Shown: one piece after another, positions 1 to 64,000 of the stretch
Numbering within the stretch: position 1 is the first letter of the stretch
How the letters are laid out: each line of letters opens with the position of its first letter
Origin: Senegalimassilia anaerobia JC110
GTDB taxonomy: Bacteria; Actinomycetota; Coriobacteriia; Coriobacteriales; Eggerthellaceae
Length of the DNA stretch: 64,000 nucleotides
Direction: 5' to 3'
Assembly (NCBI RefSeq): GCF_000236865.1
Contig: NZ_HE611015.1
Span: 89,983 to 153,982, forward strand
Translations under genes and position numbers: made by a program
The notes under the pieces: model-generated
The model's database searches: none
What the model was told of the DNA's origin: nothing
Seen by the model: the letters and a program-made list of their open reading frames with translations, nothing else

Positions 1-296
1 CACCGTCATCGTTGCTTAATTCGATGACTGGCATTGTTTGCTGATCCTTCCCGTAATCATGTCTATTTGAGCACGGTGCAGCAAACATGGAGAATGAACG
101 ATGATGATTCTGAATAGCGTACAACTTGCGTTTTGAGCTCATTCTCGATTGTTCTCGCTCCCATGGTTTCGTTCGTTTGCTCATCGCGAACGGAAACTCA
201 GACAATCGCTTACTCGCGACAGTGCGTGCGCATGCCCTGTCGCACCTCCTAAAGCCTTTGCCTTTGTTCAAGATTTGATCTTTGGGCAAGGCCTGA
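1..296. other. Left-edge stretch without a recognisable gene
   Basis: No reading frame here looks like a real protein and I see no tRNA cloverleaf. The stretch ends in a strong rho-independent terminator on the plus strand, so a transcript from the left probably runs through it. It could be the 3' part of an untranslated RNA or of a gene lying to the left of the window. Confidence 0.4.
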
Positions 297-331
297 AAGC
301 TCCCCCGCATATGCGAGGGAGCTTTTGGTTT
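297..331 (+). terminator. Rho-independent terminator before argS
   Basis: GCTCCC pairs with GGGAGC around a CGCATATGCG core, followed by a T-rich tract. It ends whatever is transcribed from the left and insulates argS. Confidence 0.75.
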
Positions 332-435
332 TCGGTTTACCGTGTTGCCTGGCGACTGCATATCGGATTGTTGGGACAAGCATGGTAAGATGCAGAACTA
401 TGTATTCGGTGCTAGCTTAAGGAAGTTTTATCAAC

Positions 436-2148
436 ATGCAAATTCGCGAAGAACTGGAAAACCTCATTGCGGCTTCCATTGCCGCTGCTTGTGACGACGC
501 AACGCTGGAGCTGGCCGAGCGTCCTGCTCCGGCACTTGAGCGTCCTCGCGACCTATCCAATGGCGATTGGGCTTCGACCGTTGCCATGCGTACGGCAAAG
601 CTGGCCCATAAAAATCCGCGCGAGATTGCGCAGATTATCGTTGATCATCTGCCCGAAAACAACATGATCGCATCTGTCGAGATCGCAGGTCCTGGTTTCA
701 TCAACATTAAGTTGACGCCTTCCGCGTTCCAGTCTGTTGCTGCTCGTGTGCGTGCAGAGCGTTTCGACTTCGGCAAGGGTACGTTGCCTGAAGGTACTCC
801 TCGTAACGTCAACCTTGAGTATGTGTCTGCCAATCCTACGGGTCCGATGCATGTCGGTCATGGCCGCTGGGCAACGCTTGGCGATGCCATTGCGCGCGTT
901 ATGCGTCATGCGGGTTATCAGGTATCCGAAGAGTATTACATCAACGACCATGGCGTTCAGATGGATGTCTTCGGTAATTCGGTTTCCGTTCGCTATATGC
1001 AGTTGCTTGGTCACGATATCGAGATGCCTGAGAAGTGCTATGGCGGCGGCTATGTGAAGGATATCGCCCAGGGCATCATCGATCGCGATGGCAACAAGTG
1101 GGAGAGCGTCAGCGACCAGGAGCGCATAGAGGCGTTCCGTGAAATCGCTTATCAGGAGATGCTCGATCTTATCCGTGAAACCCTCACCGGTTTTGGTACC
1201 ACGTTCGATACCTGGTTTAGCGAGCGCAGCCTTTACGAGGTCGACGAAAACGGCACGTCGCCCGTCTCCCGCTCTCTTGAGATCATGAACGAGAAGGGTT
1301 ACCTGTACGACAAGGATGGCGCCACCTGGTTTCGTTCCACCGATTTCGGCGATGATAAGGACCGTGTTCTGGTCAAGGAAAACGGCGAATACACGTACTT
1401 CATGTCCGATGTCGCCTACCACTACGATAAGATGCAGCGTGGGTTCGACCACCTGATCGACCTGTGGGGTGCCGATCATCATGGTTACATCCGCCGCTGC
1501 GAGGCCATGCTTGCCGCATGGGGCTATCCTGGCGCGCTTGAGGTCGTGCTGGGACAGCTGGTCAACCTGTTCCGCGATGGCGAAGCTGTGCGTATGTCCA
1601 AGCGTACGGGCGAGATGGTCACTTTCGCCGAGCTTATCGATGAAGTTGGCGTGGACGCTACGCGCTTCCTGATGCTCTCGCGTTCCTCCGATCAGCCTAT
1701 CGACTTCGATATCGAGGTTGCCAAGAAGAAGGACAACTCCAACCCGGTGTACTACGTGCAGTATGCTCATGCGCGCATTTGCTCTGTTTTGCGCAAGGCA
1801 GCTGGCGAAGGTGCCGAGTCGCTGTCTGCTGATGAGCTGGCTGCAAAGGTCATCCCCGCAGATGTCGACCTTAGCGTGCTCACGCACGAGTCCGAGATCG
1901 CCCTTATGCGCAAGATGGATGACTTTGGCGAGCTTGTGGCCCTGGCAGCGCGCGACCGTGCTCCGTTCCGCTTGACGCATTATGCGCAGGAGCTTGCCGG
2001 CTTGTTCCATCAGTTCTATACCAATTGTCATATCGTCGGCGAAGATCCCGCCATTCAAAACGCCCGTTTGGCTCTTGCCGATGCAACGCGTACGGTATTG
2101 GCTTTGACGCTCGATCTTATCGGTGTGTCCGCTCCCGAGCGCATGTAG
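436..2148 (+). CDS. argS: Arginyl-tRNA synthetase
   Basis: Class I aminoacyl-tRNA synthetase that charges tRNA-Arg with arginine in the cytosol. The 570-residue length is normal for bacterial ArgRS. The N-terminal Add1-like domain (about residues 1-110) is followed by the catalytic core with the HIGH-type motif HVGHGR at 139-144 and the KMSKS-type motif MSKR at 387-390. The C-terminal part is the helical anticodon-binding DALR region. ATG follows AAGGAAG. The gene stands alone between two terminators. A 501-residue open frame on the opposite strand is a shadow. Confidence 0.97.
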   Translation: MQIREELENLIAASIAAACDDATLELAERPAPALERPRDLSNGDWASTVAMRTAKLAHKNPREIAQIIVDHLPENNMIASVEIAGPGFINIKLTPSAFQSVAARVRAERFDFGKGTLPEGTPRNVNLEYVSANPTGPMHVGHGRWATLGDAIARVMRHAGYQVSEEYYINDHGVQMDVFGNSVSVRYMQLLGHDIEMPEKCYGGGYVKDIAQGIIDRDGNKWESVSDQERIEAFREIAYQEMLDLIRETLTGFGTTFDTWFSERSLYEVDENGTSPVSRSLEIMNEKGYLYDKDGATWFRSTDFGDDKDRVLVKENGEYTYFMSDVAYHYDKMQRGFDHLIDLWGADHHGYIRRCEAMLAAWGYPGALEVVLGQLVNLFRDGEAVRMSKRTGEMVTFAELIDEVGVDATRFLMLSRSSDQPIDFDIEVAKKKDNSNPVYYVQYAHARICSVLRKAAGEGAESLSADELAAKVIPADVDLSVLTHESEIALMRKMDDFGELVALAARDRAPFRLTHYAQELAGLFHQFYTNCHIVGEDPAIQNARLALADATRTVLALTLDLIGVSAPERM

Positions 2149-2174
2149 GCTTTCATTGAGCTCAACTGCTCAGT

Positions 2175-2207
2175 AAAATGGCCGCCCTTTTGGGCGGCCA
2201 TTTTATT
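2175..2207. terminator. Bidirectional terminator between argS and the antiporter gene
   Basis: AAAATGGCCGCCC and GGGCGGCCATTTT form a perfect 13-bp stem with A and T runs on both sides, so it can end argS on the plus strand and the convergent antiporter gene on the minus strand. Confidence 0.9.
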
Positions 2208-2322
2208 CTAGCTTTAGCCTACCCTCTGCACCCTTAGCGCAAGAGGCGGTAAACCACGACTTATAGGACAAATTGTGTGTCAAGTTTTGGTAGTTGACAT
2301 AGGTTAACTACCAAAACTTATT

Positions 2323-4380
2323 CTAGACGTTGTCCTCCAGGTCCATTTGCATGAGGTTGACGTTCTCTCGCAGACGCTTTGCCGCTACGCGGGAAAGCTC
2401 GCCATCGTCGTAGCGGGTCTGGATCTGCTCAAGCTCGATTTCCAAGCCAAGTCGCTCGACGTCGGCGCTTTTATCTTGCGTTGTCGTGAACGTGGTGATG
2501 GAAGGGGCGGCGGCGCGCAGCGTTCTCAGCAAACGCTGATATTCGATGAGCAGCTTCGAGATGTCCTCGGCATTGGCGGGGGAGTTTCCAGCCAGCTCTT
2601 CATGAAGTTTGTCAACCACATGCTCGTAGCATTTGATTTGCAGGGCTCTTGTTGCTTGCGTGGTCTCGCTTAGTTCGGCTCCGGGAACCTTATGGACGAT
2701 TTCCTGCAAGCTGCGTCTGCCGAACGTCCTCCATCGTATGAAATGCTGTCGGAGGTTTGCGCGCACGGAGTGTTGGTGCATGATTAGCTCTTCCATGCGT
2801 GCAAGGCGCATGAGGTACTGATATCCAGCGAAACGATCCACCTCGTCGGCATCGATAAGGTTTCGAGCGAATTCGCGTTCCCAGGCCAGCGTGCGCAGGC
2901 GCAACTTCATGTTGGGCTCATCTTCTATGCCATTGAGTTCTTTGATCTTTTTGATGCGGTCGTTGTATTGGCGAACAACGATCTGCGTTGCTGCGCGCGT
3001 TTCCGGTGTTTGGCAGGCGGACAGCTCCTCGATCACGACGCGAAGGATATCAAGGTTTGCTTGGACATCGCGTTCAAGCTGTTCGGTATTATCGCGTTTC
3101 TTTTGGGGGGCCAGGATCGGAACCACGAAGGTGGCGAGCAAAAGCGTGACCACGATCACGCCGCACGCCAAGAACAGGATCAGCTGACGTTGCGCGATAG
3201 CTTGTGGGAGGGTCAGGATCACCGCCAGGGTAACGGTGCCTTTCGGGCCTCCAAGCGTCATGATAGCGGCGGAATGCACGTCATGGGCAAGCGATTTACG
3301 CGGCTCGGGAGCGATGTTCTTTTCTTTCGCGGCTTTCTCGTTGCGCTTTGCGACATGTCGGTGGTGCACGCGCTCCATCAGCAGCACCCATACGAAGCGA
3401 ACGGCGATAAGGATCAAGCTGATGGTCAGCACGTATATGAGCAACGTCCAGTTCGAGATGGCCACGTTGCTCCAGGTGGTTTGCATGGCGCGCGGCAGCT
3501 GCGTTCCCAGCAACACGAACACGATGCCGTTGAGCGTGAAGGAGATCACGCGCCATACGCTGGTGGAGACGATGTTCAGACGGGACACCGAGGGTCCGGC
3601 GGTGCGAGGCGAGATGACGTTGACCAGGCCGGCGGCAACTACTGCCAGGATGCCGCTACCGCCGAGCTGGTCGGCGGCTAGAAACACGATGAACGGGGTG
3701 AATACCTCGAACAGAACATGGAACGTGGTGTTCTCAAGGCCCCAGGATCGCACGAGGCGAACGATACCGTTGCCGATGACTCCGAGTATCAAGCCGAACG
3801 CGATGCCGCCCACAAACTCCAGCAGAAACTCGCCAATGGCGTGAGCGGGGGAGAAGGCGCCGGTCATAGCCGCGGCTATGGCGAACTGAAAGGCTACGAT
3901 ACCCGAGGCATCGTTGATAAGGGATTCGCCCTTAAGGAGCGCTTTGCATCGCGGGCTGATGTCGGCATCTTTCGATGCGGCCGATACGGCGATGGGGTCG
4001 GTAGGGCCAAGCGCCGCGCCCAGCGCGAACGCCGCGGCAAGCGAAATGGAGGGGATCATGGCGTTCACGAAAAAGCCCACGGCAACGATAATCGCCAGGA
4101 TCAAGCCGATTGCCAGCGACAAGATAGAGCGTCTGTTGCGCCACAATTCCGTTTTCTTGGCTTCTTTCGCCTCATGGAACAGCAGCGGGGCGATGAACAA
4201 GACTAAGAATAGCTCCGATTCGTCGAACAGCAGATCGATTTGCCGTCCTGCGACCACGGCGATGGCAAGGCCTAGGCCGATTTGGATAAGCGGTGATGAC
4301 ACTTTAGGTACAAGCTGGTCAATCACCGACGATGCCAGAACAGCGGCGAGCATAAGCAATATAAGCAGGAATGTCTCCAT
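2323..4380 (-). CDS. CPA1-family Na+/H+ antiporter with long cytoplasmic tail
   Basis: Membrane cation/proton antiporter of the NhaP/NHE (CPA1) type, probably exchanging Na+ (or K+) for H+. The first about 410 of 685 residues are hydrophobic transmembrane segments carrying GPTDP (125-129) and ESLINDASG (152-160), whose Asn-Asp pair is the ion-binding motif of the family. The remaining about 270 residues are charged and helical (many Leu, Glu, Arg) with no transmembrane character, so probably a cytoplasmic regulatory tail. I do not recognise a standard RCK or cNMP domain in it. The gene is monocistronic. Confidence 0.88.
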   Translation of the reverse strand: METFLLILLMLAAVLASSVIDQLVPKVSSPLIQIGLGLAIAVVAGRQIDLLFDESELFLVLFIAPLLFHEAKEAKKTELWRNRRSILSLAIGLILAIIVAVGFFVNAMIPSISLAAAFALGAALGPTDPIAVSAASKDADISPRCKALLKGESLINDASGIVAFQFAIAAAMTGAFSPAHAIGEFLLEFVGGIAFGLILGVIGNGIVRLVRSWGLENTTFHVLFEVFTPFIVFLAADQLGGSGILAVVAAGLVNVISPRTAGPSVSRLNIVSTSVWRVISFTLNGIVFVLLGTQLPRAMQTTWSNVAISNWTLLIYVLTISLILIAVRFVWVLLMERVHHRHVAKRNEKAAKEKNIAPEPRKSLAHDVHSAAIMTLGGPKGTVTLAVILTLPQAIAQRQLILFLACGVIVVTLLLATFVVPILAPQKKRDNTEQLERDVQANLDILRVVIEELSACQTPETRAATQIVVRQYNDRIKKIKELNGIEDEPNMKLRLRTLAWEREFARNLIDADEVDRFAGYQYLMRLARMEELIMHQHSVRANLRQHFIRWRTFGRRSLQEIVHKVPGAELSETTQATRALQIKCYEHVVDKLHEELAGNSPANAEDISKLLIEYQRLLRTLRAAAPSITTFTTTQDKSADVERLGLEIELEQIQTRYDDGELSRVAAKRLRENVNLMQMDLEDNV

Positions 4381-5099
4381 ATGGGTGTCTCCAAGTATTC
4401 AACGGGAATGACCATATTGTAACCCGAGCGGTAGCTTCTATTTGGTTAACGGCATGTGACCGTAGTGCATTTGCACAAAAATTTGCGTGTCGTCATATCG
4501 CCTTTGCCGCTATGTTCTATAAGCCCCTGCCGTTGAAGGCGAACGCGAGATGGTGGTTTCGCCATGTGCGCTCGCCGTGTTATGCGGTGTTTTAGATGAG
4601 TTGATGCAAAGCCGGGGTAAATGGCTCGATGGTTGATCGGGGAAGGTGGCTGAGGCTCCTAACACCATTGCCTTATATGGAGGATATAACGTGCCGCATA
4701 TAGCGGATGCGAAGCATGCATTGCGAGGCGTTGCGGCGATGTATGCTTGGCGCGGCTTTCGTTCATGGCAACGCTGCGATCCGATTTGATGCAAGATAAC
4801 CGGCCCCTTTACGCGAACGCCTCCTATCGCGTCGGAGGGCATTCGGCATTTGCCCTTGGAAGGGAACTCCTCAAACTTGGTCGTGGATGCCGATTCTGGG
4901 CAATGGCGGAAGCGAAGCGCCCGGACGAGCTCGCGCGAATCAGGTGGGCTTCAGCCTTCGTCTCCAGAATGGGCTGCCCCTGTTCAGCTGATGCATAATC
5001 GGTTGAGTTCGATAGCGGAAGCGAAGCTCTCGGATGAACTCGCAAACCAAGCGCTAGGCGGTTTCAAAAACCTTTTCGAAAAAAGTTTCGAAAAGGGGG
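4381..5099. repeat. Gene-poor spacer with an imperfect 33-bp direct repeat
   Basis: About 720 bp without a convincing gene. Positions 4903-4935 and 5012-5044 are an imperfect direct repeat 109 bp apart (both begin AT[G/A]GCGGAAGCGAAGC and differ at about six places). In the same relative frame both read as an Ala-Glu-Ala-Lys...Asp-Glu-Leu-Ala peptide, which suggests decayed coding sequence or a small repeated element. The short open frames here have no ribosome-binding site that I trust. Confidence 0.45.
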
Positions 5100-5127
5100 T
5101 TGCACAGATTTTGGAAGTGCGTATAAT
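5100..5127 (+). promoter_or_regulatory. Sigma-70-type promoter of the tRNA-His gene
   Basis: TTGCAC at 5100-5105 and a perfect TATAAT at 5122-5127 are separated by 16 bp. The tRNA begins 16 bases downstream of the -10 box. It probably also drives the two tRNA-Lys genes up to the terminator at 5460. Confidence 0.85.
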
Positions 5128-5142
5128 ACTTACTCGCGCCTT

Positions 5143-5220
5143 GGTGGGTGTGGCCTAGTTGGTTAGGGCGCCAGATTGTGGCTCTGGAGGTCGAGGGTTC
5201 GAATCCCTTCACCCACCCCA
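5143..5220 (+). tRNA. tRNA-His (GTG)
   Basis: Full cloverleaf with acceptor GTGGGTG/CACCCAC, anticodon GTG, T-arm GGTTCGAATCC and encoded CCA. The extra G at 5143 facing the C discriminator is the G-1 expected of histidine tRNA. Confidence 0.96.
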
Positions 5221-5252
5221 TCGCGCAGCTGTTTGACATAGTGTGTTTACTT

Positions 5253-5328
5253 GGACCGTTAGCTTAGTTGGTAGAGCAGGGGACTCTTAATCCCAAGGTC
5301 CGGGGTTCGAGTCCCCGACGGTCCACCA
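5253..5328 (+). tRNA. tRNA-Lys (CTT), copy 1
   Basis: Cloverleaf with acceptor GGACCGT/ACGGTCC, anticodon loop CTCTTAA giving anticodon CTT, and encoded CCA. It lies 32 bp after tRNA-His, without an obvious promoter of its own. Confidence 0.96.
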
Positions 5329-5373
5329 TTTTGAACATGCTTGTTAAACGAACCTTCACATATTCTTTTTCTT

Positions 5374-5449
5374 GGACTGTTAGCTTAGTTGGTAGAGCAG
5401 GGGACTCTTAATCCCAAGGTCCGGGGTTCGAGTCCCCGACAGTCCACCA
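5374..5449 (+). tRNA. tRNA-Lys (CTT), copy 2
   Basis: Identical to the upstream copy except for one base pair in the acceptor stem: C-G at the fifth pair becomes T-A (GGACTGT/ACAGTCC). Pairing is preserved by a compensatory double change. CCA is encoded. Confidence 0.96.
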
Positions 5450-5458
5450 TGTGAATCC

Positions 5459-5485
5459 AAGCCTCGCATATGCGGGGCTTTTTCT
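5459..5485 (+). terminator. Terminator of the tRNA-His/Lys/Lys operon
   Basis: AGCCTCGCAT/ATGCGGGGCT stem with one G-T pair, followed directly by TTTTTCTTTTTC. The next gene starts 114 bp later. Confidence 0.88.
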
Positions 5486-5598
5486 TTTTCATACATTGTG
5501 ATTATGGTTGCCTGCAATCAGCTTTCACGTGCGGCGCTGTCGTACAATGTGCACGACACATCTTGCCCACGGGAGCAGATTCCCTAAAAGGAGACATA

Positions 5599-7128
5599 TT
5601 GGATTCCAAATCATCTGAGAAACGATTTGCGCTTATCATCGATGCGGACAACGTTTCTGCAAAGTACATCAAGCCGATCACCGACGAACTGTCAAAATAT
5701 GGCACTATTACCTACAAGCGTATCTATGGCGACTGGACGAGCACGTTGCATGCGAAATGGAAAGATTCGCTGCTTGAGAACTCGATCACGCCCATTCAGC
5801 AGTTCAGTTACACCACGGGTAAAAACGCCACCGATTCTGCAATGATCATCGATGCCATGGACATCATGTACACCGGAGCGGTCGAGGGGTTTTGCATCGT
5901 TTCCAGCGATAGCGATTTCACGCGTCTTGCAAGCCGCATCCGCGAAAGCGGCCTCACCGTCATCGGTATGGGGGAGAAGAAGACGCCCGTTCCGTTTCGC
6001 AAGGCGTGCGATATCTTCACCACGCTTGAGCTGCTTGTGGGCGAAGGCGGCAAAGCGTCCCGGCGCGGCCATCGGGGGCAGGCGGCTTCGAATGCGGGGC
6101 AGGGCAGCGGGCCGAGCATCGAGCAGGTCGAGCGTGCTGTGGCCGATATCGTTACGGATAACCAGAATAACGGTAAGGCTACGGGCCTTGGAGAGGTTGG
6201 GAGTCGTCTTCTCAAGCGCTATCCCGATTTCGATGTGCGCAGCTATGGCACTAATCAGCTTACGAAGTTGCTCGGCGAGTTCTCCAGCGTTCAGATCACC
6301 AAGGATGGCAATAGCGTGATGGTGGAGTTGACGGAAAGCTCCACGGCTCCCGCCGACGATCGAACTGGCGACGATGGGCGAGCGGGGACGGCGGTTCCCG
6401 CAGATTCCGAAAACCGAGCTGATGACAATGCCGCCGAACTGCAGGATGGTGCATCCGAAGCGCAGGAGAGCGACAAGCCACGTCGATCCCGCAGGTCCCG
6501 ATCCCGCAGGTCCCGCTCGAAAGCCAGCAGCACTGGCGATAGGGCGCAATCCTTCGATGGCGAATCGGATAAGGCCGAGCTTGTCCTGGAGGATAAGGTC
6601 GAGATCGAAGAGGTTCTCTCGTCTGAGGAATCCGTTGCGACGGGCCGTCACCCTCATGACCGAGCCGATGATGCCTCCCATGATGGGGCGGTTTCGGTTG
6701 ATGCGGCTGCTGTCGGAACCTTCGATGGGGCGCAGGCTGATGCCACATTGGCGGACCACTCCGAAGCTGGTCGTGCATTCGATGCCGCCGACGAAGCGTC
6801 TGTTGCGCTGGAGGATGGGGAAGAGCGTGCTGCCCAGCCTGAGGCTTGGGACTCCAGACCGGCTCGCAAGCGTCGCAAGCTTTCGCGTGCTCAACGGTCC
6901 GAGAAGATGCACGGGCAGACCCCCGAACAGCTCATCTTCGATGCTGTGCGCGATGCGGGCGTCGACGGGGTCGGCATCGTCGATCTGTCCAAGCTTGTGC
7001 GCAGCACGTTCAAGTCGTTTAAGGTTCGCGACCACGGGTTCGCTCAAATGCGGCAGTACATCGCTTCTCTAGCTGACATTAAGGTTGAGAAGCGGGGCAG
7101 CGATTATTTCGCCGTGCTCGAAGAATAG
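5599..7128 (+). CDS. NYN-domain putative ribonuclease with two OST-HTH/LOTUS domains
   Basis: Likely RNA-acting protein: a PIN-like NYN (LabA/DUF88) nuclease domain followed by OST-HTH (LOTUS) modules. TTG at 5599 is chosen because AAAGGAGA sits five bases upstream; the open frame continues back into the tRNA terminator. The NYN domain covers about residues 8-150 with acidic motifs IIDADN (near 14), DSAMIIDAMD (near 80) and SSDSDF (near 105). A first OST-HTH lies near 173-243, then a roughly 190-residue acidic, disordered linker with an Arg/Ser patch, then a second OST-HTH at the C-terminus (about 440-509). Substrate and partners are unknown. Monocistronic. Confidence 0.82.
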   Translation: MDSKSSEKRFALIIDADNVSAKYIKPITDELSKYGTITYKRIYGDWTSTLHAKWKDSLLENSITPIQQFSYTTGKNATDSAMIIDAMDIMYTGAVEGFCIVSSDSDFTRLASRIRESGLTVIGMGEKKTPVPFRKACDIFTTLELLVGEGGKASRRGHRGQAASNAGQGSGPSIEQVERAVADIVTDNQNNGKATGLGEVGSRLLKRYPDFDVRSYGTNQLTKLLGEFSSVQITKDGNSVMVELTESSTAPADDRTGDDGRAGTAVPADSENRADDNAAELQDGASEAQESDKPRRSRRSRSRRSRSKASSTGDRAQSFDGESDKAELVLEDKVEIEEVLSSEESVATGRHPHDRADDASHDGAVSVDAAAVGTFDGAQADATLADHSEAGRAFDAADEASVALEDGEERAAQPEAWDSRPARKRRKLSRAQRSEKMHGQTPEQLIFDAVRDAGVDGVGIVDLSKLVRSTFKSFKVRDHGFAQMRQYIASLADIKVEKRGSDYFAVLEE

Positions 7129-7242
7129 GCTTGCGCCTTACGCGGTCGCTGCATTGTCCGGCGCATCATGTGTTTCCATCCGGTAAAATCCGCCGTTTGG
7201 GGCGATAACCGGTCAATCCACCCTGTCGCCTGCTGCAGGTTT

Positions 7243-7251
7243 TGCTATGAT
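7243..7251 (+). promoter_or_regulatory. Extended -10 promoter of tRNA-Leu
   Basis: TGC directly before TATGAT (7246-7251) forms an extended -10 element about 30 bp before the tRNA. No good -35 box is visible. Confidence 0.5.
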
Positions 7252-7281
7252 TGCAAGGCGCAAATTTGCGTAGATGGGCGT

Positions 7282-7367
7282 GCGGGCGTGGCGGAATTGG
7301 CAGACGCGCCAGATTTAGGTTCTGGTGGGCAACCCCCGTGAAGGTTCAAGTCCTTTCGCCCGCACCA
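7282..7367 (+). tRNA. tRNA-Leu (TAG)
   Basis: Class II tRNA with acceptor GCGGGCG/CGCCCGC, anticodon TAG in loop TTTAGGT, a long variable arm (TGGGCAACCCCCGTG) and encoded CCA. Confidence 0.96.
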
Positions 7368-7370
7368 TTT

Positions 7371-7402
7371 GAGGGGAGCATGCACGCATGCATGTTCCCC
7401 TC
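7371..7402 (+). terminator. Hairpin after tRNA-Leu
   Basis: GAGGGGAGCATGC pairs with GCATGTTCCCCTC, a 13-bp stem with one G-T pair. The T tract that follows is poor. It probably ends the tRNA-Leu transcript, but it lies in the leader of sstT and could instead be an attenuator. Confidence 0.6.
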
Positions 7403-7468
7403 AGCTGCTTTATGCTGAAGCTTGCTTTCCCTGTTGCAGGGCAAGGCGGGCGGGAAGGAACGAATGAT

Positions 7469-8707
7469 ATGGAAACATTGAAGGCAATCGGGCGGAAGTG
7501 GAACGACATCAGCCTGATCAAGCGCATTCTCGTCGGTTTGGTTATCGGCGCTGTTTTGGGTGTGTTTTGGCCGGGTAACGACGTGCTCGAGATGTTCGGC
7601 ACGTTGTTCGTCTCCGCGTTGAAGGGCGTGGCACCCATCCTGGTATTCTTCTTGGTCATCAGCGCGCTTGCAAACGCCAAGGGCGCCGGTGCCATGAAGG
7701 TGGTCGTGATCTTGTATTTGGCTGCTACGTTCATTGCGGCGTTCGTCGCCGTTTTGATGAGCTCCCTGTTCCCCGTGGAGCTTACCTTGGCCGCGGCGCA
7801 GGACACCTCTGCGGCTCCTTCCGATATTGGGTCGGTGTTCTCCAAGCTTTTGCTGTCCATCGCCTCCAACCCCGTTGATGCCCTGACCAACGCGAATTAC
7901 CTGGGCATCCTTGCGTGGGCTGTGCTGCTCGGCATCGCCTTGCGTCATGCCAAGGACGGCGTGAAGGAGGTCTTCGCCTCTATCTCCGACGCGGTTTCGC
8001 AGGTCGTGCGTTGGATCATCTCCCTGGCTCCGTTCGGCATCATGGGCTTGGTGTACACCTCGGTCAGCACCAACGGCCTTGAGATCTTCACCGAGTACGG
8101 TCAGCTTCTGTTGGTGCTCCTTGCCGCCATGGCCGTGGTCGCCTTCGTGACCAATCCTCTTTTGGCGTTTGCGTGCTTCCGCAAGAACCCCTATCCGCTG
8201 GTGTGGCGTTGCACGAAGGACTCCGGCGTTACGGCGTTTTTCACCCGCAGCTCCGCGGCTAACATCCCTGTGAACATGGAGCTGTGCAAGAAGCTGGGCC
8301 TGAACAAGGACAACTACTCCGTGTCCATCCCCTTGGGCGCGACCATCAACATGGGCGGTGCCGCTGTGACCATCTCCCTGATGGCTATGATGGCTGCGCA
8401 CACCATGGGCGTTGAGGTCGGTTTCGGCACCGCTGTCATCCTGGGCGCGCTTTCCGCCGTGTCCGCTTGCGGCGCTTCCGGCGTCGCCGGCGGCAGCCTG
8501 CTGCTCATCCCGCTGGCCTGCAGCCTGTTCGGCATCGGGAACGACGTGGCCATGCAGGTCGTCGGCATCGGCTTTGTGATCGGCGTTATCCAGGACTCCG
8601 TGGAGACGGCTATCAACTCCTCCACCGACGTGCTGTTCGCGGCTTCCGCCGAGTACATGCAGTGGCGTCGTGAGGGCCGCGATTTTAAGCCCGGTGCGGA
8701 TGCGTAG
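7469..8707 (+). CDS. sstT: Serine/threonine:Na+ symporter SstT
   Basis: Inner-membrane symporter of the dicarboxylate/amino acid:cation (DAACS) family that imports serine and threonine with Na+. ATG at 7469 is preferred over the frame's earlier ATG at 7388, which lies inside the hairpin; GGAAGGAA precedes it. The 412 residues match the family length. The Ser-rich TRSSAAN signature, the NMGGAA stretch and the GGSLLLIPLACS and DSVETAINSSTD motifs typical of SstT are all visible. It ends in its own terminator, so monocistronic. Serine uptake fits an amino-acid-fermenting anaerobe. Confidence 0.93.
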   Translation: METLKAIGRKWNDISLIKRILVGLVIGAVLGVFWPGNDVLEMFGTLFVSALKGVAPILVFFLVISALANAKGAGAMKVVVILYLAATFIAAFVAVLMSSLFPVELTLAAAQDTSAAPSDIGSVFSKLLLSIASNPVDALTNANYLGILAWAVLLGIALRHAKDGVKEVFASISDAVSQVVRWIISLAPFGIMGLVYTSVSTNGLEIFTEYGQLLLVLLAAMAVVAFVTNPLLAFACFRKNPYPLVWRCTKDSGVTAFFTRSSAANIPVNMELCKKLGLNKDNYSVSIPLGATINMGGAAVTISLMAMMAAHTMGVEVGFGTAVILGALSAVSACGASGVAGGSLLLIPLACSLFGIGNDVAMQVVGIGFVIGVIQDSVETAINSSTDVLFAASAEYMQWRREGRDFKPGADA

Positions 8708-8743
8708 GGTCTAAGCGATAAGCTGAATATCCCAACACCTTGG

Positions 8744-8772
8744 AAAGGGGCGCATGTCGCGCCCCTTTCTTG
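8744..8772 (+). terminator. Terminator of sstT
   Basis: AAAGGGGCGC and GCGCCCCTTT form a 10-bp stem, followed by CTTGCGTTTTG. The next about 230 bp to the terminator of the following minus-strand gene hold nothing I can recognise. Confidence 0.85.
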
Positions 8773-9002
8773 CGTTTTGCGTCGGGTCTGGCATTCGGGC
8801 GCGTCCTGTTTTTGCATGTTGGCGTTCGGGGTCTGCTTAGGAGGGTTTTGGGGCTGGGCATGGCCGTTGGATGTCGTTGACGGATATCAAAAACCACCAA
8901 AGGCGGAACGGTTGCGACAAGCGTGGGCAAACCGGGGGCACGCTTAGTGTGGCATCGCCATTGACGCTCAATTGTATTTTGAGGGGTATACGCGGTGGCA
9001 AC

Positions 9003-9026
9003 GAAAAAGGGCGCCTCAGCGCCCTT
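9003..9026 (-). terminator. Terminator of the small membrane protein gene
   Basis: On the minus strand AAGGGCGC/GCGCCCTT with a four-base loop is followed by a run of five T. Confidence 0.85.
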
Positions 9027-9055
9027 GAATCGTTTATGGAAGAGGGGATTGCGTG

Positions 9056-9418
9056 CTATCCCGCAAACCTGCCCAACAAAAAGCCGATGATCACGCATGC
9101 AGCAGCGAAGCAAGCTGAAAGACCCACAAGCCGGGTGTCATGATGCTTGTCTCGGTTGCGCTCTTCCTGCTCCTTGCGTTTTGCGGGGAAGTAGGAGTAG
9201 CCGTCGGTGGTTATGGCTACCACAGTGCCTCGACGATCGTCCGGACGTTTGGCAAGCGCGCCTCGTTCGATCAACTCGCGCTGCAGATCATCGTCGGGAC
9301 GCAACGGGAATGCGCAGCGATAGACCAGCTCGCCGTCGACGGTGCAGGTTGCGCGTTCGTAATCGAGCAAGCGGCCAAGTTCCCGCTCTTGCAGGATGTT
9401 CAATTCGATGGAAGCCAT
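9056..9418 (-). CDS. Small hypothetical protein with C-terminal membrane anchor
   Basis: I do not recognise this 120-residue protein. Residues 1-75 are soluble and end in ITTDGYSYF, which resembles the wing of a winged-helix fold. A charged linker (RKEQEERNRDKHH) follows, then one hydrophobic segment near residues 97-117, so the N-terminus probably lies in the cytoplasm. The ATG has AGAGGAAA in front of it on the minus strand and the gene has a terminator, so it is likely real. Its context (sstT and trigger factor) gives no functional hint. Confidence 0.7.
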   Translation of the reverse strand: MASIELNILQERELGRLLDYERATCTVDGELVYRCAFPLRPDDDLQRELIERGALAKRPDDRRGTVVAITTDGYSYFPAKRKEQEERNRDKHHDTRLVGLSACFAAACVIIGFLLGRFAG

Positions 9419-9671
9419 GATGATTTCCTCTGGTGCGTTGAGTGTGCGTTTTCAGACATAGTTATGATACCCTGAACAGGTTCGTTTTGGTAGGCAAATG
9501 TGGCAAGCGGCGCGGTGGTTTTCCCGCGTCCCATTGCGCGGTCGATGCTTGCGTTTCCGTGGTTCGTTCGTGAACGCGGGAGCTCAGCTTTATCGAGCGG
9601 GTGGAATGTGCCATAATAACAGGTCGGTGCGCTATAGCACCTATGAGCAAGTAACGATGGAGGATAGCTAC

Positions 9672-11054
9672 GTGGAAACTAAAGTTGAGGCTCTTGAGGG
9701 CAACCGCGCGAAGGTGACCATCACCCTCGATGCCAAGGACGTCGACGCCCGTATCAAGAATACGTATAAGGAATTCGCTAACAAGTACAACTTCCCCGGG
9801 TTCCGCAAGGGCAAGGCCCCGCGTCCCATTATCGATAACGCTCTGGGCAAGGACGCCGTCCGCGCTTCCGTCGCCGACGAAGTGGTGAACGGCCTTTCCC
9901 CCATCGCCATCGACGAAAAGGGCCTGTTCCCGATCAGCAAGCCCGAGTTCGCTGAGGAGCCCGGCCTGGTCGAGGACGGCAAGGAGTACTCCTACACCTT
10001 CACCATCGAGTGCAAGCCCGAGGTCGAGCTCGACAGCTACGAGCCCGTCGAGATCGAGCTTCCCGGCGAAGAGGCCACCGATGAGGAGATCGAGGACCAG
10101 ATCGAGCACTTCCGCGAGCATTACTTCACGTTCAAGGATGCCCCGGCCAACACCAAGGTCAAGGTCGACTCCGAGCTGACCATCGCCATGAAGTCCACCG
10201 ACGACAAGGGCGAGGCCATCGAGAGCCTGTCCACCGAGGAGCGCCCCTACACCATGGGCGCCGGCCTTCTGCCCGAGGAGTTCGAGGAGAAGCTGGTGGG
10301 CCTGAAGAAGGGCCAGACCGCAGAGTTCGACCTGGACATGCCGGCCAACCCGCCCGTTCTGCTGCGCGCCCTTAAGGACAAGACTGAGAAGATCCACTTC
10401 GACGTCGAGGTCAAAGCCGTCCGCAAGAAGATTCTCCCCGAGGTCACCGATGAGTGGGTCAAGGAGACCCTGGGCTTCGAGAACGTCGAGGAGCTGCGCA
10501 CGCGCCTGGCTGAGAGCCTGACCGCTCAGAAGAAGTCCATGCTGCCGGGCCTGAAGGAGCGCGCTTGCCTGAACAAGCTCATCGAGCGCATGGATGTCGA
10601 GGTTCCCGCCGCCATGGCCGAGGCTGCTGAGGCCAACCTGCTGCAGGAGCTGTTCCAGCAGCTGCAGGCTTCCGGCATGTCCTTCGACGCCTATCTGCAG
10701 CAGATGGGCCTGAAGGCTGAGAACTTCAAGGACGACATCAAGCTGCAGGCCGCTGACAACGTCAAGCAGGACCTGGCTCTGGACGCTTGGGCCCGTCATT
10801 TCGACATGCAGGTCTCCGATGCCGACGTCACCATGGAATTCGTGAAGTCCGGCGTTGAGGATCCGGCCGCTCTGGAAGAGGATTGGCGCAAGAACGGCCA
10901 GCTGCACATGGTTCGCGAGGGCGTGCTGCGCACGAAGGCTGTCACGGACCTGATGGACAAGGCGGTTGTCACCGAGGTTCAGCCGAAGGCTGCCGACGAG
11001 AAGCCGGCTAAGAAGACCGCCAAGAAGGCTGCCAAGGCCGACGACGCCGAATAG
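9672..11054 (+). CDS. tig: Trigger factor, ribosome-associated chaperone
   Basis: Peptidyl-prolyl isomerase and chaperone that binds near the ribosome exit tunnel. GTG at 9672 is chosen because GGAGG lies eight bases upstream; an in-frame ATG at 9657 overlaps that site. The 460-residue product has the ribosome-binding domain (about 1-115, with the FRKGKAPR signature loop), a central FKBP-type domain (about 150-245) and a helical C-terminal chaperone domain. A Lys/Ala-rich tail (AKKTAKKAAKADD) extends the end beyond the usual 430 residues or so. It precedes clpP-clpX, the usual order. Confidence 0.96.
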   Translation: METKVEALEGNRAKVTITLDAKDVDARIKNTYKEFANKYNFPGFRKGKAPRPIIDNALGKDAVRASVADEVVNGLSPIAIDEKGLFPISKPEFAEEPGLVEDGKEYSYTFTIECKPEVELDSYEPVEIELPGEEATDEEIEDQIEHFREHYFTFKDAPANTKVKVDSELTIAMKSTDDKGEAIESLSTEERPYTMGAGLLPEEFEEKLVGLKKGQTAEFDLDMPANPPVLLRALKDKTEKIHFDVEVKAVRKKILPEVTDEWVKETLGFENVEELRTRLAESLTAQKKSMLPGLKERACLNKLIERMDVEVPAAMAEAAEANLLQELFQQLQASGMSFDAYLQQMGLKAENFKDDIKLQAADNVKQDLALDAWARHFDMQVSDADVTMEFVKSGVEDPAALEEDWRKNGQLHMVREGVLRTKAVTDLMDKAVVTEVQPKAADEKPAKKTAKKAAKADDAE

Positions 11055-11074
11055 CACAAGCTGTCAGCCATTTT

Positions 11075-11126
11075 CAGCCCGCCCAGGAGGTGCGCGCGTG
11101 ATCGTGCGCACGCCTGGGCGGGCTGT
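11075..11126 (+). terminator. Large hairpin between tig and clpP
   Basis: CAGCCCGCCCAGG pairs perfectly with CCTGGGCGGGCTG over 13 bp around a GC-rich inner hairpin. No T run follows, so it may be a weak terminator, an mRNA-stabilising end or an attenuator that partly uncouples clpP from tig. Confidence 0.6.
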
Positions 11127-11236
11127 GGTTACTCCATGAATGCGTCATAGCGCTTGCGCGCGCGGCCATGTTGCCGCACTATAGCTATCAAACCTTTTGG
11201 CCGCTGCGGCGGCTTTTCAAGAGAAGCGAGGCTTAC

Positions 11237-11857
11237 ATGAGTTTCAACCCACATTCTGCTCTGATCCCCTACGTTGTGGAGCAGTCGCCGCGTGGCGAGC
11301 GCAGCTACGATATCTATTCCCGCTTGCTCAACGAGCGCATCATCTTCTTGGGCGAGCAGATCGACGACCAGGTGGCCAACTCCGTGGTCGCGCAGCTGCT
11401 TCATTTGGAGTCGGCCGATCCTGAAAAGGACATCAGCCTCTACATCAACTCCCCGGGCGGCAGCGTGACCGCTGGTCTGGGCATCCTTGATACTATGAAC
11501 TTCATCAAGTGCGATGTTTCCACCATCTGCTTGGGCGAGTGCGCTTCCATGGCAGCCGTGCTGCTGTCTAACGGCGCAAAGGGCAAGCGTCTGTGCCTGC
11601 CCAATTCCATGGTGCTCATCCATCAGCCTTCCGGCGGTGCTCAGGGTCAGCAGACCGAGATCGCCATCGTGGCCGACTTCATGCTGAAAACCCGCCAGCG
11701 CCTGAACAAGATCCTGGCCGATAACACCGGCCAGTCTCTGGACACCATCCAGCGCGACACTGAACGCGACAATTACATGACCGCCGAGCAGGCACTCGAG
11801 TACGGCCTTGTCGACCGTATCGTCACGTCCCGTGCGGCAATGGCCAAATCTGAATAG
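11237..11857 (+). CDS. clpP: ATP-dependent Clp protease proteolytic subunit
   Basis: Serine peptidase that forms the tetradecameric chamber of the ClpXP protease. ATG at 11237 follows GCGAGG; the frame extends upstream without a better start. The 206 residues fit the family. The catalytic triad is readable: Ser in GECASMAA, His in VLIHQPSGG and Asp in [10 protein letters not shown]. It lies 14 bp before clpX, so the two subunits of ClpXP are co-transcribed. Confidence 0.97.
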
Positions 11858-11871
11858 GAACGATAATCTCG

Positions 11872-13224
11872 ATGAACGATAGACACGACGATCAATACGC
11901 GGGCAAGGACCCCAAGGACATCGTGTGCGCATTCTGCGGCAAGCATCCGCATCAGGTTGCGGCCATGATCTCGGGCCCGAACGGCATCTATATCTGCGAT
12001 GAGTGCATATCCGTATGCGCCGACGCCATGATGCGCGACCTGGGTTTGCAGGTGCCCGCCATGGGTGAGGCCGGCAACGACAGGGTTGTAGAGGCCCATA
12101 TGGAGCAAGATGCAGCGCCTAGCCCCGAGCTCGTGCTCTCGCAGCTTCCTACGCCCCATGAGCTGTATGCCGAGCTGTCCGAGCATGTGGTGGGGCAGGA
12201 GGCCGCGAAGCGGGCTTTGTCCGTTGCGGTGTATAACCATTACAAGCGCATCAGCCTTGGCGAGCAGGCCAAGGAAGGCGATGTCGAGCTTGCGAAATCG
12301 AACATCATGCTGCTGGGGCCCACGGGCTCAGGCAAAACGCTGCTGGCCCAAACTCTCGCCCGTACGCTGCAGGTTCCGTTCGCCATCGCGGATGCGACCA
12401 CGCTCACCGAAGCCGGCTATGTCGGCGAGGACGTCGAGAACATCCTGCTCAAGCTCATCACGGCAGCTGATTTCAATATCGAGCGAGCCGAGATCGGCAT
12501 CATCTACATCGACGAGATCGACAAGGTGGCCCGTAAGGCCGAGAACCTTTCCATCACGCGCGATGTGTCGGGCGAAGGTGTTCAGCAGGCGCTGCTCAAG
12601 ATCGTCGAGGGGACCGAGGCATCCGTGCCGCCGCAGGGCGGCCGTAAGCATCCTCAGCAGGAGCTTATCCATATCGACACCACCAACATCCTGTTCATCT
12701 TGGGCGGTGCGTTCGTGGGTTTGGCGGACATCATCGCCGAGCGAGTCGGCAAGTCGGGCTTGGGCTTCAATGCCGATATGCCCGAGTCCAAAAAGCACGC
12801 CGATGCCGCGCTGCTGGCGCAGGTTCTGCCCGAGGATTTGAACAAGTTCGGCATGATCCCCGAATTCGTCGGCCGCATCCCGGTCGTCACTAGCTTGTCC
12901 GAGCTTTCCGAGGACGATCTGGTGCGCATTCTGACCGAGCCGAAGAACGCGTTGGTCAAGCAGTACAAGCGCATGTTCGAATTCGAGGAATCCGAACTGA
13001 CGTTTACCGACGAGTCCCTCCGTGCCATCGCGCGCGAGGCCTTGGAGCACGGCACGGGCGCGCGCGGCCTGCGCAGCATCTGCGAGCGCGTGTTGCAAAA
13101 CGTTATGTATGACCTGCCGGAGCACGAAGGTGCTTCGACGGTGGTGGTTCGCGCCACCGATATCACAGGGGAGACCACCCCGGTGATCGCTTCTATTCCC
13201 GAGCAACCGGAGATGAGCGTCTAA
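11872..13224 (+). CDS. clpX: ATP-dependent Clp protease ATP-binding subunit ClpX
   Basis: AAA+ unfoldase that recognises substrates and threads them into ClpP. The 450 residues start with a C4 zinc-binding domain (CAFC near 20 and CDEC near 42). The AAA+ core has Walker [10 protein letters not shown] near 145, Walker B IIYIDEID near 208, and the RKHPQQE stretch that in ClpX precedes the pore and sensor regions. The IGF-type loop that contacts ClpP is hard to pick out by eye. valS begins one base after the stop, so translation is probably coupled. Confidence 0.97.
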
Positions 13225-13225
13225 C

Positions 13226-15901
13226 ATGGAAGAAATGCCGAAAACCTACGATACCGCCGCCGTTGAGCAGCGCATGCTGGACAAGTGGCTTGAGGGCGAC
13301 TATTACCGTCGCAGCGCCGGCGTCGGCGATTGCACGGTGACCATCCCGCCGCCCAACGTCACGGGCAAGCTGCATATGGGCCACGCTATGGATGACACCA
13401 TCCAGGACACGTTCGTTCGCTTCAACCGCATGCGCGGTCGTTCCACGCGTTGGATCCTGGGAACGGACCACGCTGGCATCGCCACGCAGACCAAGGTGGA
13501 CAAGAAGCTTGCCGCCGAGGGCATCTCGCGCCGCGAGATCGGCCGTGACAAGTTCATCGATGCGTGCTGGGACTGGACCAACGAGTACGGCGGATTCATC
13601 GTCGAGCAGGTCAAGCGCATGGGTTGCTCCGTTGATTTCTCCGACCCGCACTTCACTATGGACGAAGATTACGCCAAGGGCGTGCGCAAGGTGTTCTGCG
13701 ACTGGTATCACGACGACCTGATTTATCGCGGCAAGCGCATCGTGAACTGGTGCCCGCATTGCACCACGGCCATCGCCGATGACGAGGCGGAGTACAAAGA
13801 GGAAGACGGCCACCTGTGGCATTTGCGCTACCCGTTGGTCGAGCCTATCGACGGTCAGGACTACATCGTGGTCGCAACCACCCGTCCGGAAACCATGCTG
13901 GGCGACACAGGCGTTGCCGTATCCCCGAAAGACCATGACAAGGATAAGTTCGTGGGCGCGAAGGTCATGCTGCCCATCATGGATCGCGAGATCCCGATCT
14001 TCTCCGATTTCTACGTCGACGCGGGTTTCGGCTCCGGTTTTGTAAAGGTCACCCCCGCTCATGACCCCAACGACTTCGCCATGGGCGAGCGTCACGGCTT
14101 GGAGAAAATCAACATCTTCGACGAGACGGCGCATGTCGTGGAGGGCTACGGTCAGTTCACCGGCATGAGCCGCGAGGAGTGCCGTGAGGCCGTTGTGGCG
14201 TGGTTCGAGGAGCATGGCCTGCTCGATCATGTAGAGGACCATCATCATTCGGTCATGCACTGCTACCGCTGCGACTCCGCACTGGAACCGTGGCTGTCCG
14301 AGCAGTGGTTCGTGGCCGTCGACAAGCTGAAGGGCCCGGCTACCGAGGCAGTCACCTCCGGCAAGATCAAGTTCCATCCCGAGCGCTGGACGCAGTCCTA
14401 CCTCACCTGGATGGAGAACCTCAAGGACTGGTGCATCTCCCGCCAGCTGTGGTGGGGCCATCGCATTCCCGTGTTCTACTGCGAGGATTGCGGTTGGGAA
14501 GATGCGCTCATGGAAGACACCGACGTGTGCCCGAAGTGCGGCGGCCATCACGTGCGCCAGGACGAGGACGTTTTGGATACCTGGTTCTCCAGCCAGTTGT
14601 GGACCTTCGCTACGCAGGGTTGGCCCGACAACATCGAGCTGTTGAAGGGGCATCATCCCACGGCTGCTTTGTTCACCGCACGCGATATCATCGCGCTGTG
14701 GGTTGCGCGCATGATCATGGCCTCTACCTACTTCCTGGACGAGATCCCGTTCCATGACGTGGTCATCTACGCCACCATCCTGGCCAAGGACGGCACCCGC
14801 ATGTCCAAGTCCAAGGGCAACGGCGTCAACCCCATGGACCTTATCGAGAAGTACGGCGCCGACGCCATGCGCTTCAACCTGCTCACGCTCGTCACCAACA
14901 ACCAGGACGTGCGCTTCGATGCCAACATCGACAAGAAGACCCGCGAGCTCATCGACAGCCCGCGTACCGAGCAGGCGCGTTCGTTCGTCACGAAGATCTG
15001 GAACGCCAGCCGCTTCGTGCTCGGTAACCTGGAGGGCTTCACTCCTGGCGAGCCTGTGGCGCGCACCCAGGCGGATGCGTGGATTTTCAGCCGCCTGGCC
15101 CGCCTGTCCAAGGTTGTCACGGAAGGGATTTCCGCATACCAGTTCGGCGAGGTTGCGCGCGAGCTGCACAACTTCTTCTGGAACGAGTTCTGCGATTGGT
15201 ACATCGAGTTTTCGAAGGCCAGCCTGCGCGCCGAGGGCGAGGAGCGCCTGCAGACGCAGCGCAATCTGGTGTTCGTGCTGGACAACGCGCTTCGCCTGCT
15301 GCATCCGGCCATGCCGTTCGTGACCGAGGCCATCTGGGAGCATCTTCCCAAGGCCGAAGGCGAGAAGCCGGCGCTTATGGTCGCGGCGTGGCCCGAGCCT
15401 GAGACGCTTGCGTCTTGGATCGACCCCGAGGCCGAGCGCGCGGTCGGCATGCTGTGCGGCGTCGTGGGCGCCGTGCGCTCCACGCGTGCCCGCTACGGCA
15501 TCAGCCCCAAGCAGGAGCTTGCGGTCGTGGTGAACGCTCAGCCCGAGAACGTAACCGTGCTCGAGGAACTTTCCTCGCAGATCTCCGTCATGGCACGTGT
15601 GTCCGAGTTCGCGGTCGCCGCAGGCGCGCCCAAGCCCGCTGAGAGCGCGGCCGTGGTGGTCGAGGGCGCCGAGGTGTATAGCGTGCTCACCGGCATGGTC
15701 GATTTCGACGCCGAGCGCACCCGTCTTGCCAAGGAGCAGAAGAAGCTTGCCGGCGATGCCGCCAAGTTCTCCAAGAAGCTGTCCAATCCGGGCTTCTTGG
15801 CAAAGGCTGCTCCCGAGATCGTGGAGAAGGACCGCGCCAAGCTCGCCGAGATCGAGGACCAGTTGGCTCGTGTCGAGGCTCAGCTGGCCGAGCTTGGGTA
15901 G
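13226..15901 (+). CDS. valS: Valyl-tRNA synthetase
   Basis: Class I synthetase that charges tRNA-Val and edits threonine. The 891-residue product shows the HIGH-type motif HMGHA near residue 50, the KMSKS motif MSKSKG near 530 and a coiled-coil Lys/Glu-rich C-terminal arm (about 820-891) that is typical of ValRS. The start could be ATG 13226 or ATG 13235. It is fused by spacing to clpX, an arrangement that ties a tRNA synthetase to the ClpXP transcript. A 716-residue antisense open frame is a shadow of its codon bias. Confidence 0.97.
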   Translation: MEEMPKTYDTAAVEQRMLDKWLEGDYYRRSAGVGDCTVTIPPPNVTGKLHMGHAMDDTIQDTFVRFNRMRGRSTRWILGTDHAGIATQTKVDKKLAAEGISRREIGRDKFIDACWDWTNEYGGFIVEQVKRMGCSVDFSDPHFTMDEDYAKGVRKVFCDWYHDDLIYRGKRIVNWCPHCTTAIADDEAEYKEEDGHLWHLRYPLVEPIDGQDYIVVATTRPETMLGDTGVAVSPKDHDKDKFVGAKVMLPIMDREIPIFSDFYVDAGFGSGFVKVTPAHDPNDFAMGERHGLEKINIFDETAHVVEGYGQFTGMSREECREAVVAWFEEHGLLDHVEDHHHSVMHCYRCDSALEPWLSEQWFVAVDKLKGPATEAVTSGKIKFHPERWTQSYLTWMENLKDWCISRQLWWGHRIPVFYCEDCGWEDALMEDTDVCPKCGGHHVRQDEDVLDTWFSSQLWTFATQGWPDNIELLKGHHPTAALFTARDIIALWVARMIMASTYFLDEIPFHDVVIYATILAKDGTRMSKSKGNGVNPMDLIEKYGADAMRFNLLTLVTNNQDVRFDANIDKKTRELIDSPRTEQARSFVTKIWNASRFVLGNLEGFTPGEPVARTQADAWIFSRLARLSKVVTEGISAYQFGEVARELHNFFWNEFCDWYIEFSKASLRAEGEERLQTQRNLVFVLDNALRLLHPAMPFVTEAIWEHLPKAEGEKPALMVAAWPEPETLASWIDPEAERAVGMLCGVVGAVRSTRARYGISPKQELAVVVNAQPENVTVLEELSSQISVMARVSEFAVAAGAPKPAESAAVVVEGAEVYSVLTGMVDFDAERTRLAKEQKKLAGDAAKFSKKLSNPGFLAKAAPEIVEKDRAKLAEIEDQLARVEAQLAELG

Positions 15902-15936
15902 TTGTGAAGGAATTCGCAGCTAGCGGACCAAATAAC

Positions 15937-15965
15937 TTGCACGATAAGGGCAATGGCGGTATACT
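15937..15965 (+). promoter_or_regulatory. Sigma-70-type promoter of rplS
   Basis: TTGCAC (15937-15942) and TATACT (15960-15965) have the ideal 17-bp spacing, 60 bp upstream of the rplS start. Confidence 0.8.
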
Positions 15966-16024
15966 GTCCAATCGTGTCTTGTGACAAGTAAAGGTTTTAC
16001 TGAACATATAAGAAGGAACAGGCA

Positions 16025-16372
16025 ATGGATATCATTCGCGCAATCGAGCAGCAGCAGATCAAGTCCGATCTCCCCGAATTCCACGTTGGCGACAACGTCA
16101 AGGTTCACTATCGCATCACCGAGGGTAACCGTGAGCGTATCCAGGTGTTCCAGGGCGACGTGATCCGTCGTCACGGTCATGGCGTTCGCGAGACGTTCAC
16201 CGTCCGTAAGATCAGCTTCTCCATCGGCGTTGAGCGTACCTTCCCGGTGCACTCCCCGAAGATCGACAAGATCGAGGTCACCCGTAAGGGCGATGTCCGT
16301 CGCGCCAAGCTGTACTACCTCCGCGACAAGGTGGGCAAGGCCGCCAAGATCAAGGAGAAGTCCTTCCGCTAA
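16025..16372 (+). CDS. rplS: 50S ribosomal protein L19
   Basis: Structural protein of the large ribosomal subunit at the interface with the small subunit. The 115 residues, start ([11 protein letters not shown]) and the [21 protein letters not shown]-like core are typical. ATG follows AAGGAACAGGC. It has its own promoter and terminator. The usual neighbours rpsP, rimM and trmD are absent here. Confidence 0.97.
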
Positions 16373-16397
16373 GCCGATATTCGGCATATGCGACTTC

Positions 16398-16435
16398 AAG
16401 AACCCCTCATCCGAATGGAGGAGGGGTTCTTTTTG
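16398..16435 (+). terminator. Terminator of rplS
   Basis: AAGAACCCCTC/GAGGGGTTCTT, an 11-bp stem with a 12-base loop, then TTTTT. Confidence 0.92.
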
Positions 16436-16533
16436 ATTCGGAACACGTCTACATTTACTTGCTATCGGATTTGGCTCTATCGGCTGGGATGAAAAGGTCC
16501 GAGAGATTATCGTTCCATACAGGAGAGGAAACC

Positions 16534-17313
16534 ATGGGTCCAACGGTTGCAGAGATCAAATCGAAGCTACAAGCTGCCGATGCTGCTGAGTTTGCTGTTC
16601 TTGAGCGTTCGTTGGTTGCGGATACACGCAAGGGGGTTCTTGCGGCGGTCGAATCGGCTCGAAGGCGGCTTGTCGTCGAGGCTCAGGAAGCTGCGCGCCT
16701 GGAGGGGATGTACGCCTTCCAAAACGATATCGCCCATGGGGGCTTGGTGGTCGGCCTTGATGAGGTTGGGCGCGGTCCGTTGGCGGGTCCGTTGGCGGTG
16801 GGCGCAGTGGTGCTGCCGGATCAGCCGCATATCCCGGGTCTCAATGATTCCAAGCAGGTGAAACCGGAATCGCGCGAGGTCATTGCTGGTCGCATCAAGG
16901 AGATTGCGCTTGCCTGGGCCGTCCAATACGTTTCACCCGAGGATATCGATGCCAATGGGATGACGGCTTCGTTGTTGCATGCGTTTCGGGCTGCCCTTGC
17001 GGAAGTGGAGTCAGCGGGCGTGAAGCCCGACACGGTGCTGCTCGATGGCAATCCATTGCATATGGACCCGCGAGAGGTGAACGTGGTGAAAGGCGACGGG
17101 AAATGCGCATCCATCGCTGCGGCGTCCATTGTGGCGAAGGTCGAGCGAGATGCGCTTATGTGCGAGTATGCCCGGCAGTACCCCGAGTATGATTTCTCGT
17201 CTAACAAAGGATATGCCAGCGCCGCGCATATCCAGGCTATCAAGGACCATGGGCTTTGTCCGATTCACCGGGCTTCCTTTTGCCATGCGTTCACGCAGGA
17301 AAGCTTGTTTTGA
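16534..17313 (+). CDS. rnhB: Ribonuclease HII
   Basis: Endonuclease that cuts the RNA strand of RNA-DNA hybrids and removes misincorporated ribonucleotides. ATG at 16534 follows GGAGAGGAAACC. Of 259 residues the first about 65 are a charged helical extension seen in many Gram-positive-type RNase HII. The catalytic core begins with GLDEVGRGPLAGP (near 72), giving the DEXGRG Asp-Glu pair; a further Asp is in VLLDGNP, and the C-terminal part carries the conserved SNKGY motif. It is followed by a roughly 250-bp spacer with no gene. Confidence 0.95.
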   Translation: MGPTVAEIKSKLQAADAAEFAVLERSLVADTRKGVLAAVESARRRLVVEAQEAARLEGMYAFQNDIAHGGLVVGLDEVGRGPLAGPLAVGAVVLPDQPHIPGLNDSKQVKPESREVIAGRIKEIALAWAVQYVSPEDIDANGMTASLLHAFRAALAEVESAGVKPDTVLLDGNPLHMDPREVNVVKGDGKCASIAAASIVAKVERDALMCEYARQYPEYDFSSNKGYASAAHIQAIKDHGLCPIHRASFCHAFTQESLF

Positions 17314-17562
17314 TCGGCGTCTGCGCAGTGCCTAGGCATTGCGTGCGTGGTTGGGCGGCGGTGAGCGTTGTTCTTAATGGTTGGCATGCTTTGCTCTATC
17401 TGCAGGCCTTATGCGAAGGTGGGGCCTTTGCGTGCCTGTCGCCTGATTTGACATGATTCGATGCGGCTCTGCAAGCTTGCGTGGCGTTATCTGCAAGGTT
17501 CACACAAGGGTTGTGCAAGATGGCGTCGTTAAGGTGGGTCATAGCGAGGAAAGGAGCACGCT
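17314..17562. other. Spacer between rnhB and the yraN-comM-dprA block
   Basis: No gene, RNA or clear promoter seen in about 250 bp. The 5' end of the competence-type operon must start here or just inside it. Confidence 0.4.
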
Positions 17563-18021
17563 ATGGCCGAATCACGCCATGACGATCAACAAGATGAGCA
17601 AAGCGAAAACCAGGCTTCCAAAGACATCGAGGGCGCTGCCAACCAACCCAATATGCATAACAAGCGCCTGGGCCGTTTAGGGGAGGATGTCGCGGCGCGT
17701 TACCTGGTGTCTCGCGGTTATGAGATCATCGCGCGGAACTGGACGTGCCAGGCTGGCGAGGCGGATATCATCGCACGTGATGATGATATCTTGGTGTTCG
17801 CCGAGGTGAAGACGCGATCGAGTACCGAGAAAGGCTTTCCCAGCGAAGCCGTCGACAGCAAAAAGCGTGGGAAGTATCTCAAGATCGCCGAGCTTTTCAC
17901 AAGCAGATACGATGCTGAAGACCTGCAGGTTCGTTTCGATGTCATGTCGTTGGTCGTCACCGACAACGCGCACGCCACTATCCGTCATTACATCAACGCC
18001 TTCGGGGCCGAGTCGCTATGA
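17563..18021 (+). CDS. yraN: UPF0102 (YraN) family protein
   Basis: YraN proteins have a restriction-endonuclease-like fold; their function is not established, though they are commonly beside comM and dprA as here. The 152 residues have a hydrophilic 30-residue N-terminal extension, then the family core RLGRLGEDVAARYL, GEADIIARD and VFAEVKTR, which contain the Asp, Glu and Lys expected at a nuclease-like site. ATG follows AAAGGAG. The stop overlaps the comM start by four bases (ATGA). Confidence 0.92.
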   Translation: MAESRHDDQQDEQSENQASKDIEGAANQPNMHNKRLGRLGEDVAARYLVSRGYEIIARNWTCQAGEADIIARDDDILVFAEVKTRSSTEKGFPSEAVDSKKRGKYLKIAELFTSRYDAEDLQVRFDVMSLVVTDNAHATIRHYINAFGAESL

Positions 18022-19508
18022 GCGCGTCGTGCGTGGTGCATGCCGCAACGTTGCGCGGCGTGCAGGCGGTTCCCGTTGAGGTCGAAGTGTGCGTGAGCAA
18101 TGGGATGCCGGGCTTTTCGGTGGTCGGGATGGCCGATGCTTCGGTGCAGGAATCGCGGGAGCGCGTGCGGGCTGCGTTGCGAGCCTGCGGTTTCAGCATG
18201 CCGAGCAGCAAAGTGGTGGTGAACCTTGCACCGAGCGCGCTGCGCAAAACCGGTTCCGGCTTCGACCTTCCCATAGCCGTCGGCCTGCTGTGCGCAACGG
18301 GCCAAGTGAACCCTGCCGTGCTCGATGGCGTGCTGTTTGCCGGGGAGCTCTCGTTGGAAGGGGCGGTGCGGCCGATTGCCGGCTTGCTTGCCTACGCCTT
18401 GTGCGCCCAGCGGCAGGACCTTGCGCTTGTCAGCGCGGCTGAGGACGGCGCGGGGCGCATAGAGGGCATAAGGCGGCGCGTCATCGAATCGCTTGGGCAG
18501 CTGCGCCGTGGAGAGTTCGCCGAGCTTGGGGGCGCGTTGGCGCCTGAAAAGCCCCAGGAACTTGATTTTCGCGACATCGCGGGTCATGACATGGCCAAGC
18601 GCGCATTTCAGATAGCGGCGGCAGGCGGCCATGGTCTGCTGATGATGGGCCCTCCGGGTTCCGGCAAGACCATGCTGGCGTCGCGTCTGCCCTCGATCTT
18701 GGCCCCCTTGTCGCGCTCGGAGGCGCTTGAGGCGGCGGTCATCCATTCCGTTGCCGGTCGGGATGCCGCGCCGCTGCTGGCGGGCGTCAGGCCGTTTCAT
18801 GCACCTCATCATTGCGCTACTCTGGCGGGTTTGGTGGGCGGGGGATCGCCTCCGCGACCAGGCGCCATCTCGATGGCGCATAACGGGGTGCTGTTTTTGG
18901 ACGAGCTGCCTGAATTCGCTCCTTCGGTGTTGCAGGGCATTCGGCAGCCCATGGAGGCCGGCGAAGTTGTGGTAACGCGAGCTGATGGAAGCGTCCGCTT
19001 TCCTGCGCGCTTCATGCTGGTGGCGGCCGCCAACCCGTGCCCCTGCGGCTTTTTCGGCGACTCCGAGCGCACGTGCACCTGTTCGCAGCGCCAGGTGCAT
19101 CAATATCAGGGACGTGTGGGCGGGCCGCTCATGGACCGCATCGACGTGCATATCGATGTCGCACGCATCCCGCCGGGGCAGGTGCTGTCCACGGGACACG
19201 GGACCTCGTCGGCGAAGCTTCGCGAAGGCGTGCTTGCGGCTCGAGAATACGCATCGTGGCGCCGCAGCACCACGGGTTTTGATGAGCGCGCGCGTCAGGC
19301 CGAGGTGTTGGTCGAGTCCTGCGCGATGAGCGAAGCCGATCGCGACTTTCTGGAGAAGTTAGCCGCATCCGGATCGATGAGCGGGCGCGCCATCATGCGC
19401 ACGTTGGCGCTGGCGAGAACCATCGCCGATATGGAGCAGGTGCCTAAGGTGGGCCGAGACCACTTATGCGAAGCGGTTGGCTTTCGATTGCGCGAAGGGG
19501 GCGCATGA
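18018..19508 (+). CDS. comM: ComM/YifB-type Mg-chelatase-like AAA+ ATPase
   Basis: ComM is a hexameric helicase that extends strand integration during natural transformation; many non-competent bacteria carry it too. The 496 residues have the N-terminal ChlI-like domain (about 1-165), a P-loop GPPGSGKT near 212, Walker B VLFLDELPE near 292 and a Cys cluster (CPCG...CTCS) near 338-355 that resembles a small zinc site. Translational coupling (ATGA) links it to yraN before and dprA after. It is the central gene of a DNA-uptake-type block. Confidence 0.93.
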   Translation: MSASCVVHAATLRGVQAVPVEVEVCVSNGMPGFSVVGMADASVQESRERVRAALRACGFSMPSSKVVVNLAPSALRKTGSGFDLPIAVGLLCATGQVNPAVLDGVLFAGELSLEGAVRPIAGLLAYALCAQRQDLALVSAAEDGAGRIEGIRRRVIESLGQLRRGEFAELGGALAPEKPQELDFRDIAGHDMAKRAFQIAAAGGHGLLMMGPPGSGKTMLASRLPSILAPLSRSEALEAAVIHSVAGRDAAPLLAGVRPFHAPHHCATLAGLVGGGSPPRPGAISMAHNGVLFLDELPEFAPSVLQGIRQPMEAGEVVVTRADGSVRFPARFMLVAAANPCPCGFFGDSERTCTCSQRQVHQYQGRVGGPLMDRIDVHIDVARIPPGQVLSTGHGTSSAKLREGVLAAREYASWRRSTTGFDERARQAEVLVESCAMSEADRDFLEKLAASGSMSGRAIMRTLALARTIADMEQVPKVGRDHLCEAVGFRLREGGA

Positions 19509-20482
19509 TGACGAGCGGACGGCGGGAGGGGCACGGCGTGCGGCTGGCGGGGATGAGGACGGTGCTCCTGCCCGACGACCCAAGGTTTCCCGCAGCTTTG
19601 CGCGTCATCCCGCGACCGCCGAAGCGGCTGTATGTGCTGGGCGACCCCGAGGCGCTTACGGAGGGGCTTGCCGTGGTGGGCGCGCGTAAGGCCACGCCTT
19701 ACGGCATCGGCGCGGCGAAGCGCTTTGCGCGGCTTGCGGCGCAGCGGGGCATCGCGGTCATATCAGGCGGCGCACGGGGTTGCGACGCCGCCGCTCACGA
19801 GGCGGCGCTTTCCGAAGGCGCGCCCACGGTGGCGTTTTTGGGTGGCGGCTGCGATGTGCCGTACCCTCGAGAGCATGCGGGCCTGTTCGAGCGGATAGCG
19901 CTCTCCGGTGGAGCGGTGGTTTCCGAGCATGCTTGGGACGCGCCGGCTTTGCCTCAGCAGTTCCGCACGCGCAATCGGCTTATTGCGGGTTTGGCGCGGG
20001 CGACGCTCATTGTGGAGGCCGGTTTGCCTTCGGGGACCTTCTCCACCGCCGATGAAGCGCTTGCGGCGGGTCGTGACGTGTTGGTGGTGCCCGGCGCCAT
20101 CAACTCGGCTTCTTCGAAGGGGGCGAATCGTTTGCTCGTGCAGGGGGCGTTTCCCGTAGTCGACGATGAATCGTTTTCCGATGTGCTTTTCAGCGTGTTC
20201 GGCTGCTTGAAGATGCAAGATGCTGATGAGCTGGGCGGGAAAGGGGGTCAAGCAGGCTCGGCCGGCTCGAGGGGTGCCCGCGGCGCAAGCCGCGCGGCCA
20301 CGGACCCGATCACGGCAGCGCTGCAGGCGGAGCCGTTAGGTATGGAGCAGCTCTACGAACTGGCGAGCGAGCACTGTGGCAAGCGGGATGCGCGCGCCTG
20401 GTTGATGGAGCGGTTGGCGGTAGGCGAGCAAGCTGGTTCGTTCGCGCGTTATCCTGATGGGCGTTGGGGGCCGCGGGCCTAG
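19505..20482 (+). CDS. dprA: DNA-processing protein DprA (Smf)
   Basis: DprA loads RecA on incoming single-stranded DNA. ATG at 19505 overlaps the comM stop by four bases. The 325-residue product has a Rossmann-like core with AVVGARKATPYG, ISGGARGCDAAAHEAAL and GLPSGTFSTADEAL, all family hallmarks. The N-terminal SAM-like domain of the longer DprA forms is largely absent, while a C-terminal winged-helix-like region follows a Gly/Ala/Ser-rich linker (about 250-272). No comEC is in the window, so real competence cannot be judged. Confidence 0.93.
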   Translation: MMTSGRREGHGVRLAGMRTVLLPDDPRFPAALRVIPRPPKRLYVLGDPEALTEGLAVVGARKATPYGIGAAKRFARLAAQRGIAVISGGARGCDAAAHEAALSEGAPTVAFLGGGCDVPYPREHAGLFERIALSGGAVVSEHAWDAPALPQQFRTRNRLIAGLARATLIVEAGLPSGTFSTADEALAAGRDVLVVPGAINSASSKGANRLLVQGAFPVVDDESFSDVLFSVFGCLKMQDADELGGKGGQAGSAGSRGARGASRAATDPITAALQAEPLGMEQLYELASEHCGKRDARAWLMERLAVGEQAGSFARYPDGRWGPRA

Positions 20483-20502
20483 CGTCTGGTATGCTATGGG
20501 CT

Positions 20503-21900
20503 ATGGATACTACGAAACTAATCTCAATCATCGGGGCCGGCCTTGCGGGAAGCGAGGCGGCCTTGCAGCTAGCGGACCGAGGATTCTCGGTCCGCCTTGT
20601 GGAAATGCGCCCCGAAAAGGGAACGCCCGTGCATAAAACCGGCCTGTGCGCCGAGCTGGTCTGCTCGAACAGCCTGAAGAGCACGAAGCCGGAAAGCGCG
20701 GCGGGCATGCTGAAAGCCGAGCTTGCCGCGCTCGGCTCGCAGGTGCACGCCGCCGCCCTCGACAATGCCGTGGCAGCCGGAGGCGCCCTTGCGGTCGATC
20801 GCGAGGCGTTCGCCCGCCAGATCACTCAACGCATCCAGGAGCACCCGGGCATTTCCCTGGAGCACGCGGAGGTGCGCTCGGTGCAGCAGGCCTGCGAGGG
20901 CGCCGATGCCGTCATCCTGGCGTCCGGTCCGTTGACCTCCGATGCTTTGGCGGAATCGCTTTCCCAGATCACGGGGTCGGATCATATGGCGTTCTACGAC
21001 GCGGCGGCGCCCATCGTCATGGCCGATTCGCTGGACATGGGCAAGCTGTTCCGCCAAAGCCGCTACGAGGATGCGGGCGGCCAGGTGGGCGACTATCTGA
21101 ACGCGCCGTTCTCGCGCGAGGAATACGAGGCGTTCATCGAGCAGCTGATCGGCGCCGATCGCGTGATCCGGCGCGAATTCGAGACGCGCGATCTGTTCCA
21201 GGCTTGCCAGCCCATCGAGGAGATCGCCCGCAAGGGCGTCGATGCGCCTCGCTTCGGCACGCTCAAGCCCGTCGGCCTGACCGATCCCGCTACGGGCAGG
21301 CGCCCATGGGCCGCCTTGCAGCTTCGCGCCGAGGATGCGTATGGGGAAAGCTATAACCTGGTGGGTTTCCAAACCAACTTGACGTTCCCCGAGCAAAAGC
21401 GCGTGTTCCGTATGATCCCGGGTTTGGAGCAAGCCGAGTTCGCGCGTTATGGCGTCATGCATCGCAACACGTTCATCAACGCCCCGAAGCTATTGACGCC
21501 CGAGCTTAGGCTTCGCAGCACCGGTGGCGTCGATGTGCCCGTGTTCGTGGCGGGTCAGCTGGCGGGCACCGAGGGTTATTGCGAGGCGATCCGTTCCGGG
21601 CTTCATGCGGCGTTGCATGTCGCCGCGCTGCTCGGCGATGTGGAGGCTCCGCAGCTGCCGGTGGAAACGGCGTTTGGCGCATTGCTGGCATACGCCACCG
21701 ATCCCGACACCGTCGATTATCAGCCCATGCACGTGAACTTCGGCATCATGGAGCCGCTTGAGCAGCGAATCCGCAACAAGGGGCAGCGCTATGCGGCCTA
21801 TGCCGAGCGCGGGTCGCAGGCCCTTGAGCGCTATTGCGACGAGCTGCGCGCCTGCGGGCTTTTGGGCTGCGCGGGGGAAGCTGTCGGGCATGGCGCCTAA
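20503..21900 (+). CDS. trmFO: Methylenetetrahydrofolate--tRNA-(uracil-5-)-methyltransferase TrmFO
   Basis: FAD- and folate-dependent enzyme that makes ribothymidine at position 54 of tRNA. ATG at 20503 gives MDTTKLISIIGAGLAGSEAA, the FAD dinucleotide-binding loop; an ATG at 20491 is possible. The 465 residues match the family. The CAELVCSNSLKS motif holds the first conserved cysteines and the second half has the AGQLAGTEGYCE and HVNFGIMEPL segments. It follows dprA by 20 bp and overlaps xer, an order seen in many Gram-positive bacteria. Confidence 0.96.
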   Translation: MDTTKLISIIGAGLAGSEAALQLADRGFSVRLVEMRPEKGTPVHKTGLCAELVCSNSLKSTKPESAAGMLKAELAALGSQVHAAALDNAVAAGGALAVDREAFARQITQRIQEHPGISLEHAEVRSVQQACEGADAVILASGPLTSDALAESLSQITGSDHMAFYDAAAPIVMADSLDMGKLFRQSRYEDAGGQVGDYLNAPFSREEYEAFIEQLIGADRVIRREFETRDLFQACQPIEEIARKGVDAPRFGTLKPVGLTDPATGRRPWAALQLRAEDAYGESYNLVGFQTNLTFPEQKRVFRMIPGLEQAEFARYGVMHRNTFINAPKLLTPELRLRSTGGVDVPVFVAGQLAGTEGYCEAIRSGLHAALHVAALLGDVEAPQLPVETAFGALLAYATDPDTVDYQPMHVNFGIMEPLEQRIRNKGQRYAAYAERGSQALERYCDELRACGLLGCAGEAVGHGA

Positions 21901-22861
21901 GGCCCACCCCGCTTGCGACGATAAGGCGCCCAAGGATGTGGATGCGCGCCTGTTCTCGGCTATCGAGCGCTTCATCGGCTCGTGGCGTACCGAGCGCAAC
22001 CCCTCCGAGAACACCGTGCGCGCGTATCGCATCGACCTGCTCGATTATGCCCGATGGGCAAAGCGAACGTGCGTCGACGGGCTGCATCCTACCCACCGGC
22101 AGCTTCGCCGCTATTTAAGCCAGCTTGAGCAGGCGCAGTACTCGCGTGCCACGGTCAATCGCAGGTTGTCCGCCGTGCGAACCTTCTTCCAGTGGCTTAA
22201 CGTCAACGGGATCGTGTCGGAGGACCCTGCCAGCGCGCTTTCCGGTCCCAAGCAGCCGCAGCGCCTGCCGCATCATCTTCGCCCGCAAGACGTTGCCGCG
22301 CTGCTAGGCGTATACGGCAAGCGGCTTGATTCCCAAGGGCGCGATGAGCGCGCGCCTTCCGAGATGCGCAATCAGGCGTTGCTCGAGTTTCTGTATGCGT
22401 GCGGGGCGCGCATATCGGAGGCTTCGGGGCTATTGCTTTGCGCGGTTGATTTTGATCAGGGACAATGCCGTGTGCTCGGCAAGGGGGCTAAGGAGCGCAT
22501 CGTGCCTTTGCACGATCTTGCGCTTTCGAGCATGCGCACGTATCTGCTGTTCGCGCGGCCCCTGCTTGTCAAGGATAAGGAATGTCCCTACTTCTTCGTT
22601 TCAACGCGGGGTAACCAAATGGGTACCGATGCGATGCGCAAGATGTTCAAACAGGCGCTTGCCGCAGCGGGGCTTCCGTCCACCATTACGCCGCACGACC
22701 TGCGCCACACCTTCGCCACCGACGTGCTGAGCGGCGGCGCCGATTTGCGCGGCGTTCAGGAGATGCTCGGTCACGCAAGCCTGTCCACCACGCAGATTTA
22801 CACGCATACCACTCCCGAGCGTTTGGGCGCCGAGCATCATCGGGCGCATCCCAGGGGGTGA
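21890..22861 (+). CDS. Tyrosine recombinase of the XerC/XerD family
   Basis: Site-specific recombinase, probably the one that resolves chromosome dimers at dif. ATG at 21890 overlaps the trmFO stop by 11 bases and is preceded by GGGGGAAG. The 323-residue protein has the SAM-like N-terminal core-binding domain (about 20-115) and the catalytic domain with Arg in GARISE, Lys in GKGAKER, HDLRHT, GHASLSTTQ and the Tyr nucleophile in TQIYTH. The location after trmFO is the classical xerC/codV place, not a mobile element. Whether it is XerC or XerD cannot be told by eye. Confidence 0.92.
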   Translation: MAPKAHPACDDKAPKDVDARLFSAIERFIGSWRTERNPSENTVRAYRIDLLDYARWAKRTCVDGLHPTHRQLRRYLSQLEQAQYSRATVNRRLSAVRTFFQWLNVNGIVSEDPASALSGPKQPQRLPHHLRPQDVAALLGVYGKRLDSQGRDERAPSEMRNQALLEFLYACGARISEASGLLLCAVDFDQGQCRVLGKGAKERIVPLHDLALSSMRTYLLFARPLLVKDKECPYFFVSTRGNQMGTDAMRKMFKQALAAAGLPSTITPHDLRHTFATDVLSGGADLRGVQEMLGHASLSTTQIYTHTTPERLGAEHHRAHPRG

Positions 22862-22917
22862 TATGCGGTTCGGGCGATTTGCTTCGCGCAAGTGTTCGAT
22901 TGTAGGGGTGCGGATTA

Positions 22918-22948
22918 GGAAAACGCCACGCAATCGCGTGGCGTTTCC
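22918..22948. terminator. Bidirectional terminator between xer and the YgbA-type gene
   Basis: AAACGCCACGC/GCGTGGCGTTT, an 11-bp stem with a four-base loop and flanking GGA/TCC. It suits the two convergent genes. Confidence 0.82.
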
Positions 22949-22950
22949 GA

Positions 22951-23298
22951 TTATCTCCCTAGCAGATGCCTGATCGCGGCAACGGGGTGCTTCGTTATCA
23001 TGCGCGGACCGCTGTATCGCATGACCTGGCGGATGCGCTCGCGCATTTCCGGCTTGTAGCAGTGGTTCTCGCAGGCGTCGCAGCTGGTCTTCACGTGCAT
23101 TTTGCGGCATCGGCGCGTGCGCAACGCCGCGTATTCGTCAAGCTGGGCGCATTCCGGGCACACTGCTTCGCCGCATACGGCGGTTTCGGTCCTGCTGGCA
23201 GGCTCATGGTTGCCAGCGCAGTACAGCGCCACCATCTGAGAGATGGTCTTCTCTTCGCGAGCTCGGCGTTTCGCGATCTGCGGGGTGTCTTGCTGCAT
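22951..23298 (-). CDS. YgbA_NO family protein (nitrous oxide-stimulated promoter family)
   Basis: Small cysteine-rich protein like E. coli YgbA, a member of the NO-responsive NsrR regulon whose role is linked to growth after nitrosative stress. The 115 residues carry KRRAREEKTISQMVALYC, CPECAQL, CDACENHCYKP and the C-terminal GPRMITKHPVAAIRHLL block that defines the family. Six or more conserved cysteines suggest metal or Fe-S binding (inference). It is transcribed after the single-span membrane protein 12 bp upstream. No NsrR-type site was recognised. Confidence 0.88.
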   Translation of the reverse strand: MQQDTPQIAKRRAREEKTISQMVALYCAGNHEPASRTETAVCGEAVCPECAQLDEYAALRTRRCRKMHVKTSCDACENHCYKPEMRERIRQVMRYSGPRMITKHPVAAIRHLLGR

Positions 23299-23310
23299 AG
23301 GGGGGCCGTT

Positions 23311-24078
23311 CTACATGGCCGTCAGGCGAATGCCCACGTATGCTGCGGTGCTCGGCAGGCCTTTGATGTCGTATTTGTCTGACAGCGGGGCCGCGGACAC
23401 GCGCCAGGTGTAGGTGACGTCATCGATGTCGACGGTGCCGGTTTGGAAGGTGTTGCCCACCTCGTCGGTGTCCGTGGACGCGCTTGCGGCCTGGAATCCC
23501 TCGGCGGCGACGGCTGCCTGGATGGCGGCCTCGAGCGTGCTCGAGGAGAAATCGGCGTACTTGACCGCCATGGTCAAGGTATCGGAGCGGTCGACGGTAA
23601 GCGTCCAGCTGCCGTTGAGCAGCAGTGCCGCTTGGGATGCCGAAAGGCCGCCCACGCCCTTCGCGTACATGGCGGCTGCATCGGCAACGGTGACGTCTTC
23701 GGGAAGCTTGACCAGATCAAGGCCGGCGGTGCCTTCTGCGGTTCGGTTGTACACGGTGTAGCCCGCTGCCGAGAGCGAATCCAGAATCGCCTGATCGTCC
23801 ATATCCGCCATCTGCGTGAGAACGGGTAGGTTGTAGCTGACCGTGCGCGAGAGGTTCTCCTCCACGCTTGCCTTATTCTGGGTGTTCGAATCGTTCACCG
23901 CGGTGATGGCCCCGGCCGCCAGGCGAACGCCGATGATCACGGCGATGACGACGAAAACCGCCATGACGATCTGCTGGCTGCGCGGCATGTCCATAGGGCG
24001 CAGCAGGCTTGAGCCGTCCATGTAGCGGATATTGCCCTGTTCGATGGAGTAATCGGTATGGCGATGGAATAACGACAT
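23311..24078 (-). CDS. Hypothetical single-span membrane protein
   Basis: I do not recognise a family. ATG at 24078 is chosen (AGG just upstream on the minus strand); the open frame extends further back over the riboswitch of terC and should not be used. The 255 residues have a 35-residue cytoplasmic head, one hydrophobic segment near 36-58 and a large, Ala/Asp/Thr-rich domain that is probably outside the membrane. The domain is consistent with secreted or anchored lipoprotein-like folds but has no Cys lipobox. It leads a two-gene transcript with the YgbA-type gene. Confidence 0.75.
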   Translation of the reverse strand: MSLFHRHTDYSIEQGNIRYMDGSSLLRPMDMPRSQQIVMAVFVVIAVIIGVRLAAGAITAVNDSNTQNKASVEENLSRTVSYNLPVLTQMADMDDQAILDSLSAAGYTVYNRTAEGTAGLDLVKLPEDVTVADAAAMYAKGVGGLSASQAALLLNGSWTLTVDRSDTLTMAVKYADFSSSTLEAAIQAAVAAEGFQAASASTDTDEVGNTFQTGTVDIDDVTYTWRVSAAPLSDKYDIKGLPSTAAYVGIRLTAM

Positions 24079-24164
24079 GGGTACCTGCCTGTCGGTTTTT
24101 AGTCGGTTTGTGTGCGTGGGTAAGTATAGCATTGCCCTAAGGGGGCGCTCATGGTAGCCTACGG

Positions 24165-24262
24165 AATGCCCATGGGGGAGTAGCTGGCAGGACATACCTG
24201 CGGTGCGTTCAACATCGTGGCCGACAACGGTCTGGCGTACCTGAAATTGCAAGACTCATGGC
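24165..24262 (+). promoter_or_regulatory. yybP-ykoY (Mn2+) riboswitch aptamer upstream of terC
   Basis: The signature GGGGAGTAGC (24175-24184) opens the element and TTGCAAGACTC closes it (24247-24257), as in the yybP-ykoY consensus, with a CAACAT...GGCC segment between. CCATGGG (24170-24176) pairs with CTCATGG (24255-24261) to close helix P1. Members of this class sense Mn2+ and often lie before TerC or MntP-type genes. Here the gene downstream is terC, which supports the call. Confidence 0.85.
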
Positions 24263-24300
24263 GCAACGTTTTTCAATGCGTTGCGCCATGAGTCTTTTTT
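24251..24300 (+). terminator. Riboswitch-controlled terminator of terC
   Basis: AAGACTCATGGCGCAACG pairs perfectly with CGTTGCGCCATGAGTCTT (18 bp) and ends in TTTTTT. Its 5' arm contains the 3' strand of riboswitch helix P1 (24255-24261), so P1 and the terminator are mutually exclusive: ligand-stabilised P1 should block the terminator and switch terC on. Confidence 0.88.
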
Positions 24301-24394
24301 GTTGCGCTGCTCATCTGACGAGACGGGGTAAACCGCGCGCCGTGCGCAACGGCGCGCTTTGGATCGGACGAAACGACATAAAGGAGCAATGACA

Positions 24395-25234
24395 ATGGAT
24401 CTTTCCATCTTTGCCACGCCCGAAGCTTGGATCAGCCTGCTGACGCTGATGTTTTTGGAGGTGGTGCTGGGCGTGGACAACATCGTGTTCATCTCCATCA
24501 CCACTAACCGCCTGGCGCCCGAGCACCAGCATATCGGTCGTAAGCTCGGTTTGTTGGGCGCTATGATATCGCGCTGCATCTTCTTGTGCTTTGCAAGCTA
24601 TTTGGTACATATGACCAAACCGCTGTTCACGTTGGACCTGGGCTTTTTCCAGCATGCGTTCAACGTGCGCGACCTGGTGCTGCTGGCGGGCGGCGCATAC
24701 CTCATCTACAAGGGCATCGACGAGCTTCGCGACGTGCTGGCCTTGACCGAGGAGAAGGCCGCGCATTCCGAGGAGCACAAGCAGCTGCACCGCATCGGCC
24801 TGGGCCAGGCTATCGCCACCATCATGGTTATGGACCTGGTGTTCTCCATTGATTCGGTCATCACCGCGGTGGGCTTGGCGGAGCATCTGATCATCATGAT
24901 CATGGCGGTCATCTTCGCCATCGTCATCATGATGGTGTTCATCGATGCCATCGCCGATTTCATCAACAGGCACACGGAGATGAAGATCTTGGCCTTGGTG
25001 TTCATCACCGTCATCGGCTTGCTGCTGTTCTTCGATTCGCTGGGCATCAACTCCGGCATCGAGGTGCTCGGCATGCACATGGAGAAGCTCATGGTGTACT
25101 GCGCCATGGTGTTCGCGGTGGTGCTGGAGCTCATTCAAATGCGCTACAGCTCGAACCTGGCGAAGTGGAAGGAAGAGCGCAGGAAGGAGCAGCTCGAAGG
25201 CGAGCAGCTCAAGAGCGAGCAGGCGAACAGCTAG
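24395..25234 (+). CDS. TerC family integral membrane protein
   Basis: TerC/Alx/YkoY-type membrane protein; members behind yybP-ykoY riboswitches are implicated in Mn2+ export or metallation of exported proteins. ATG at 24395 is used because GGAG at 24383-24386 is eight bases away; the ATG at 24389 is too close. The 279 residues hold seven or more transmembrane segments, with the LEVVLGVDNIVFISI motif near residue 18 and its partner VMDLVFSIDSVITAVG near 145, the paired Asp motifs of the family. The C-terminus is Lys/Glu-rich. Regulated by the Mn2+ riboswitch just upstream. Confidence 0.92.
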   Translation: MDLSIFATPEAWISLLTLMFLEVVLGVDNIVFISITTNRLAPEHQHIGRKLGLLGAMISRCIFLCFASYLVHMTKPLFTLDLGFFQHAFNVRDLVLLAGGAYLIYKGIDELRDVLALTEEKAAHSEEHKQLHRIGLGQAIATIMVMDLVFSIDSVITAVGLAEHLIIMIMAVIFAIVIMMVFIDAIADFINRHTEMKILALVFITVIGLLLFFDSLGINSGIEVLGMHMEKLMVYCAMVFAVVLELIQMRYSSNLAKWKEERRKEQLEGEQLKSEQANS

Positions 25235-25348
25235 CCTGTCTGCTCCGATGCGAGTTTGGACGCCCGCCATCGGCCGCATGCGGCCGATGGATGGCCAGCT
25301 TACCGGAAAAGGTCCGCATTGCGGATTCGGCCGGCGCACCTGAAACGA

Positions 25349-25383
25349 AGCGGCCCCGCAGGCCTTGAGCCTGCGGGGCCGCT
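25349..25383. terminator. Terminator between terC and the lipid kinase gene
   Basis: AGCGGCCCCGCAGG pairs with CCTGCGGGGCCGCT over 14 bp. T runs are short on both sides. It lies between convergent genes. Confidence 0.7.
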
Positions 25384-25400
25384 GCCGTTTCGCCATATTG

Positions 25401-26309
25401 TTATCGCGCGAACTGCGAGTAGCCTTCGTCGGAGATGAACAGGCGGGTGGCCCTGGGCATGATCCGCGCGGAAAACGGCGTGGAAAGGCCGGTGGCCTCG
25501 CCGTCATATTGGACCTCCATGGTCGGGTCGGCTTCAATCGTGACCTCCTTGGCGCGGAAGATCTCGAGCGCATCCGTGCGGTCGGGGAATTCGCCGTCTC
25601 GATCCAAAAGGCCTGCAATGGCGGCCGGTATCAGGTCGAATGCGGTCTTCGCCTTCAGCACCACCACATCGAACTCGCCGTCGCGCGGCTTGTTGTCGTG
25701 CGTGACCGCGATATCGAACTGGATTTTGCTGAAGTTCACCAGCAGCACTCCGAGGCCCTCGCTTTGTACCTGACGACCGTCCAAGGTGAGCGTGAACTTC
25801 GACTGCTGCGGCATGGCGTTGGCCACCGCCGATTGCAGGTACGCCATGGGGCCCAACAGCCGCTTGCCGCGTTGCGCTCCGCGCATGATGACGGCGTCGT
25901 AGCCAGCTCCGGCCATGATGGAGAACCCAAAGCGATGCCCGTCGACGCAGATCTCGCCCATGTCGAAATCAAGGGTCTTGCCGGCGCGCACCATCTTGGC
26001 AAGCGCATGGGGCTCGAGCGGGCTTGCGAGATTAAGGGCCAGCAGGTTGGCCGTGCCGGCGGGGAAGGGCAGCACGGGTATGCCGGTGCTGGCCAGCAGG
26101 TAGCACACCGTGGCCACGGTGCCGTCGCCGCCCGCCGCGATCACGGCATCGAAGTCCTTCGCATCGTCGAGCAGCGTGTTTATCGGGGTGGTGCCGTTGG
26201 TGCAGCGCATGCAGATGTCGTCGCCGTCGGCGGCGAAGCTGCGCATGAAATCGTAGATGGCGCCTTCGCCGTATCCCGATGCCAGGTTGTTGATGACAAG
26301 CAGTTTCAC
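25401..26309 (-). CDS. Diacylglycerol kinase-family lipid kinase (DgkB/YegS-like)
   Basis: Soluble lipid kinase of the DAGK catalytic family, likely phosphorylating diacylglycerol or a related lipid at the membrane. The 302 residues carry the nucleotide-binding motif AAGGDGTV near residue 58-65 and the PAGTANLLA motif near 83, then the beta-rich C-terminal domain. It is divergent from rnd. Alternative members of the family phosphorylate sphingosine or are of unknown substrate. Confidence 0.88.
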   Translation of the reverse strand: MKLLVINNLASGYGEGAIYDFMRSFAADGDDICMRCTNGTTPINTLLDDAKDFDAVIAAGGDGTVATVCYLLASTGIPVLPFPAGTANLLALNLASPLEPHALAKMVRAGKTLDFDMGEICVDGHRFGFSIMAGAGYDAVIMRGAQRGKRLLGPMAYLQSAVANAMPQQSKFTLTLDGRQVQSEGLGVLLVNFSKIQFDIAVTHDNKPRDGEFDVVVLKAKTAFDLIPAAIAGLLDRDGEFPDRTDALEIFRAKEVTIEADPTMEVQYDGEATGLSTPFSARIMPRATRLFISDEGYSQFAR

Positions 26310-26377
26310 GGTTTTCCCTTCCGTTGCGGTATTCTTACATCATAAAGCACAACGATATGAACGTGAGGAATTACCGG

Positions 26378-27532
26378 GTGTATATCGAAGATCAAGAAGC
26401 ACTGGAGGCGTTCGTCGAGCGAGCACGCCGCTCAAGCGTCCTTGCCATCGACACCGAGTTTTTACGCGAGAAGACCTATTATGCGCGCCTGTGCTTGATC
26501 CAATTCGCCACCGACGACGAGGTGGCGGTGGTCGACCCGTTTTGCATGGAGGACCTGCATGTGCTGGCGCCGCTTCTCGAGGATGCCGGAGTCATGAAGG
26601 TGCTGCACTCCGGCGGGCAGGACCTTGAGATCTTGTGGCACGAGGTGGGCGTGCTTCCGCAGCCGCTGTTCGACACGCAGGTGGCGGCGGCGCTGTTGGG
26701 GCACACGCAGCAGATCGGCTACGGCGCCTTGGTCGGCGCCGAGTGCGGCGTGGCGCTCAAGAAGGTCGATTCCTTCACCGACTGGTCGCGTCGCCCCCTG
26801 TCGGAATCCCAGCTGCGCTATGCCGCCGACGATGTCATCTACCTTCCCCGCATGTACGAGCATATGAAGCAGGAATTGGAGCGACAAGGGCGCCTTCATT
26901 GGCTCGACCCCGAGTTTGCCGAGATGTGCGATCCTGCGCGTTTCGAATCCGATGAGCGCGAACGCTACCGCAGGCTCAAGCGCGTCGGCCAGCTTTCGCG
27001 AAAGCAGCTGGCGGCGGCGCGCGAGGTGGCTGCATGGCGCGAGGTCACGGCGCAGAAGCGCAATGTTCCGCGAAAATGGGTCATCACCGACGAGCAGATC
27101 GTCGAGGCGTGCAAGCGCGAGGCCCGCACCATCGACGAGCTGTTCATGGTGCGCGGCATGCGCGAGAAGCTCAACACCCGCGATGCCCGAACGGTTGCCG
27201 GACTCATGAAGAAGGCGTTGGAGTCCGGGCCGCAAAGCTGGCCCGAGCTTGATCGCAGCGGCCGAAACGAGCCCAACGTGGATGCCCCGCTCGACCTTAT
27301 GAGCGCGCTCGTGCGCCTGCGCGCCAAGGAGAACGGCGTGGCGTTTCCCACGCTTGCCAGCCATGACGATCTTGTGCGCATGGCCCGCGGATACCGTCAG
27401 GGCATCGACCTTCTGCGCGGCTGGCGCAGGGCGCTTGTTGGCGAGGAGCTCATCGAGCTGCTCGAGGGCAAGCTCGTGCTGTCATTGGACGGCCACGACC
27501 TGCGCGTCACGCGTCTGGATGGCGAAGAGTAG
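26378..27532 (+). CDS. rnd: Ribonuclease D
   Basis: 3'-5' exoribonuclease of the DEDD superfamily that matures tRNA and other stable RNAs. GTG at 26378 is chosen as GAGGAA lies seven bases before it; an in-frame ATG exists at 26357. In the 384-residue product the DEDD residues are in AIDTEF (near 23), SGGQDLEI and the YAADDVIYL motif near 150. An HRDC domain follows at about 205-285. It stands alone. Confidence 0.93.
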   Translation: MYIEDQEALEAFVERARRSSVLAIDTEFLREKTYYARLCLIQFATDDEVAVVDPFCMEDLHVLAPLLEDAGVMKVLHSGGQDLEILWHEVGVLPQPLFDTQVAAALLGHTQQIGYGALVGAECGVALKKVDSFTDWSRRPLSESQLRYAADDVIYLPRMYEHMKQELERQGRLHWLDPEFAEMCDPARFESDERERYRRLKRVGQLSRKQLAAAREVAAWREVTAQKRNVPRKWVITDEQIVEACKREARTIDELFMVRGMREKLNTRDARTVAGLMKKALESGPQSWPELDRSGRNEPNVDAPLDLMSALVRLRAKENGVAFPTLASHDDLVRMARGYRQGIDLLRGWRRALVGEELIELLEGKLVLSLDGHDLRVTRLDGEE

Positions 27533-27539
27533 ACGAGCG

Positions 27540-27560
27540 GCCGCCGCGTTACGCGGCGGC
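27540..27560 (+). terminator. GC hairpin after rnd
   Basis: GCCGCCGCG/CGCGGCGGC, nine pairs with a three-base loop; the following T tract is minimal. It could end rnd. Confidence 0.5.
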
Positions 27561-27752
27561 TTGCAAGCGGCGATGGACATGCGTTTCCGGTAACGGATTG
27601 CGAACGTTTCGCGGGAACATTCGTGAAGCTGCGGGCAAGGGGTTTCGCTTCGGTATACTTTTGGTTCGTTGAACCGAGCGCGCCGCCTTGCGGCTGCGCC
27701 CCGGGGCGCAGGGCATGCGCCGTACGCATTCGATAGGAGTTGCATCACCCAC

Positions 27753-28415
27753 ATGAGCATGAGCTATTTGAGCCTGATCGTCGTCACCATGGTCATCGGC
27801 ATGGGCGCGTCGTGGTACGTGAACCGCCAGATCAACAAATACCTGCACGTTCCCGCGTCCACGCGCGTCACCGGCGCGCAGATGGCGGAGATGATGCTTG
27901 CCGCAAACGGCGTGCATGGCGTGCAGGTGTATCGCGGCGGCCCGCAGCAGGACCACTTCGACCCGCGCAACAATTCCATCACCCTGGACCCCGATGCGTT
28001 CGGCGGAACCTCCATCACGGCCATTGCCACGGCATGCCATGAGGCGGGACACGCCATCCAGTTCGCGCAGGGGTATGCTCCCATGAAGATTCGCGGCGCG
28101 CTCGTGCCGGCGGTGAACTTCGCCTCCAACGCCTGGGTGTTCCTGCTGATGTTCGGCATCTTCATGCAGCTGTCGGGCCTTACCACCCTTGCCATCGTCA
28201 TGTACGCCGTGGTGGTGCTGTTCCAGCTGGTCACGCTGCCGGTCGAGTTCGATGCGTCGCGTCGCGGCCTTGCATATCTCAAGACCCAGGGCATCTCGCA
28301 GGCCGAGCAGGGCGGGGCGTATTCCGTGCTGCGCGCCTGCGCGCTCACCTACGTTGCCGCCGCCTTGACGTCCATCCTGCAGCTGCTGTGGCTGCTGCAG
28401 TCTCGTGACGAGTAG
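27753..28415 (+). CDS. YugP-like neutral zinc metallopeptidase
   Basis: Membrane-anchored zinc peptidase of the YugP family, substrate unknown. ATG at 27753 is the best start, with GGAG 14 bases upstream; ATG 27759 is possible. The 220 residues have an N-terminal transmembrane segment (about 4-20), the HEAGHAIQ zinc motif near 99-106, and two further hydrophobic segments near 130-165. A TATACT box at 27653 may be its -10. Its 3' end overlaps the open frame of xseA by 11 bases. Confidence 0.88.
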   Translation: MSMSYLSLIVVTMVIGMGASWYVNRQINKYLHVPASTRVTGAQMAEMMLAANGVHGVQVYRGGPQQDHFDPRNNSITLDPDAFGGTSITAIATACHEAGHAIQFAQGYAPMKIRGALVPAVNFASNAWVFLLMFGIFMQLSGLTTLAIVMYAVVVLFQLVTLPVEFDASRRGLAYLKTQGISQAEQGGAYSVLRACALTYVAAALTSILQLLWLLQSRDE

Positions 28416-30069
28416 CAACGTGGCTTACGATCGATCATATAACGGCGCCGCGGGAGGACCCCGCGGCGTTTTTGCTGACTCGGGGGCTTCCGCGGGCCCT
28501 GCGCGAAACGCCGAGGAAGCGGCCCGCGCATGCGCGGCTGCGTTCGGCGCGCATAAGGCGGCGGGTGCGAACGCCGCTTCGCACAACAGGGAAGCGGCCT
28601 CGCGTGCCATGTCGGTATCCGCTGCCATGCAGCTGGCGAAAGGGGCGCTCGAAGGCGTGACGGTGCGCTTGGTCGGCGAGATATCCGAGCTGTCGAACAA
28701 GCCCGGATACAAGGCCGTATATTTCACGGTCAAGGACAAGTCGGCAAGCCTTCCGTGCATGATGTGGAACAACCGCTTCCGCGCCGCTGGCGTGCAGGTG
28801 GCGGTCGGGCAGCTGGTGGAGTTGACGGGCAGGTTCACGCTGTACGCGGCGAAAGGCCGCATGAACTTCGACGTGTTCTCGTTGGCGCCGGTGGGCGAGG
28901 GGCAGCTGCGATTGCAGGTGGCGAACCTTGCGCGAAAGCTATCCGCCGAGGGCCTTGCGGACCCCGCGCGAAAGCTGCCCTTGCCTGCGTACCCCCTTAC
29001 CATCGGCCTGGTCACAAGCCCGCGCGGCGATGCGGTACATGATGTGCTGCGCACCTTGCGCCGTCGTTTCCCCGTGGCGCGGGTGCTGTTCTCCGGCGTT
29101 GCGGTCGAGGGCCCGCAAGCCCCGGCCGGCATCGTCGAGGGGATGCGCGCCGTGGTGCACGCCGGCGCCGAGGTGGTGCTCGTGGTGCGCGGCGGCGGGT
29201 CGTATGAGGACTTAATGCCCTTCAACGACGAGTTCTTGGCTCGCATGATCGTGAAATGCCCCGTGCCGGTGGTCACCGGAATCGGGCACGAGCCCGACAC
29301 CTCCATTGCCGACATGGTTGCCGACTTGCGCGCTTCGACGCCCACGGCCGCAGCCGAGGCTGTGAGTCCCGCCCGTGAGAACCTTGAAGCGCTGTTCGAT
29401 GCGCGCCGCAGCAGCCTGGATGCCTGCGTTCAGCGTGCTCTTGAAGGCAGTGCGGCGCAGGTCGGGCGCTTTGCAGGCCGTCCGGTCTTCTGCGACCCCA
29501 ATGCGCTGCTGGCGGCCTCCTCACAAGGGGTGGACCTGTGCGCCGATAGGCTTGCAAGGGCGCTGCCTGCCAGCTTGGATCGCGACCGTGCGCAGGCCGA
29601 TCGGCTGCGCGAGCGTTTAAGCTCGGCGCTTCCCAACGCCTTGACCCTCGATGCCGCCGCCGTTCGGCGGCAACGCGAGCGTTTGACGCAGGCGCTATCG
29701 CAGGTGCTCGACCCTCCGACGTCGCAAACGCAACGCGCACGCGAGCGTCTGGTGCATGTGATTCCCCAGGCTTGCGAGCGAACGCGGATGTCCCTCGATC
29801 ACGAGCAGCGGCGCTTGCGCTCGGCGGGTTGCCAGCTGCTTGAGCCGTTTCGCCGGCAGGCGGGCCTTTCGGCGGCGCAGCTTGATGCGCTGTCGCCCTT
29901 GGCCGTCCTCGGCAGGGGCTATTCCATCGCCCGCGACGGCGATGGGAGCGTAGTGAAGTCGGTCGAGCAGGCGAAGACGGGACAGCCGCTTGATGTGACG
30001 GTATCGGATGGCGTTATCGGGTGCTGCGTGTCGGGGGTCCGGCGCGCTGGCGTGGACGATATTGCGTGA
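28405..30069 (+). CDS. xseA: Exodeoxyribonuclease VII large subunit
   Basis: Large subunit of exonuclease VII, which degrades single-stranded DNA. The OB-fold domain starts near residue 70 (MSVSAAMQLAKGALEGVTVR), and the catalytic half has VTSPRGDAVHDVL, VVRGGGSYEDL and GIGHEPDTSIAD, followed by a long coiled coil. From GTG 28405 the product is 554 residues with a 68-residue Ala/Gly-rich N-terminus that other XseA lack. GTG 28420 or ATG 28609 may be the real start, and only the last gives a normal N-terminus. It precedes xseB. Confidence 0.92.
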   Translation: MTSSNVAYDRSYNGAAGGPRGVFADSGASAGPARNAEEAARACAAAFGAHKAAGANAASHNREAASRAMSVSAAMQLAKGALEGVTVRLVGEISELSNKPGYKAVYFTVKDKSASLPCMMWNNRFRAAGVQVAVGQLVELTGRFTLYAAKGRMNFDVFSLAPVGEGQLRLQVANLARKLSAEGLADPARKLPLPAYPLTIGLVTSPRGDAVHDVLRTLRRRFPVARVLFSGVAVEGPQAPAGIVEGMRAVVHAGAEVVLVVRGGGSYEDLMPFNDEFLARMIVKCPVPVVTGIGHEPDTSIADMVADLRASTPTAAAEAVSPARENLEALFDARRSSLDACVQRALEGSAAQVGRFAGRPVFCDPNALLAASSQGVDLCADRLARALPASLDRDRAQADRLRERLSSALPNALTLDAAAVRRQRERLTQALSQVLDPPTSQTQRARERLVHVIPQACERTRMSLDHEQRRLRSAGCQLLEPFRRQAGLSAAQLDALSPLAVLGRGYSIARDGDGSVVKSVEQAKTGQPLDVTVSDGVIGCCVSGVRRAGVDDIA

Positions 30070-30082
30070 AAGGAATCATCAA

Positions 30083-30337
30083 ATGGGCAATGAGGCTTTG
30101 AAGCCGGTAGAGGATCTGACGTTTCGCGAGGCCATGGCGGAGCTGGACGGCATCGTCGGCGTGCTTGAATCCAACACCCTCGAGCTGGAGGACAGCCTTG
30201 CCAGTTACGAGCGAGGGGTTGCGCTGCTGCGCGCCCTGCAGGGCCGCCTGGCAACTGCGCAACAGAAGGTCGACGTGCTCATGGGCCAGCTTGAGTCGGA
30301 GGTGTCGGACGAGCAGCGCGATACCATGCTTTCGTAA
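30083..30337 (+). CDS. xseB: Exodeoxyribonuclease VII small subunit
   Basis: Small subunit of exonuclease VII, which wraps the coiled coil of XseA in several copies. The 84 residues contain the LTFREAMAELDGIVGVLES...LELEDSLASYERGVAL signature of the family. ATG at 30083 follows GAAAGGA, 13 bp after xseA stops. Confidence 0.95.
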   Translation: MGNEALKPVEDLTFREAMAELDGIVGVLESNTLELEDSLASYERGVALLRALQGRLATAQQKVDVLMGQLESEVSDEQRDTMLS

Positions 30338-30442
30338 CGCCGCTTGCCGACAGAGTGCCGCGCGGGCGCCGCTTGCAGCAACGTGCGGCGTGTTTTGCAT
30401 CTACAATGAGTGCTCGAAATCTTTTGGTAAGGAGGCAGGCCG

Positions 30443-31657
30443 TTGAACGTTTTGGTTATCAATGCGGGTTCATCTTCGCTGAAGTACCAGCTTATCAATG
30501 TTGAAACGCATACGCTCATGGCCAAGGGCATTTGCGAGCGCGTCGGTTCGGCCGAGGCGTTCCACAAGCACGGTCTTGACGATAACGAAGTGGTCATCGA
30601 CGCGAAGATGGCGGACCATGACGACGCTATGGCGCTCGTGCTTGAATCCCTGGTCTCGGGCCAGGACGCCGCGATCGCTTCGCTTTCCGAGATCGACGCC
30701 GTCGGTCATCGCATCGTGCAGGGAGGCAAATACTTCGATCGTTCCGTTCTTATCGACGACGATGTCATCGCGAAGATCGACGAGCTTGCCGAGCTGGCGC
30801 CTTTGCACAACGGTGCCGCGCTTATGGGCATCCATGCCTGCATGAAGCATATGCCGGGCATCCCCATGGTCGCCGTGTTCGACACCTCGTTTTTCACCAC
30901 GTTGCCCCCGAAGGCGTACATGTACCCGCTCCCTTATGAGCTTTACGAGAAGTATGCCATCCGCAAATACGGCGCCCATGGCACCTCGCATCGCTATATC
31001 TCCGAGCGCGCCGCCGTGGTGCTCGATGAGCCCCTTGAGGACCTGAAGCTGATCACGCTGCATCTGGGCAACGGCTGCTCTGCATCCGCCATCGACCATG
31101 GCGTGGCCGTGGATACCTCCATGGGCCTCACGCCGCTTGACGGCCTTATGATGGGCACCCGCTGCGGCGCCATCGACCCGGCCATCGTGCCGTTCGTCAT
31201 GGAGCACGAGAACCTGACCGCCGAGGAAATGAACAACCTCATGAACAAGCAGTCGGGTCTGCTCGGCATCTCCGGCGTGTCCAACGACCTGCGCAGCGTG
31301 CGCACCGCCTCCGAAGAGGGCAACGAGCGCGCTATGCTGGCCTATGACATGTTCTCCAACTCGGTGAAGAAGTACATCGGCCAGTACATCGCCGTCATGG
31401 GCGGCGTGGACGCCATCGTGCTTACCGCCGGCGTGGGTGAGAACTGCGACAAGATGCGTCGTATGATCTTCTCCGGCCTGCAGCCTTTGGGCATCGTGCT
31501 GGACGAGGAGAAGAACCGCCATCGCGGTTTTGAGCGCATCATCTCCACCGATGATTCCGCGGTGCAGATCATCATCATCCCGACCAACGAGGAGTACATG
31601 ATCGCGCGCGACACCTACGAGATCGTGCACGACCAGATGGTCGGCATTCAGCCGTAA
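30443..31657 (+). CDS. ackA: Acetate kinase
   Basis: Cytosolic enzyme that interconverts acetyl phosphate + ADP and acetate + ATP; in a fermenter it is a main route for ATP by substrate-level phosphorylation. The start is TTG at 30443 with AAGGAGG upstream. The 404 residues have NAGSSSLKYQ (6-15), VGHRIVQGG near 93, the FDTSFF loop, LHLGNGCS near 207 and GTRCGAIDP near 240. pta lies next to it but points the opposite way, unlike the common pta-ackA operon. Confidence 0.97.
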   Translation: MNVLVINAGSSSLKYQLINVETHTLMAKGICERVGSAEAFHKHGLDDNEVVIDAKMADHDDAMALVLESLVSGQDAAIASLSEIDAVGHRIVQGGKYFDRSVLIDDDVIAKIDELAELAPLHNGAALMGIHACMKHMPGIPMVAVFDTSFFTTLPPKAYMYPLPYELYEKYAIRKYGAHGTSHRYISERAAVVLDEPLEDLKLITLHLGNGCSASAIDHGVAVDTSMGLTPLDGLMMGTRCGAIDPAIVPFVMEHENLTAEEMNNLMNKQSGLLGISGVSNDLRSVRTASEEGNERAMLAYDMFSNSVKKYIGQYIAVMGGVDAIVLTAGVGENCDKMRRMIFSGLQPLGIVLDEEKNRHRGFERIISTDDSAVQIIIIPTNEEYMIARDTYEIVHDQMVGIQP

Positions 31658-31709
31658 GCCGCCGGTTGCCCCATAGCGGCAAAACGCTGCATTACCCGCA
31701 ATGTAGAAC

Positions 31710-31735
31710 AGCCCTCGAGAGAGGGCTTTTCTTTT
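31710..31735 (+). terminator. Terminator of ackA
   Basis: AGCCCTC/GAGGGCT with a four-base loop, then TTTTCTTTT. Confidence 0.9.
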
Positions 31736-32038
31736 GGCGTATGCGGTCAAGAGTTGTCGGGTGTCGCGCGTGTTGATGCCTCGGATCGACTTAAGATAGC
31801 GGCTAACAGGGTTGTCCGCTGGTTTGCGGGTATGTGCTGCGCATAGCGAGCGATGCGATTGCTAGCCGCCTTGAAATCTCGGTCGCCTTTTTTGGGTCCA
31901 TGGACGTATGGTTAAGCTTCAAAACAGATTCAAACCGTAATGACGGCATCGGCGCCGTTACGGTATGCGTGATTGGCAAGGTTTGCGGCCCTGGAGCATG
32001 CGGGGGTTCTTGGTTGTCTCGGCAGATTCGACAAGAAA
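31736..32038. other. Spacer between ackA and pta
   Basis: About 300 bp between convergent terminators. Open frames on both strands lack ribosome-binding sites and family resemblance; I see nothing functional. Confidence 0.45.
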
Positions 32039-32082
32039 GCCCCTGCTTTCCGAACGTGGTCTTCGATTCGGGAAGCGGGGGC
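32039..32082 (-). terminator. Terminator-like hairpin after pta
   Basis: On the minus strand GCCCCCGCTTCCCGAA folds against TTCGGAAAGCAGGGGC with two mismatches and is followed by TTTCTTGTC. It is 55 bp past the pta stop. Confidence 0.7.
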
Positions 32083-32137
32083 GTGTGCGCTTGGGGTTCA
32101 GGCTCTTGTTGCGGGGGCGCTTTTGCGCTGGCGCGCG

Positions 32138-33145
32138 CTACTGGGCGTCGGCGGCTTTCTTCGCCTGGGCCTGCACGCACGTGATGGCGATGACGCCCAC
32201 GATATCATGTGCGCTGCAGCCGCGGGACAGGTCGTTGACCGGGGCGGCGATGCCCTGGGTCACCGGGCCGAACGCCTCGGCATGCGCCAGGCGCTGCACC
32301 AGCTTGTAGCCGATGTTGCCCGCATCAAGGTCGGGGAAGATCAAGCAGTTCGCTTTGCCGGCAACCTTGCTGTTAGGGGCCTTCGAAGCGCCCACGGAAG
32401 GCACCATGGCGGCATCGGATTGCAGCTCGCCGTCGAGCGCCAGCTCGGGTGCCAGCTTGCGAGCGATGGCGGCAGCTTCCACCACCTTGTTCGCATCGTC
32501 GTTTTTGGCGGAGCCGTAGGTGGAGTGGGAGAGCATGGCCACCACAGGCTCGGTGCCGATAAGGGTTTTCCAGGACTGGGCGGAGTTGACGGCGATGTGC
32601 GCAAGCTTCTCTGCGTCAGGCTGGATCTCCAGGCCGCAGTCGCTGAACAGGAACGTGCCGTTCTGGCCGTACTCGCAGTTGGGGACCACCATGATGAAGA
32701 AGCTGCTGACCAGCTTCACGCCCGGGGCGGTTTTAAGGATCTGCAGGCTGGGGCGCAGCACATCGCCGGTGGAGTGGCAGGCGCCGGAGACCATGCCGTC
32801 GGCGCGGCCGGTTTTCACCATGAGCACGCCGAAGAACAGCACGTCGCGCACCTTCTCGGCGGCTTGCTCGAGGGTCATGCCCTTATGCTTGCGCAGTTCA
32901 TACAAGGTATTTGCGAACTCATCATGCAAATCGGAGTCCTGCGGGTCGATCAGCGTGGCGCCGTCGAGCGCGCGCCCGGATTCCTTGATGGCGGCCACGT
33001 TGCCCAAGATGATAAGGTTTGCGACGCCTTGGGCCAAGATGGTCTCGGCAGCTTCGAGCGTGCGCGGGTCGTCGCCCTCGGGTAACACGATGGTCTGCTT
33101 GTCGGCTTTGGCGCGCTCAAGCATGGTGTCCAGAAACGAGCTCAT
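32138..33145 (-). CDS. pta: Phosphate acetyltransferase
   Basis: Converts acetyl-CoA and phosphate to acetyl phosphate, which AckA then uses for ATP. The 335-residue length is that of the short (Eut D/Pta II) form without the N-terminal regulatory domain. MVSGACHSTGDVLRP near residue 120, the GLEIQPDAEKLA stretch and the C-terminal QGIAAPVNDLSRGC segment are typical. It is divergent from the glycosyltransferase gene and convergent with ackA. Confidence 0.95.
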   Translation of the reverse strand: MSSFLDTMLERAKADKQTIVLPEGDDPRTLEAAETILAQGVANLIILGNVAAIKESGRALDGATLIDPQDSDLHDEFANTLYELRKHKGMTLEQAAEKVRDVLFFGVLMVKTGRADGMVSGACHSTGDVLRPSLQILKTAPGVKLVSSFFIMVVPNCEYGQNGTFLFSDCGLEIQPDAEKLAHIAVNSAQSWKTLIGTEPVVAMLSHSTYGSAKNDDANKVVEAAAIARKLAPELALDGELQSDAAMVPSVGASKAPNSKVAGKANCLIFPDLDAGNIGYKLVQRLAHAEAFGPVTQGIAAPVNDLSRGCSAHDIVGVIAITCVQAQAKKAADAQ

Positions 33146-33355
33146 GTTCGTACCCTTTCTTCGCGATGTGCCGGGCGCGGTCTTGCCGGTTGCGCATGGT
33201 TTCGGCTGCGCCCGAGCTGTTCACTTGGATTTTATCCATATTGTCCCATCATAGGGCGGCTGCGCGGCCTGCTACCGGTAAAATGGCGGGCAGACCATAT
33301 GAACGGCGGCGTTTTCCAACCGCATCCGCGCCGTTGTTTCCAGGAAAGGAAAGGC

Positions 33356-34393
33356 ATGAAAAGCATCACGTTCGCCATCCCGTGTTACAACTCCGCGGCA
33401 TATATGGATAAATGCATCGAATCCATCCTTGCATGCGGGGGCGATCAGGGCTGCGACGACATCGAGATCGTCATCGTCGACGACGGGTCGGTCAAAGACG
33501 ATACCGCGGAAAAGGCCGATCGCTGGGAGCAGCTCCATCCGGGCATCATCAAGGCCGTCCATCAGGAAAACGGCGGCCACGGACAAGCGGTGAACACCGG
33601 TTTGGCGAACGCTTCCGGCCTGTACTTCAAGGTGGTCGACTCCGACGATTGGCTTGATCGCCGTGCCATGGAGGACGTCATGGCATACGTGCGCAGCCAA
33701 GTCGGGCGCAGTGCCCCAACCGATCTGATCATCGCCAATTACGTGTATGAGAAGGTGCACGAGAGCACGCGCACCATCATGCATTACCGCAACGTGTTCC
33801 CCGAGGGTCGCGAGTTCGGCTGGTCCGAGGTAGGGCATTTCAACCCCAGCCAATACCTGCTCATGCACTCGGTCATCTACCGCACCGAGCTGTTGCGTGG
33901 CATGGGTCTTCAGCTGCCCAAGCACACCTTCTACGTGGACAACATCTTCGTGTATGTGCCGCTGCCGCACGTCAAGACCATCTACTATCTTGATGTTGAC
34001 ATGTACCGCTACTTCATCGGCCGCGACGACCAAAGCGTTAACGAGTCGGTCATGATGAGCCGCATCGATCAGCAGCTGCGCGTCACCCGCATCATGATCG
34101 ACGCCGTCCAGCTTCCCGGCGATGTGCCCGAGAAGCGGCTGGAGCGCTACATGGAGAATTATCTGTCCATGATGATGTGCATCTGCAGCATCTTCCTGCG
34201 CATGATCAACACCGTCGATGCCGAGGACGAACGCGACGCCATCTGGCGTTATCTCAAGGAGAACAACTCCGATGTATACCGCCGAGTCAGGCACAGCGTG
34301 CTGAACATGGGCACGAACCTGCCTACTAATCTGGGACGCAAGATCGGCATCACCGGGTACCATGTTGCCCAGAGGATTTTCAAGTTCAATTAA
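33356..34393 (+). CDS. Family 2 glycosyltransferase
   Basis: GT-A fold transferase, probably adding a sugar to a surface glycan or lipid carrier. ATG at 33356 follows AGGAAAGG; the frame runs further upstream without a site. The 345 residues start with FAIPCYNSAAYMDKCI, then IEIVIVDDGS near 35, the GHGQAVNTGL stretch and the metal-binding VVDSDDW near 98-103. The C-terminal 120 residues hold no clear transmembrane segment. No other glycan genes are adjacent, so donor and acceptor are unknown. Confidence 0.88.
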   Translation: MKSITFAIPCYNSAAYMDKCIESILACGGDQGCDDIEIVIVDDGSVKDDTAEKADRWEQLHPGIIKAVHQENGGHGQAVNTGLANASGLYFKVVDSDDWLDRRAMEDVMAYVRSQVGRSAPTDLIIANYVYEKVHESTRTIMHYRNVFPEGREFGWSEVGHFNPSQYLLMHSVIYRTELLRGMGLQLPKHTFYVDNIFVYVPLPHVKTIYYLDVDMYRYFIGRDDQSVNESVMMSRIDQQLRVTRIMIDAVQLPGDVPEKRLERYMENYLSMMMCICSIFLRMINTVDAEDERDAIWRYLKENNSDVYRRVRHSVLNMGTNLPTNLGRKIGITGYHVAQRIFKFN

Positions 34394-34403
34394 GCGTTAA
34401 GCG

Positions 34404-34433
34404 AAAAGGCCTGCTCGCGCAGACCTTTTTTGT
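34404..34433 (+). terminator. Terminator of the glycosyltransferase gene
   Basis: AAAAGGCCTGC/GCAGACCTTTTTT, with one mismatch, followed by T run. Confidence 0.85.
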
Positions 34434-34530
34434 TGCAACGTTTTGGCATCGCGCCGAGTTGCCGGCTTCTTTTTTCGTTTGGATTGCGTCATAATAAGCA
34501 TTTCGGACGCAATTCCATAAAGGAGCATTC

Positions 34531-35820
34531 TTGAAGAAAAACACTTTGATCACCGGACTGGCCTTGTTCGCCATGTTCTTCGGTGCCGGGAACCTCATTT
34601 TCCCGCCGTTTTTGGGCATGGAAAGCGGAACCGATTGGGTGATCGGCTTTTTGTGCTTCATCTTGATCGACGTCGCGCTTTCCTGTCTTGGCATCTTCGC
34701 GCTCAACGCTGCAGGCGGGGCGAACGCAGCCGTCGAGGGCTCGTTGGGGCGAGTGCCGGGGTTGGTGCTCAACACCGCCGTCATCTTGTGCACCGGCATG
34801 ATCATCGCCGAGCCGCGTACGGCCGCCACCACCTACGAAATGTCCATGATTCCGCTGTTCGGCGATTCTGTGAACATGTTGGCGTTTTCCGCGCTGTTCT
34901 TCGCGGTGGTGCTTGCGCTTTCCATTCGTCAAACGCGTTTGGTCAGCATCATCGGCAAGGTGCTCACCCCGCTGTTGGTGCTCTGTGTGTTCGTGATCAT
35001 CGTCACCGGCGTCGTGTATCCGCTCGGTGAGATCGGTGCCCCGCTTTCAAGCCACGCCGCGCAGGATGGCATCTTGGCCGGTTACCAGGCAATGGACGTG
35101 CTCGCTTGCGTGGGCTTCGCCATCGTCATGGAGAACGCGGCGCGCACTGCGGGCTATACGCGCCGCGAGGATCAGCTCAAGGTCATCGCGGGCGCTTCCG
35201 TGGTTGCCGGTGCCCTTTTGGCTGTCATCTATGGTGGTTTGACTTACCTGGGCGCCTCGAGCGCGCTTGCCTTCGGGGCAGGCATGGACCGCTCCACGCT
35301 TATCGTGGAGATCACCAAGCATCTGCTCGGCAACACAGGCGTGATCATCCTCGGCATCATCGTCGGGCTTGCGTGCCTGACCACCGCCATCGGCCTTACC
35401 GGCGCATCGGCATCGTACTTCGAGCGCACCACGCACGGCAAGATCTCGTATCGCACTGGCGTCATCGTTACTGTTTTGGTGTCCTTCGCCATTTGCAATC
35501 TGGGTTTGAACGCCATCGTGGCGTTTGCGGCGCCTATCCTGTCGGTGGTTTGCCCGCCGTTCATGGTGTGCGTGGTCATGGTGCTATTCAAGAAGCGGAT
35601 GGGCACCACATGGCCGATCAAGGGCGCCGCCCTCGGGGCGTTCGTCATCAGCCTGCTCACCACGATTGATGACACCTATGGCGTGCTGCCCGCCATCAAG
35701 CAGCTTCCCTTCACCGATCTTGGCTTTAGCTGGTTGCCTTTCGCCATTGTAGGCGGGATTATCGGAGCGGTGGCGTTCAAGGCGATCAAGGGGAACAAGG
35801 AGAGCAAGGCGGTCGCATGA
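34531..35820 (+). CDS. brnQ: Branched-chain amino acid transport protein BrnQ (LIVCS family)
   Basis: Na+- or H+-coupled importer for leucine, isoleucine and valine. The start is TTG at 34531 with AAAGGAG nine bases upstream. Its 429 residues are almost wholly transmembrane (about 12 segments). The FAMFFGAGNLIFPPFLG signature is at about 12-28. coaX starts within its stop codon (ATGA). Uptake of branched-chain amino acids fits the 2-oxoacid oxidoreductase operon at 51-54 kb, although that link is inference. Confidence 0.93.
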   Translation: MKKNTLITGLALFAMFFGAGNLIFPPFLGMESGTDWVIGFLCFILIDVALSCLGIFALNAAGGANAAVEGSLGRVPGLVLNTAVILCTGMIIAEPRTAATTYEMSMIPLFGDSVNMLAFSALFFAVVLALSIRQTRLVSIIGKVLTPLLVLCVFVIIVTGVVYPLGEIGAPLSSHAAQDGILAGYQAMDVLACVGFAIVMENAARTAGYTRREDQLKVIAGASVVAGALLAVIYGGLTYLGASSALAFGAGMDRSTLIVEITKHLLGNTGVIILGIIVGLACLTTAIGLTGASASYFERTTHGKISYRTGVIVTVLVSFAICNLGLNAIVAFAAPILSVVCPPFMVCVVMVLFKKRMGTTWPIKGAALGAFVISLLTTIDDTYGVLPAIKQLPFTDLGFSWLPFAIVGGIIGAVAFKAIKGNKESKAVA

Positions 35821-36620
35821 TGGCGCGTTCGATTCAAGGCGGATCTGGGGTGATCCTCGTTGTTGACGTGGGGAACTCCGTCACCAATCTGGGGCTGGCC
35901 TGTGAAGGGTCCCTTTCGTCCGCTTGGAGCGTGACCACCCCTGATCGCTTGACCGCCGACGAGGCGCTTCTGTGCGTGAAGTCGTTTTTGCAGGTCCGGG
36001 GCTGCGATGCGAAGGTGTGCGACGCCATCGTGTCCTCCGTTGTCCCCGGGCTTACCGACGCTTGGGTCGAAGCTTTGCATGTCCTTTGCGGCATACGTCC
36101 GTTGGTGGTGGGGCCGGGTTTGAAATCCGGTTTGAAGCTGCATCTGAACAGCCCGGCGGATTTCGGTGCCGATCGTGTGGCGGATTGCGTTGCCGCAAAA
36201 CAACTCTACGGGTTCCCGCTCATCGTCGTCGACTTCGGGACGGCGACCACGCTTGAGGTCATCGACGATGCGGGCGTCGTGCAGGGTGGGCTTATCGCTC
36301 CAGGCTTGCGTTTGGCTGCCCGTGCGGTGGCGGACGCCGCGGCCCAGCTCCCCGTTATCGGGCTACATACGCCCCGGACCATCATCGGCAAATCAACGCG
36401 CGATGCCATGCAGGCGGGCATCGTTATCGGCGAAGTCGCCCGTATCGACGGCCTGATCCAAGCCGTTTGGGACGAACTTGGCTACGAAACGCGCGTTGTC
36501 GCCACCGGCGATGACGCTCAGGCCATGGCAGGGCTTTCCCGACGTATCCAGGTTGCCGATGATCAGCTCACGCTTAAAGGCTTGATTATGTTGCATCAGA
36601 AGAACAGGAAAGCTTGGTAG
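35817..36620 (+). CDS. coaX: Type III pantothenate kinase
   Basis: Phosphorylates pantothenate, the first step of coenzyme A synthesis. Family motifs are VVDVGNSVTNLGL near residue 15, ADRVADCVAA near 120 and VVDFGTATTLEVID near 137. From ATG 35817 it has 267 residues and a short N-terminal extension; GTG at 35850, preceded by AAGGCGG, would give a more usual start. Coupled to brnQ by a four-base overlap. Confidence 0.93.
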   Translation: MMARSIQGGSGVILVVDVGNSVTNLGLACEGSLSSAWSVTTPDRLTADEALLCVKSFLQVRGCDAKVCDAIVSSVVPGLTDAWVEALHVLCGIRPLVVGPGLKSGLKLHLNSPADFGADRVADCVAAKQLYGFPLIVVDFGTATTLEVIDDAGVVQGGLIAPGLRLAARAVADAAAQLPVIGLHTPRTIIGKSTRDAMQAGIVIGEVARIDGLIQAVWDELGYETRVVATGDDAQAMAGLSRRIQVADDQLTLKGLIMLHQKNRKAW

Positions 36621-36687
36621 GGAGTCCTTCCGAACACGCTTGCGCTGCAAGCGGATTTTCGGAATGCAACGGTATATCGAACAGCTG

Positions 36688-36712
36688 AGCCCGGTATATG
36701 TCGGGCTTTTTT
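36688..36712 (+). terminator. Terminator of brnQ-coaX
   Basis: AGCCCG/CGGGCT stem with an eight-base loop and TTTTTT. Confidence 0.85.
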
Positions 36713-36869
36713 GGCGCTATAGATTAGTCATGTGTAACAATAATCGATATCATATAGTTTGCTCTGGCTACCAAAGTTTCCCAATGGTGCCATTCGACTG
36801 TTTGAATCAATATCGTTGCGCCGCATCCCGGCGCCGTGCAGACTTTGGGATTGAAAGGACACCGGCTCC

Positions 36870-39800
36870 GTGTTCAATAAACGGTTGATATCGATGGTGC
36901 CGCAGGCTCTGCGGTACATCCTGCGCAACGTGGCGGCGCAATGGACGGCGCTCGTGGCGAACGTCGTGCTCATGCTTCTTATCGGGCTGTTTCTGCAACG
37001 CCTGTTCGATGGCATCGCCGTTGATGGTTGGGTCGCGATGCTTCTGGGCGCTGGCGTTGCCGTTATCGCGGTGCGCATGGCGTGCTTGACCTACGCGCAG
37101 CGCATGGGGGTGGCGGCCGCTGTGGCCGCAAAGCGCTCGGTTCGCCGCCGGGTGTACGACAAGCTGGTGCGCATGGGCCCCGGTTATTCCGAGCGCATCG
37201 CCACAAGCGAGGCGGTGCAAGTCAGCGTTGAGGGCTGCGAGCAGCTGGAAAGCTATTTCGGGCAGTACCTTCCGCAGCTGCTTTACGCCGTGCTCGCCCC
37301 GCTTACCGTGTTCGCGTTCCTGGCCCCGCTGTGCCTGCCCGCCGCCGTGGCCCTGTTGGTTTGCGTGCCGCTTATCCCCATCTCCATCGTGGCGGTGCAG
37401 AAGATCGCCAAGCGCGTCATGGGCAGGTATTGGGGCGCCTATACCGATCTTGGCGGCGCGTTTCTCGAGAACCTGCAAGGTTTGACCACTTTGAAGATCT
37501 ATCAGGCCGACGAGGCTTGCCACCGCCAGATGAACGAACAGGCCGAGAGCTTCCGAAGGGCGACCATGCGGTTGTTAACCATGCAGCTCAACTCCATCAC
37601 CGTGATGGACGTGTTCGCCTTCGGCGGCGCCGCCGTGGGCATCATCGCGGCGATGGTGCAGTTCGCCAATGGGCAGATCCCCTTTTACGCGGCGTTTTGC
37701 GTGGTGTTCCTGTCGGCGGAGTTCTTTATCCCCATGCGTGCCCTGGGCTCGTTTTTCCATACGGCTATGAACGGCATGGCGGTAGCTGAGAAGATGTTCG
37801 CCATCCTTGATGCGCCCGAGCCCGAGCAGGGGTCGCGCAGCGTCGATCCCGCGCACGCAGGTATCGTCGTGCGCGATGTTTCCTACTCCTATGACGGGCA
37901 GCGCACGGTGCTCGACCATGTCAACTTCGCCGCCCCTGCCGGAAGCTTTACCGGCATCGTCGGCGAAAGCGGTTCGGGCAAATCCACGTTGGCCGGCATT
38001 CTGTGCGGGCGCAATCGGGGTTTCAAGGGCGATGTGGAAATCGGCGGTGTGCCGCTCGGCGAGGTTTCTCGTGAGAGCATGGCGCAAACGGTGACCGTCG
38101 TCCCGTTCTCCAGCTACCTGTTCTCCGGAACGGTGCGCTCCAATCTTCTGATGGCGCGTCCCCAGGCGAGCGATGACGAGCTTTGGGACGTTTTGCGGCG
38201 TTGCCGCATCGACGGGTTCGTTCGTGCATCGGGCGGGCTTGATGCGCCCGTGTCCGAGCAGGGCGGCAACTTCTCTGGCGGGCAGCGTCAGCGTTTGGCG
38301 CTTGCCCGGGCGCTTTTGCACGATACCCCCGTCTACATCTTCGACGAAGCGACCTCGAACGTGGATGCGGACAGCGAGCAAGCCATCGTCGGCGTTATCC
38401 ATGAGCTGGCGAAAAGCCGCACCGTCATCATGATCTCGCATCGTTTGGCATCGGTTGCAAAAGCCGATCGCGTCTTCGTGCTGGAAAACGGCCGCGTAGC
38501 CGAGAGCGGGCCGCATGAGCGGCTTTGCGCTGCCGATGGGACGTACGCGAAGCTGTGGGGCCGGCAGATGGAGCTTGAGGCGTTCGCATCGCGTGCTGAG
38601 CAGCGCATCGCCGACGTTGGGGAAACTGATGAAGCTCAAAGCACCGGCGTCGGTCCTGGGGTTGTGCATTTCGGTGAGCCTCAGACGCGCCGTAGGTCGA
38701 ACCTCTCGATCATGTGCCGTATGGTGAAGCTGGTCAAGCCGCTTGTGCCGGTCATGGTCGCCGCGGTGATCCTGGGCGTCGTCGGTTTTCTGTGCGCGAT
38801 CTTCCTTACGGTGGGCGCCGCTTTGGTGCTAACGGGAATCGCGGGTTTCGAACCGGCGCTTGGAGTGAGCGCGGGCATCGCTTTGGTCGCCGCCTGCGGC
38901 CTTTTGCGCGGTCCCTTGCATTACGGCGAGCAGATGTGCAACCACTATCTTGCGTTCAAGATCTTGGCGCTCGTCCGCGATCGAGTGTTTGGCAAGCTGC
39001 GCACGCTCGCCCCGGCGAAGCTCGAGGGTCGAAGCAAAGGCGACTTGGTGTCGCTCGTGACCTCGGATGTCGAACTCCTTGAGGTGTTCTATGCGCATAC
39101 CCTCTCCCCGGTGCTCATCGCCGTGTTGGTCTGCGCCGTCATGATTGCCTTCATCGGCAGCGTCTGCTGGCAGCTGGCAATTGCAGCGTTTGTGTCATAC
39201 ATCTTGGTCGGAGCGGTAGCGCCGTGGGTTGCGTCGCGTGTGGCGGGGAATGGCGGCAGGGAGCTGCGCGACTCCCTTGGCGGCATGAACTCGTTCGTGC
39301 TCGATAGCTTGCGCGGCCTTCGCGAAACGCTGCAATTCGGCCAGGAGCACGCGCGAGCCGAGCGGCTTGATGCTCGGATGGATTCGCTTTCGAAGGTGGA
39401 GCATCGCCTGAAGGGCCGTGCGGCGCGCAGCATGGCGGCCACGAACGGGCTGGTTCTTGCGCTCGATGTGGCCATGGTCGCGCTTTCCTGCGTGCTCTGC
39501 GCGCAGGGCGTCATCGATTTCGGGCAGGCGTTCGTGTGCGTGGCCGCCCTGATGTCTTCTTTCGGCCCGGTGATCGCCGTCGCGAACCTTGGCAGCGGCT
39601 TGCAGCAGACGCTCGCAAGCGGAGCGCGCGTTCTCGACCTGCTCGACGAGCAACCGCAAACCCGGGAGGTTGTCGACGGTTGCAAGGTGGATTCGTTCTC
39701 TGGCGCGGCCGCCGAGGACATCGATTTCTCATACGGCGGCAGCCCGGTGCTCAAGGACGTGTCCCTTGAGGTGACGCCTGGCTCGATCGTGCATCTGGCC

Positions 39801-40346
39801 GGCAGGAGCGGTTCGGGCAAATCGACGCTCTGCAAGCTGTTCATGCGGTTTTGGGATCCAAGCGACGGTTGCATACGCGTTTCCGGACAGGATATCCGAG
39901 GCGTGAACACGGACAGCCTGCGCGCCATCGAGGGCTATATGACGCAGGAGACGCATCTGTTCTCCGGCACGGTGGGGGATAACATCGCGCTCGCCAAGCC
40001 CGATGCCGCCCCCGAGGAGCTCATGGAGGCCTGCGAGAAGGCGTCGTTGACCGGTTTGATCTCGCGTCTTCCGCAAGGCCTGGACACGCCGGTCGGCGAA
40101 TTGGGCGATACGTTGTCGGGCGGCGAGCGCCAGCGCATCGGCCTTGCGCGCATGTTCTTGCACAATGCGCCGTTCGTTTTGCTCGACGAGCCTACCAGCA
40201 ATCTGGACAGCCTCAACGAGGTTGCCGTGTTGAGGGCGCTGTTGGATGCTCGAGAGGGCAAGACGGTGGTGCTGGTGAGCCATCGTGCGTCAACGGCTGC
40301 CATTTGCGATGCCTCCTACACCGTGGAGCGCGGAAGGCTATCGTAG
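36870..40346 (+). CDS. Fused ABC exporter, CydDC-like (two half-transporters in one chain)
   Basis: One 1158-residue protein with order TMD-NBD-TMD-NBD. TMD1 covers about 15-310, Walker A GESGSGKST near 365 and signature FSGGQRQR near 467; TMD2 about 620-890, Walker A GRSGSGKST near 977 and LSGGERQR near 1082. Both Walker B segments (FDEATSNVD, LDEPTSNLD) are intact. The layout and length match the CydC and CydD halves joined, which export thiols (cysteine, glutathione) needed for cytochrome bd. The start is GTG at 36870 after GAAAGGA. cydAB is absent here, so CydDC identity is inferred; a generic peptide or lipid exporter is possible. Confidence 0.82.
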   Translation: MFNKRLISMVPQALRYILRNVAAQWTALVANVVLMLLIGLFLQRLFDGIAVDGWVAMLLGAGVAVIAVRMACLTYAQRMGVAAAVAAKRSVRRRVYDKLVRMGPGYSERIATSEAVQVSVEGCEQLESYFGQYLPQLLYAVLAPLTVFAFLAPLCLPAAVALLVCVPLIPISIVAVQKIAKRVMGRYWGAYTDLGGAFLENLQGLTTLKIYQADEACHRQMNEQAESFRRATMRLLTMQLNSITVMDVFAFGGAAVGIIAAMVQFANGQIPFYAAFCVVFLSAEFFIPMRALGSFFHTAMNGMAVAEKMFAILDAPEPEQGSRSVDPAHAGIVVRDVSYSYDGQRTVLDHVNFAAPAGSFTGIVGESGSGKSTLAGILCGRNRGFKGDVEIGGVPLGEVSRESMAQTVTVVPFSSYLFSGTVRSNLLMARPQASDDELWDVLRRCRIDGFVRASGGLDAPVSEQGGNFSGGQRQRLALARALLHDTPVYIFDEATSNVDADSEQAIVGVIHELAKSRTVIMISHRLASVAKADRVFVLENGRVAESGPHERLCAADGTYAKLWGRQMELEAFASRAEQRIADVGETDEAQSTGVGPGVVHFGEPQTRRRSNLSIMCRMVKLVKPLVPVMVAAVILGVVGFLCAIFLTVGAALVLTGIAGFEPALGVSAGIALVAACGLLRGPLHYGEQMCNHYLAFKILALVRDRVFGKLRTLAPAKLEGRSKGDLVSLVTSDVELLEVFYAHTLSPVLIAVLVCAVMIAFIGSVCWQLAIAAFVSYILVGAVAPWVASRVAGNGGRELRDSLGGMNSFVLDSLRGLRETLQFGQEHARAERLDARMDSLSKVEHRLKGRAARSMAATNGLVLALDVAMVALSCVLCAQGVIDFGQAFVCVAALMSSFGPVIAVANLGSGLQQTLASGARVLDLLDEQPQTREVVDGCKVDSFSGAAAEDIDFSYGGSPVLKDVSLEVTPGSIVHLAGRSGSGKSTLCKLFMRFWDPSDGCIRVSGQDIRGVNTDSLRAIEGYMTQETHLFSGTVGDNIALAKPDAAPEELMEACEKASLTGLISRLPQGLDTPVGELGDTLSGGERQRIGLARMFLHNAPFVLLDEPTSNLDSLNEVAVLRALLDAREGKTVVLVSHRASTAAICDASYTVERGRLS

Positions 40347-40377
40347 CCGAGCGCTTTGAAATCGCATAAGAAGGGAA

Positions 40378-40402
40378 GGGCCGCAGCTGCGATCTGCGGC
40401 CC
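40378..40402. terminator. Hairpin between the ABC exporter and the phosphoesterase gene
   Basis: GGGCCGCAG/CTGCGGCCC, nine pairs, seven-base loop, no T run. It lies between convergent genes. Confidence 0.5.
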
Positions 40403-40477
40403 AGAACACGGACGGCTTGCATAAAGGCTAAGCCGCTGGGGACTGGCTTTGGAACCTCTCCGGAGTCCGTGCCTTCG

Positions 40478-41026
40478 TTATTCCCAGCCTGCTTCAAGCA
40501 ACGTTTCCCCGTCAAGCGTCTTCAGGGCGAACATGCCGTTCTCGTATACGGCATAGCTTGCGCAGCCGTCCTTGGGGATGGAGGTGCTCCCGGGGTTCAC
40601 GAACATCACGCCGTCGACGAGCTCAAGGCGCTTGATATGCGTGTGACCCGTGAGCAACGCGCTTCCGTGCGGCAGCGCCGGCGGCCGATCGGGCGAGTTG
40701 CCTGCCAAATGCCCATGGCTCAGATGCAGCAGGTGCCCGTCGGCCCATACCTGGGAAAAGTCGCTCAAGCAGGGGAAATCGAGCACCATCTGGTCGACTT
40801 CCGCATCGCAATTGCCCCGAACGGCTACGATGCGCTCGGCAATGCCGTTAAGGGCGGCGAGCACTTCTTTGGGCGCATAGCCTTCGGGCAGGTCGTTGCG
40901 CGGGCCGTGATAGAGCAGGTCGCCGAGCAGGAGCACGCGGTCGGGCGTTTCCCGGTCGATGCGCTCCATCAAAGCGTGGACGGCGGGCGCCGCGCCATGC
41001 AGGTCGGATGCGATGACGAACTTCAT
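40478..41026 (-). CDS. yfcE: YfcE-type metallophosphoesterase
   Basis: Small dinuclear metal phosphodiesterase. The 182 residues show the family metal-ligand motifs in order: DLH (8-10), GDLLYHGPRN near 35, GNCDAEVDQ near 72 and GHTHIKR near 127. Natural substrate is not established for the family. Its ATG overlaps the dgt stop by four bases on the minus strand, so the two are translated together. Confidence 0.9.
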   Translation of the reverse strand: MKFVIASDLHGAAPAVHALMERIDRETPDRVLLLGDLLYHGPRNDLPEGYAPKEVLAALNGIAERIVAVRGNCDAEVDQMVLDFPCLSDFSQVWADGHLLHLSHGHLAGNSPDRPPALPHGSALLTGHTHIKRLELVDGVMFVNPGSTSIPKDGCASYAVYENGMFALKTLDGETLLEAGWE

Positions 41027-42267
41027 TGGTCGTTCCTTTCGATAGATGGCAAATCGGCGCAGTATCCTCGCGCCAAGATGTGCTTTTCGCTGTTGGGGAA
41101 CAGGTAGCGGTACAGCTCCATGAAGTACCGGTCGGTCATAGACGCCATGTAGTCAACCACCACTTGATTGGGGTTGGTGTGCGCAAGGTAGTCTTTTACG
41201 GTGATGCTGCGCGACTTCGCCGCTAGCTGCTTGGCGTGGTGCGATATGACCGGTGACCGTTCGTCACCGGTTTGCAGGTCGGTCAAAAGCCTGTCGCACA
41301 TGTCCTCGAACATCTCGCCGACGGCGTTGCCGCTTCCCGCGCGCCAGCCTTCGCAATCGTAGATGCGATCGTAGTTCTGCCGTTTTGCGCGCTTGACGTC
41401 CTCGAAAACCTGGGGGCTCATGCGGATATCGTCTTGTCCGAAGCTGTGGTTGACAACATCGACGGTGATGTTGTTGATGATGCGCGCGTTATCGCGCCCG
41501 ATGACGTCGGTTTCGAAGCCGTCAAGGGAGGCAAGCACGCCCATGGCGATGGCGTCGTCGCGGTCCTTGCCCAGGTAGGCGATCATATCGGCCAGGCGCA
41601 CCACGCAGCCTTCGAGCGTGGAGGGTCGCAGGCGCTTGATGGCGGCCTCGTCGAGCGTGCATGTCTCGACCAGCTTATCGAGCTGCTGAAACGTTTCCGT
41701 GTCGCCTTGGCGTAGCACCTGTTGGGCGAACTCGCCGTTATGACACAGCGCCCCGTCAAGCACCTGTAGGCTGATGTTGCGCGGGTAGAGCCGGTCCATC
41801 ACCCGCACGGAATGGACGTTGTGCTGAAAGCAACGGCCCGTGCGGCTTTGCAGGCACTTCGACAGGAACTTCTCCCCGGCGTGGCCGAACGGCGTGTGCC
41901 CCAGGTCGTGCCCTAGCGCTATCGCCTCAATGAGCTGGCAGTTCAATCCCAGCAGCCGCCCGAAGTTTCGCGCGATGCGCCCGACAAGCTGCACGTGCAG
42001 CCCGCGGCGGCAGATGTCGTCGTTCTCAATCAGGCTGAACACCTGCGTTTTGCCTGCATAGCGGTTATATGCGGGAATGTTCATGATCTTGTCGATATCG
42101 CGTGAGAACGCCGGGCGCGCTAGCGTGGCCGCATCGTGGGGGTTGTCCTCGCGGCGCAGCGCCTGTTCGTCGGGGAAGCTGCGCGGATGCATGCGCCCGC
42201 AGCGCAGGTTCTCGGCGATGGCCTGTTCCACATCGGGGTCAAGTTGCAGGTATGCGGGTTCGCTCAC
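41023..42267 (-). CDS. dgt: dGTP triphosphohydrolase-like HD-domain protein
   Basis: HD-domain nucleotide hydrolase that splits dNTPs into deoxynucleoside and triphosphate. GTG at 42267 is chosen with GGAAAGGAAG before it; ATG 42285 has no site. In the 414 residues RRGLHVQLVGRIAR, ALGHDLGHTPFGHAG (the HD motif) and the later VVRLADMIAYLGKD are readable. It is divergent from dnaG and leads a two-gene transcript with the phosphoesterase. dGTP specificity is assumed from family, not shown. Confidence 0.87.
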   Translation of the reverse strand: MSEPAYLQLDPDVEQAIAENLRCGRMHPRSFPDEQALRREDNPHDAATLARPAFSRDIDKIMNIPAYNRYAGKTQVFSLIENDDICRRGLHVQLVGRIARNFGRLLGLNCQLIEAIALGHDLGHTPFGHAGEKFLSKCLQSRTGRCFQHNVHSVRVMDRLYPRNISLQVLDGALCHNGEFAQQVLRQGDTETFQQLDKLVETCTLDEAAIKRLRPSTLEGCVVRLADMIAYLGKDRDDAIAMGVLASLDGFETDVIGRDNARIINNITVDVVNHSFGQDDIRMSPQVFEDVKRAKRQNYDRIYDCEGWRAGSGNAVGEMFEDMCDRLLTDLQTGDERSPVISHHAKQLAAKSRSITVKDYLAHTNPNQVVVDYMASMTDRYFMELYRYLFPNSEKHILARGYCADLPSIERNDQ

Positions 42268-42436
42268 GGCGCTTCCTTTCCGCATGTCGAGATGTTACGG
42301 GCTTATTGTATCGCACGCGTTGAACATACGGGAACATAGGTTCTATGCGGTATACTTTACCCAGAAAAGCAACCGGCACGCCCTTGCGCGGCCGGAATCG
42401 GGAACACGGGCACAAGGCGGGGGTTCGGTCACATCC

Positions 42437-44314
42437 ATGGCGATCAGCGATGAGGATATCCAAAAGGTTCGCGAGGCCAGCGACTTGGTGGCCATCATGG
42501 GCGAGACGGGCCCGGTCAAGCAGCGCGGCCGCGATTTCTGGCTGTGCTGCCCGTTCCATAACGAGAAAACCCCGTCGTGCAAGATAGACCCCGCCCTGCA
42601 GCTGTGGCATTGCTTCGGCTGCGGGGAAGGCGGCGACGTGTTCGCCTTCATCATGAAATCCCAGGACCTGTCGTTTCCCGAAGCGGTGCGCTACCTGGCA
42701 GAGCGCGCCCATATCGACATCGCCGATGACCAGGCGAAACGCGGACCTGGTATGGGGCAGGGCGCAAAAGCGCGGCTGCGCGCCGTGTGCGCGGAGGCTG
42801 CGGAGTTCTTCCATATGCAGCTCATGCGCAGCAAAAGCCCGCAGGCCGGCGCCGCGCGCGCCTACCTTTCACAGCGCGGGCTGGGCGGCGATATCCCGAA
42901 AACCTGGATGCTCGGCTTTGCGCCCGGGCAAGGCGCGCTTGTGCGCCATCTGGCGTCGAAGGGCTTCCAATCCAACGAGATGATCCAGGCAAACGTCGCC
43001 GTCGTCGGCTCCGATGGGCGCGTGCGCGACCGATTCTTCAATCGCGTGATGTTCCCCATCAAAGACGAGCAGGGCCAGTGCATAGCCTTCGGCGGGCGCG
43101 TGATCGGCAAAGGCGAGCCGAAGTACCTGAACAGCCAGGAAACGCCTCTGTTCCACAAGGGCCGCATGCTCTATGCGCTCGATAAGGCGAAGGCGGCCAT
43201 GGCGTCCACGGGCGTTGCCGTGGTATCGGAGGGCTACACCGACGTCATCGCCATGCATGAGGCTGGCATCCGCAATGCGGTCGCCACCTTGGGAACGGCT
43301 CTCACCCGCACGCACATTCGCGTGCTCTCGCGTCATGCCCGCAACCGCATCGTGTATCTGTTCGATGGCGACGCCGCGGGTCAGCGCGCCGCCGATCGAG
43401 CCTTGCAGTTCATCGACTCCTCCATGACGCCCGAGGCCGGCGCCGCCCGCATCGACCTGTTCGCCGTCACGCTGCCCGACAACCTCGATCCCGCCGAGTT
43501 CATCGACGCCCACGGCGGCCAGGAGCTGCAGGCCCTGATCGACCAGGCGAAGCCATTGCTGGAATACGGCATCGACCGAAGGTTGGGAAACTGGGACCTT
43601 TCGCGTGCCGAAGGCCGCTCCGGCGCCGTCGCCGATGCGCTCAGCGTTCTGGCGCCCATCAAGGATTCGCTGCTCGCGAAAGACTACGCACGGCAGATCG
43701 CCAGCCGCGCCCGCGCGGACGAGAAGGACGTGTTGGAGCAGTTGGCGGCCCTCAAGCCGCCGCGTGTCTTCGATGCGGAAGCGCCCGCAGCCGACAGCCG
43801 CGCCGATCATGGCGTTCCCGCGCCCCCGGTGCGCCGCCGCCTGCCCCAGTCGGAGATGAACCGGCGCAGATTCGAGCGCCAGCTGCTGGCGCTGTGCGCC
43901 GCCCGCACCGATCTGGCCCTGGTCCACGCCGACGCCCTTGCCTCGGTGCAGTGGCACGATCCGGCGTGCGCAGCCGTGTCCGCCAGCATGCTCGACACCT
44001 TGGCAGACGATCCCGCCGCTTCCCCTGCGGCCATCGTGGGCGCGGCGAGCATGGCCGAGCCTCGTGCGGCAGGCTTCCTGACAAGGGGCGTTCCCGAATC
44101 GGCGGTCCCCGAGGATTTGGCTGCGTTTTTGGTCGAGGAGCTTTCCATCGGCGATGCGGAGGAGGCCGTTGCGGCCATGCGCGCGCAGATGTCGGCTCCC
44201 GGCTCCATGTCGGCCGAGGACTACGAGCTTATGTTCCAGACGGTGGCGGCCATGCAGCGCGAGCTCACCGCCCGCAAAAGGGCCCATGCCGAAAGCGCCG
44301 CCTCCAGCAGATAG
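42437..44314 (+). CDS. dnaG: DNA primase
   Basis: Makes RNA primers at the replication fork. ATG at 42437 gives a 625-residue protein with the expected N-terminus MAISDEDIQKVREASDLV. The CHC2 zinc finger is CCPFH...CFGC near 36-62; the TOPRIM domain has VVSEGYTDVIAMHEAG near 264 and LFDGDAAGQRA near 308. The C-terminal region is Ala-rich and would bind DnaB. The frame extends back over the dgt start but without a site. rpoD, often downstream of dnaG, is not seen. Confidence 0.95.
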   Translation: MAISDEDIQKVREASDLVAIMGETGPVKQRGRDFWLCCPFHNEKTPSCKIDPALQLWHCFGCGEGGDVFAFIMKSQDLSFPEAVRYLAERAHIDIADDQAKRGPGMGQGAKARLRAVCAEAAEFFHMQLMRSKSPQAGAARAYLSQRGLGGDIPKTWMLGFAPGQGALVRHLASKGFQSNEMIQANVAVVGSDGRVRDRFFNRVMFPIKDEQGQCIAFGGRVIGKGEPKYLNSQETPLFHKGRMLYALDKAKAAMASTGVAVVSEGYTDVIAMHEAGIRNAVATLGTALTRTHIRVLSRHARNRIVYLFDGDAAGQRAADRALQFIDSSMTPEAGAARIDLFAVTLPDNLDPAEFIDAHGGQELQALIDQAKPLLEYGIDRRLGNWDLSRAEGRSGAVADALSVLAPIKDSLLAKDYARQIASRARADEKDVLEQLAALKPPRVFDAEAPAADSRADHGVPAPPVRRRLPQSEMNRRRFERQLLALCAARTDLALVHADALASVQWHDPACAAVSASMLDTLADDPAASPAAIVGAASMAEPRAAGFLTRGVPESAVPEDLAAFLVEELSIGDAEEAVAAMRAQMSAPGSMSAEDYELMFQTVAAMQRELTARKRAHAESAASSR

Positions 44315-44469
44315 GCCTTGTGCTTCCCATTCATGCCGAGCAGGGGTTTTGTGGAACTTTGCGCCCGCAAGGGCGTTCTTTGCGCGTGCATGTCACAATA
44401 ACCAGATTAGAAAGGCGGGCGTATCGCGCACCCGCCGCCAACCATACCTACCCGCTAAAGGAAATGCAT

Positions 44470-45003
44470 ATGCTTTCAATCGTGCAATCGCCCGACCCGC
44501 TGCTCAACACGGTGTGCGAGCCCTGCGATTTCAATGACAAGAGCCTGAAGCGCCTGGCCAAGCAGATGGCGCATGTCATGTACAAGAACGCCGGCTGCGG
44601 CCTGGCCGCGCCCCAGGTGGGCGTGCTCAAGCGTCTTGTGGTCATCGACTGCGACCAGGAGGACGGCGCCCGCGAGCCTATCGTCATGCTCAACCCCGTC
44701 ATCGTCGCCCGCGAGGGCGAGCCGGTCGCGGAGGACGAGGGCTGCCTTTCCATCCCCGGCATCTCCGTGCCCGTCGCGCGTCCGCCGTTCGCGCGCTGCC
44801 GCTACTACGACCTTGACGGCCAGCTTTGGGAGATCGAGGGCGACGGGCTGCTCGGCCGCTGCCTGCAGCACGAGACCGACCACCTTGACGGCGTCACCAT
44901 GTTCGAGCGCGCCGAGCCGATGGCCCGCCTGAAGGCGCTCGAAGATTACGAGCGCGCCCTGGCGGCAGGCGCACGCCCCGGCGAGACTTCGGTGGAGGCG
45001 TAG
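44470..45003 (+). CDS. def: Peptide deformylase
   Basis: Metal enzyme that removes the formyl group from new proteins. ATG at 44470 is eight bases from AAAGGA, better than ATG 44464. All three family motifs are present in 177 residues: GCGLAAPQ (near 43), EDEGCLS (near 92) and QHETDHLDG (near 137). fmt begins 5 bp after it: the enzyme that adds and the one that removes formyl are co-transcribed. Confidence 0.96.
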   Translation: MLSIVQSPDPLLNTVCEPCDFNDKSLKRLAKQMAHVMYKNAGCGLAAPQVGVLKRLVVIDCDQEDGAREPIVMLNPVIVAREGEPVAEDEGCLSIPGISVPVARPPFARCRYYDLDGQLWEIEGDGLLGRCLQHETDHLDGVTMFERAEPMARLKALEDYERALAAGARPGETSVEA

Positions 45004-45008
45004 GGGGC

Positions 45009-45965
45009 ATGCGCATCGTATTCATGGGCACGCCCGACTTCGCCGCATCGGTGCTCTCCGAGCTTGCCTCGCAGCACGAAGTGGTCGCCGTCTACACGCG
45101 CCCCGACGCCGTGCGCGGCCGCGGCAAGCAGCTCGTGCCCAGCCCCGTGAAGGTGGAGGCGTGCGAGCGCGGCATCCCCGTGTTCACACCCAAGACGCTG
45201 CGCGACGCCGACGAGCAGCAAGCGCTCGCGGCGCTCGAGCCCGATGTCATCTGCGTGGCCGCTTACGGCATGCTGCTTCCTGCCGAAGTACTGTCCATCC
45301 CCGAGCATGGCTGCCTGAACGTGCACGCCTCGCTGCTGCCGCGCTGGCGCGGCGCCGCTCCCATCGAGCGCGCCATCCTGTCCGGCGACGAAGAGGCCGG
45401 CGTGTGCATCATGCGCATGGAGGAAGGGCTTGACACGGGCGATTACTGCGTGTGCCGATCGCTAGAGGTGGGCGACAAGGACGTCGCGCTGCTCACCGAC
45501 CTGCTGGCCGACCTGGGCGCGCATGCGTTGCTCACGGCGTTGACGCAGCTGGAGGCGGGATGCATCCGCTGGACGCGCCAGGATGAGGAACGCGTCACCT
45601 ACGCCGAGAAGATCGGAAAGGACGAGCTTTCGCTCGGCCCGGCCGACACGGTGGAGCAGGCATGCCGCAAGGTTCGCGCGTCAAGCGCGGCGCATCCGGC
45701 GCATGCCATCATCGCCGGCAAGGACGTCACAGTGCTTGCCGCGCGTCCGGCGCTCGCCGATCGGACGGATGCAGTTTGCGCGGGCATGGAGCCCGGCAGC
45801 GTGCGCTTCGCCGCGAAACGCCTGTACCTGGGCGCGGCGGACGGCGCGATAGAGCTTATGGAAGTGAAACCTGCAGGCAAGGCGGCCATGGCGGCCAAGG
45901 CGTTTGCCGCAGGCGTTCAGGGAATCAAGGAAGACACCAAGACTTGGGAGGGCCCGCGTGGCTGA
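45009..45965 (+). CDS. fmt: Methionyl-tRNA formyltransferase
   Basis: Formylates initiator Met-tRNA from 10-formyl-THF. The 318 residues have MRIVFMGTPDFAA at the start and NVHASLLPRWRGAAPI near 107-122 with the conserved Asn, His and downstream Asp (EGLDTGDY). The C-terminal OB-like domain follows from about 205. The rsmB start overlaps its stop by eight bases. Confidence 0.96.
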   Translation: MRIVFMGTPDFAASVLSELASQHEVVAVYTRPDAVRGRGKQLVPSPVKVEACERGIPVFTPKTLRDADEQQALAALEPDVICVAAYGMLLPAEVLSIPEHGCLNVHASLLPRWRGAAPIERAILSGDEEAGVCIMRMEEGLDTGDYCVCRSLEVGDKDVALLTDLLADLGAHALLTALTQLEAGCIRWTRQDEERVTYAEKIGKDELSLGPADTVEQACRKVRASSAAHPAHAIIAGKDVTVLAARPALADRTDAVCAGMEPGSVRFAAKRLYLGAADGAIELMEVKPAGKAAMAAKAFAAGVQGIKEDTKTWEGPRG

Positions 45966-47952
45966 ACAGCATAACAACGAAGGCGCGCCGCGTCAGCGCC
46001 GCGAAGGCGGCAACGGCGGCTATCGAAAGGGCGGCCAGCACGGCGGCCACGGCAATCGTCAGGGCGGCCCGCGCCGCGACGGCGGCAAAGGCGGCTTCGG
46101 CGGCCGCGACGACCGTCGTGGCGGCAATCGCGGTCAGGGCGGCCGCGATGGCCAGCGCCGCGATGGCGGAAAGGGCGGATATCGCGGCCGTGACGGCGAG
46201 AAGCGCGACTTCCGCGGACAGGGTGGACGCGACGGCGAGAAGCGCGAGTATCGCGGCAACGGCGGGCGCGACGAGCGCCGCGGCGGCTACAGCGGCGGCC
46301 GCGACGACCGTCGTGGCGGCTATAAGGGCGATCGCGGCCCGAAGCGCGATTTCAAGCGCGACGGCAAGCCCGATTTCAAACGCGAGGGCGCCGAGGACGG
46401 CCAGCGCACCGAGGCCGCGCAACATGCCGGCTCCGATCGCCCCGCGCGCGAGCCGAAGCCCGATTTCCGCGGCCGCAACACCGCTCGCGACCCGCGTCGC
46501 AAGCCCGAGCAGGGCGCCCAGGGCGCACCGCGCGGCGGCGAGAAGGGCGGCTTCCGCGGTTCTGCCAAACCGGCACGTCCGCGTCGCAAGTCCAACGCCA
46601 CGCCGGCTCGCTTGGCGGCGCTCGACGTGGTGCGCACCGTCCGCGAGCGCAACGCGTTCGCGCAGGACGTCATCGCCCAGGTGATCGACAAGTCCACCAT
46701 GTCCGTTGAAGACCGCGCGTTCGCCACGCTGCTCGCCCTTGGCACGGTGAGCGCCCGCGGCACGCTCGACGAGATCATCGACCGCGCGCTCGACACGCCC
46801 GAGGACATCTTCCGCGAGACGCGCGACGCCCTGCAAATCTCAACCTACGAGCTCATCTTCCTGGGCAAGGAGGCCCATGCGGCCGTCGACCAGGGCGTTG
46901 AGATGGTGAAGTCGTTCAGCCCGGGCCCTGCGGCGCGCGTGGCCAACGCAGTGCTGCACAAGATCGTGCGCCTGCGCATCGATTTCCCGTTCGGAAACCC
47001 GGCAACCGACCTTGATGCGCTTGCCCGCACTCAGGCGTTCCCCACGTGGATGGCCAAAAAGCTCATGGAGGAGATGGGCCCGCAGGCCGCCATCGAGTTC
47101 ATGCGCGCGTCCAATGAGCAGGCCCCGCTGTATGTGGCCGTCAACGCCTGCAAGGTGGACAACGACCATGTGCTCAAGGCCTTTGAGCGTGCGGAAGAGG
47201 AAGTGCAGCCGGTTGCGCTCGGCGATATGAACGTGCAGGGCTGCCTGCGCGTGCCCGAAAGCCGTGCCCTGCTGGTGCCCGCGCTTGCGCGCCAGCTCGA
47301 TCAGGGCAAGATCTTGGTCTCCGATGCCGCCGCGCAGATGGTGGCCGCCAACGTGCTGCCCGATGAGAAGCCCGAAAGCGTGCTCGAGATCGGTGCCGGC
47401 CGCGCCACGAAGACCATCCTGCTGCAGTCCAACGCCTGCCGCAAGTACGGGTCGCAGATCGAGGAGTACGTCACCATCGACAACCACGCCTACAAGACGC
47501 GCCTGCTCGAGAAGCGCGCCGAGCAGTACGGCGTCGTGGTGACCGAGGCCTTCACCGGCAATGCGCTCGAGCTCGACAACATCATGCCCGATCGCATGTT
47601 CTCGTTCATCTTCGTGGACGCCCCGTGCTCGGGCATGGGCACGCTTCGCCGTCACCCAGAGATCCGTTGGCGTACGAGCGAGGAGGACCTGGCCGGTTTC
47701 GTGGAAACCCAGCTGGGCATGCTCAAGGCCGCGGCGGGCCACGTGGCCCCGGGCGGTGCGCTGGCATACTCCACGTGCACGGTCACGCGCGAGGAGAACG
47801 CCGGCGTGGTGAAGGCGTTCCTGGAAAGCGAGGAGGGCGCCGGCTTCACGCTCGATCAGCTGTGCGGTCGCAACTGCCTTGCAACCCGCCTTGCCCCCGG
47901 CTCGTCGGATGCGCACTTCGCCGTGCGCTTCGTTCGCAAGCCGCAAGAATAA
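45958..47952 (+). CDS. rsmB: 16S rRNA (cytosine-C5)-methyltransferase RsmB/Sun with Gly/Arg-rich N-terminal extension
   Basis: Uses SAM to methylate a cytosine of 16S rRNA (C967 in E. coli). GTG at 45958 follows GGGAGG. The first about 200 of 664 residues are a low-complexity arm of Gly, Arg and Asp (GGRD, RGG, FKRDG repeats) that normal RsmB (about 430-450 residues) lacks. Then come a NusB-like RNA-binding domain (about 212-340) and the methyltransferase with DAPCSGMG near 553 and the catalytic Cys in STCTVTREEN near 604. Overlap with fmt shows one operon def-fmt-rsmB. The arm resembles RGG boxes that bind RNA (inference). Confidence 0.9.
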   Translation: MAEQHNNEGAPRQRREGGNGGYRKGGQHGGHGNRQGGPRRDGGKGGFGGRDDRRGGNRGQGGRDGQRRDGGKGGYRGRDGEKRDFRGQGGRDGEKREYRGNGGRDERRGGYSGGRDDRRGGYKGDRGPKRDFKRDGKPDFKREGAEDGQRTEAAQHAGSDRPAREPKPDFRGRNTARDPRRKPEQGAQGAPRGGEKGGFRGSAKPARPRRKSNATPARLAALDVVRTVRERNAFAQDVIAQVIDKSTMSVEDRAFATLLALGTVSARGTLDEIIDRALDTPEDIFRETRDALQISTYELIFLGKEAHAAVDQGVEMVKSFSPGPAARVANAVLHKIVRLRIDFPFGNPATDLDALARTQAFPTWMAKKLMEEMGPQAAIEFMRASNEQAPLYVAVNACKVDNDHVLKAFERAEEEVQPVALGDMNVQGCLRVPESRALLVPALARQLDQGKILVSDAAAQMVAANVLPDEKPESVLEIGAGRATKTILLQSNACRKYGSQIEEYVTIDNHAYKTRLLEKRAEQYGVVVTEAFTGNALELDNIMPDRMFSFIFVDAPCSGMGTLRRHPEIRWRTSEEDLAGFVETQLGMLKAAAGHVAPGGALAYSTCTVTREENAGVVKAFLESEEGAGFTLDQLCGRNCLATRLAPGSSDAHFAVRFVRKPQE

Positions 47953-47971
47953 TCTCACGCCCCGTTTTCAC

Positions 47972-47995
47972 GCCGGCGAAGGCTTCTTCGCCGGC
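47972..47995 (+). terminator. Hairpin after rsmB
   Basis: GCCGGCGAA/TTCGCCGGC, nine pairs with a six-base loop and no T run. It may end the def-fmt-rsmB transcript. Confidence 0.5.
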
Positions 47996-48079
47996 ATGAA
48001 ACATATTGGAAACAATTTCGCGCGTACCATCCATTTACTATGAAGTTGACGCAATTGCATGTGAGGAGGTCAGGTTTAC

Positions 48080-48661
48080 ATGGAGCCGAACTATCAAGAG
48101 GTGGCGAACAGGATCCGCGCGCTGCGCGAGGATATGGGCCTGACCATGCAGGAAATGGCCGACGCCACCGGCCGCAGCCTGGCGGAGTATCAGGCGCAGG
48201 AATCGGGGGCGGAGGAGCTTTCGTTCACCTTCCTGTATAAATGCGCGGCGAATCTCGGCGTCGACCCTATCGAGCTGCTGACCGGCGAAACCCCGCACCT
48301 GACGGGCTACACCCTTACGCGTGCCGATGAAGGACTGGCCGTCAAGCGTCGCAGCGGCCTTGAGTACCTGCACAAGGCCCCGCACTATCGCAACAAGCTG
48401 TGCGAGCCGTTCTTCGTCACCGCCGATTACCGTCCCGAGCTGCAGGATAAGCCCATCCATCTGTCGTATCATGCCGGGCAGGAGCTTGATTATATCCTGG
48501 AAGGCCGCATGCGCTTCCAATACGAGGAGCATACCGAGGAGCTCGGCCCCGGCGATATGCTGCTTTATGATTCCGGACGTGGGCACGGCATGATCGCCAT
48601 CGATGGCGCACCGTGCAAATTCCTGGCTGTCGTTCTGAAGGCGAAGGAAGACATTATCTAG
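48080..48661 (+). CDS. XRE-family transcriptional regulator with cupin domain
   Basis: DNA-binding helix-turn-helix (about residues 5-65) joined to a cupin barrel (about 110-190, with LSYHAGQELDYILEG and GPGDMLLYDSGRGHG) that would bind a small ligand. The 193-residue protein is the first gene before the acyl-CoA ligase and the oxidoreductase, an association common in anaerobes, so it probably controls this operon (inference). ATG follows GGAGG by ten bases. The ligand is unknown. Confidence 0.88.
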   Translation: MEPNYQEVANRIRALREDMGLTMQEMADATGRSLAEYQAQESGAEELSFTFLYKCAANLGVDPIELLTGETPHLTGYTLTRADEGLAVKRRSGLEYLHKAPHYRNKLCEPFFVTADYRPELQDKPIHLSYHAGQELDYILEGRMRFQYEEHTEELGPGDMLLYDSGRGHGMIAIDGAPCKFLAVVLKAKEDII

Positions 48662-48766
48662 GCAAGCGCCCGCCTAGGGTTGCTTGCCGAAAACCAACCT
48701 TCATATCGACCGCATCGTGCGCGGTCCGGTTCCGCGCACCAAATTTCAAGGAAGTCCGGCAACACC

Positions 48767-50560
48767 ATGAGAAACATCAATCTGCGTTACTGCGAGGAAA
48801 CCTACGACGAGCAGGGCGTGCTCACCGATTTCAAGGTGAAGTGCCCCGATACCTTCAACTTCGGCTACGACGTGGTGGACGACATCGCGGAGAACGACCC
48901 TGACCGCCGTGCCATGATGTGGTGCAACCCCGAAGGTGAGGAGCACCTGTTCACGTTCGCCGACATGAAGAGCTGGTCGGATAAGACGGCGAACTATTTA
49001 GCCGCGCACGGCGTGGGCAAAGGCGACATGGTCATGGTGATCTTGCGCCGTCATTACCAGTTCTGGTTCGTGGCCACCGCGCTTGCCAAGCTTGGCGCCG
49101 TCATGGTGCCCGCAACGTTCATGCTCAAGGAGCATGACCTGGAGTATCGCTTGAACGGCGCCTCCATCAAGGCCGTCATCTGCACCTCCATCGGCACCAT
49201 CGCGCAAGTGGTGGACAATGTGGTCGATCGTTGCCCTTCGGTCGAGCATCTGTTCCTGGTTAACGGCGCCGGCGGTGGCTTGACCGAGAAGGACGCTGAT
49301 GGCAACTGGCTTGCCGTCGACGGCCCGGTCGGCGCTGTTCTCTCCGGCCCTGAAGGCGTGTGCGCCGTGCCTGCGAAGCGTGAGGGCTGGCATGATTTCA
49401 ACACCGGCGTGCGCAGCGCTGATGAGGGCTTCTCCCGCGTGGAAACCCATGTCGGCGACCCTATGCTCATGTATTTCTCCTCCGGCACCTCCGGCAACCC
49501 CAAGATGGTGCTGCACGATTCCTACTACGCCCTGGCGCACCTGGTCACGGCGAAGCATTGGCACAACGTCAAGCCCGACGGGCTGCATCTGACCATCGCC
49601 GACACCGGTTGGGGCAAGGCGGTGTGGGGCAAGTACTATGGCCAGTGGCTTATGGAGGCGTGCGTGCTCACGTACGACTTCGACCGCTTCCATGCCGATG
49701 AGATCTTGGATCTGATCCCTCGCTACGGGGTCACCACGCTGTGCTGCCCGCCCACCATGTACCGCATGATGATGCAGGCCGACGTGGATGCCCATGATTT
49801 GAGCACTCTCACGTATTGCACCACCGCCGGCGAGGCGCTCAACCCCGACCTGTTCGACTTTTGGAAGGAGCATACGGGGCTGACCATCTTCGAGGGCTTC
49901 GGCCAGACGGAGACGCCGCTGACGGTAGCCAACCTCACACATGCGGTGCCCAAGCCCGGCTCGATGGGCCATCCTTCGCCGGCGTTCACCATCGAGGTGC
50001 AGCGCGGCGACGGTAGCCGCTGCGACGTCGGAGAGACGGGCGAGATCTGCATCGATGTGCACGAGAAGGCTCCGGGTATCATGCTGGAGTATTATCGCAA
50101 TCCCGAGAAGACCGACGCTGCCGTGTACGACGGTTGGTACCACACCGGCGACACCGCCTGGGTCGACGAGGACGGGTACCTGTGGTACGTCGGCCGCAAC
50201 GACGACGTCATCAAGTCGTCGGGATATCGCATCGGCCCCTTCGAGATCGAAAGCGTGCTGCTCGAGCATGAGGCCGTGCGCGAATGCGCCGTCACCGGCG
50301 TGCCCGACCCCGTGCGCGGCAAGGCGGTCAAGGCCACCGTGGTGCTCGCGGAAGGTTTCGAGGGCTCCGAGGTGCTCGTGCGCGAGCTGCAGCAATGGGT
50401 CAAGCAGCGCACGGCGCCGTACAAATATCCCCGCATTGTGGAGTTCGTCGATGCGCTCCCCAAGACCGTTAACGGCAAGATCCGCCGAGCGGCCATCCGC
50501 GAGGCTGACGAAAGCCAGGAGGGCACGCCGAAGACCAAGGTGCCCGAGGGCTTGGTGTAG
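48767..50560 (+). CDS. AMP-forming acyl-CoA synthetase (ligase)
   Basis: Activates a carboxylic acid to its CoA ester at the cost of ATP to AMP. ATG at 48767 follows CAAGGAAG. In the 597 residues the adenylate-forming core motifs are YFSSGTSGNPKM near 246, the FGQTETP box near 396, YHTGDTAWVDEDG near 460, GRNDDVIKSSGYRIGP near 482 and the C-terminal KTVNGKIRR with the catalytic Lys. It resembles medium-chain or branched acyl-CoA ligases. With a ferredoxin oxidoreductase downstream it could allow acids to be activated and reductively carboxylated, or the reverse (inference). Confidence 0.9.
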   Translation: MRNINLRYCEETYDEQGVLTDFKVKCPDTFNFGYDVVDDIAENDPDRRAMMWCNPEGEEHLFTFADMKSWSDKTANYLAAHGVGKGDMVMVILRRHYQFWFVATALAKLGAVMVPATFMLKEHDLEYRLNGASIKAVICTSIGTIAQVVDNVVDRCPSVEHLFLVNGAGGGLTEKDADGNWLAVDGPVGAVLSGPEGVCAVPAKREGWHDFNTGVRSADEGFSRVETHVGDPMLMYFSSGTSGNPKMVLHDSYYALAHLVTAKHWHNVKPDGLHLTIADTGWGKAVWGKYYGQWLMEACVLTYDFDRFHADEILDLIPRYGVTTLCCPPTMYRMMMQADVDAHDLSTLTYCTTAGEALNPDLFDFWKEHTGLTIFEGFGQTETPLTVANLTHAVPKPGSMGHPSPAFTIEVQRGDGSRCDVGETGEICIDVHEKAPGIMLEYYRNPEKTDAAVYDGWYHTGDTAWVDEDGYLWYVGRNDDVIKSSGYRIGPFEIESVLLEHEAVRECAVTGVPDPVRGKAVKATVVLAEGFEGSEVLVRELQQWVKQRTAPYKYPRIVEFVDALPKTVNGKIRRAAIREADESQEGTPKTKVPEGLV

Positions 50561-50568
50561 GTGCGGCC

Positions 50569-51261
50569 TTGAACGAGTTCGATGTAAAACGGTTGAAAGC
50601 GGTCACCGTTATCACAGGGCATTATGGGGTCGGGAAGACCAATCTGGCCATCAACCTGGCCCTTGATGCCCGGTATGCTGGCATGGAGGTGCGGGTTGCC
50701 GACTTGGATATCGTCAACCCGTATTTCCGCAGCAGCGACTACCGGCGTCTTCTCGAGGATGCCGGCGTGCAGGTGATCGCCCCGCGGTATGCGGGCACCA
50801 CGCTCGATGCGCCCGCCATCTCCGGGCAGGTTTCGGCCGCCTTGGATTGGGCGCGCGGGGAACGGGGAAGGCTGCTGCTCGTCGATGCGGGCGGCGACGA
50901 TGCCGGCGCCACGGCGCTCGGCCGGTTCGCAAGCGGCATCGCCGAGGGGGATTGCGACCTGCTGTATGTGGTGAACCGCAGCCGCAATCTCACGCACGAT
51001 GCGCACGAGGCGCTGTCCGTGCTTCGCGAGATCGAGGCGGCCAGCCACCTGCATGCCACGGCAGTGGCGAACAACACGCACCTGGCCGACTTCACCGACG
51101 GGGAAGTGCTCAGCCGCGGTGTCGGCTTCGCGCAGGAGGTTGCCGCGCTGGCCGGTTTGCCCCTGGCGTTTTCCGCGGTGCCCCGTCACATGCTCGAAGA
51201 TGCCGATATCCCCGGTGTGCGCTATCCTGTTTCGGTGCATGTGAGAAAGCCCTGGGAATAG
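50569..51261 (+). CDS. ParA/MinD-like P-loop ATPase in the oxidoreductase operon
   Basis: SIMIBI-class ATPase, 230 residues. Start is TTG at 50569, eight bases after the ligase stop. The Walker A is GHYGVGKTN (near 18-26), lacking the extra Lys of true ParA at the usual place; switch I-like VADLDIVNPYFRS near 43 and VDAGGDDAG near 105 follow. It is related to the CobQ/CobB/MinD nucleotide-binding group, which includes CooC and Mrp that insert metals or Fe-S clusters. A maturation role for the neighbouring Fe-S oxidoreductase is an inference. Confidence 0.8.
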   Translation: MNEFDVKRLKAVTVITGHYGVGKTNLAINLALDARYAGMEVRVADLDIVNPYFRSSDYRRLLEDAGVQVIAPRYAGTTLDAPAISGQVSAALDWARGERGRLLLVDAGGDDAGATALGRFASGIAEGDCDLLYVVNRSRNLTHDAHEALSVLREIEAASHLHATAVANNTHLADFTDGEVLSRGVGFAQEVAALAGLPLAFSAVPRHMLEDADIPGVRYPVSVHVRKPWE

Positions 51262-51386
51262 GGTATGGGCCGATTCCTGCGAACCCGAACGGGGCTACGC
51301 TGCCGTTCGGGGCGGGGTTTCGGGGGAGTGTTCGATAATAACCATATGCCGGCCGTCGCGCCGGCTCAGACGAGAAAGGAAGGCTC

Positions 51387-51593
51387 ATGGCAGCGATAAC
51401 GGTCGATGACGGTTTCTGCAAGGGCTGCGGGTTGTGCGTGGACGCATGCCCGGCCCATATCATCGAGCTTGACCGTTCCCGCATCACGGCGAAGGGCTAT
51501 CATCCGGCCCGGCTGATCGATGCGTCCAAGTGCACGGGCTGCTGCTCGTGCGCGCTTATGTGCCCTGACGTTGCGATCGAGGTGATGCGCTGA
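51387..51593 (+). CDS. Two-[4Fe-4S] ferredoxin-like (delta) subunit of 2-oxoacid:ferredoxin oxidoreductase
   Basis: 68 residues with two cysteine motifs for [4Fe-4S] clusters, CKGCGLCVDACP and CTGCCSCALMCP. ATG follows GAAAGGA. It is the electron-carrying delta chain of the four-part oxidoreductase; the alpha gene starts inside its stop codon (TGATG). Confidence 0.94.
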   Translation: MAAITVDDGFCKGCGLCVDACPAHIIELDRSRITAKGYHPARLIDASKCTGCCSCALMCPDVAIEVMR

Positions 51594-52660
51594 TGTCTCA
51601 GGAAAAGGTGCTCATGAAGGGCAACGAGGCCATGGCAGAGGCGGCCATCCGCGCAGGATGCCGTTTCTTCTTCGGCTATCCCATCACGCCGCAGACCGAG
51701 GTTGCCGCTTACATGGCCAAGCGCATGCCCAAGGAAGGCGGCACGTATCTGCAGGCCGAAAGCGAGATCGCGGCCATCAACATGGTCTACGGAGCATCGT
51801 CGGCCGGTGCGCGCGTCATGACCTCGTCGTCTTCGCCGGGCGTGTCGCTTAAGGGCGAGGGCGTTTCGTATATGGCGGGCGCCGACCTTCCCGGCGTCAT
51901 CGTCAACGTGCAGCGCGGCGGCCCGGGCCTTGGCGGCATTCAGCCCTCTCAATCCGACTACTGGCAGGCCACCCGCGCTATGGGCCATGGCGATTTCCAG
52001 GTGCTCGTGTTCGCGCCTTCCACCGTACAGGAGATGGCCGATCTGGCGTACCTGGCCTTCGAGAAGGCCGATGAGTACCGCATGCCGGCCATGATCCTCT
52101 CCGACGGCATGCTCGGCCAGATGATGGAGCCCGTCGTGCTTCCCGAGCGCGTGGAGCAGCTGCCGGAGAAGCCTTGGGCCACCACCGGCCATAAGGGCGA
52201 GCGCAAGCACAACATCGTGGACTCGCTCTACCTGACGGCAGACGAGCTCGAGCGCCTGAACATCGAGCGTTTCGAGCGCTATGAGACGGTGAAAGCCCGC
52301 GAGCAGCGTGCCGAGACGTTCATGTGCGAGGACGCAGAGATCGTGCTCGTGTCCTTCGGCGCCACCGCGCGCATCGCGCATTCGGCGGTCGTGCGTGCCC
52401 GCGCCGAGGGCATCAAGGCAGGTCTTTTGCGCCCCATCACGCTCTGGCCGTTCCCCGTGGACGCCATCGAAGGCTGCATGGGGTGCGCGAAGGCGTTCTT
52501 GTCGGTAGAGATGAACATGGGCCAGATGGTCGACGACGTGCGCCTGGCGGTCAACGGCCGCGTTCCCGTGGAGTTCTTCGGACGCACGGGCGGCATCATC
52601 CCCACGCCTGATGAGGTGTTGGACGCGATCCGCAAGCTTGCGGGGAAGGGCGGTGAATAG
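51593..52660 (+). CDS. vorB: 2-oxoacid:ferredoxin oxidoreductase alpha subunit (VorB/KorA type)
   Basis: Alpha chain of an enzyme that oxidatively decarboxylates a 2-oxoacid with CoA and reduces ferredoxin. The 355 residues carry the pyruvate-ferredoxin oxidoreductase domain I start GNEAMAEAAIRAGCRFFFGYPITPQTE and the C-terminal transketolase-like domain II. Separate alpha, beta, gamma and delta genes are the form found in Vor and Kor. Substrate (branched-chain 2-oxoacid or 2-oxoglutarate) cannot be settled from sequence alone; branched-chain fits brnQ and the ligase. Confidence 0.9.
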   Translation: MSQEKVLMKGNEAMAEAAIRAGCRFFFGYPITPQTEVAAYMAKRMPKEGGTYLQAESEIAAINMVYGASSAGARVMTSSSSPGVSLKGEGVSYMAGADLPGVIVNVQRGGPGLGGIQPSQSDYWQATRAMGHGDFQVLVFAPSTVQEMADLAYLAFEKADEYRMPAMILSDGMLGQMMEPVVLPERVEQLPEKPWATTGHKGERKHNIVDSLYLTADELERLNIERFERYETVKAREQRAETFMCEDAEIVLVSFGATARIAHSAVVRARAEGIKAGLLRPITLWPFPVDAIEGCMGCAKAFLSVEMNMGQMVDDVRLAVNGRVPVEFFGRTGGIIPTPDEVLDAIRKLAGKGGE

Positions 52661-52661
52661 C

Positions 52662-53525
52662 ATGGCTGAGCAGAAACAGGGCGAAGGCCGCGTGGTGTTT
52701 TCGCGTCCGAAGTCGTTGCTGCCCGTGGTCACGAACTACTGCCCGGGTTGCCCGCACGGCATCGTGCACCGTTTGGTCGCCGAGGTCATCGACGAGCTTG
52801 ATATCGAAGGCCGCACCGTCGGCGTCGCGCCGGTGGGCTGCGCCGTCACCGCTCCGGACTTCTTCGGCTGCGATATGATCGAGGCGGCGCATGGCCGCGC
52901 CCCGGCGGTTGCCACGGGCGTCAAGCGCGTGCTGCCGGACAACGTGGTGTTCGCCTATCAAGGCGATGGCGACCTTGCCTCCATCGGCATGGCCGAGACC
53001 GTGCATGCGGCTACGCGCGGCGAGCATATCACCGTCATCTTCATCAACAACGCCATCTACGGCATGACCGGCGGGCAGATGGCTCCCACCAGCTTGCCGA
53101 ACCAGGTGACGCAAACCAGCCCCTATGGCCGCGACGTCTCCACCGCCGGCTACCCGGTGCGCGTGTGCGAGCTGCTGAGCAGCCTTGACGGCCCGGCATA
53201 CCTGGAGCGCGTGACCGTGGACACGCCCAAGCATGTGCGCCAGGCCAAGCGCGCCATTAAGAAGGCGTTCCAGAACCAGATCGACGGCATCGGCTACTCG
53301 ATGGTGGAAGTGGTGTCCACGTGCCCCACGAACTGGGGTCTCACGCCGCAGGACAGCTTCGCGTGGATGCGCGAGAACATGCTGCCGTATTATCCGCTGG
53401 GCGTGTATCGCGATGTGGTGGCCGATGGGTTCGCTGATGCGGCGCAGGCTGCTGCCGCGCGCAACGCCGACTGCCCGGTCGCCCATCCCGAGAAACGCGC
53501 CGAGGGCAAGGAGGGTGCGCGATGA
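52662..53525 (+). CDS. 2-oxoacid:ferredoxin oxidoreductase beta subunit (TPP-binding)
   Basis: Thiamine-pyrophosphate-binding chain of the same enzyme. ATG at 52662 follows the alpha stop by one base. The 287 residues include NYCPGCPHG (near 29, with the Cys pair) and the TPP motif GDGDLASIG near 104 followed by NNAIYGMTGGQMAPT, where Mg2+ and pyrophosphate bind. Overlaps the gamma gene by four bases. Confidence 0.93.
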   Translation: MAEQKQGEGRVVFSRPKSLLPVVTNYCPGCPHGIVHRLVAEVIDELDIEGRTVGVAPVGCAVTAPDFFGCDMIEAAHGRAPAVATGVKRVLPDNVVFAYQGDGDLASIGMAETVHAATRGEHITVIFINNAIYGMTGGQMAPTSLPNQVTQTSPYGRDVSTAGYPVRVCELLSSLDGPAYLERVTVDTPKHVRQAKRAIKKAFQNQIDGIGYSMVEVVSTCPTNWGLTPQDSFAWMRENMLPYYPLGVYRDVVADGFADAAQAAAARNADCPVAHPEKRAEGKEGAR

Positions 53526-54067
53526 GCGAACCGAAACGTTGCATGCAGGCCGTGCTCGCCGGGTTCGGCGGCCAGGGTATCCTGTTCGCCGGCAAGATCA
53601 TCGCCAACGCCGGCCTGCTTGAGGACCGCGAGCTTTCCTGGCTTCCCAGCTACGGGCCCGAGATGCGCGGCGGCACCGCCAACTGCAGCGTGTGCCTCTC
53701 CGATGACCCCATCGGAAGCCCGCTCGTGCTCAACCCCGATGTGCTCGTGGTCATGAACCAGCCGTCGCTCGACAAGTTCGAGCATAGCGTGCAGCCCGGC
53801 GGTCTGGTCATCGTCGACAGCACGCTTGTGCCTCGCATTCCGGATATGCCCGGCGTCACGGTGTGCGCCGTGCCCGCCACGGCCCTCGCCGAGGAGGCGG
53901 GCCTGAAGGGCCTTGCCAACGTCATCTTGGTGGGCAAGCTGTTCGCCGAAACCCGCTTCTGCAGCGAGGAGACCATTCGCGCGGCTGTGGCCGCCGTGGT
54001 CCCGGCGCGTAAGAAGGACAAGCTGGCAGGCAACCTGCGCGCCCTGGAGCTGGGTATCCAGGCCTAG
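53522..54067 (+). CDS. 2-oxoacid:ferredoxin oxidoreductase gamma subunit
   Basis: 181-residue gamma chain, with the family start AVLAGFGGQGILFAGKIIANAG and PEMRGGTANCSVCLSD near 45. It couples translationally (ATGA) to beta and is the last gene of the operon. Confidence 0.93.
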   Translation: MSEPKRCMQAVLAGFGGQGILFAGKIIANAGLLEDRELSWLPSYGPEMRGGTANCSVCLSDDPIGSPLVLNPDVLVVMNQPSLDKFEHSVQPGGLVIVDSTLVPRIPDMPGVTVCAVPATALAEEAGLKGLANVILVGKLFAETRFCSEETIRAAVAAVVPARKKDKLAGNLRALELGIQA

Positions 54068-54113
54068 CCTGCGACCGACATCGCAGGCTGATCGCATGGG
54101 CGCGAGGCGCCCT
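54066..54113 (+). other. Two short hairpins after the gamma gene
   Basis: AGCCTGCGA/TCGCAGGCT (54066-54089) and GGGCGC/GCGCCC (54099-54113). Without T runs they are not clear terminators; they may protect the mRNA end. Confidence 0.45.
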
Positions 54114-54125
54114 TGGCGTGGCATG

Positions 54126-54201
54126 CCGGGTATGCGGGTGCAAACCGCGCCTGGTGGTTCTCTGTATCGCGATAGCCCGGGTATGCGGGTGCAAACCGCG
54201 C
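54126..54201. repeat. 25-bp direct repeat, two copies
   Basis: Positions 54126-54150 and 54177-54201 are identical over 25 bp (start CCGGGTATGCGGG, end AACCGCGC), period 51 bp. Each is followed by a TATCGCGA-containing segment. The unit has inner GCGG/CCGC complementarity. Looks like a small REP-type element; no protein is encoded. Confidence 0.8.
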
Positions 54202-54246
54202 TCGATATCGCGAGCTGCGCGATGGCCTGGGTGTTGCAAACCGATT

Positions 54247-54292
54247 CGAAACCCAACCGGTAACCGATGGTAACCGGTTGGGTTTCGTTGTC
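54247..54292 (+). terminator. Terminator of the oxidoreductase operon
   Basis: CGAAACCCAACCGGT/ACCGGTTGGGTTTCG, a perfect 15-bp stem with 11-base loop, then TTGTCTT. It lies 180 bp past the gamma gene. Confidence 0.82.
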
Positions 54293-54300
54293 TTCATATG

Positions 54301-54395
54301 TGGCAGCTGTTCTCCTTTCGCTGAGAAGGTTTTGCGTCGTTCGCATGCAGCCGCCTGCCCTTTTCGCCGAAAAGGTTTCGGAATCGTAGCTGCCA
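54301..54395 (+). ncRNA. Candidate structured RNA leader, multi-helix junction
   Basis: TGGCAGCT (54301-54308) pairs perfectly with AGCTGCCA (54388-54395), enclosing three local hairpins: TTCTC/GAGAA (54310-54327), GCAG/CTGC (54347-54358) and CCTTTTC/GAAAAGG (54359-54375, three-base loop). It lies between a terminator and the DUF4352-like gene. I cannot match it to a known riboswitch class. Drawn by hand pairing only. Confidence 0.4.
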
Positions 54396-54413
54396 GCTAA
54401 TGAAATCACAAAG

Positions 54414-54470
54414 CCCTTTCCCTAGCATTTATATCGTTTCAGCACGTCAGTGCATCGTTTAGGGAAAGGG
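54414..54470 (+). promoter_or_regulatory. Inverted repeat that can hide the Shine-Dalgarno of the next gene
   Basis: CCCTTTCCCTA (54414-54424) is the exact complement of TAGGGAAAGGG (54460-54470), which contains the ribosome-binding site of the gene starting at 54478. The 35-base loop itself has a small GCAC/GTGC hairpin. If the transcript starts upstream, this helix would block translation. Confidence 0.6.
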
Positions 54471-54477
54471 AATGCTC

Positions 54478-55227
54478 ATGGAAACCAACACCGTGCAAGC
54501 TGCGCCGGCGCCTCAGCCGTCGAAATCAGGGCTGGGAATCGCCGGCTTCGTTCTGGGGATTATCGCCCTGGCGATATCGTTTCTGCCCATCATCAACAAT
54601 TTCTCGGCTTTGCTCGCCGCTATCGGCTTCGTGCTCGCGCTCATCGGCACGATCGCGTGCTTTAAGGGGAGAAAGTCGGGCAAGGGCCTGTCCGTCGCCG
54701 GCGTGGTGATGAACGTCATCGCATTCGCCGTGGTGCTGGCCACGCAAAGCATGTACAGCTCTGCTATCGATGATGCCTTCTCCGGTACCTCGGTGGCGCC
54801 GCGGCCGGCAACCGAGCAGCCTGCGACCACCGCTCCTGCGTCCGATGACGCTGCCGGTGATTCCCAGGCCGCGGCGGCGGGCAACTCCATTACGCTCAAA
54901 AACGGCCTCGTGCTTACGGTCGACGGCGTGGTCACCGGGCTTCAGAGCTACGATGGAAAGTCGATCACGCAGGTGAGCGTGACCTATCAGAACAACGGCA
55001 ACAGCCAGGCGTCGTTCAATCCCTACGATTGGAAGGCCGAGGATGCCCAGGGTGCCCAGCGCTCGCAAGCGTTTTACACCGATGGCGAGAACGAGCTCAA
55101 TTCCGGCACCCTTGCCGCCGGTGGCTCGGTTTCGGGCAACCTGTACTTCGAAGGCGATGTGGTGAAGGTGCTGTACGAAAACGCCTTTATCGGCTGCGGT
55201 TCGGATGTTTCCTGGAACATCGCCTAA
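54478..55227 (+). CDS. Membrane protein with DUF4190-like N-terminus and DUF4352-like domain
   Basis: Probable exported sensor-like or structural protein of unknown role. ATG at 54478 is seven bases from AAAGGG; ATG 54472 is too close. Of 249 residues, 20-45 and 50-75 plus about 78-92 are hydrophobic segments of a DUF4190-like unit. A disordered Ala/Thr/Pro stretch (about 105-140) leads to an immunoglobulin-like DUF4352 domain (about 140-249). Its mRNA leader can fold as described in the two entries before it, pointing to post-transcriptional control. Confidence 0.78.
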   Translation: METNTVQAAPAPQPSKSGLGIAGFVLGIIALAISFLPIINNFSALLAAIGFVLALIGTIACFKGRKSGKGLSVAGVVMNVIAFAVVLATQSMYSSAIDDAFSGTSVAPRPATEQPATTAPASDDAAGDSQAAAAGNSITLKNGLVLTVDGVVTGLQSYDGKSITQVSVTYQNNGNSQASFNPYDWKAEDAQGAQRSQAFYTDGENELNSGTLAAGGSVSGNLYFEGDVVKVLYENAFIGCGSDVSWNIA

Positions 55228-55345
55228 GTTTCGCGAAAGGTCGTGCCCATCGGGTCAGGCGTTCGCGCCCGCATCCGATGGGCATTTCTTTGCTACTATG
55301 GAACCCAGGAAACCAAAACCGGCGAAGCGCAGAAGGAAGCGGCGA

Positions 55346-55768
55346 GTGAAAGAACCCATGACCGAGGACCTGCTCAACGAGCTGCTCGATTCGCCTGACC
55401 CTGCCGCTTTCGCCAGCAAGCACAAGCTTGTGTGCCGCAGCCTGCCCGATTATCTTCAGCAGCTGCTCGATGAGCGCGGCTTGAGGCGTCCCGAGGTGGT
55501 GCGCCAGGCGGGCATCAATCCCACGTTCGGGTATCGGATCTTCGTCGGCCAGCGCAATCCTTCACGCAACAAGCTATTGCAGCTGGCCTTCGCTATGAAG
55601 CTGTCGCTGCGCGAGACGAATCGTCTGCTGCAGGCAGGCGGCTGCAACGAGCTATATTGCAAAAACCGCCGCGACGCCATCATTATCTTCTGCATCAACC
55701 ATGGTGAAACGCTGCAAACCGCCGATGAGCAGCTGTACGCCTTCCACGAGGACACCATCACCGAGTAG
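55346..55768 (+). CDS. Helix-turn-helix protein beside a broken kinase gene
   Basis: 140 residues from GTG 55346 (GAAGGAAG six bases upstream); ATG 55358 is an alternative. Residues about 30-95 form an XRE-like helix-turn-helix (LPDYLQQLLDERGLRRPEVVRQAGINPTFGYRIFVGQRNPSR). The C-terminal part is helical and ends in acidic residues. A pair of this HTH protein with a serine/threonine kinase is what I would expect in relatives; here the kinase gene just downstream is truncated. DNA or protein target unknown. Confidence 0.8.
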   Translation: MKEPMTEDLLNELLDSPDPAAFASKHKLVCRSLPDYLQQLLDERGLRRPEVVRQAGINPTFGYRIFVGQRNPSRNKLLQLAFAMKLSLRETNRLLQAGGCNELYCKNRRDAIIIFCINHGETLQTADEQLYAFHEDTITE

Positions 55769-55858
55769 CTGGCGGCGTCAGGAGGCGTCGGGTTTACGGT
55801 CCCGTTCGCAGCATGCAGGTATTGGCGGGCCGGCGCATCTGCTACCATCATCATCGTT

Positions 55859-56745
55859 ATGAATGAATCCCTCCAACAACATCTTGAATGCCTTGCGCGC
55901 GATGAGTGCTATCGCGTTGATGCGGTATTGAAGGAAGGACGTCTCGAGCGCATGGGGTTCCTCAATCGGTGCGCGATGTGGTTGCCCAGGCGACGGCGTT
56001 CGACCCTGCCGATCGGTTCGGGTCGGTGGGAGCGATGCGCGCGGCGTTCATGTACGCGGTCGGGTGCCCCGTCGATTTTCGAAAGGGGTCTCTCGCTGCT
56101 GATACGGGTTGTGCGCGGGGCGCTGGCGATATTTGGCGTGGCGATTCGGCTTCCGAAGCAGGTTGTGCGCAAGATCCCGGATTCCAGCCTGGTCTCCGAA
56201 TGGATGGCGCTTTACGGCCCGGCAGCGTTGGGCATGCCGCTGATTCCGATCTCGCCGGCGTCACGCCTGGTGCGGCAGAGCCGGCTTTGTCGTCTGCAGT
56301 GCCTGGTGCATCAACGTTGCGTGATGCCAAAAAGCGGGGAAGATCCGAGGCTTTTGCGCATGGCGCAAAAGTCGCCTTTCGATGGCTGTGGGAGTTTTGG
56401 TCCGGCATCGCGCACCGCTTGCCTTTGGGCGTTGGCGTGGCGTGGGATATCCTGCTGGCCGCCTGGGGCGCGGTCATGGCCTTCGCGTGCGTTGCCTCCG
56501 GCATGAACCCGCAAGGGGACATGGCTCGTTTGCCTGCGGTCGCTTGCGCGGTATCGTATGTGTGCGTGTGGCTGGTCATGGACTGTCCGATCCCGTTGCT
56601 CGTCGACACTCGGCCGATCGAGAAGCTGTTTCCGTTGCTTGAGCGGCCTTCGCTCAAGCAACGGGTGGTCGCGGCAGCGGGCATGGCGGGTGTCGCCTTC
56701 GCCGTGCTCACGCTGATAGGTATCCTGTTTCTGCGTGAATCCTAG
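55859..56745 (+). pseudogene. Serine/threonine protein kinase gene with internal deletion and frameshift
   Basis: The frame starting at 55859 encodes an N-terminus (MNESLQQHLECLARDECYRV) like that of membrane protein kinases. After about 30 residues the reading frame shifts. In the new frame GVPQSVRDVVAQATAFDPADRFGS (from 55954, no start of its own) matches the last part of a kinase C-lobe. The whole core between (glycine loop, catalytic HRD, DFG) is missing. The remainder holds a long linker and two to three transmembrane segments near the end, intact to the stop. The product cannot be an active kinase. Confidence 0.75.
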
Positions 56746-56825
56746 TATTTGCTACTGTTATCCAACCATTTTTTGGAAATAACGCGCCGTTTATCGAATG
56801 GGGCCGCATCAGATTACGGTTCGGG

Positions 56826-56831
56826 TACAAT
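56826..56831 (+). promoter_or_regulatory. Possible -10 box of selC
   Basis: TACAAT 18 bases before the tRNA. No -35 box is convincing. Confidence 0.4.
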
Positions 56832-56848
56832 ACATGATGAAATCACGT

Positions 56849-56945
56849 GGAGATGGATGGGTCCTGGTGGGCCCCGCGGCCTTCAAAGCCGTTGTGAGGC
56901 GCGCAGAACGTCTCGGGTGTGTTCGATTCGCACGCGTCTCCGCCA
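56849..56945 (+). tRNA. selC: tRNA-Sec (TCA)
   Basis: The 97-nt tRNA for selenocysteine. It has the six-pair D-stem GGGTCC/GGGCCC, anticodon loop CTTCAAA with TCA, long variable arm GAGGCG/CGTCTC, T-arm with TTCGATT loop, and encoded CCA. Acceptor GGAGATGG/GCGTCTCC pairs over seven positions with a G-T pair at six and a G-G mismatch at the eighth. SelA, SelB and SelD act on it. Confidence 0.93.
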
Positions 56946-56959
56946 TATAAGACGCAAAC

Positions 56960-56982
56960 AGGAGCCTTTCGGGGCTCCTTTT
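56960..56982 (+). terminator. Terminator of selC
   Basis: GGAGCC/GGCTCC with a six-base loop and TTTT. Confidence 0.8.
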
Positions 56983-57058
56983 CATATGTTGTTTTTACCT
57001 GCGGAGCATCGCCGGCAATCGGGTGGACGGTCCGTTATCCGTTCGCCCTGAAAGCGAC

Positions 57059-57095
57059 GACGCCTCCCTTCCATACAGAGTGGAAGGGAGGCGTC
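57059..57095 (-). terminator. Hairpin after selB
   Basis: GACGCCTCCCTTCCA pairs perfectly with TGGAAGGGAGGCGTC over 15 bp (seven-base loop). The T tract is poor on both strands. It likely ends selAB on the minus strand. Confidence 0.6.
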
Positions 57096-57186
57096 CCACG
57101 TCTGCCCACCGTGCGTTCGAACGGTGTTCGCATTCGGCGGTGGGCGTCTGAATCGGTTCGTTGCAACCCTGATCGGGTGTTTCCGG

Positions 57187-59121
57187 CTAGCTTGCCAACT
57201 CGCGTGCGTCGCCGACGCGGCGCGTGATGCCCGTATCGTCGAAGTGCTCGAGTACGGGGATGGCGTGCTTGCGGCTCAGGCCCATGGCGTCTTTGAGGTC
57301 GGCAGCGGAAGCGGGGCCGTTGGCCAATGCGGTTCGTACGGCCTGCTCGAGTGCGGCAAGCGCGGTGGCGTCGAAATAAAATTCCTCGCTGGCTTTGACG
57401 GCCCGGCCTTGCTTCTCCAGCAGCCCGAGCGCCTTGTAACCCTGCTTCGGTGCCAGATCTGCTTGCTTGAGCAGGTCGGCAACCGTAGGTGGTTTCGAGC
57501 CAACCGTAGCTAGCAGCTCGGCCAGCTTTTCGGCATTGTCTTCCTCTAGCTTCCGGGCGCCGGCGCCGGCTTGCGGGTGGCTTATCATGCCACCATCGGC
57601 CACGGCTTTGCCTTCCGCGCATGCGCGTGCAAGCACCGCATCGAAGGCGTCGGGCGCGCAGCGGGGCATGCAGGCTTGGCGCAGCGCCTCTTTCGACATG
57701 CCGGTTGCGGCGGGGTTTGCGCTATGGAAGCGAAGCAGCGTGTTCTCGATCGCCCCCGAAAGCTTCTGCAGCATACGTTTGGTTGCGAACCGCATGTTCG
57801 CGCCCGCGGCCCCGGGCAGCATCTCGGCGGTGCCGCGCTCGGCGAGCGCTTCAAGCTCATCTGCAGTTTGCGCAGGGGAAAGCCCGGTTGCATGGGCGAT
57901 ATCGGCGGGCGTTGCAGGGAACTCGGCGGCATCGAAAGCGGCTTGGACCGCCTTTGCGCCATCGCCCGAGCGAAGCGCGTCGAGCAGCGTGCGGTCCGCC
58001 TGGGTTACCGTGGTGGTTCGCTTCGGGTGGGCGCGCAGCACTACGCCGCCGCCGATCACGTGCACGGGGGAGTATGAGCGAATGACGAATCGGTCACCGT
58101 ATGCAACCGGTAGGTCGCACTCCGTACGAATCTGCGCTGCAGCCGTTTGACCTCGCGAGACGCTTTTCACATCATCCATGAGCAGCACGCGCCCGATGCA
58201 TTCCGTGGTGCCGTGGGCAACATGCACGCGGCAACCGGTTTCCAGCGGCTTGTCCTGGTCGGGCAGGCCCAGGTAGGTGATGTCGACGTCGAAGTGGTCG
58301 GTGGGGGTGACGGCGTCGGGGGTGCAGATGAAGCTTCCCGGCCGCACGTCGTCGGTGGTCACGGCGTTCAGGTTCAGCGCGGTGCGGTGCCCTGACGAGG
58401 CCTGCTCGACCGCCTGCCCATGCACCTGGATGCCGCGGATGCGCGTGCGCAGGCCCAAGGGCAGCACCTCTACCTCGTCGCCGACATGCGCGATGCCGCT
58501 CCACAGCGTGCCCGTGACAACGGTCCCCGCTCCTTTGATGGTGAAGCTGCGGTCCACGGGCAGGCGCATTGCCTCCTGCTCGGCGCGGCCGGCGGTGCCG
58601 CGGGCCGCAAGCTGTATGGCTTCCCGCAGCTTGTCCAGGCCCTGTCCGGTTCGGGCGGAAACGGGAACGATCGCGGCCGTCGCATATGGCGTGCCGGCCA
58701 GGCGCGTGCGCACCTCGTCCTCCATGAACAGCGCCCATTCCTCGTCCACCAGGTCACATTTCGTCAACGCCACCACGCAGGTCGGCACGGCCAGAAGCTG
58801 CAGCACCGCCAAATGCTCCTCGGTTTGCGGCATGATGCCGTCATCGGCGGCGATGCACAGAAGCGCCACGTCGATGCCGGTGGAGCCCGCGATCATCTGG
58901 CGCACGAAGCGCTCGTGGCCCGGCACGTCGACCACGCCCATGGCGCTTCCGTCGGGCAGCTCAAGCTGGGCAAAGCCGAGCTCGATCGTGATGCCGCGCT
59001 GCTTCTCCTCGCTTAACCTGTCAGGGTCGGTGCCGGTGAGCGCCTGGACCAAGGTGGATTTACCGTGGTCGATGTGGCCGGCGGTTCCGAGCACCAGGTC
59101 TCGTTTCGATTCGGTTGTCAT
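57187..59121 (-). CDS. selB: Selenocysteine-specific translation elongation factor SelB
   Basis: GTPase that brings Sec-tRNA to UGA codons next to a SECIS hairpin. The 644 residues have GTP motifs GTAGHIDHGKST (12-23), the DVPGHE box near 65, TKCD near 120, domains II and III, then four winged-helix-like repeats (about 380-644) that bind the SECIS. The gene is co-directional and 6 bp from selA. Confidence 0.96.
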   Translation of the reverse strand: MTTESKRDLVLGTAGHIDHGKSTLVQALTGTDPDRLSEEKQRGITIELGFAQLELPDGSAMGVVDVPGHERFVRQMIAGSTGIDVALLCIAADDGIMPQTEEHLAVLQLLAVPTCVVALTKCDLVDEEWALFMEDEVRTRLAGTPYATAAIVPVSARTGQGLDKLREAIQLAARGTAGRAEQEAMRLPVDRSFTIKGAGTVVTGTLWSGIAHVGDEVEVLPLGLRTRIRGIQVHGQAVEQASSGHRTALNLNAVTTDDVRPGSFICTPDAVTPTDHFDVDITYLGLPDQDKPLETGCRVHVAHGTTECIGRVLLMDDVKSVSRGQTAAAQIRTECDLPVAYGDRFVIRSYSPVHVIGGGVVLRAHPKRTTTVTQADRTLLDALRSGDGAKAVQAAFDAAEFPATPADIAHATGLSPAQTADELEALAERGTAEMLPGAAGANMRFATKRMLQKLSGAIENTLLRFHSANPAATGMSKEALRQACMPRCAPDAFDAVLARACAEGKAVADGGMISHPQAGAGARKLEEDNAEKLAELLATVGSKPPTVADLLKQADLAPKQGYKALGLLEKQGRAVKASEEFYFDATALAALEQAVRTALANGPASAADLKDAMGLSRKHAIPVLEHFDDTGITRRVGDARELAS

Positions 59122-59127
59122 AGCGCG

Positions 59128-60591
59128 CTACGACTCCTTTCGCCCTTCGAAGGCCGCGAAATAGCTGGCCACGGCGCAGGCGATCTCGGGGATGTCCTCT
59201 TCGGTGATGGTGCGCGCATCGAACAGCACGCATTCTCGCTTGATGCGCCCGATCACGGGCACGTCGCGGTTGCGCTGGAGGTGCTCCTCGCAGCCTTGCG
59301 CGTTGCCGGCCTCGAAGCGCATGCGCACGCAGAACGTGGGGATGTCGCACATGGGAAGCGATCCTCCGCCGGCGCGCCCCGTCTCCTCCACGATCTCCAG
59401 GTGCGCTTGGCCGGGCGTCACGCGCTCGGCCAGGGCCGCCATCAGCGCTTCGGCGCGTTCGCGCACCGTTTCGACATCCTCGGTGAGCATGCGCAGGGTG
59501 GGGATGCGGCGAAGCGCATCTTCGGGGTCCAGATATAGGCGCAGCGTGGCTTCCAAAGCGGCCAGCGTCATCTTGTCCAGGCGCAGCGCACGGGCCAGCG
59601 GATGCTTTTTCAGGCGGTCGATATAGTCCTTGCGGCCTACTACGATGCCTGCCTGAGGGCCGCCGAGCAGTTTATCGCCCGAGAAGCTGACCAGGTCGCA
59701 TCCTTCGGCAAGCGATTCGCGCACCGTGGGCTCGGCGTATTCGCCGAACACATCCAGGTGCATGAAGGCGCCCGAGCCCTGATCCTCGTAGACGAGCAGC
59801 TCGGGGCGATCTTCGCCCGCGGTGGCGCGTCGGGCGTTCTCTTCGTCGGCGATGTGGCGAAGGTCGGTCTTCGAGACGCTTTCGGTGAAGCCGATCATGC
59901 GGTAGTTGGAGGGGTGCACCTTGAGCAGCATGGCCGTATCCGGCGAAATGGCGCGCTCGTAGTCGGAGGCGTGCGTCTTGTTCGTGGCGCCCACCTCCAC
60001 CATGCGCGCGTTCGACTGCGCCATGATGTCGGGCACGCGGAAGCTGCCGCCGATCTCTACGAGCTCGCCTCGGCTGACGATGGCTTCGTGGCCGGCGGCG
60101 AACTCGGCGAGCACCATCATGACGGCTGCCGCGTTGTTGTTCACGGCGATGGCGGCCTCGGCGCCGGTAAGCGCGCAGATGAGGTGTTCCACATGGTCGT
60201 GGCGGCTGCCGCGCGCCATGTTCTCGATGCTGTATTCGAGCGTGGAGTAGCCGCGCGCGGCTTCCACCACTGCCTGTACCGCGGGCTCTGCCAGCACGCT
60301 GCGGCCAAGGTTGGTGTGGATGATCACGCCGGTTGCGTTGATGACGCGCCTGAGGCTCGGGCGCAGCGTGGCCAGCGCGCCGTTGACGGCATCGGTCAAG
60401 ATTGCCTCGACGTCGACCGCGTCCACTGTTCCCGCCAAGATGAGCTGGCGCTGCCCGTCTACCGCCGCACGGGCGCGGTCGACGAGCATGGAACGGGGGA
60501 CGATGGCCTCGAGCGCCTTCATGGGAGCGGCTTGCATCAGCTCTTCGACCTGGGGTAATGCGCGTAAAAGGTCGGTGCGTGGTTCGGGCAT
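59128..60591 (-). CDS. selA: L-seryl-tRNA(Sec) selenium transferase SelA
   Basis: PLP enzyme that converts Ser-tRNA(Sec) to Sec-tRNA(Sec) with selenophosphate. ATG at 60591 follows AGAGGA; the open frame goes farther back but not in a coding-like way. The 487 residues have INATGVIIHTNLGRS near 85, VNNNAAAVMMVLA near 130 and the PLP lysine in SFSGDKLLGGPQAG near 298. First gene of selA-selB. Confidence 0.96.
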   Translation of the reverse strand: MPEPRTDLLRALPQVEELMQAAPMKALEAIVPRSMLVDRARAAVDGQRQLILAGTVDAVDVEAILTDAVNGALATLRPSLRRVINATGVIIHTNLGRSVLAEPAVQAVVEAARGYSTLEYSIENMARGSRHDHVEHLICALTGAEAAIAVNNNAAAVMMVLAEFAAGHEAIVSRGELVEIGGSFRVPDIMAQSNARMVEVGATNKTHASDYERAISPDTAMLLKVHPSNYRMIGFTESVSKTDLRHIADEENARRATAGEDRPELLVYEDQGSGAFMHLDVFGEYAEPTVRESLAEGCDLVSFSGDKLLGGPQAGIVVGRKDYIDRLKKHPLARALRLDKMTLAALEATLRLYLDPEDALRRIPTLRMLTEDVETVRERAEALMAALAERVTPGQAHLEIVEETGRAGGGSLPMCDIPTFCVRMRFEAGNAQGCEEHLQRNRDVPVIGRIKRECVLFDARTITEEDIPEIACAVASYFAAFEGRKES

Positions 60592-60618
60592 GGGTCCTCT
60601 TTCCCTATTGCGTGCAAC

Positions 60619-60640
60619 GCCGCCCTGTATGCAGGGCGGC
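60619..60640 (-). promoter_or_regulatory. Hairpin in the selA leader
   Basis: On the minus strand GCCGCCCTG-CATA-CAGGGCGGC, nine pairs with a tetraloop, ends 27 bases before the selA start. In E. coli a SECIS-like hairpin in the selAB leader binds SelB; whether this one does is only a guess. Confidence 0.4.
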
Positions 60641-60843
60641 GCGGGTTTTCCGTAGCTCAATATAGCAGGCAAGCCCCCAACGCCTCGGGGCAAGGCGGCG
60701 AGTGCGCCAAATGTCCGGCAAATGCTATCGCAGGCGGGTCAATTCGCGCCGTTCGCGCCAATGAGGACGTTTCATGCTCGTAGCCATGCAAGAATTACCG
60801 TGTTTTTCCTAAAGGCGAGAAAACGCGAACAGGGGAGGTTTTC

Positions 60844-61686
60844 ATGGCAATGGATCAATCGGATGTGAAGGCGCTGCGATCTGATGCGCTCGGCCCTGCC
60901 GAGATCGAGGCGAAGGCCGAGACGCTGGCCGTGGGCAAGGCCGGCATGGCTGGTGCGAAGTGCTTCGTGCTGGCAATGCTCGCCGGCGCGTTCATCGCGT
61001 TCGGCGCAACGTATTTCCTGGTATTCCTGGGCGACTCGGCGGTGCCGTTCGCCGCTCAGCGCATGGTCGGCGGCATCTGCTTCAGCTTGGGCCTGGTGCT
61101 CGTGCTGTGCTGCGGAGCTGAGCTGTTCACCGGCAACATGCTCATGGTGACGGGCCTGGCCTCGAAGAAGATCAAGCTTGGCGGCTTGGTGCGCAACTGG
61201 GTCATCGTATGGCTGGGCAACCTGGTCGGCTCCCTTATCGTGGTGGCGCTCATCTATTGGTGCGGCGTCGGCGCGATGAACGGCGGCGCCGTGGGCGACG
61301 CCATGGTGTCGGTGGCCGTCGGCAAGGTCACCCCCGATTGGCTCGTGCTCATGGCTAAGGGCATCATGTGCAACGTCATGGTGTGCCTGGCGGTGTGGAT
61401 CGGATTTTCCGCGCGCACCGTGGTGGACAAGGTCCTTGGCATCATGCTCCCCATCAGCTTCTTCGTGGCAGCCGGCTTCGAGCACTGCGTGGCGAACATG
61501 TTCTTCCTGCCCACGGGTCTGCTCATGAAATCCGCCGGGTTCGGCGCGGCGGTCGCCAACGCCGGCGCGCTCGATGTGACGGCCATCCTGTATAACCTGT
61601 CCGCCGCCACGGTGGGCAACATAATCGGCGGCGTCCTGGTCGGCCTGGCCTACTGGTTCGTGTATGCTAGGAACAAGGCGAAGTAG
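60844..61686 (+). CDS. Formate/nitrite transporter (FNT) family channel
   Basis: Pentameric membrane channel for small anions such as formate or nitrite. ATG at 60844 follows GGGGAGG. The 280 residues have six transmembrane segments after a 35-residue cytoplasmic head, with GAELFTGN near 97 and GFEHCVANMFF near 215 (the FNT signature and the pore His). The place between selA and yedF suggests formate for a selenoprotein formate dehydrogenase (inference). Confidence 0.92.
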   Translation: MAMDQSDVKALRSDALGPAEIEAKAETLAVGKAGMAGAKCFVLAMLAGAFIAFGATYFLVFLGDSAVPFAAQRMVGGICFSLGLVLVLCCGAELFTGNMLMVTGLASKKIKLGGLVRNWVIVWLGNLVGSLIVVALIYWCGVGAMNGGAVGDAMVSVAVGKVTPDWLVLMAKGIMCNVMVCLAVWIGFSARTVVDKVLGIMLPISFFVAAGFEHCVANMFFLPTGLLMKSAGFGAAVANAGALDVTAILYNLSAATVGNIIGGVLVGLAYWFVYARNKAK

Positions 61687-61724
61687 CGCTGCGGTTGCGT
61701 GTTTCCGCCTAATAGGTTTGTGCG

Positions 61725-61760
61725 AACGGCACTTGCGGATTGCAGGTGCCGTTTTCGTTT
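61725..61760 (+). terminator. Terminator of the FNT gene
   Basis: AACGGCACTTGC/GCAGGTGCCGTT (one G-T pair), then TTCGTTTTG. Confidence 0.85.
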
Positions 61761-61922
61761 TGCACGGCGGCGCGGGTGGGCGGCGGTGCTATAGTTGAAC
61801 GAAAGACGCGCCGTTTTCTGCCTTCGGGCGCGCTTGATTCTGCATCCGCAAGCATGCTTGCGTTCTATGCGTATACCCTTTTGCGCGCATCATCACAGAC
61901 GAGAAAATGAATAGAGGCTTTC

Positions 61923-62482
61923 ATGTTCGACCCCGCAAACGAGCCGGCGGTGCCCATCGACCTGCCTGGTATCTACGACACCTTCGACGAGGCGCGCCGC
62001 GCCAGCTTCGTCAAAGCCATGAACTACAAGCAGGAAGGCGGCAAGCTGTGCGGTTACCTGTGCTCGTACAGCCCGCTTGAGCTGCTGGACGCCGCGGGAG
62101 CGGGCGCGGTGGGCCTGTGCGGCATGAACAACGAGACCATCCCCGATGCCGAGACGGTGCTGCCGAAAAACCTCTGCCCGCTCATCAAGGGCACCTACGG
62201 CTTTGCGCCATCTCCGGTCGCTATCTGCAAATCAATTGCTCGGTCACGTCGCCCAACGACGGCCGCATCGAGCATATGATGGATATGGTGGAGAAATACA
62301 AGGTCGACGGCGTGGTCGAAGTGGTGCTGCAGGCGTGCCACACCTTCAGCATCGAGGCGGTGCGCGTGCAGCGCGCCTGCGAGCAGGCCGGCGTGCCCTA
62401 CATGAAGCTTGAAACCGATTACTCCACCAACGATGCCGGCCAGGTGGAAACCCGCCTGGGCGCGTTCATCGAGATGCTGTAG
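61923..62482 (+). pseudogene. 2-hydroxyacyl-CoA dehydratase-family (double-cubane) reductase gene with internal deletion
   Basis: Left piece (from ATG 61923) runs to KGTYGFA near residue 97, typical of the N-terminus of 2-hydroxyacyl-CoA dehydratase-like anaerobic reductases. Right piece, in another frame from about 62214, reads GRYLQINCSVTSPNDGRIEH to ETRLGAFIEML, the normal C-terminus. About 200 residues between, with most Fe-S cysteines, are missing and the frames do not join, so no active enzyme can be made. In relatives such a gene leads the yedF-DUF3343 set (from general family knowledge). Confidence 0.8.
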
Positions 62483-62533
62483 TGGGAAGATTTGCGCAAG
62501 TGCGGCGCAAAACGCCGCGGAAAGGAGATGCTC

Positions 62534-63133
62534 ATGGAGAAGCTCGATTGCAAGGGGCAGGCGTGCCCGTTGCCCGTGGTGAACGCGAAGAAGGCCCTTG
62601 CCGGCATGGGCGAGGGCGCCCTTGAGGTTGTGGTGGACAACAAAACGGCCATGCACAACCTGGAAAACCTTGGCAAGTCGCTCAAGGTCGAAACCGCCTC
62701 CGAGGAGCGCGGCGATGCCGAGTTCGCGGTGGTCTTTACCAAGGGTGCGCAGGTCGCCGATGCGGCATGCGAGGAGTGCCAGCCGCTCGTGCCGGCAGGT
62801 AGCAAGGTGGTCGTGCTGTCGAGCGAGTTCATGGGCGCAGGCGACGATGAGCTTGGCGCCACGCTTATGAAGGCGTTCGTGTTCGCGCTCACCCAGCAAG
62901 ACGAGCTGCCGGCGGCCATCCTGGCCTACAACGGCGGCGTGCATTTGACCGTCGAGGACAGTCCCGTGCTCGATGATCTGAAAAAGCTCGCCGAAGCAGG
63001 CGTTGAGATCTTCAGCTGCGGAACCTGCCTCAACCATTTCGGCATCGCCGACAAGCTTGCGGTGGGCGAGGTGACGAACATGTACGTCATCGTCCAAAAG
63101 CAGCTTGAGGCCGGCGTCGTCGTGCGTCCTTAG
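62534..63133 (+). CDS. yedF: YedF, sulfurtransferase-like selenium metabolism protein
   Basis: 199 residues: TusA-like domain (about 1-70, with CKGQACPLPVVNA and the CPxP motif) fused to a DsrE-like domain (about 95-199, with SCGTCLNHF). This fusion is found with SelD in selenium users and is thought to deliver selenium or sulfur. ATG at 62534 is chosen: GGAG at 62524-62527, seven bases upstream. It follows the reductase remnant by 51 bp. Confidence 0.92.
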   Translation: MEKLDCKGQACPLPVVNAKKALAGMGEGALEVVVDNKTAMHNLENLGKSLKVETASEERGDAEFAVVFTKGAQVADAACEECQPLVPAGSKVVVLSSEFMGAGDDELGATLMKAFVFALTQQDELPAAILAYNGGVHLTVEDSPVLDDLKKLAEAGVEIFSCGTCLNHFGIADKLAVGEVTNMYVIVQKQLEAGVVVRP

Positions 63134-63150
63134 CCTTGGCGGTATGTGCG

Positions 63151-63393
63151 ATGCAGAGATGCAAAACGCCGCATGCGGTGGTGACCTTCCATAGCACGGC
63201 CGATGCGATGGCCTTGCAGGCTGCCGCGGTCGGAGGCGTTCTGCCGGGGCGCGTCATCCCGGTGCCTTCCGAGATCTCGGCGGGGTGCGGCCTTGCCTGG
63301 AGCGTTCCCGTCGAGCAGCGCGAAACGCTCGAGCAAGCGCTTGAGCAGCGGGGGCTTGCCTTCGAAGCCATCACCGAAGTGGATTTGTACTAA
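63151..63393 (+). CDS. DUF3343 family protein (putative Se/S carrier)
   Basis: 80 residues from ATG 63151 (MQRCKTPHAVVTFHSTADAM), the typical start of DUF3343; TTG 63136 is possible. The SAGCGLAW segment keeps the conserved Cys. Family members sit with yedF and selD and are suggested carriers of selenium or sulfur. Confidence 0.88.
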   Translation: MQRCKTPHAVVTFHSTADAMALQAAAVGGVLPGRVIPVPSEISAGCGLAWSVPVEQRETLEQALEQRGLAFEAITEVDLY

Positions 63394-63397
63394 ACGC

Positions 63398-63430
63398 AAG
63401 GGGAGCCGTCGTTTGACGGCTCCCCTTTGT
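63398..63430. terminator. Bidirectional terminator between DUF3343 and selD
   Basis: AAGGGGAGCCGTC/GACGGCTCCCCTT, 13 pairs, four-base loop, short T tract. It serves two convergent genes. Confidence 0.88.
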
Positions 63431-63503
63431 TGTGAGGATGGCTTGTTGCGGTCACGTGCGGCGTCGGTTTGGCTGGGGCGCTGCAGGGCGTGAGCCTTCC
63501 CGT

Positions 63504-64000
63504 TTACCAGTTCACGAAGATCTTACCCGCCGGACCGGCTTCAAAGATTCCGATTCGGGAGGGTTTGCGCCCTTGGCGCTGCTCGCATTCCGCCTCGAAA
63601 AGGCTTGCATTCTCGGGCGGGATGGCCACGAGCAGACCGCCGGAGGTTTGCGGGTCGCATAGCACGCCCATGCGGTCGTCGAACTCGAAATCGTCGATGC
63701 AGCCTTGCTCCACGAACGCGTTCGCCCAGTCGATGATGCCGAACGTCTTGCCAGGGCGGCAGTAATCGCACGAAAGCTCGTACACGCCGTCGAACAGCGG
63801 CAAAGCGTCCCAGTCCAGGCGAGCAGCGCACTCCGACGCTTCGAGCATCTCGTGCAGATGGCCTGCCAGGCCGAAACCGGTGACGTCGGTGCACGCGTGC
63901 ACGTCGCATTCCAGCATGGCCTCGGCGGCCGCGCGGTTAAGCTCCATCATGCCGTCGATGACCGGGCGCAAGTCCTCGTCGGTGCGCAGCTTCGCCCGCA
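63504..64000 (-). CDS. selD: Selenide, water dikinase (selenophosphate synthetase), C-terminal part
   Basis: Makes selenophosphate from selenide and ATP, the selenium donor for SelA. Only about 164 C-terminal residues are inside the window; the gene continues past the right edge. HACTDVTGFGLAGHLHEML and the GVLCDPQTSGGLLVAI block are SelD hallmarks. The catalytic Cys or Sec lies outside, so it is unknown whether SelD is itself a selenoprotein. Convergent with the yedF set. Confidence 0.95.
   Translation of the reverse strand, partial: RAKLRTDEDLRPVIDGMMELNRAAAEAMLECDVHACTDVTGFGLAGHLHEMLEASECAARLDWDALPLFDGVYELSCDYCRPGKTFGIIDWANAFVEQGCIDDFEFDDRMGVLCDPQTSGGLLVAIPPENASLFEAECEQRQGRKPSRIGIFEAGPAGKIFVNW

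Follow-up and report, generated by a model that had tools for sequence, protein, structure and literature searches.

A predicted promoter with a palindromic operator, and a possible read-through lock, ahead of a DUF4352 gene in Senegalimassilia anaerobia

How is the DUF4352 gene in the window analysed here, a stretch of 64,000 nucleotides of Senegalimassilia anaerobia JC110, controlled, and does the DNA ahead of it work as a folded RNA or as a promoter? A preliminary description had placed in this region, downstream of a terminator, a riboswitch-like mRNA leader in which an outer helix enclosing three hairpins is followed by a helix that hides the Shine-Dalgarno (SD) sequence. That the region is a cis-regulatory element for the DUF4352 gene agrees with our results; that it is a leader of the riboswitch type does not, there being no Rfam match and no conserved outer helix or junction. 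As a whole, a regulated promoter combining an XRE-bound palindrome with a read-through lock is to our mind a fairly probable explanation, and one to be preferred over a riboswitch. The features on which the argument turns are as follows.

54247-54287, forward strand: terminator-like hairpin with 19-nt arms (95% complementary), after the upstream POR gene
54301-54387, forward strand: stretch of the formerly proposed outer helix and junction; one imperfect hairpin, not kept in relatives
54388-54402, no strand assigned: operator AGCTGCCAGCTAATG, conserved DNA, with the core palindrome AGCTGCCAGCT at 54388-54398
54400-54405, forward strand: hexamer ATGAAA, assigned to -35 by means of the aligned sites and separated from the -10 box by 17 nt
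54414-54424, forward strand: anti-SD arm CCCTTTCCCTA, overlapping the spacer and the -10 box, predicted only in RNA that starts upstream
54423-54428, forward strand: predicted -10 box TAGCAT (family consensus TAnnAT), with a predicted start at about 54433-54436
54460-54470, forward strand: SD arm TAGGGAAAGGG of the inverted repeat (ribosome-binding site)
54478-55227, forward strand: target gene, encoding N-terminal membrane segments and a DUF4352 domain (PF11611, E 5e-11)

The target gene most likely begins at the ATG at 54478 (METNTV...); the ATG at 54472 is disfavoured because it would touch the SD.

The terminator and the two 8-bp arms of the outer helix (TGGCAGCT, 54301-54308, and AGCTGCCA, 54388-54395) are present as the preliminary description had them, and the hairpin at 54247-54287 folds with a 13-bp stem (z -4.9) and a weak T-rich tail on its 3' side. 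Instead of three hairpins, 54301-54395 forms a single one, long and imperfect, that carries two small loops at its end (z -2.84, 2 of 200 shuffles). In two other genomes of the same genus, G001 and G002, similarity to the leader begins only at about 54362 and 54382, respectively; nothing upstream of these positions is conserved, both genomes lack the junction and the 5' arm of the outer helix, and in G001 their place is occupied by the terminator-like hairpin of the preceding gene. Since nothing upstream of about 54362-54382 is kept in these two genomes, the outer helix and junction lack comparative support, and the outer helix was rejected as a conserved RNA; its 3' arm is part of the DNA palindrome at 54388-54398. 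Apart from short chance matches, the leader has no further copies in its own genome, and an Rfam scan of the window returned only tRNAs and tRNA-Sec, with no match at gathering score near the leader. Short repeats also occur in this part of the window: two identical 25-nt copies of CCGGGTATGCGGGTGCAAACCGCGC (54126-54150 and 54177-54201, 51 bp apart) sit downstream of the POR operon and ahead of the terminator-like hairpin, and two similar 17-nt hairpin-forming copies of TTTCGCyGArAAGGTTT (54316-54332 and 54362-54378) fall in the unconserved stretch upstream of the operator.

The block that relatives do conserve consists of the palindrome AGCTGnCAGCTAATG (54388-54402), exactly 20 nt, and then TAnnnT (here TAGCAT, 54423-54428); in some relatives the operator shows the fuller symmetry TTTCATTAGCTnnnAGCTAATGAAA. 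To keep the search from presupposing its result, exact palindromes (n=87) were gathered across the family without requiring a downstream box. TAnnnT lies at offset 20 in 61 of these and at any other offset in no more than five (the maximum being at 21), while in the opposite orientation of the same palindromes the box is mostly absent. The spacer between palindrome and box is nearly free in sequence except for its pyrimidine-rich end, and downstream of the box nothing is strongly conserved. In two genomes (G091 and G154), a single palindrome flanked by two boxes, one per side, serves a pair of divergent genes. Strand symmetry and use in both directions mark such a site as a DNA operator and not an RNA fold.

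The predicted start (54433-54436) is about 42 bp downstream of the palindrome centre at 54393. As in class II promoters, where the operator is centred near -41/-42 at a fixed distance from the -10 box (here in 61 of 87 cases), the -35 hexamer is poor (ATGAAA or ATGTTT); the ATGAAA at 54400-54405 overlaps the operator and matches TTGACA badly. A generic sigma-70 scan found no promoter at this site because both hexamers are weak. Judged from the aligned sequences, the region is very probably a promoter whose operator has its centre near -42, the start site being a prediction. Such a start, if correctly predicted, lies downstream of 54424, a position that the preliminary description had itself named as incompatible with its leader. 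Some intergenic regions carry two or three palindromes about 54-60 bp apart (G139:C17:1361-1597 and G118:C1:826352-826479), which suggests cooperative binding.

The exact pattern is present in 54 of 138 family genomes (none for a reversed-pattern control). A search of the order Coriobacteriales that tolerated one mismatch found it in 184 of 395 genomes (one for the reversed control). Outside the order, but within the same phylum, it matched in a single one of 110 sampled genomes, and this match looks like chance. In the literature, whose coverage was incomplete, we found no description of the operator, of an XRE-kinase pair or of the locus, and nothing relevant on DUF4352 or an XRE-kinase regulon in Coriobacteriia.

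Which protein might bind the palindrome? Two further features lie downstream of the target gene.

55361-55768, forward strand: XRE/lambda-repressor-like helix-turn-helix (HTH) gene, the proposed regulator; its N terminus is probably somewhat further upstream
55859-56745, forward strand: remnant of a kinase gene after the XRE gene, with the catalytic core missing

The XRE gene is immediately downstream of the DUF4352 gene. Its product has a weak HTH_31 match (Pfam HTH below the curated cut-off) and received no specific family name from Pfam, NCBIfam, PHROGs or PADLOC. The structure model (pLDDT 90.5) has the five-helix HTH domain of XRE regulators in a lambda-repressor-like form with extra helices, and matches C.AhdI, DdrO, P22 c2 and SinR with Z of about 9-10 over residues 25-95. 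The Deinococcus XRE repressor DdrO is among the best neighbours of this domain in both sequence and structure; it differs in that the good alignment is confined to the HTH domain (about 67 residues) and in belonging to another lineage and another locus. In relatives, the gene after the XRE gene is usually a protein kinase (Pkinase, PF00069). In the window, 55859-56745 retains only start-like and end-like kinase pieces in different frames, and no kinase profile matches. With its kinase gene broken, the species may therefore have retained the XRE gene and the operator but not the kinase. PADLOC matches of the kinase to PD-T4-6 and Stk2 are broad kinase matches and were rejected as evidence for defence. 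Directly downstream of the module lies a selenocysteine locus (tRNA-Sec at 56849-56941, and selB- and selA-like genes; range 57187-60693), and a selB-like gene also adjoins the module in G001 and G002.

An XRE homologue lies at most 3 kb from 55 of the 61 operator sites, where chance would give about 0.3% per site. Sites were found in 88 of 108 genomes with an XRE gene and in 3 of 30 without one (Fisher p 6e-13, tallied by hand from the lists of XRE homologues and operator sites). The site also stays constant while the neighbouring target varies between DUF4352, Ltp lipoprotein and DUF5067. Because of this co-location, co-occurrence and constancy, together with the HTH model, the XRE protein probably binds the palindrome. 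The same promoter could instead answer to another regulator encoded elsewhere, with the XRE gene a mere neighbour under shared control: association is not binding, site and gene could co-occur through one common locus, and 6 of the 61 sites have no XRE homologue within 3 kb (several of them in fragmented assemblies, on contigs other than that of the XRE gene). We consider this quite unlikely, as the co-localisation extends across other families of the order (an XRE homologue within about 1.5 kb at 19 of 33 further loci), the site is unchanged when the target gene changes, and five genomes (G117, G118, G137, G090 and G091) have the site at the XRE gene itself. If the XRE protein is the binder, the sign of its action has to be read from geometry, which is the sole basis for preferring activation: with the palindrome about 42 bp upstream of the predicted start and overlapping a poor -35, activation is rather likely. 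A repressor that blocks the -35 region until a signal lifts it, for example via the neighbouring kinase, would fit a palindrome that covers the -35 position, as well as the presence of the site at the XRE gene itself; repression is also the main known activity of many XRE proteins, among them DdrO and P22 c2, which resemble this one in structure. The poor hexamer, the rigid distance from operator to -10 box and the centre near -42 are nevertheless typical of class II activation, and we regard repression as rather unlikely.

Class II activation by lambda-repressor-like proteins is familiar from lambda cI at OR2/PRM and from restriction-modification controller proteins such as C.AhdI. These belong to the same HTH superfamily as the XRE protein and share with the present site a palindrome near -42 over a weak -35; the XRE proteins here form a family apart, have additional helices at both the N and the C terminus and are linked to a kinase gene, and their activating role is a prediction. 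In the mechanism that we propose, the palindrome at 54388-54402 would be bound by an XRE-type HTH protein, dimeric and most likely encoded by 55361-55768, and this protein would probably activate transcription from the -10 box TAGCAT, as expected of an activator in the class II position, yielding a transcript with a short leader that would start near 54435.

The second half of the preliminary description held up better than the first: the 11-bp perfect inverted repeat at 54414-54424 and 54460-54470 is real, its 3' arm is the SD, and it exceeds chance (0 of 3000 shuffles; hairpin z -5.2). The pairing that was expected to be conserved in relatives recurs for the SD helix, where different sequences pair, and not for the outer helix. 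Because the 5' arm overlaps the predicted -10 box, the helix would form only in read-through RNA. Such RNA would carry the anti-SD arm, pair it with the SD and block translation, whereas RNA begun at the gene's own promoter would lack the arm and be translated from an open SD. For the window, the SD has a computed unpaired probability of 0.00 in the read-through RNA against 0.57 from the predicted start, figures that, like all the folding values, disregard ribosomes and cotranscriptional folding. The corresponding means are 0.33 for own read-through RNAs, 0.63 from the predicted start and 0.43 for chimeras; the last value indicates that RNA length alone explains part of the difference, so that the locus-specific effect is the one to be trusted.

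That effect appears in several comparisons. Own arms pair at -15.2 kcal/mol, against -12.0 kcal/mol when arms are permuted between loci (0 of 2000 permutations). At the genus level, with module loci only and grouped by genus, own sequences score 0.585 and cross-genus chimeras 0.430 (21 of 29 genera positive, p 0.0008), and own spacers reach 0.63 against 0.50 when the surroundings of spacer and box are shuffled. The positions that pair with the SD in relatives peak between -19 and -4 from the predicted start, with no excess after +1. An initial cluster test of SD pairing, in which single linkage lumped many genera and sites outside the module were included, gave no significant result (17 of 35 clusters positive, p 0.49), and 8 of the 29 genera show no excess pairing; the lock is for these reasons a trend and not a rule. 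We put a functional read-through lock, statistically supported though not universal and with the translation block deduced from pairing, at about an even chance.

The repeat might alternatively be a by-product, in which a pyrimidine-rich sequence before the -10 box happens to complement purine-rich SDs. The spacer does end pyrimidine-rich and some genera lack excess pairing, so this account comes only somewhat short of being evenly likely; pairing is weaker, however, in cross-genus chimeras and in composition-preserving shuffles of the spacer, and different genera pair different sequences (ATCCTCTCTT with AAGAGAGGAT at L039, CCCTTCTTC with GAAGAAGGG at L032). The same helix is what a riboswitch would offer as an SD-occluding expression platform: an 11-bp anti-SD/SD pairing that recurs in relatives, here below a stretch, 54301-54395, that folds at z -2.84. 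The corresponding reading, in which a long RNA from upstream of 54301 senses a ligand or factor through a junction controlling the SD helix, shares SD sequestration with translational riboswitches but has neither a conserved aptamer or junction nor an Rfam match. Conserved aptamer sequence or helices upstream of the platform were not found (54301 to about 54361 is missing from both same-genus genomes), the conserved bases are those of a palindrome that works in both directions, and the 20-nt spacer that leads from the palindrome to TAnnnT is fixed in length though its sequence is largely unconserved. We therefore consider a riboswitch or factor-sensing leader highly improbable.

The read-through lock has a precedent in phage T4. 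In gene e (lysozyme) and I-TevI, the SD is hidden in a longer RNA initiated upstream. The structure that hides it has the proximal promoter within its 5' strand, so that the gene's own transcripts lack this strand and are translated (PMC3014915, PMC2988022). The logic is the same as that proposed here, with the promoter inside the 5' strand. The T4 cases concern phage late promoters within long phage transcripts, whereas the promoter proposed here is on a bacterial chromosome and has a palindromic operator; unlike in T4, the present lock is predicted from sequence and recurs in many genera with different arm sequences.

Overall, these results remove a false riboswitch candidate. For gut bacteria of an order with little-studied regulators they supply a compact regulatory rule, AGCTnnnAGCTAATG-N20-TAnnAT, and they link a hitherto unassigned pair of XRE and kinase genes to specific targets. 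They also suggest that bacterial chromosomes use a T4-style trick by which messages from the gene's own promoter alone are translated. In G002 (L149, 6469-7080), the same operator stands over an Ltp-type lipoprotein (PF07553, E 1.5e-52) instead of DUF4352, and Ltp is a superinfection-exclusion family (PMC3952083). A wider reading is tentative and open to considerable doubt: an order-wide Coriobacteriales switch in which XRE protein and kinase would control envelope proteins through the -42 palindrome, with a T4-like read-through lock. Its envelope targets, no less tentatively, might be DUF4352, Ltp-type or DUF5067 lipoproteins. Were such a switch to exist, the target would stay silent unless the switch fires, and, in view of the Ltp link (PMC3952083), it might serve among other roles as an inducible surface defence against phage.
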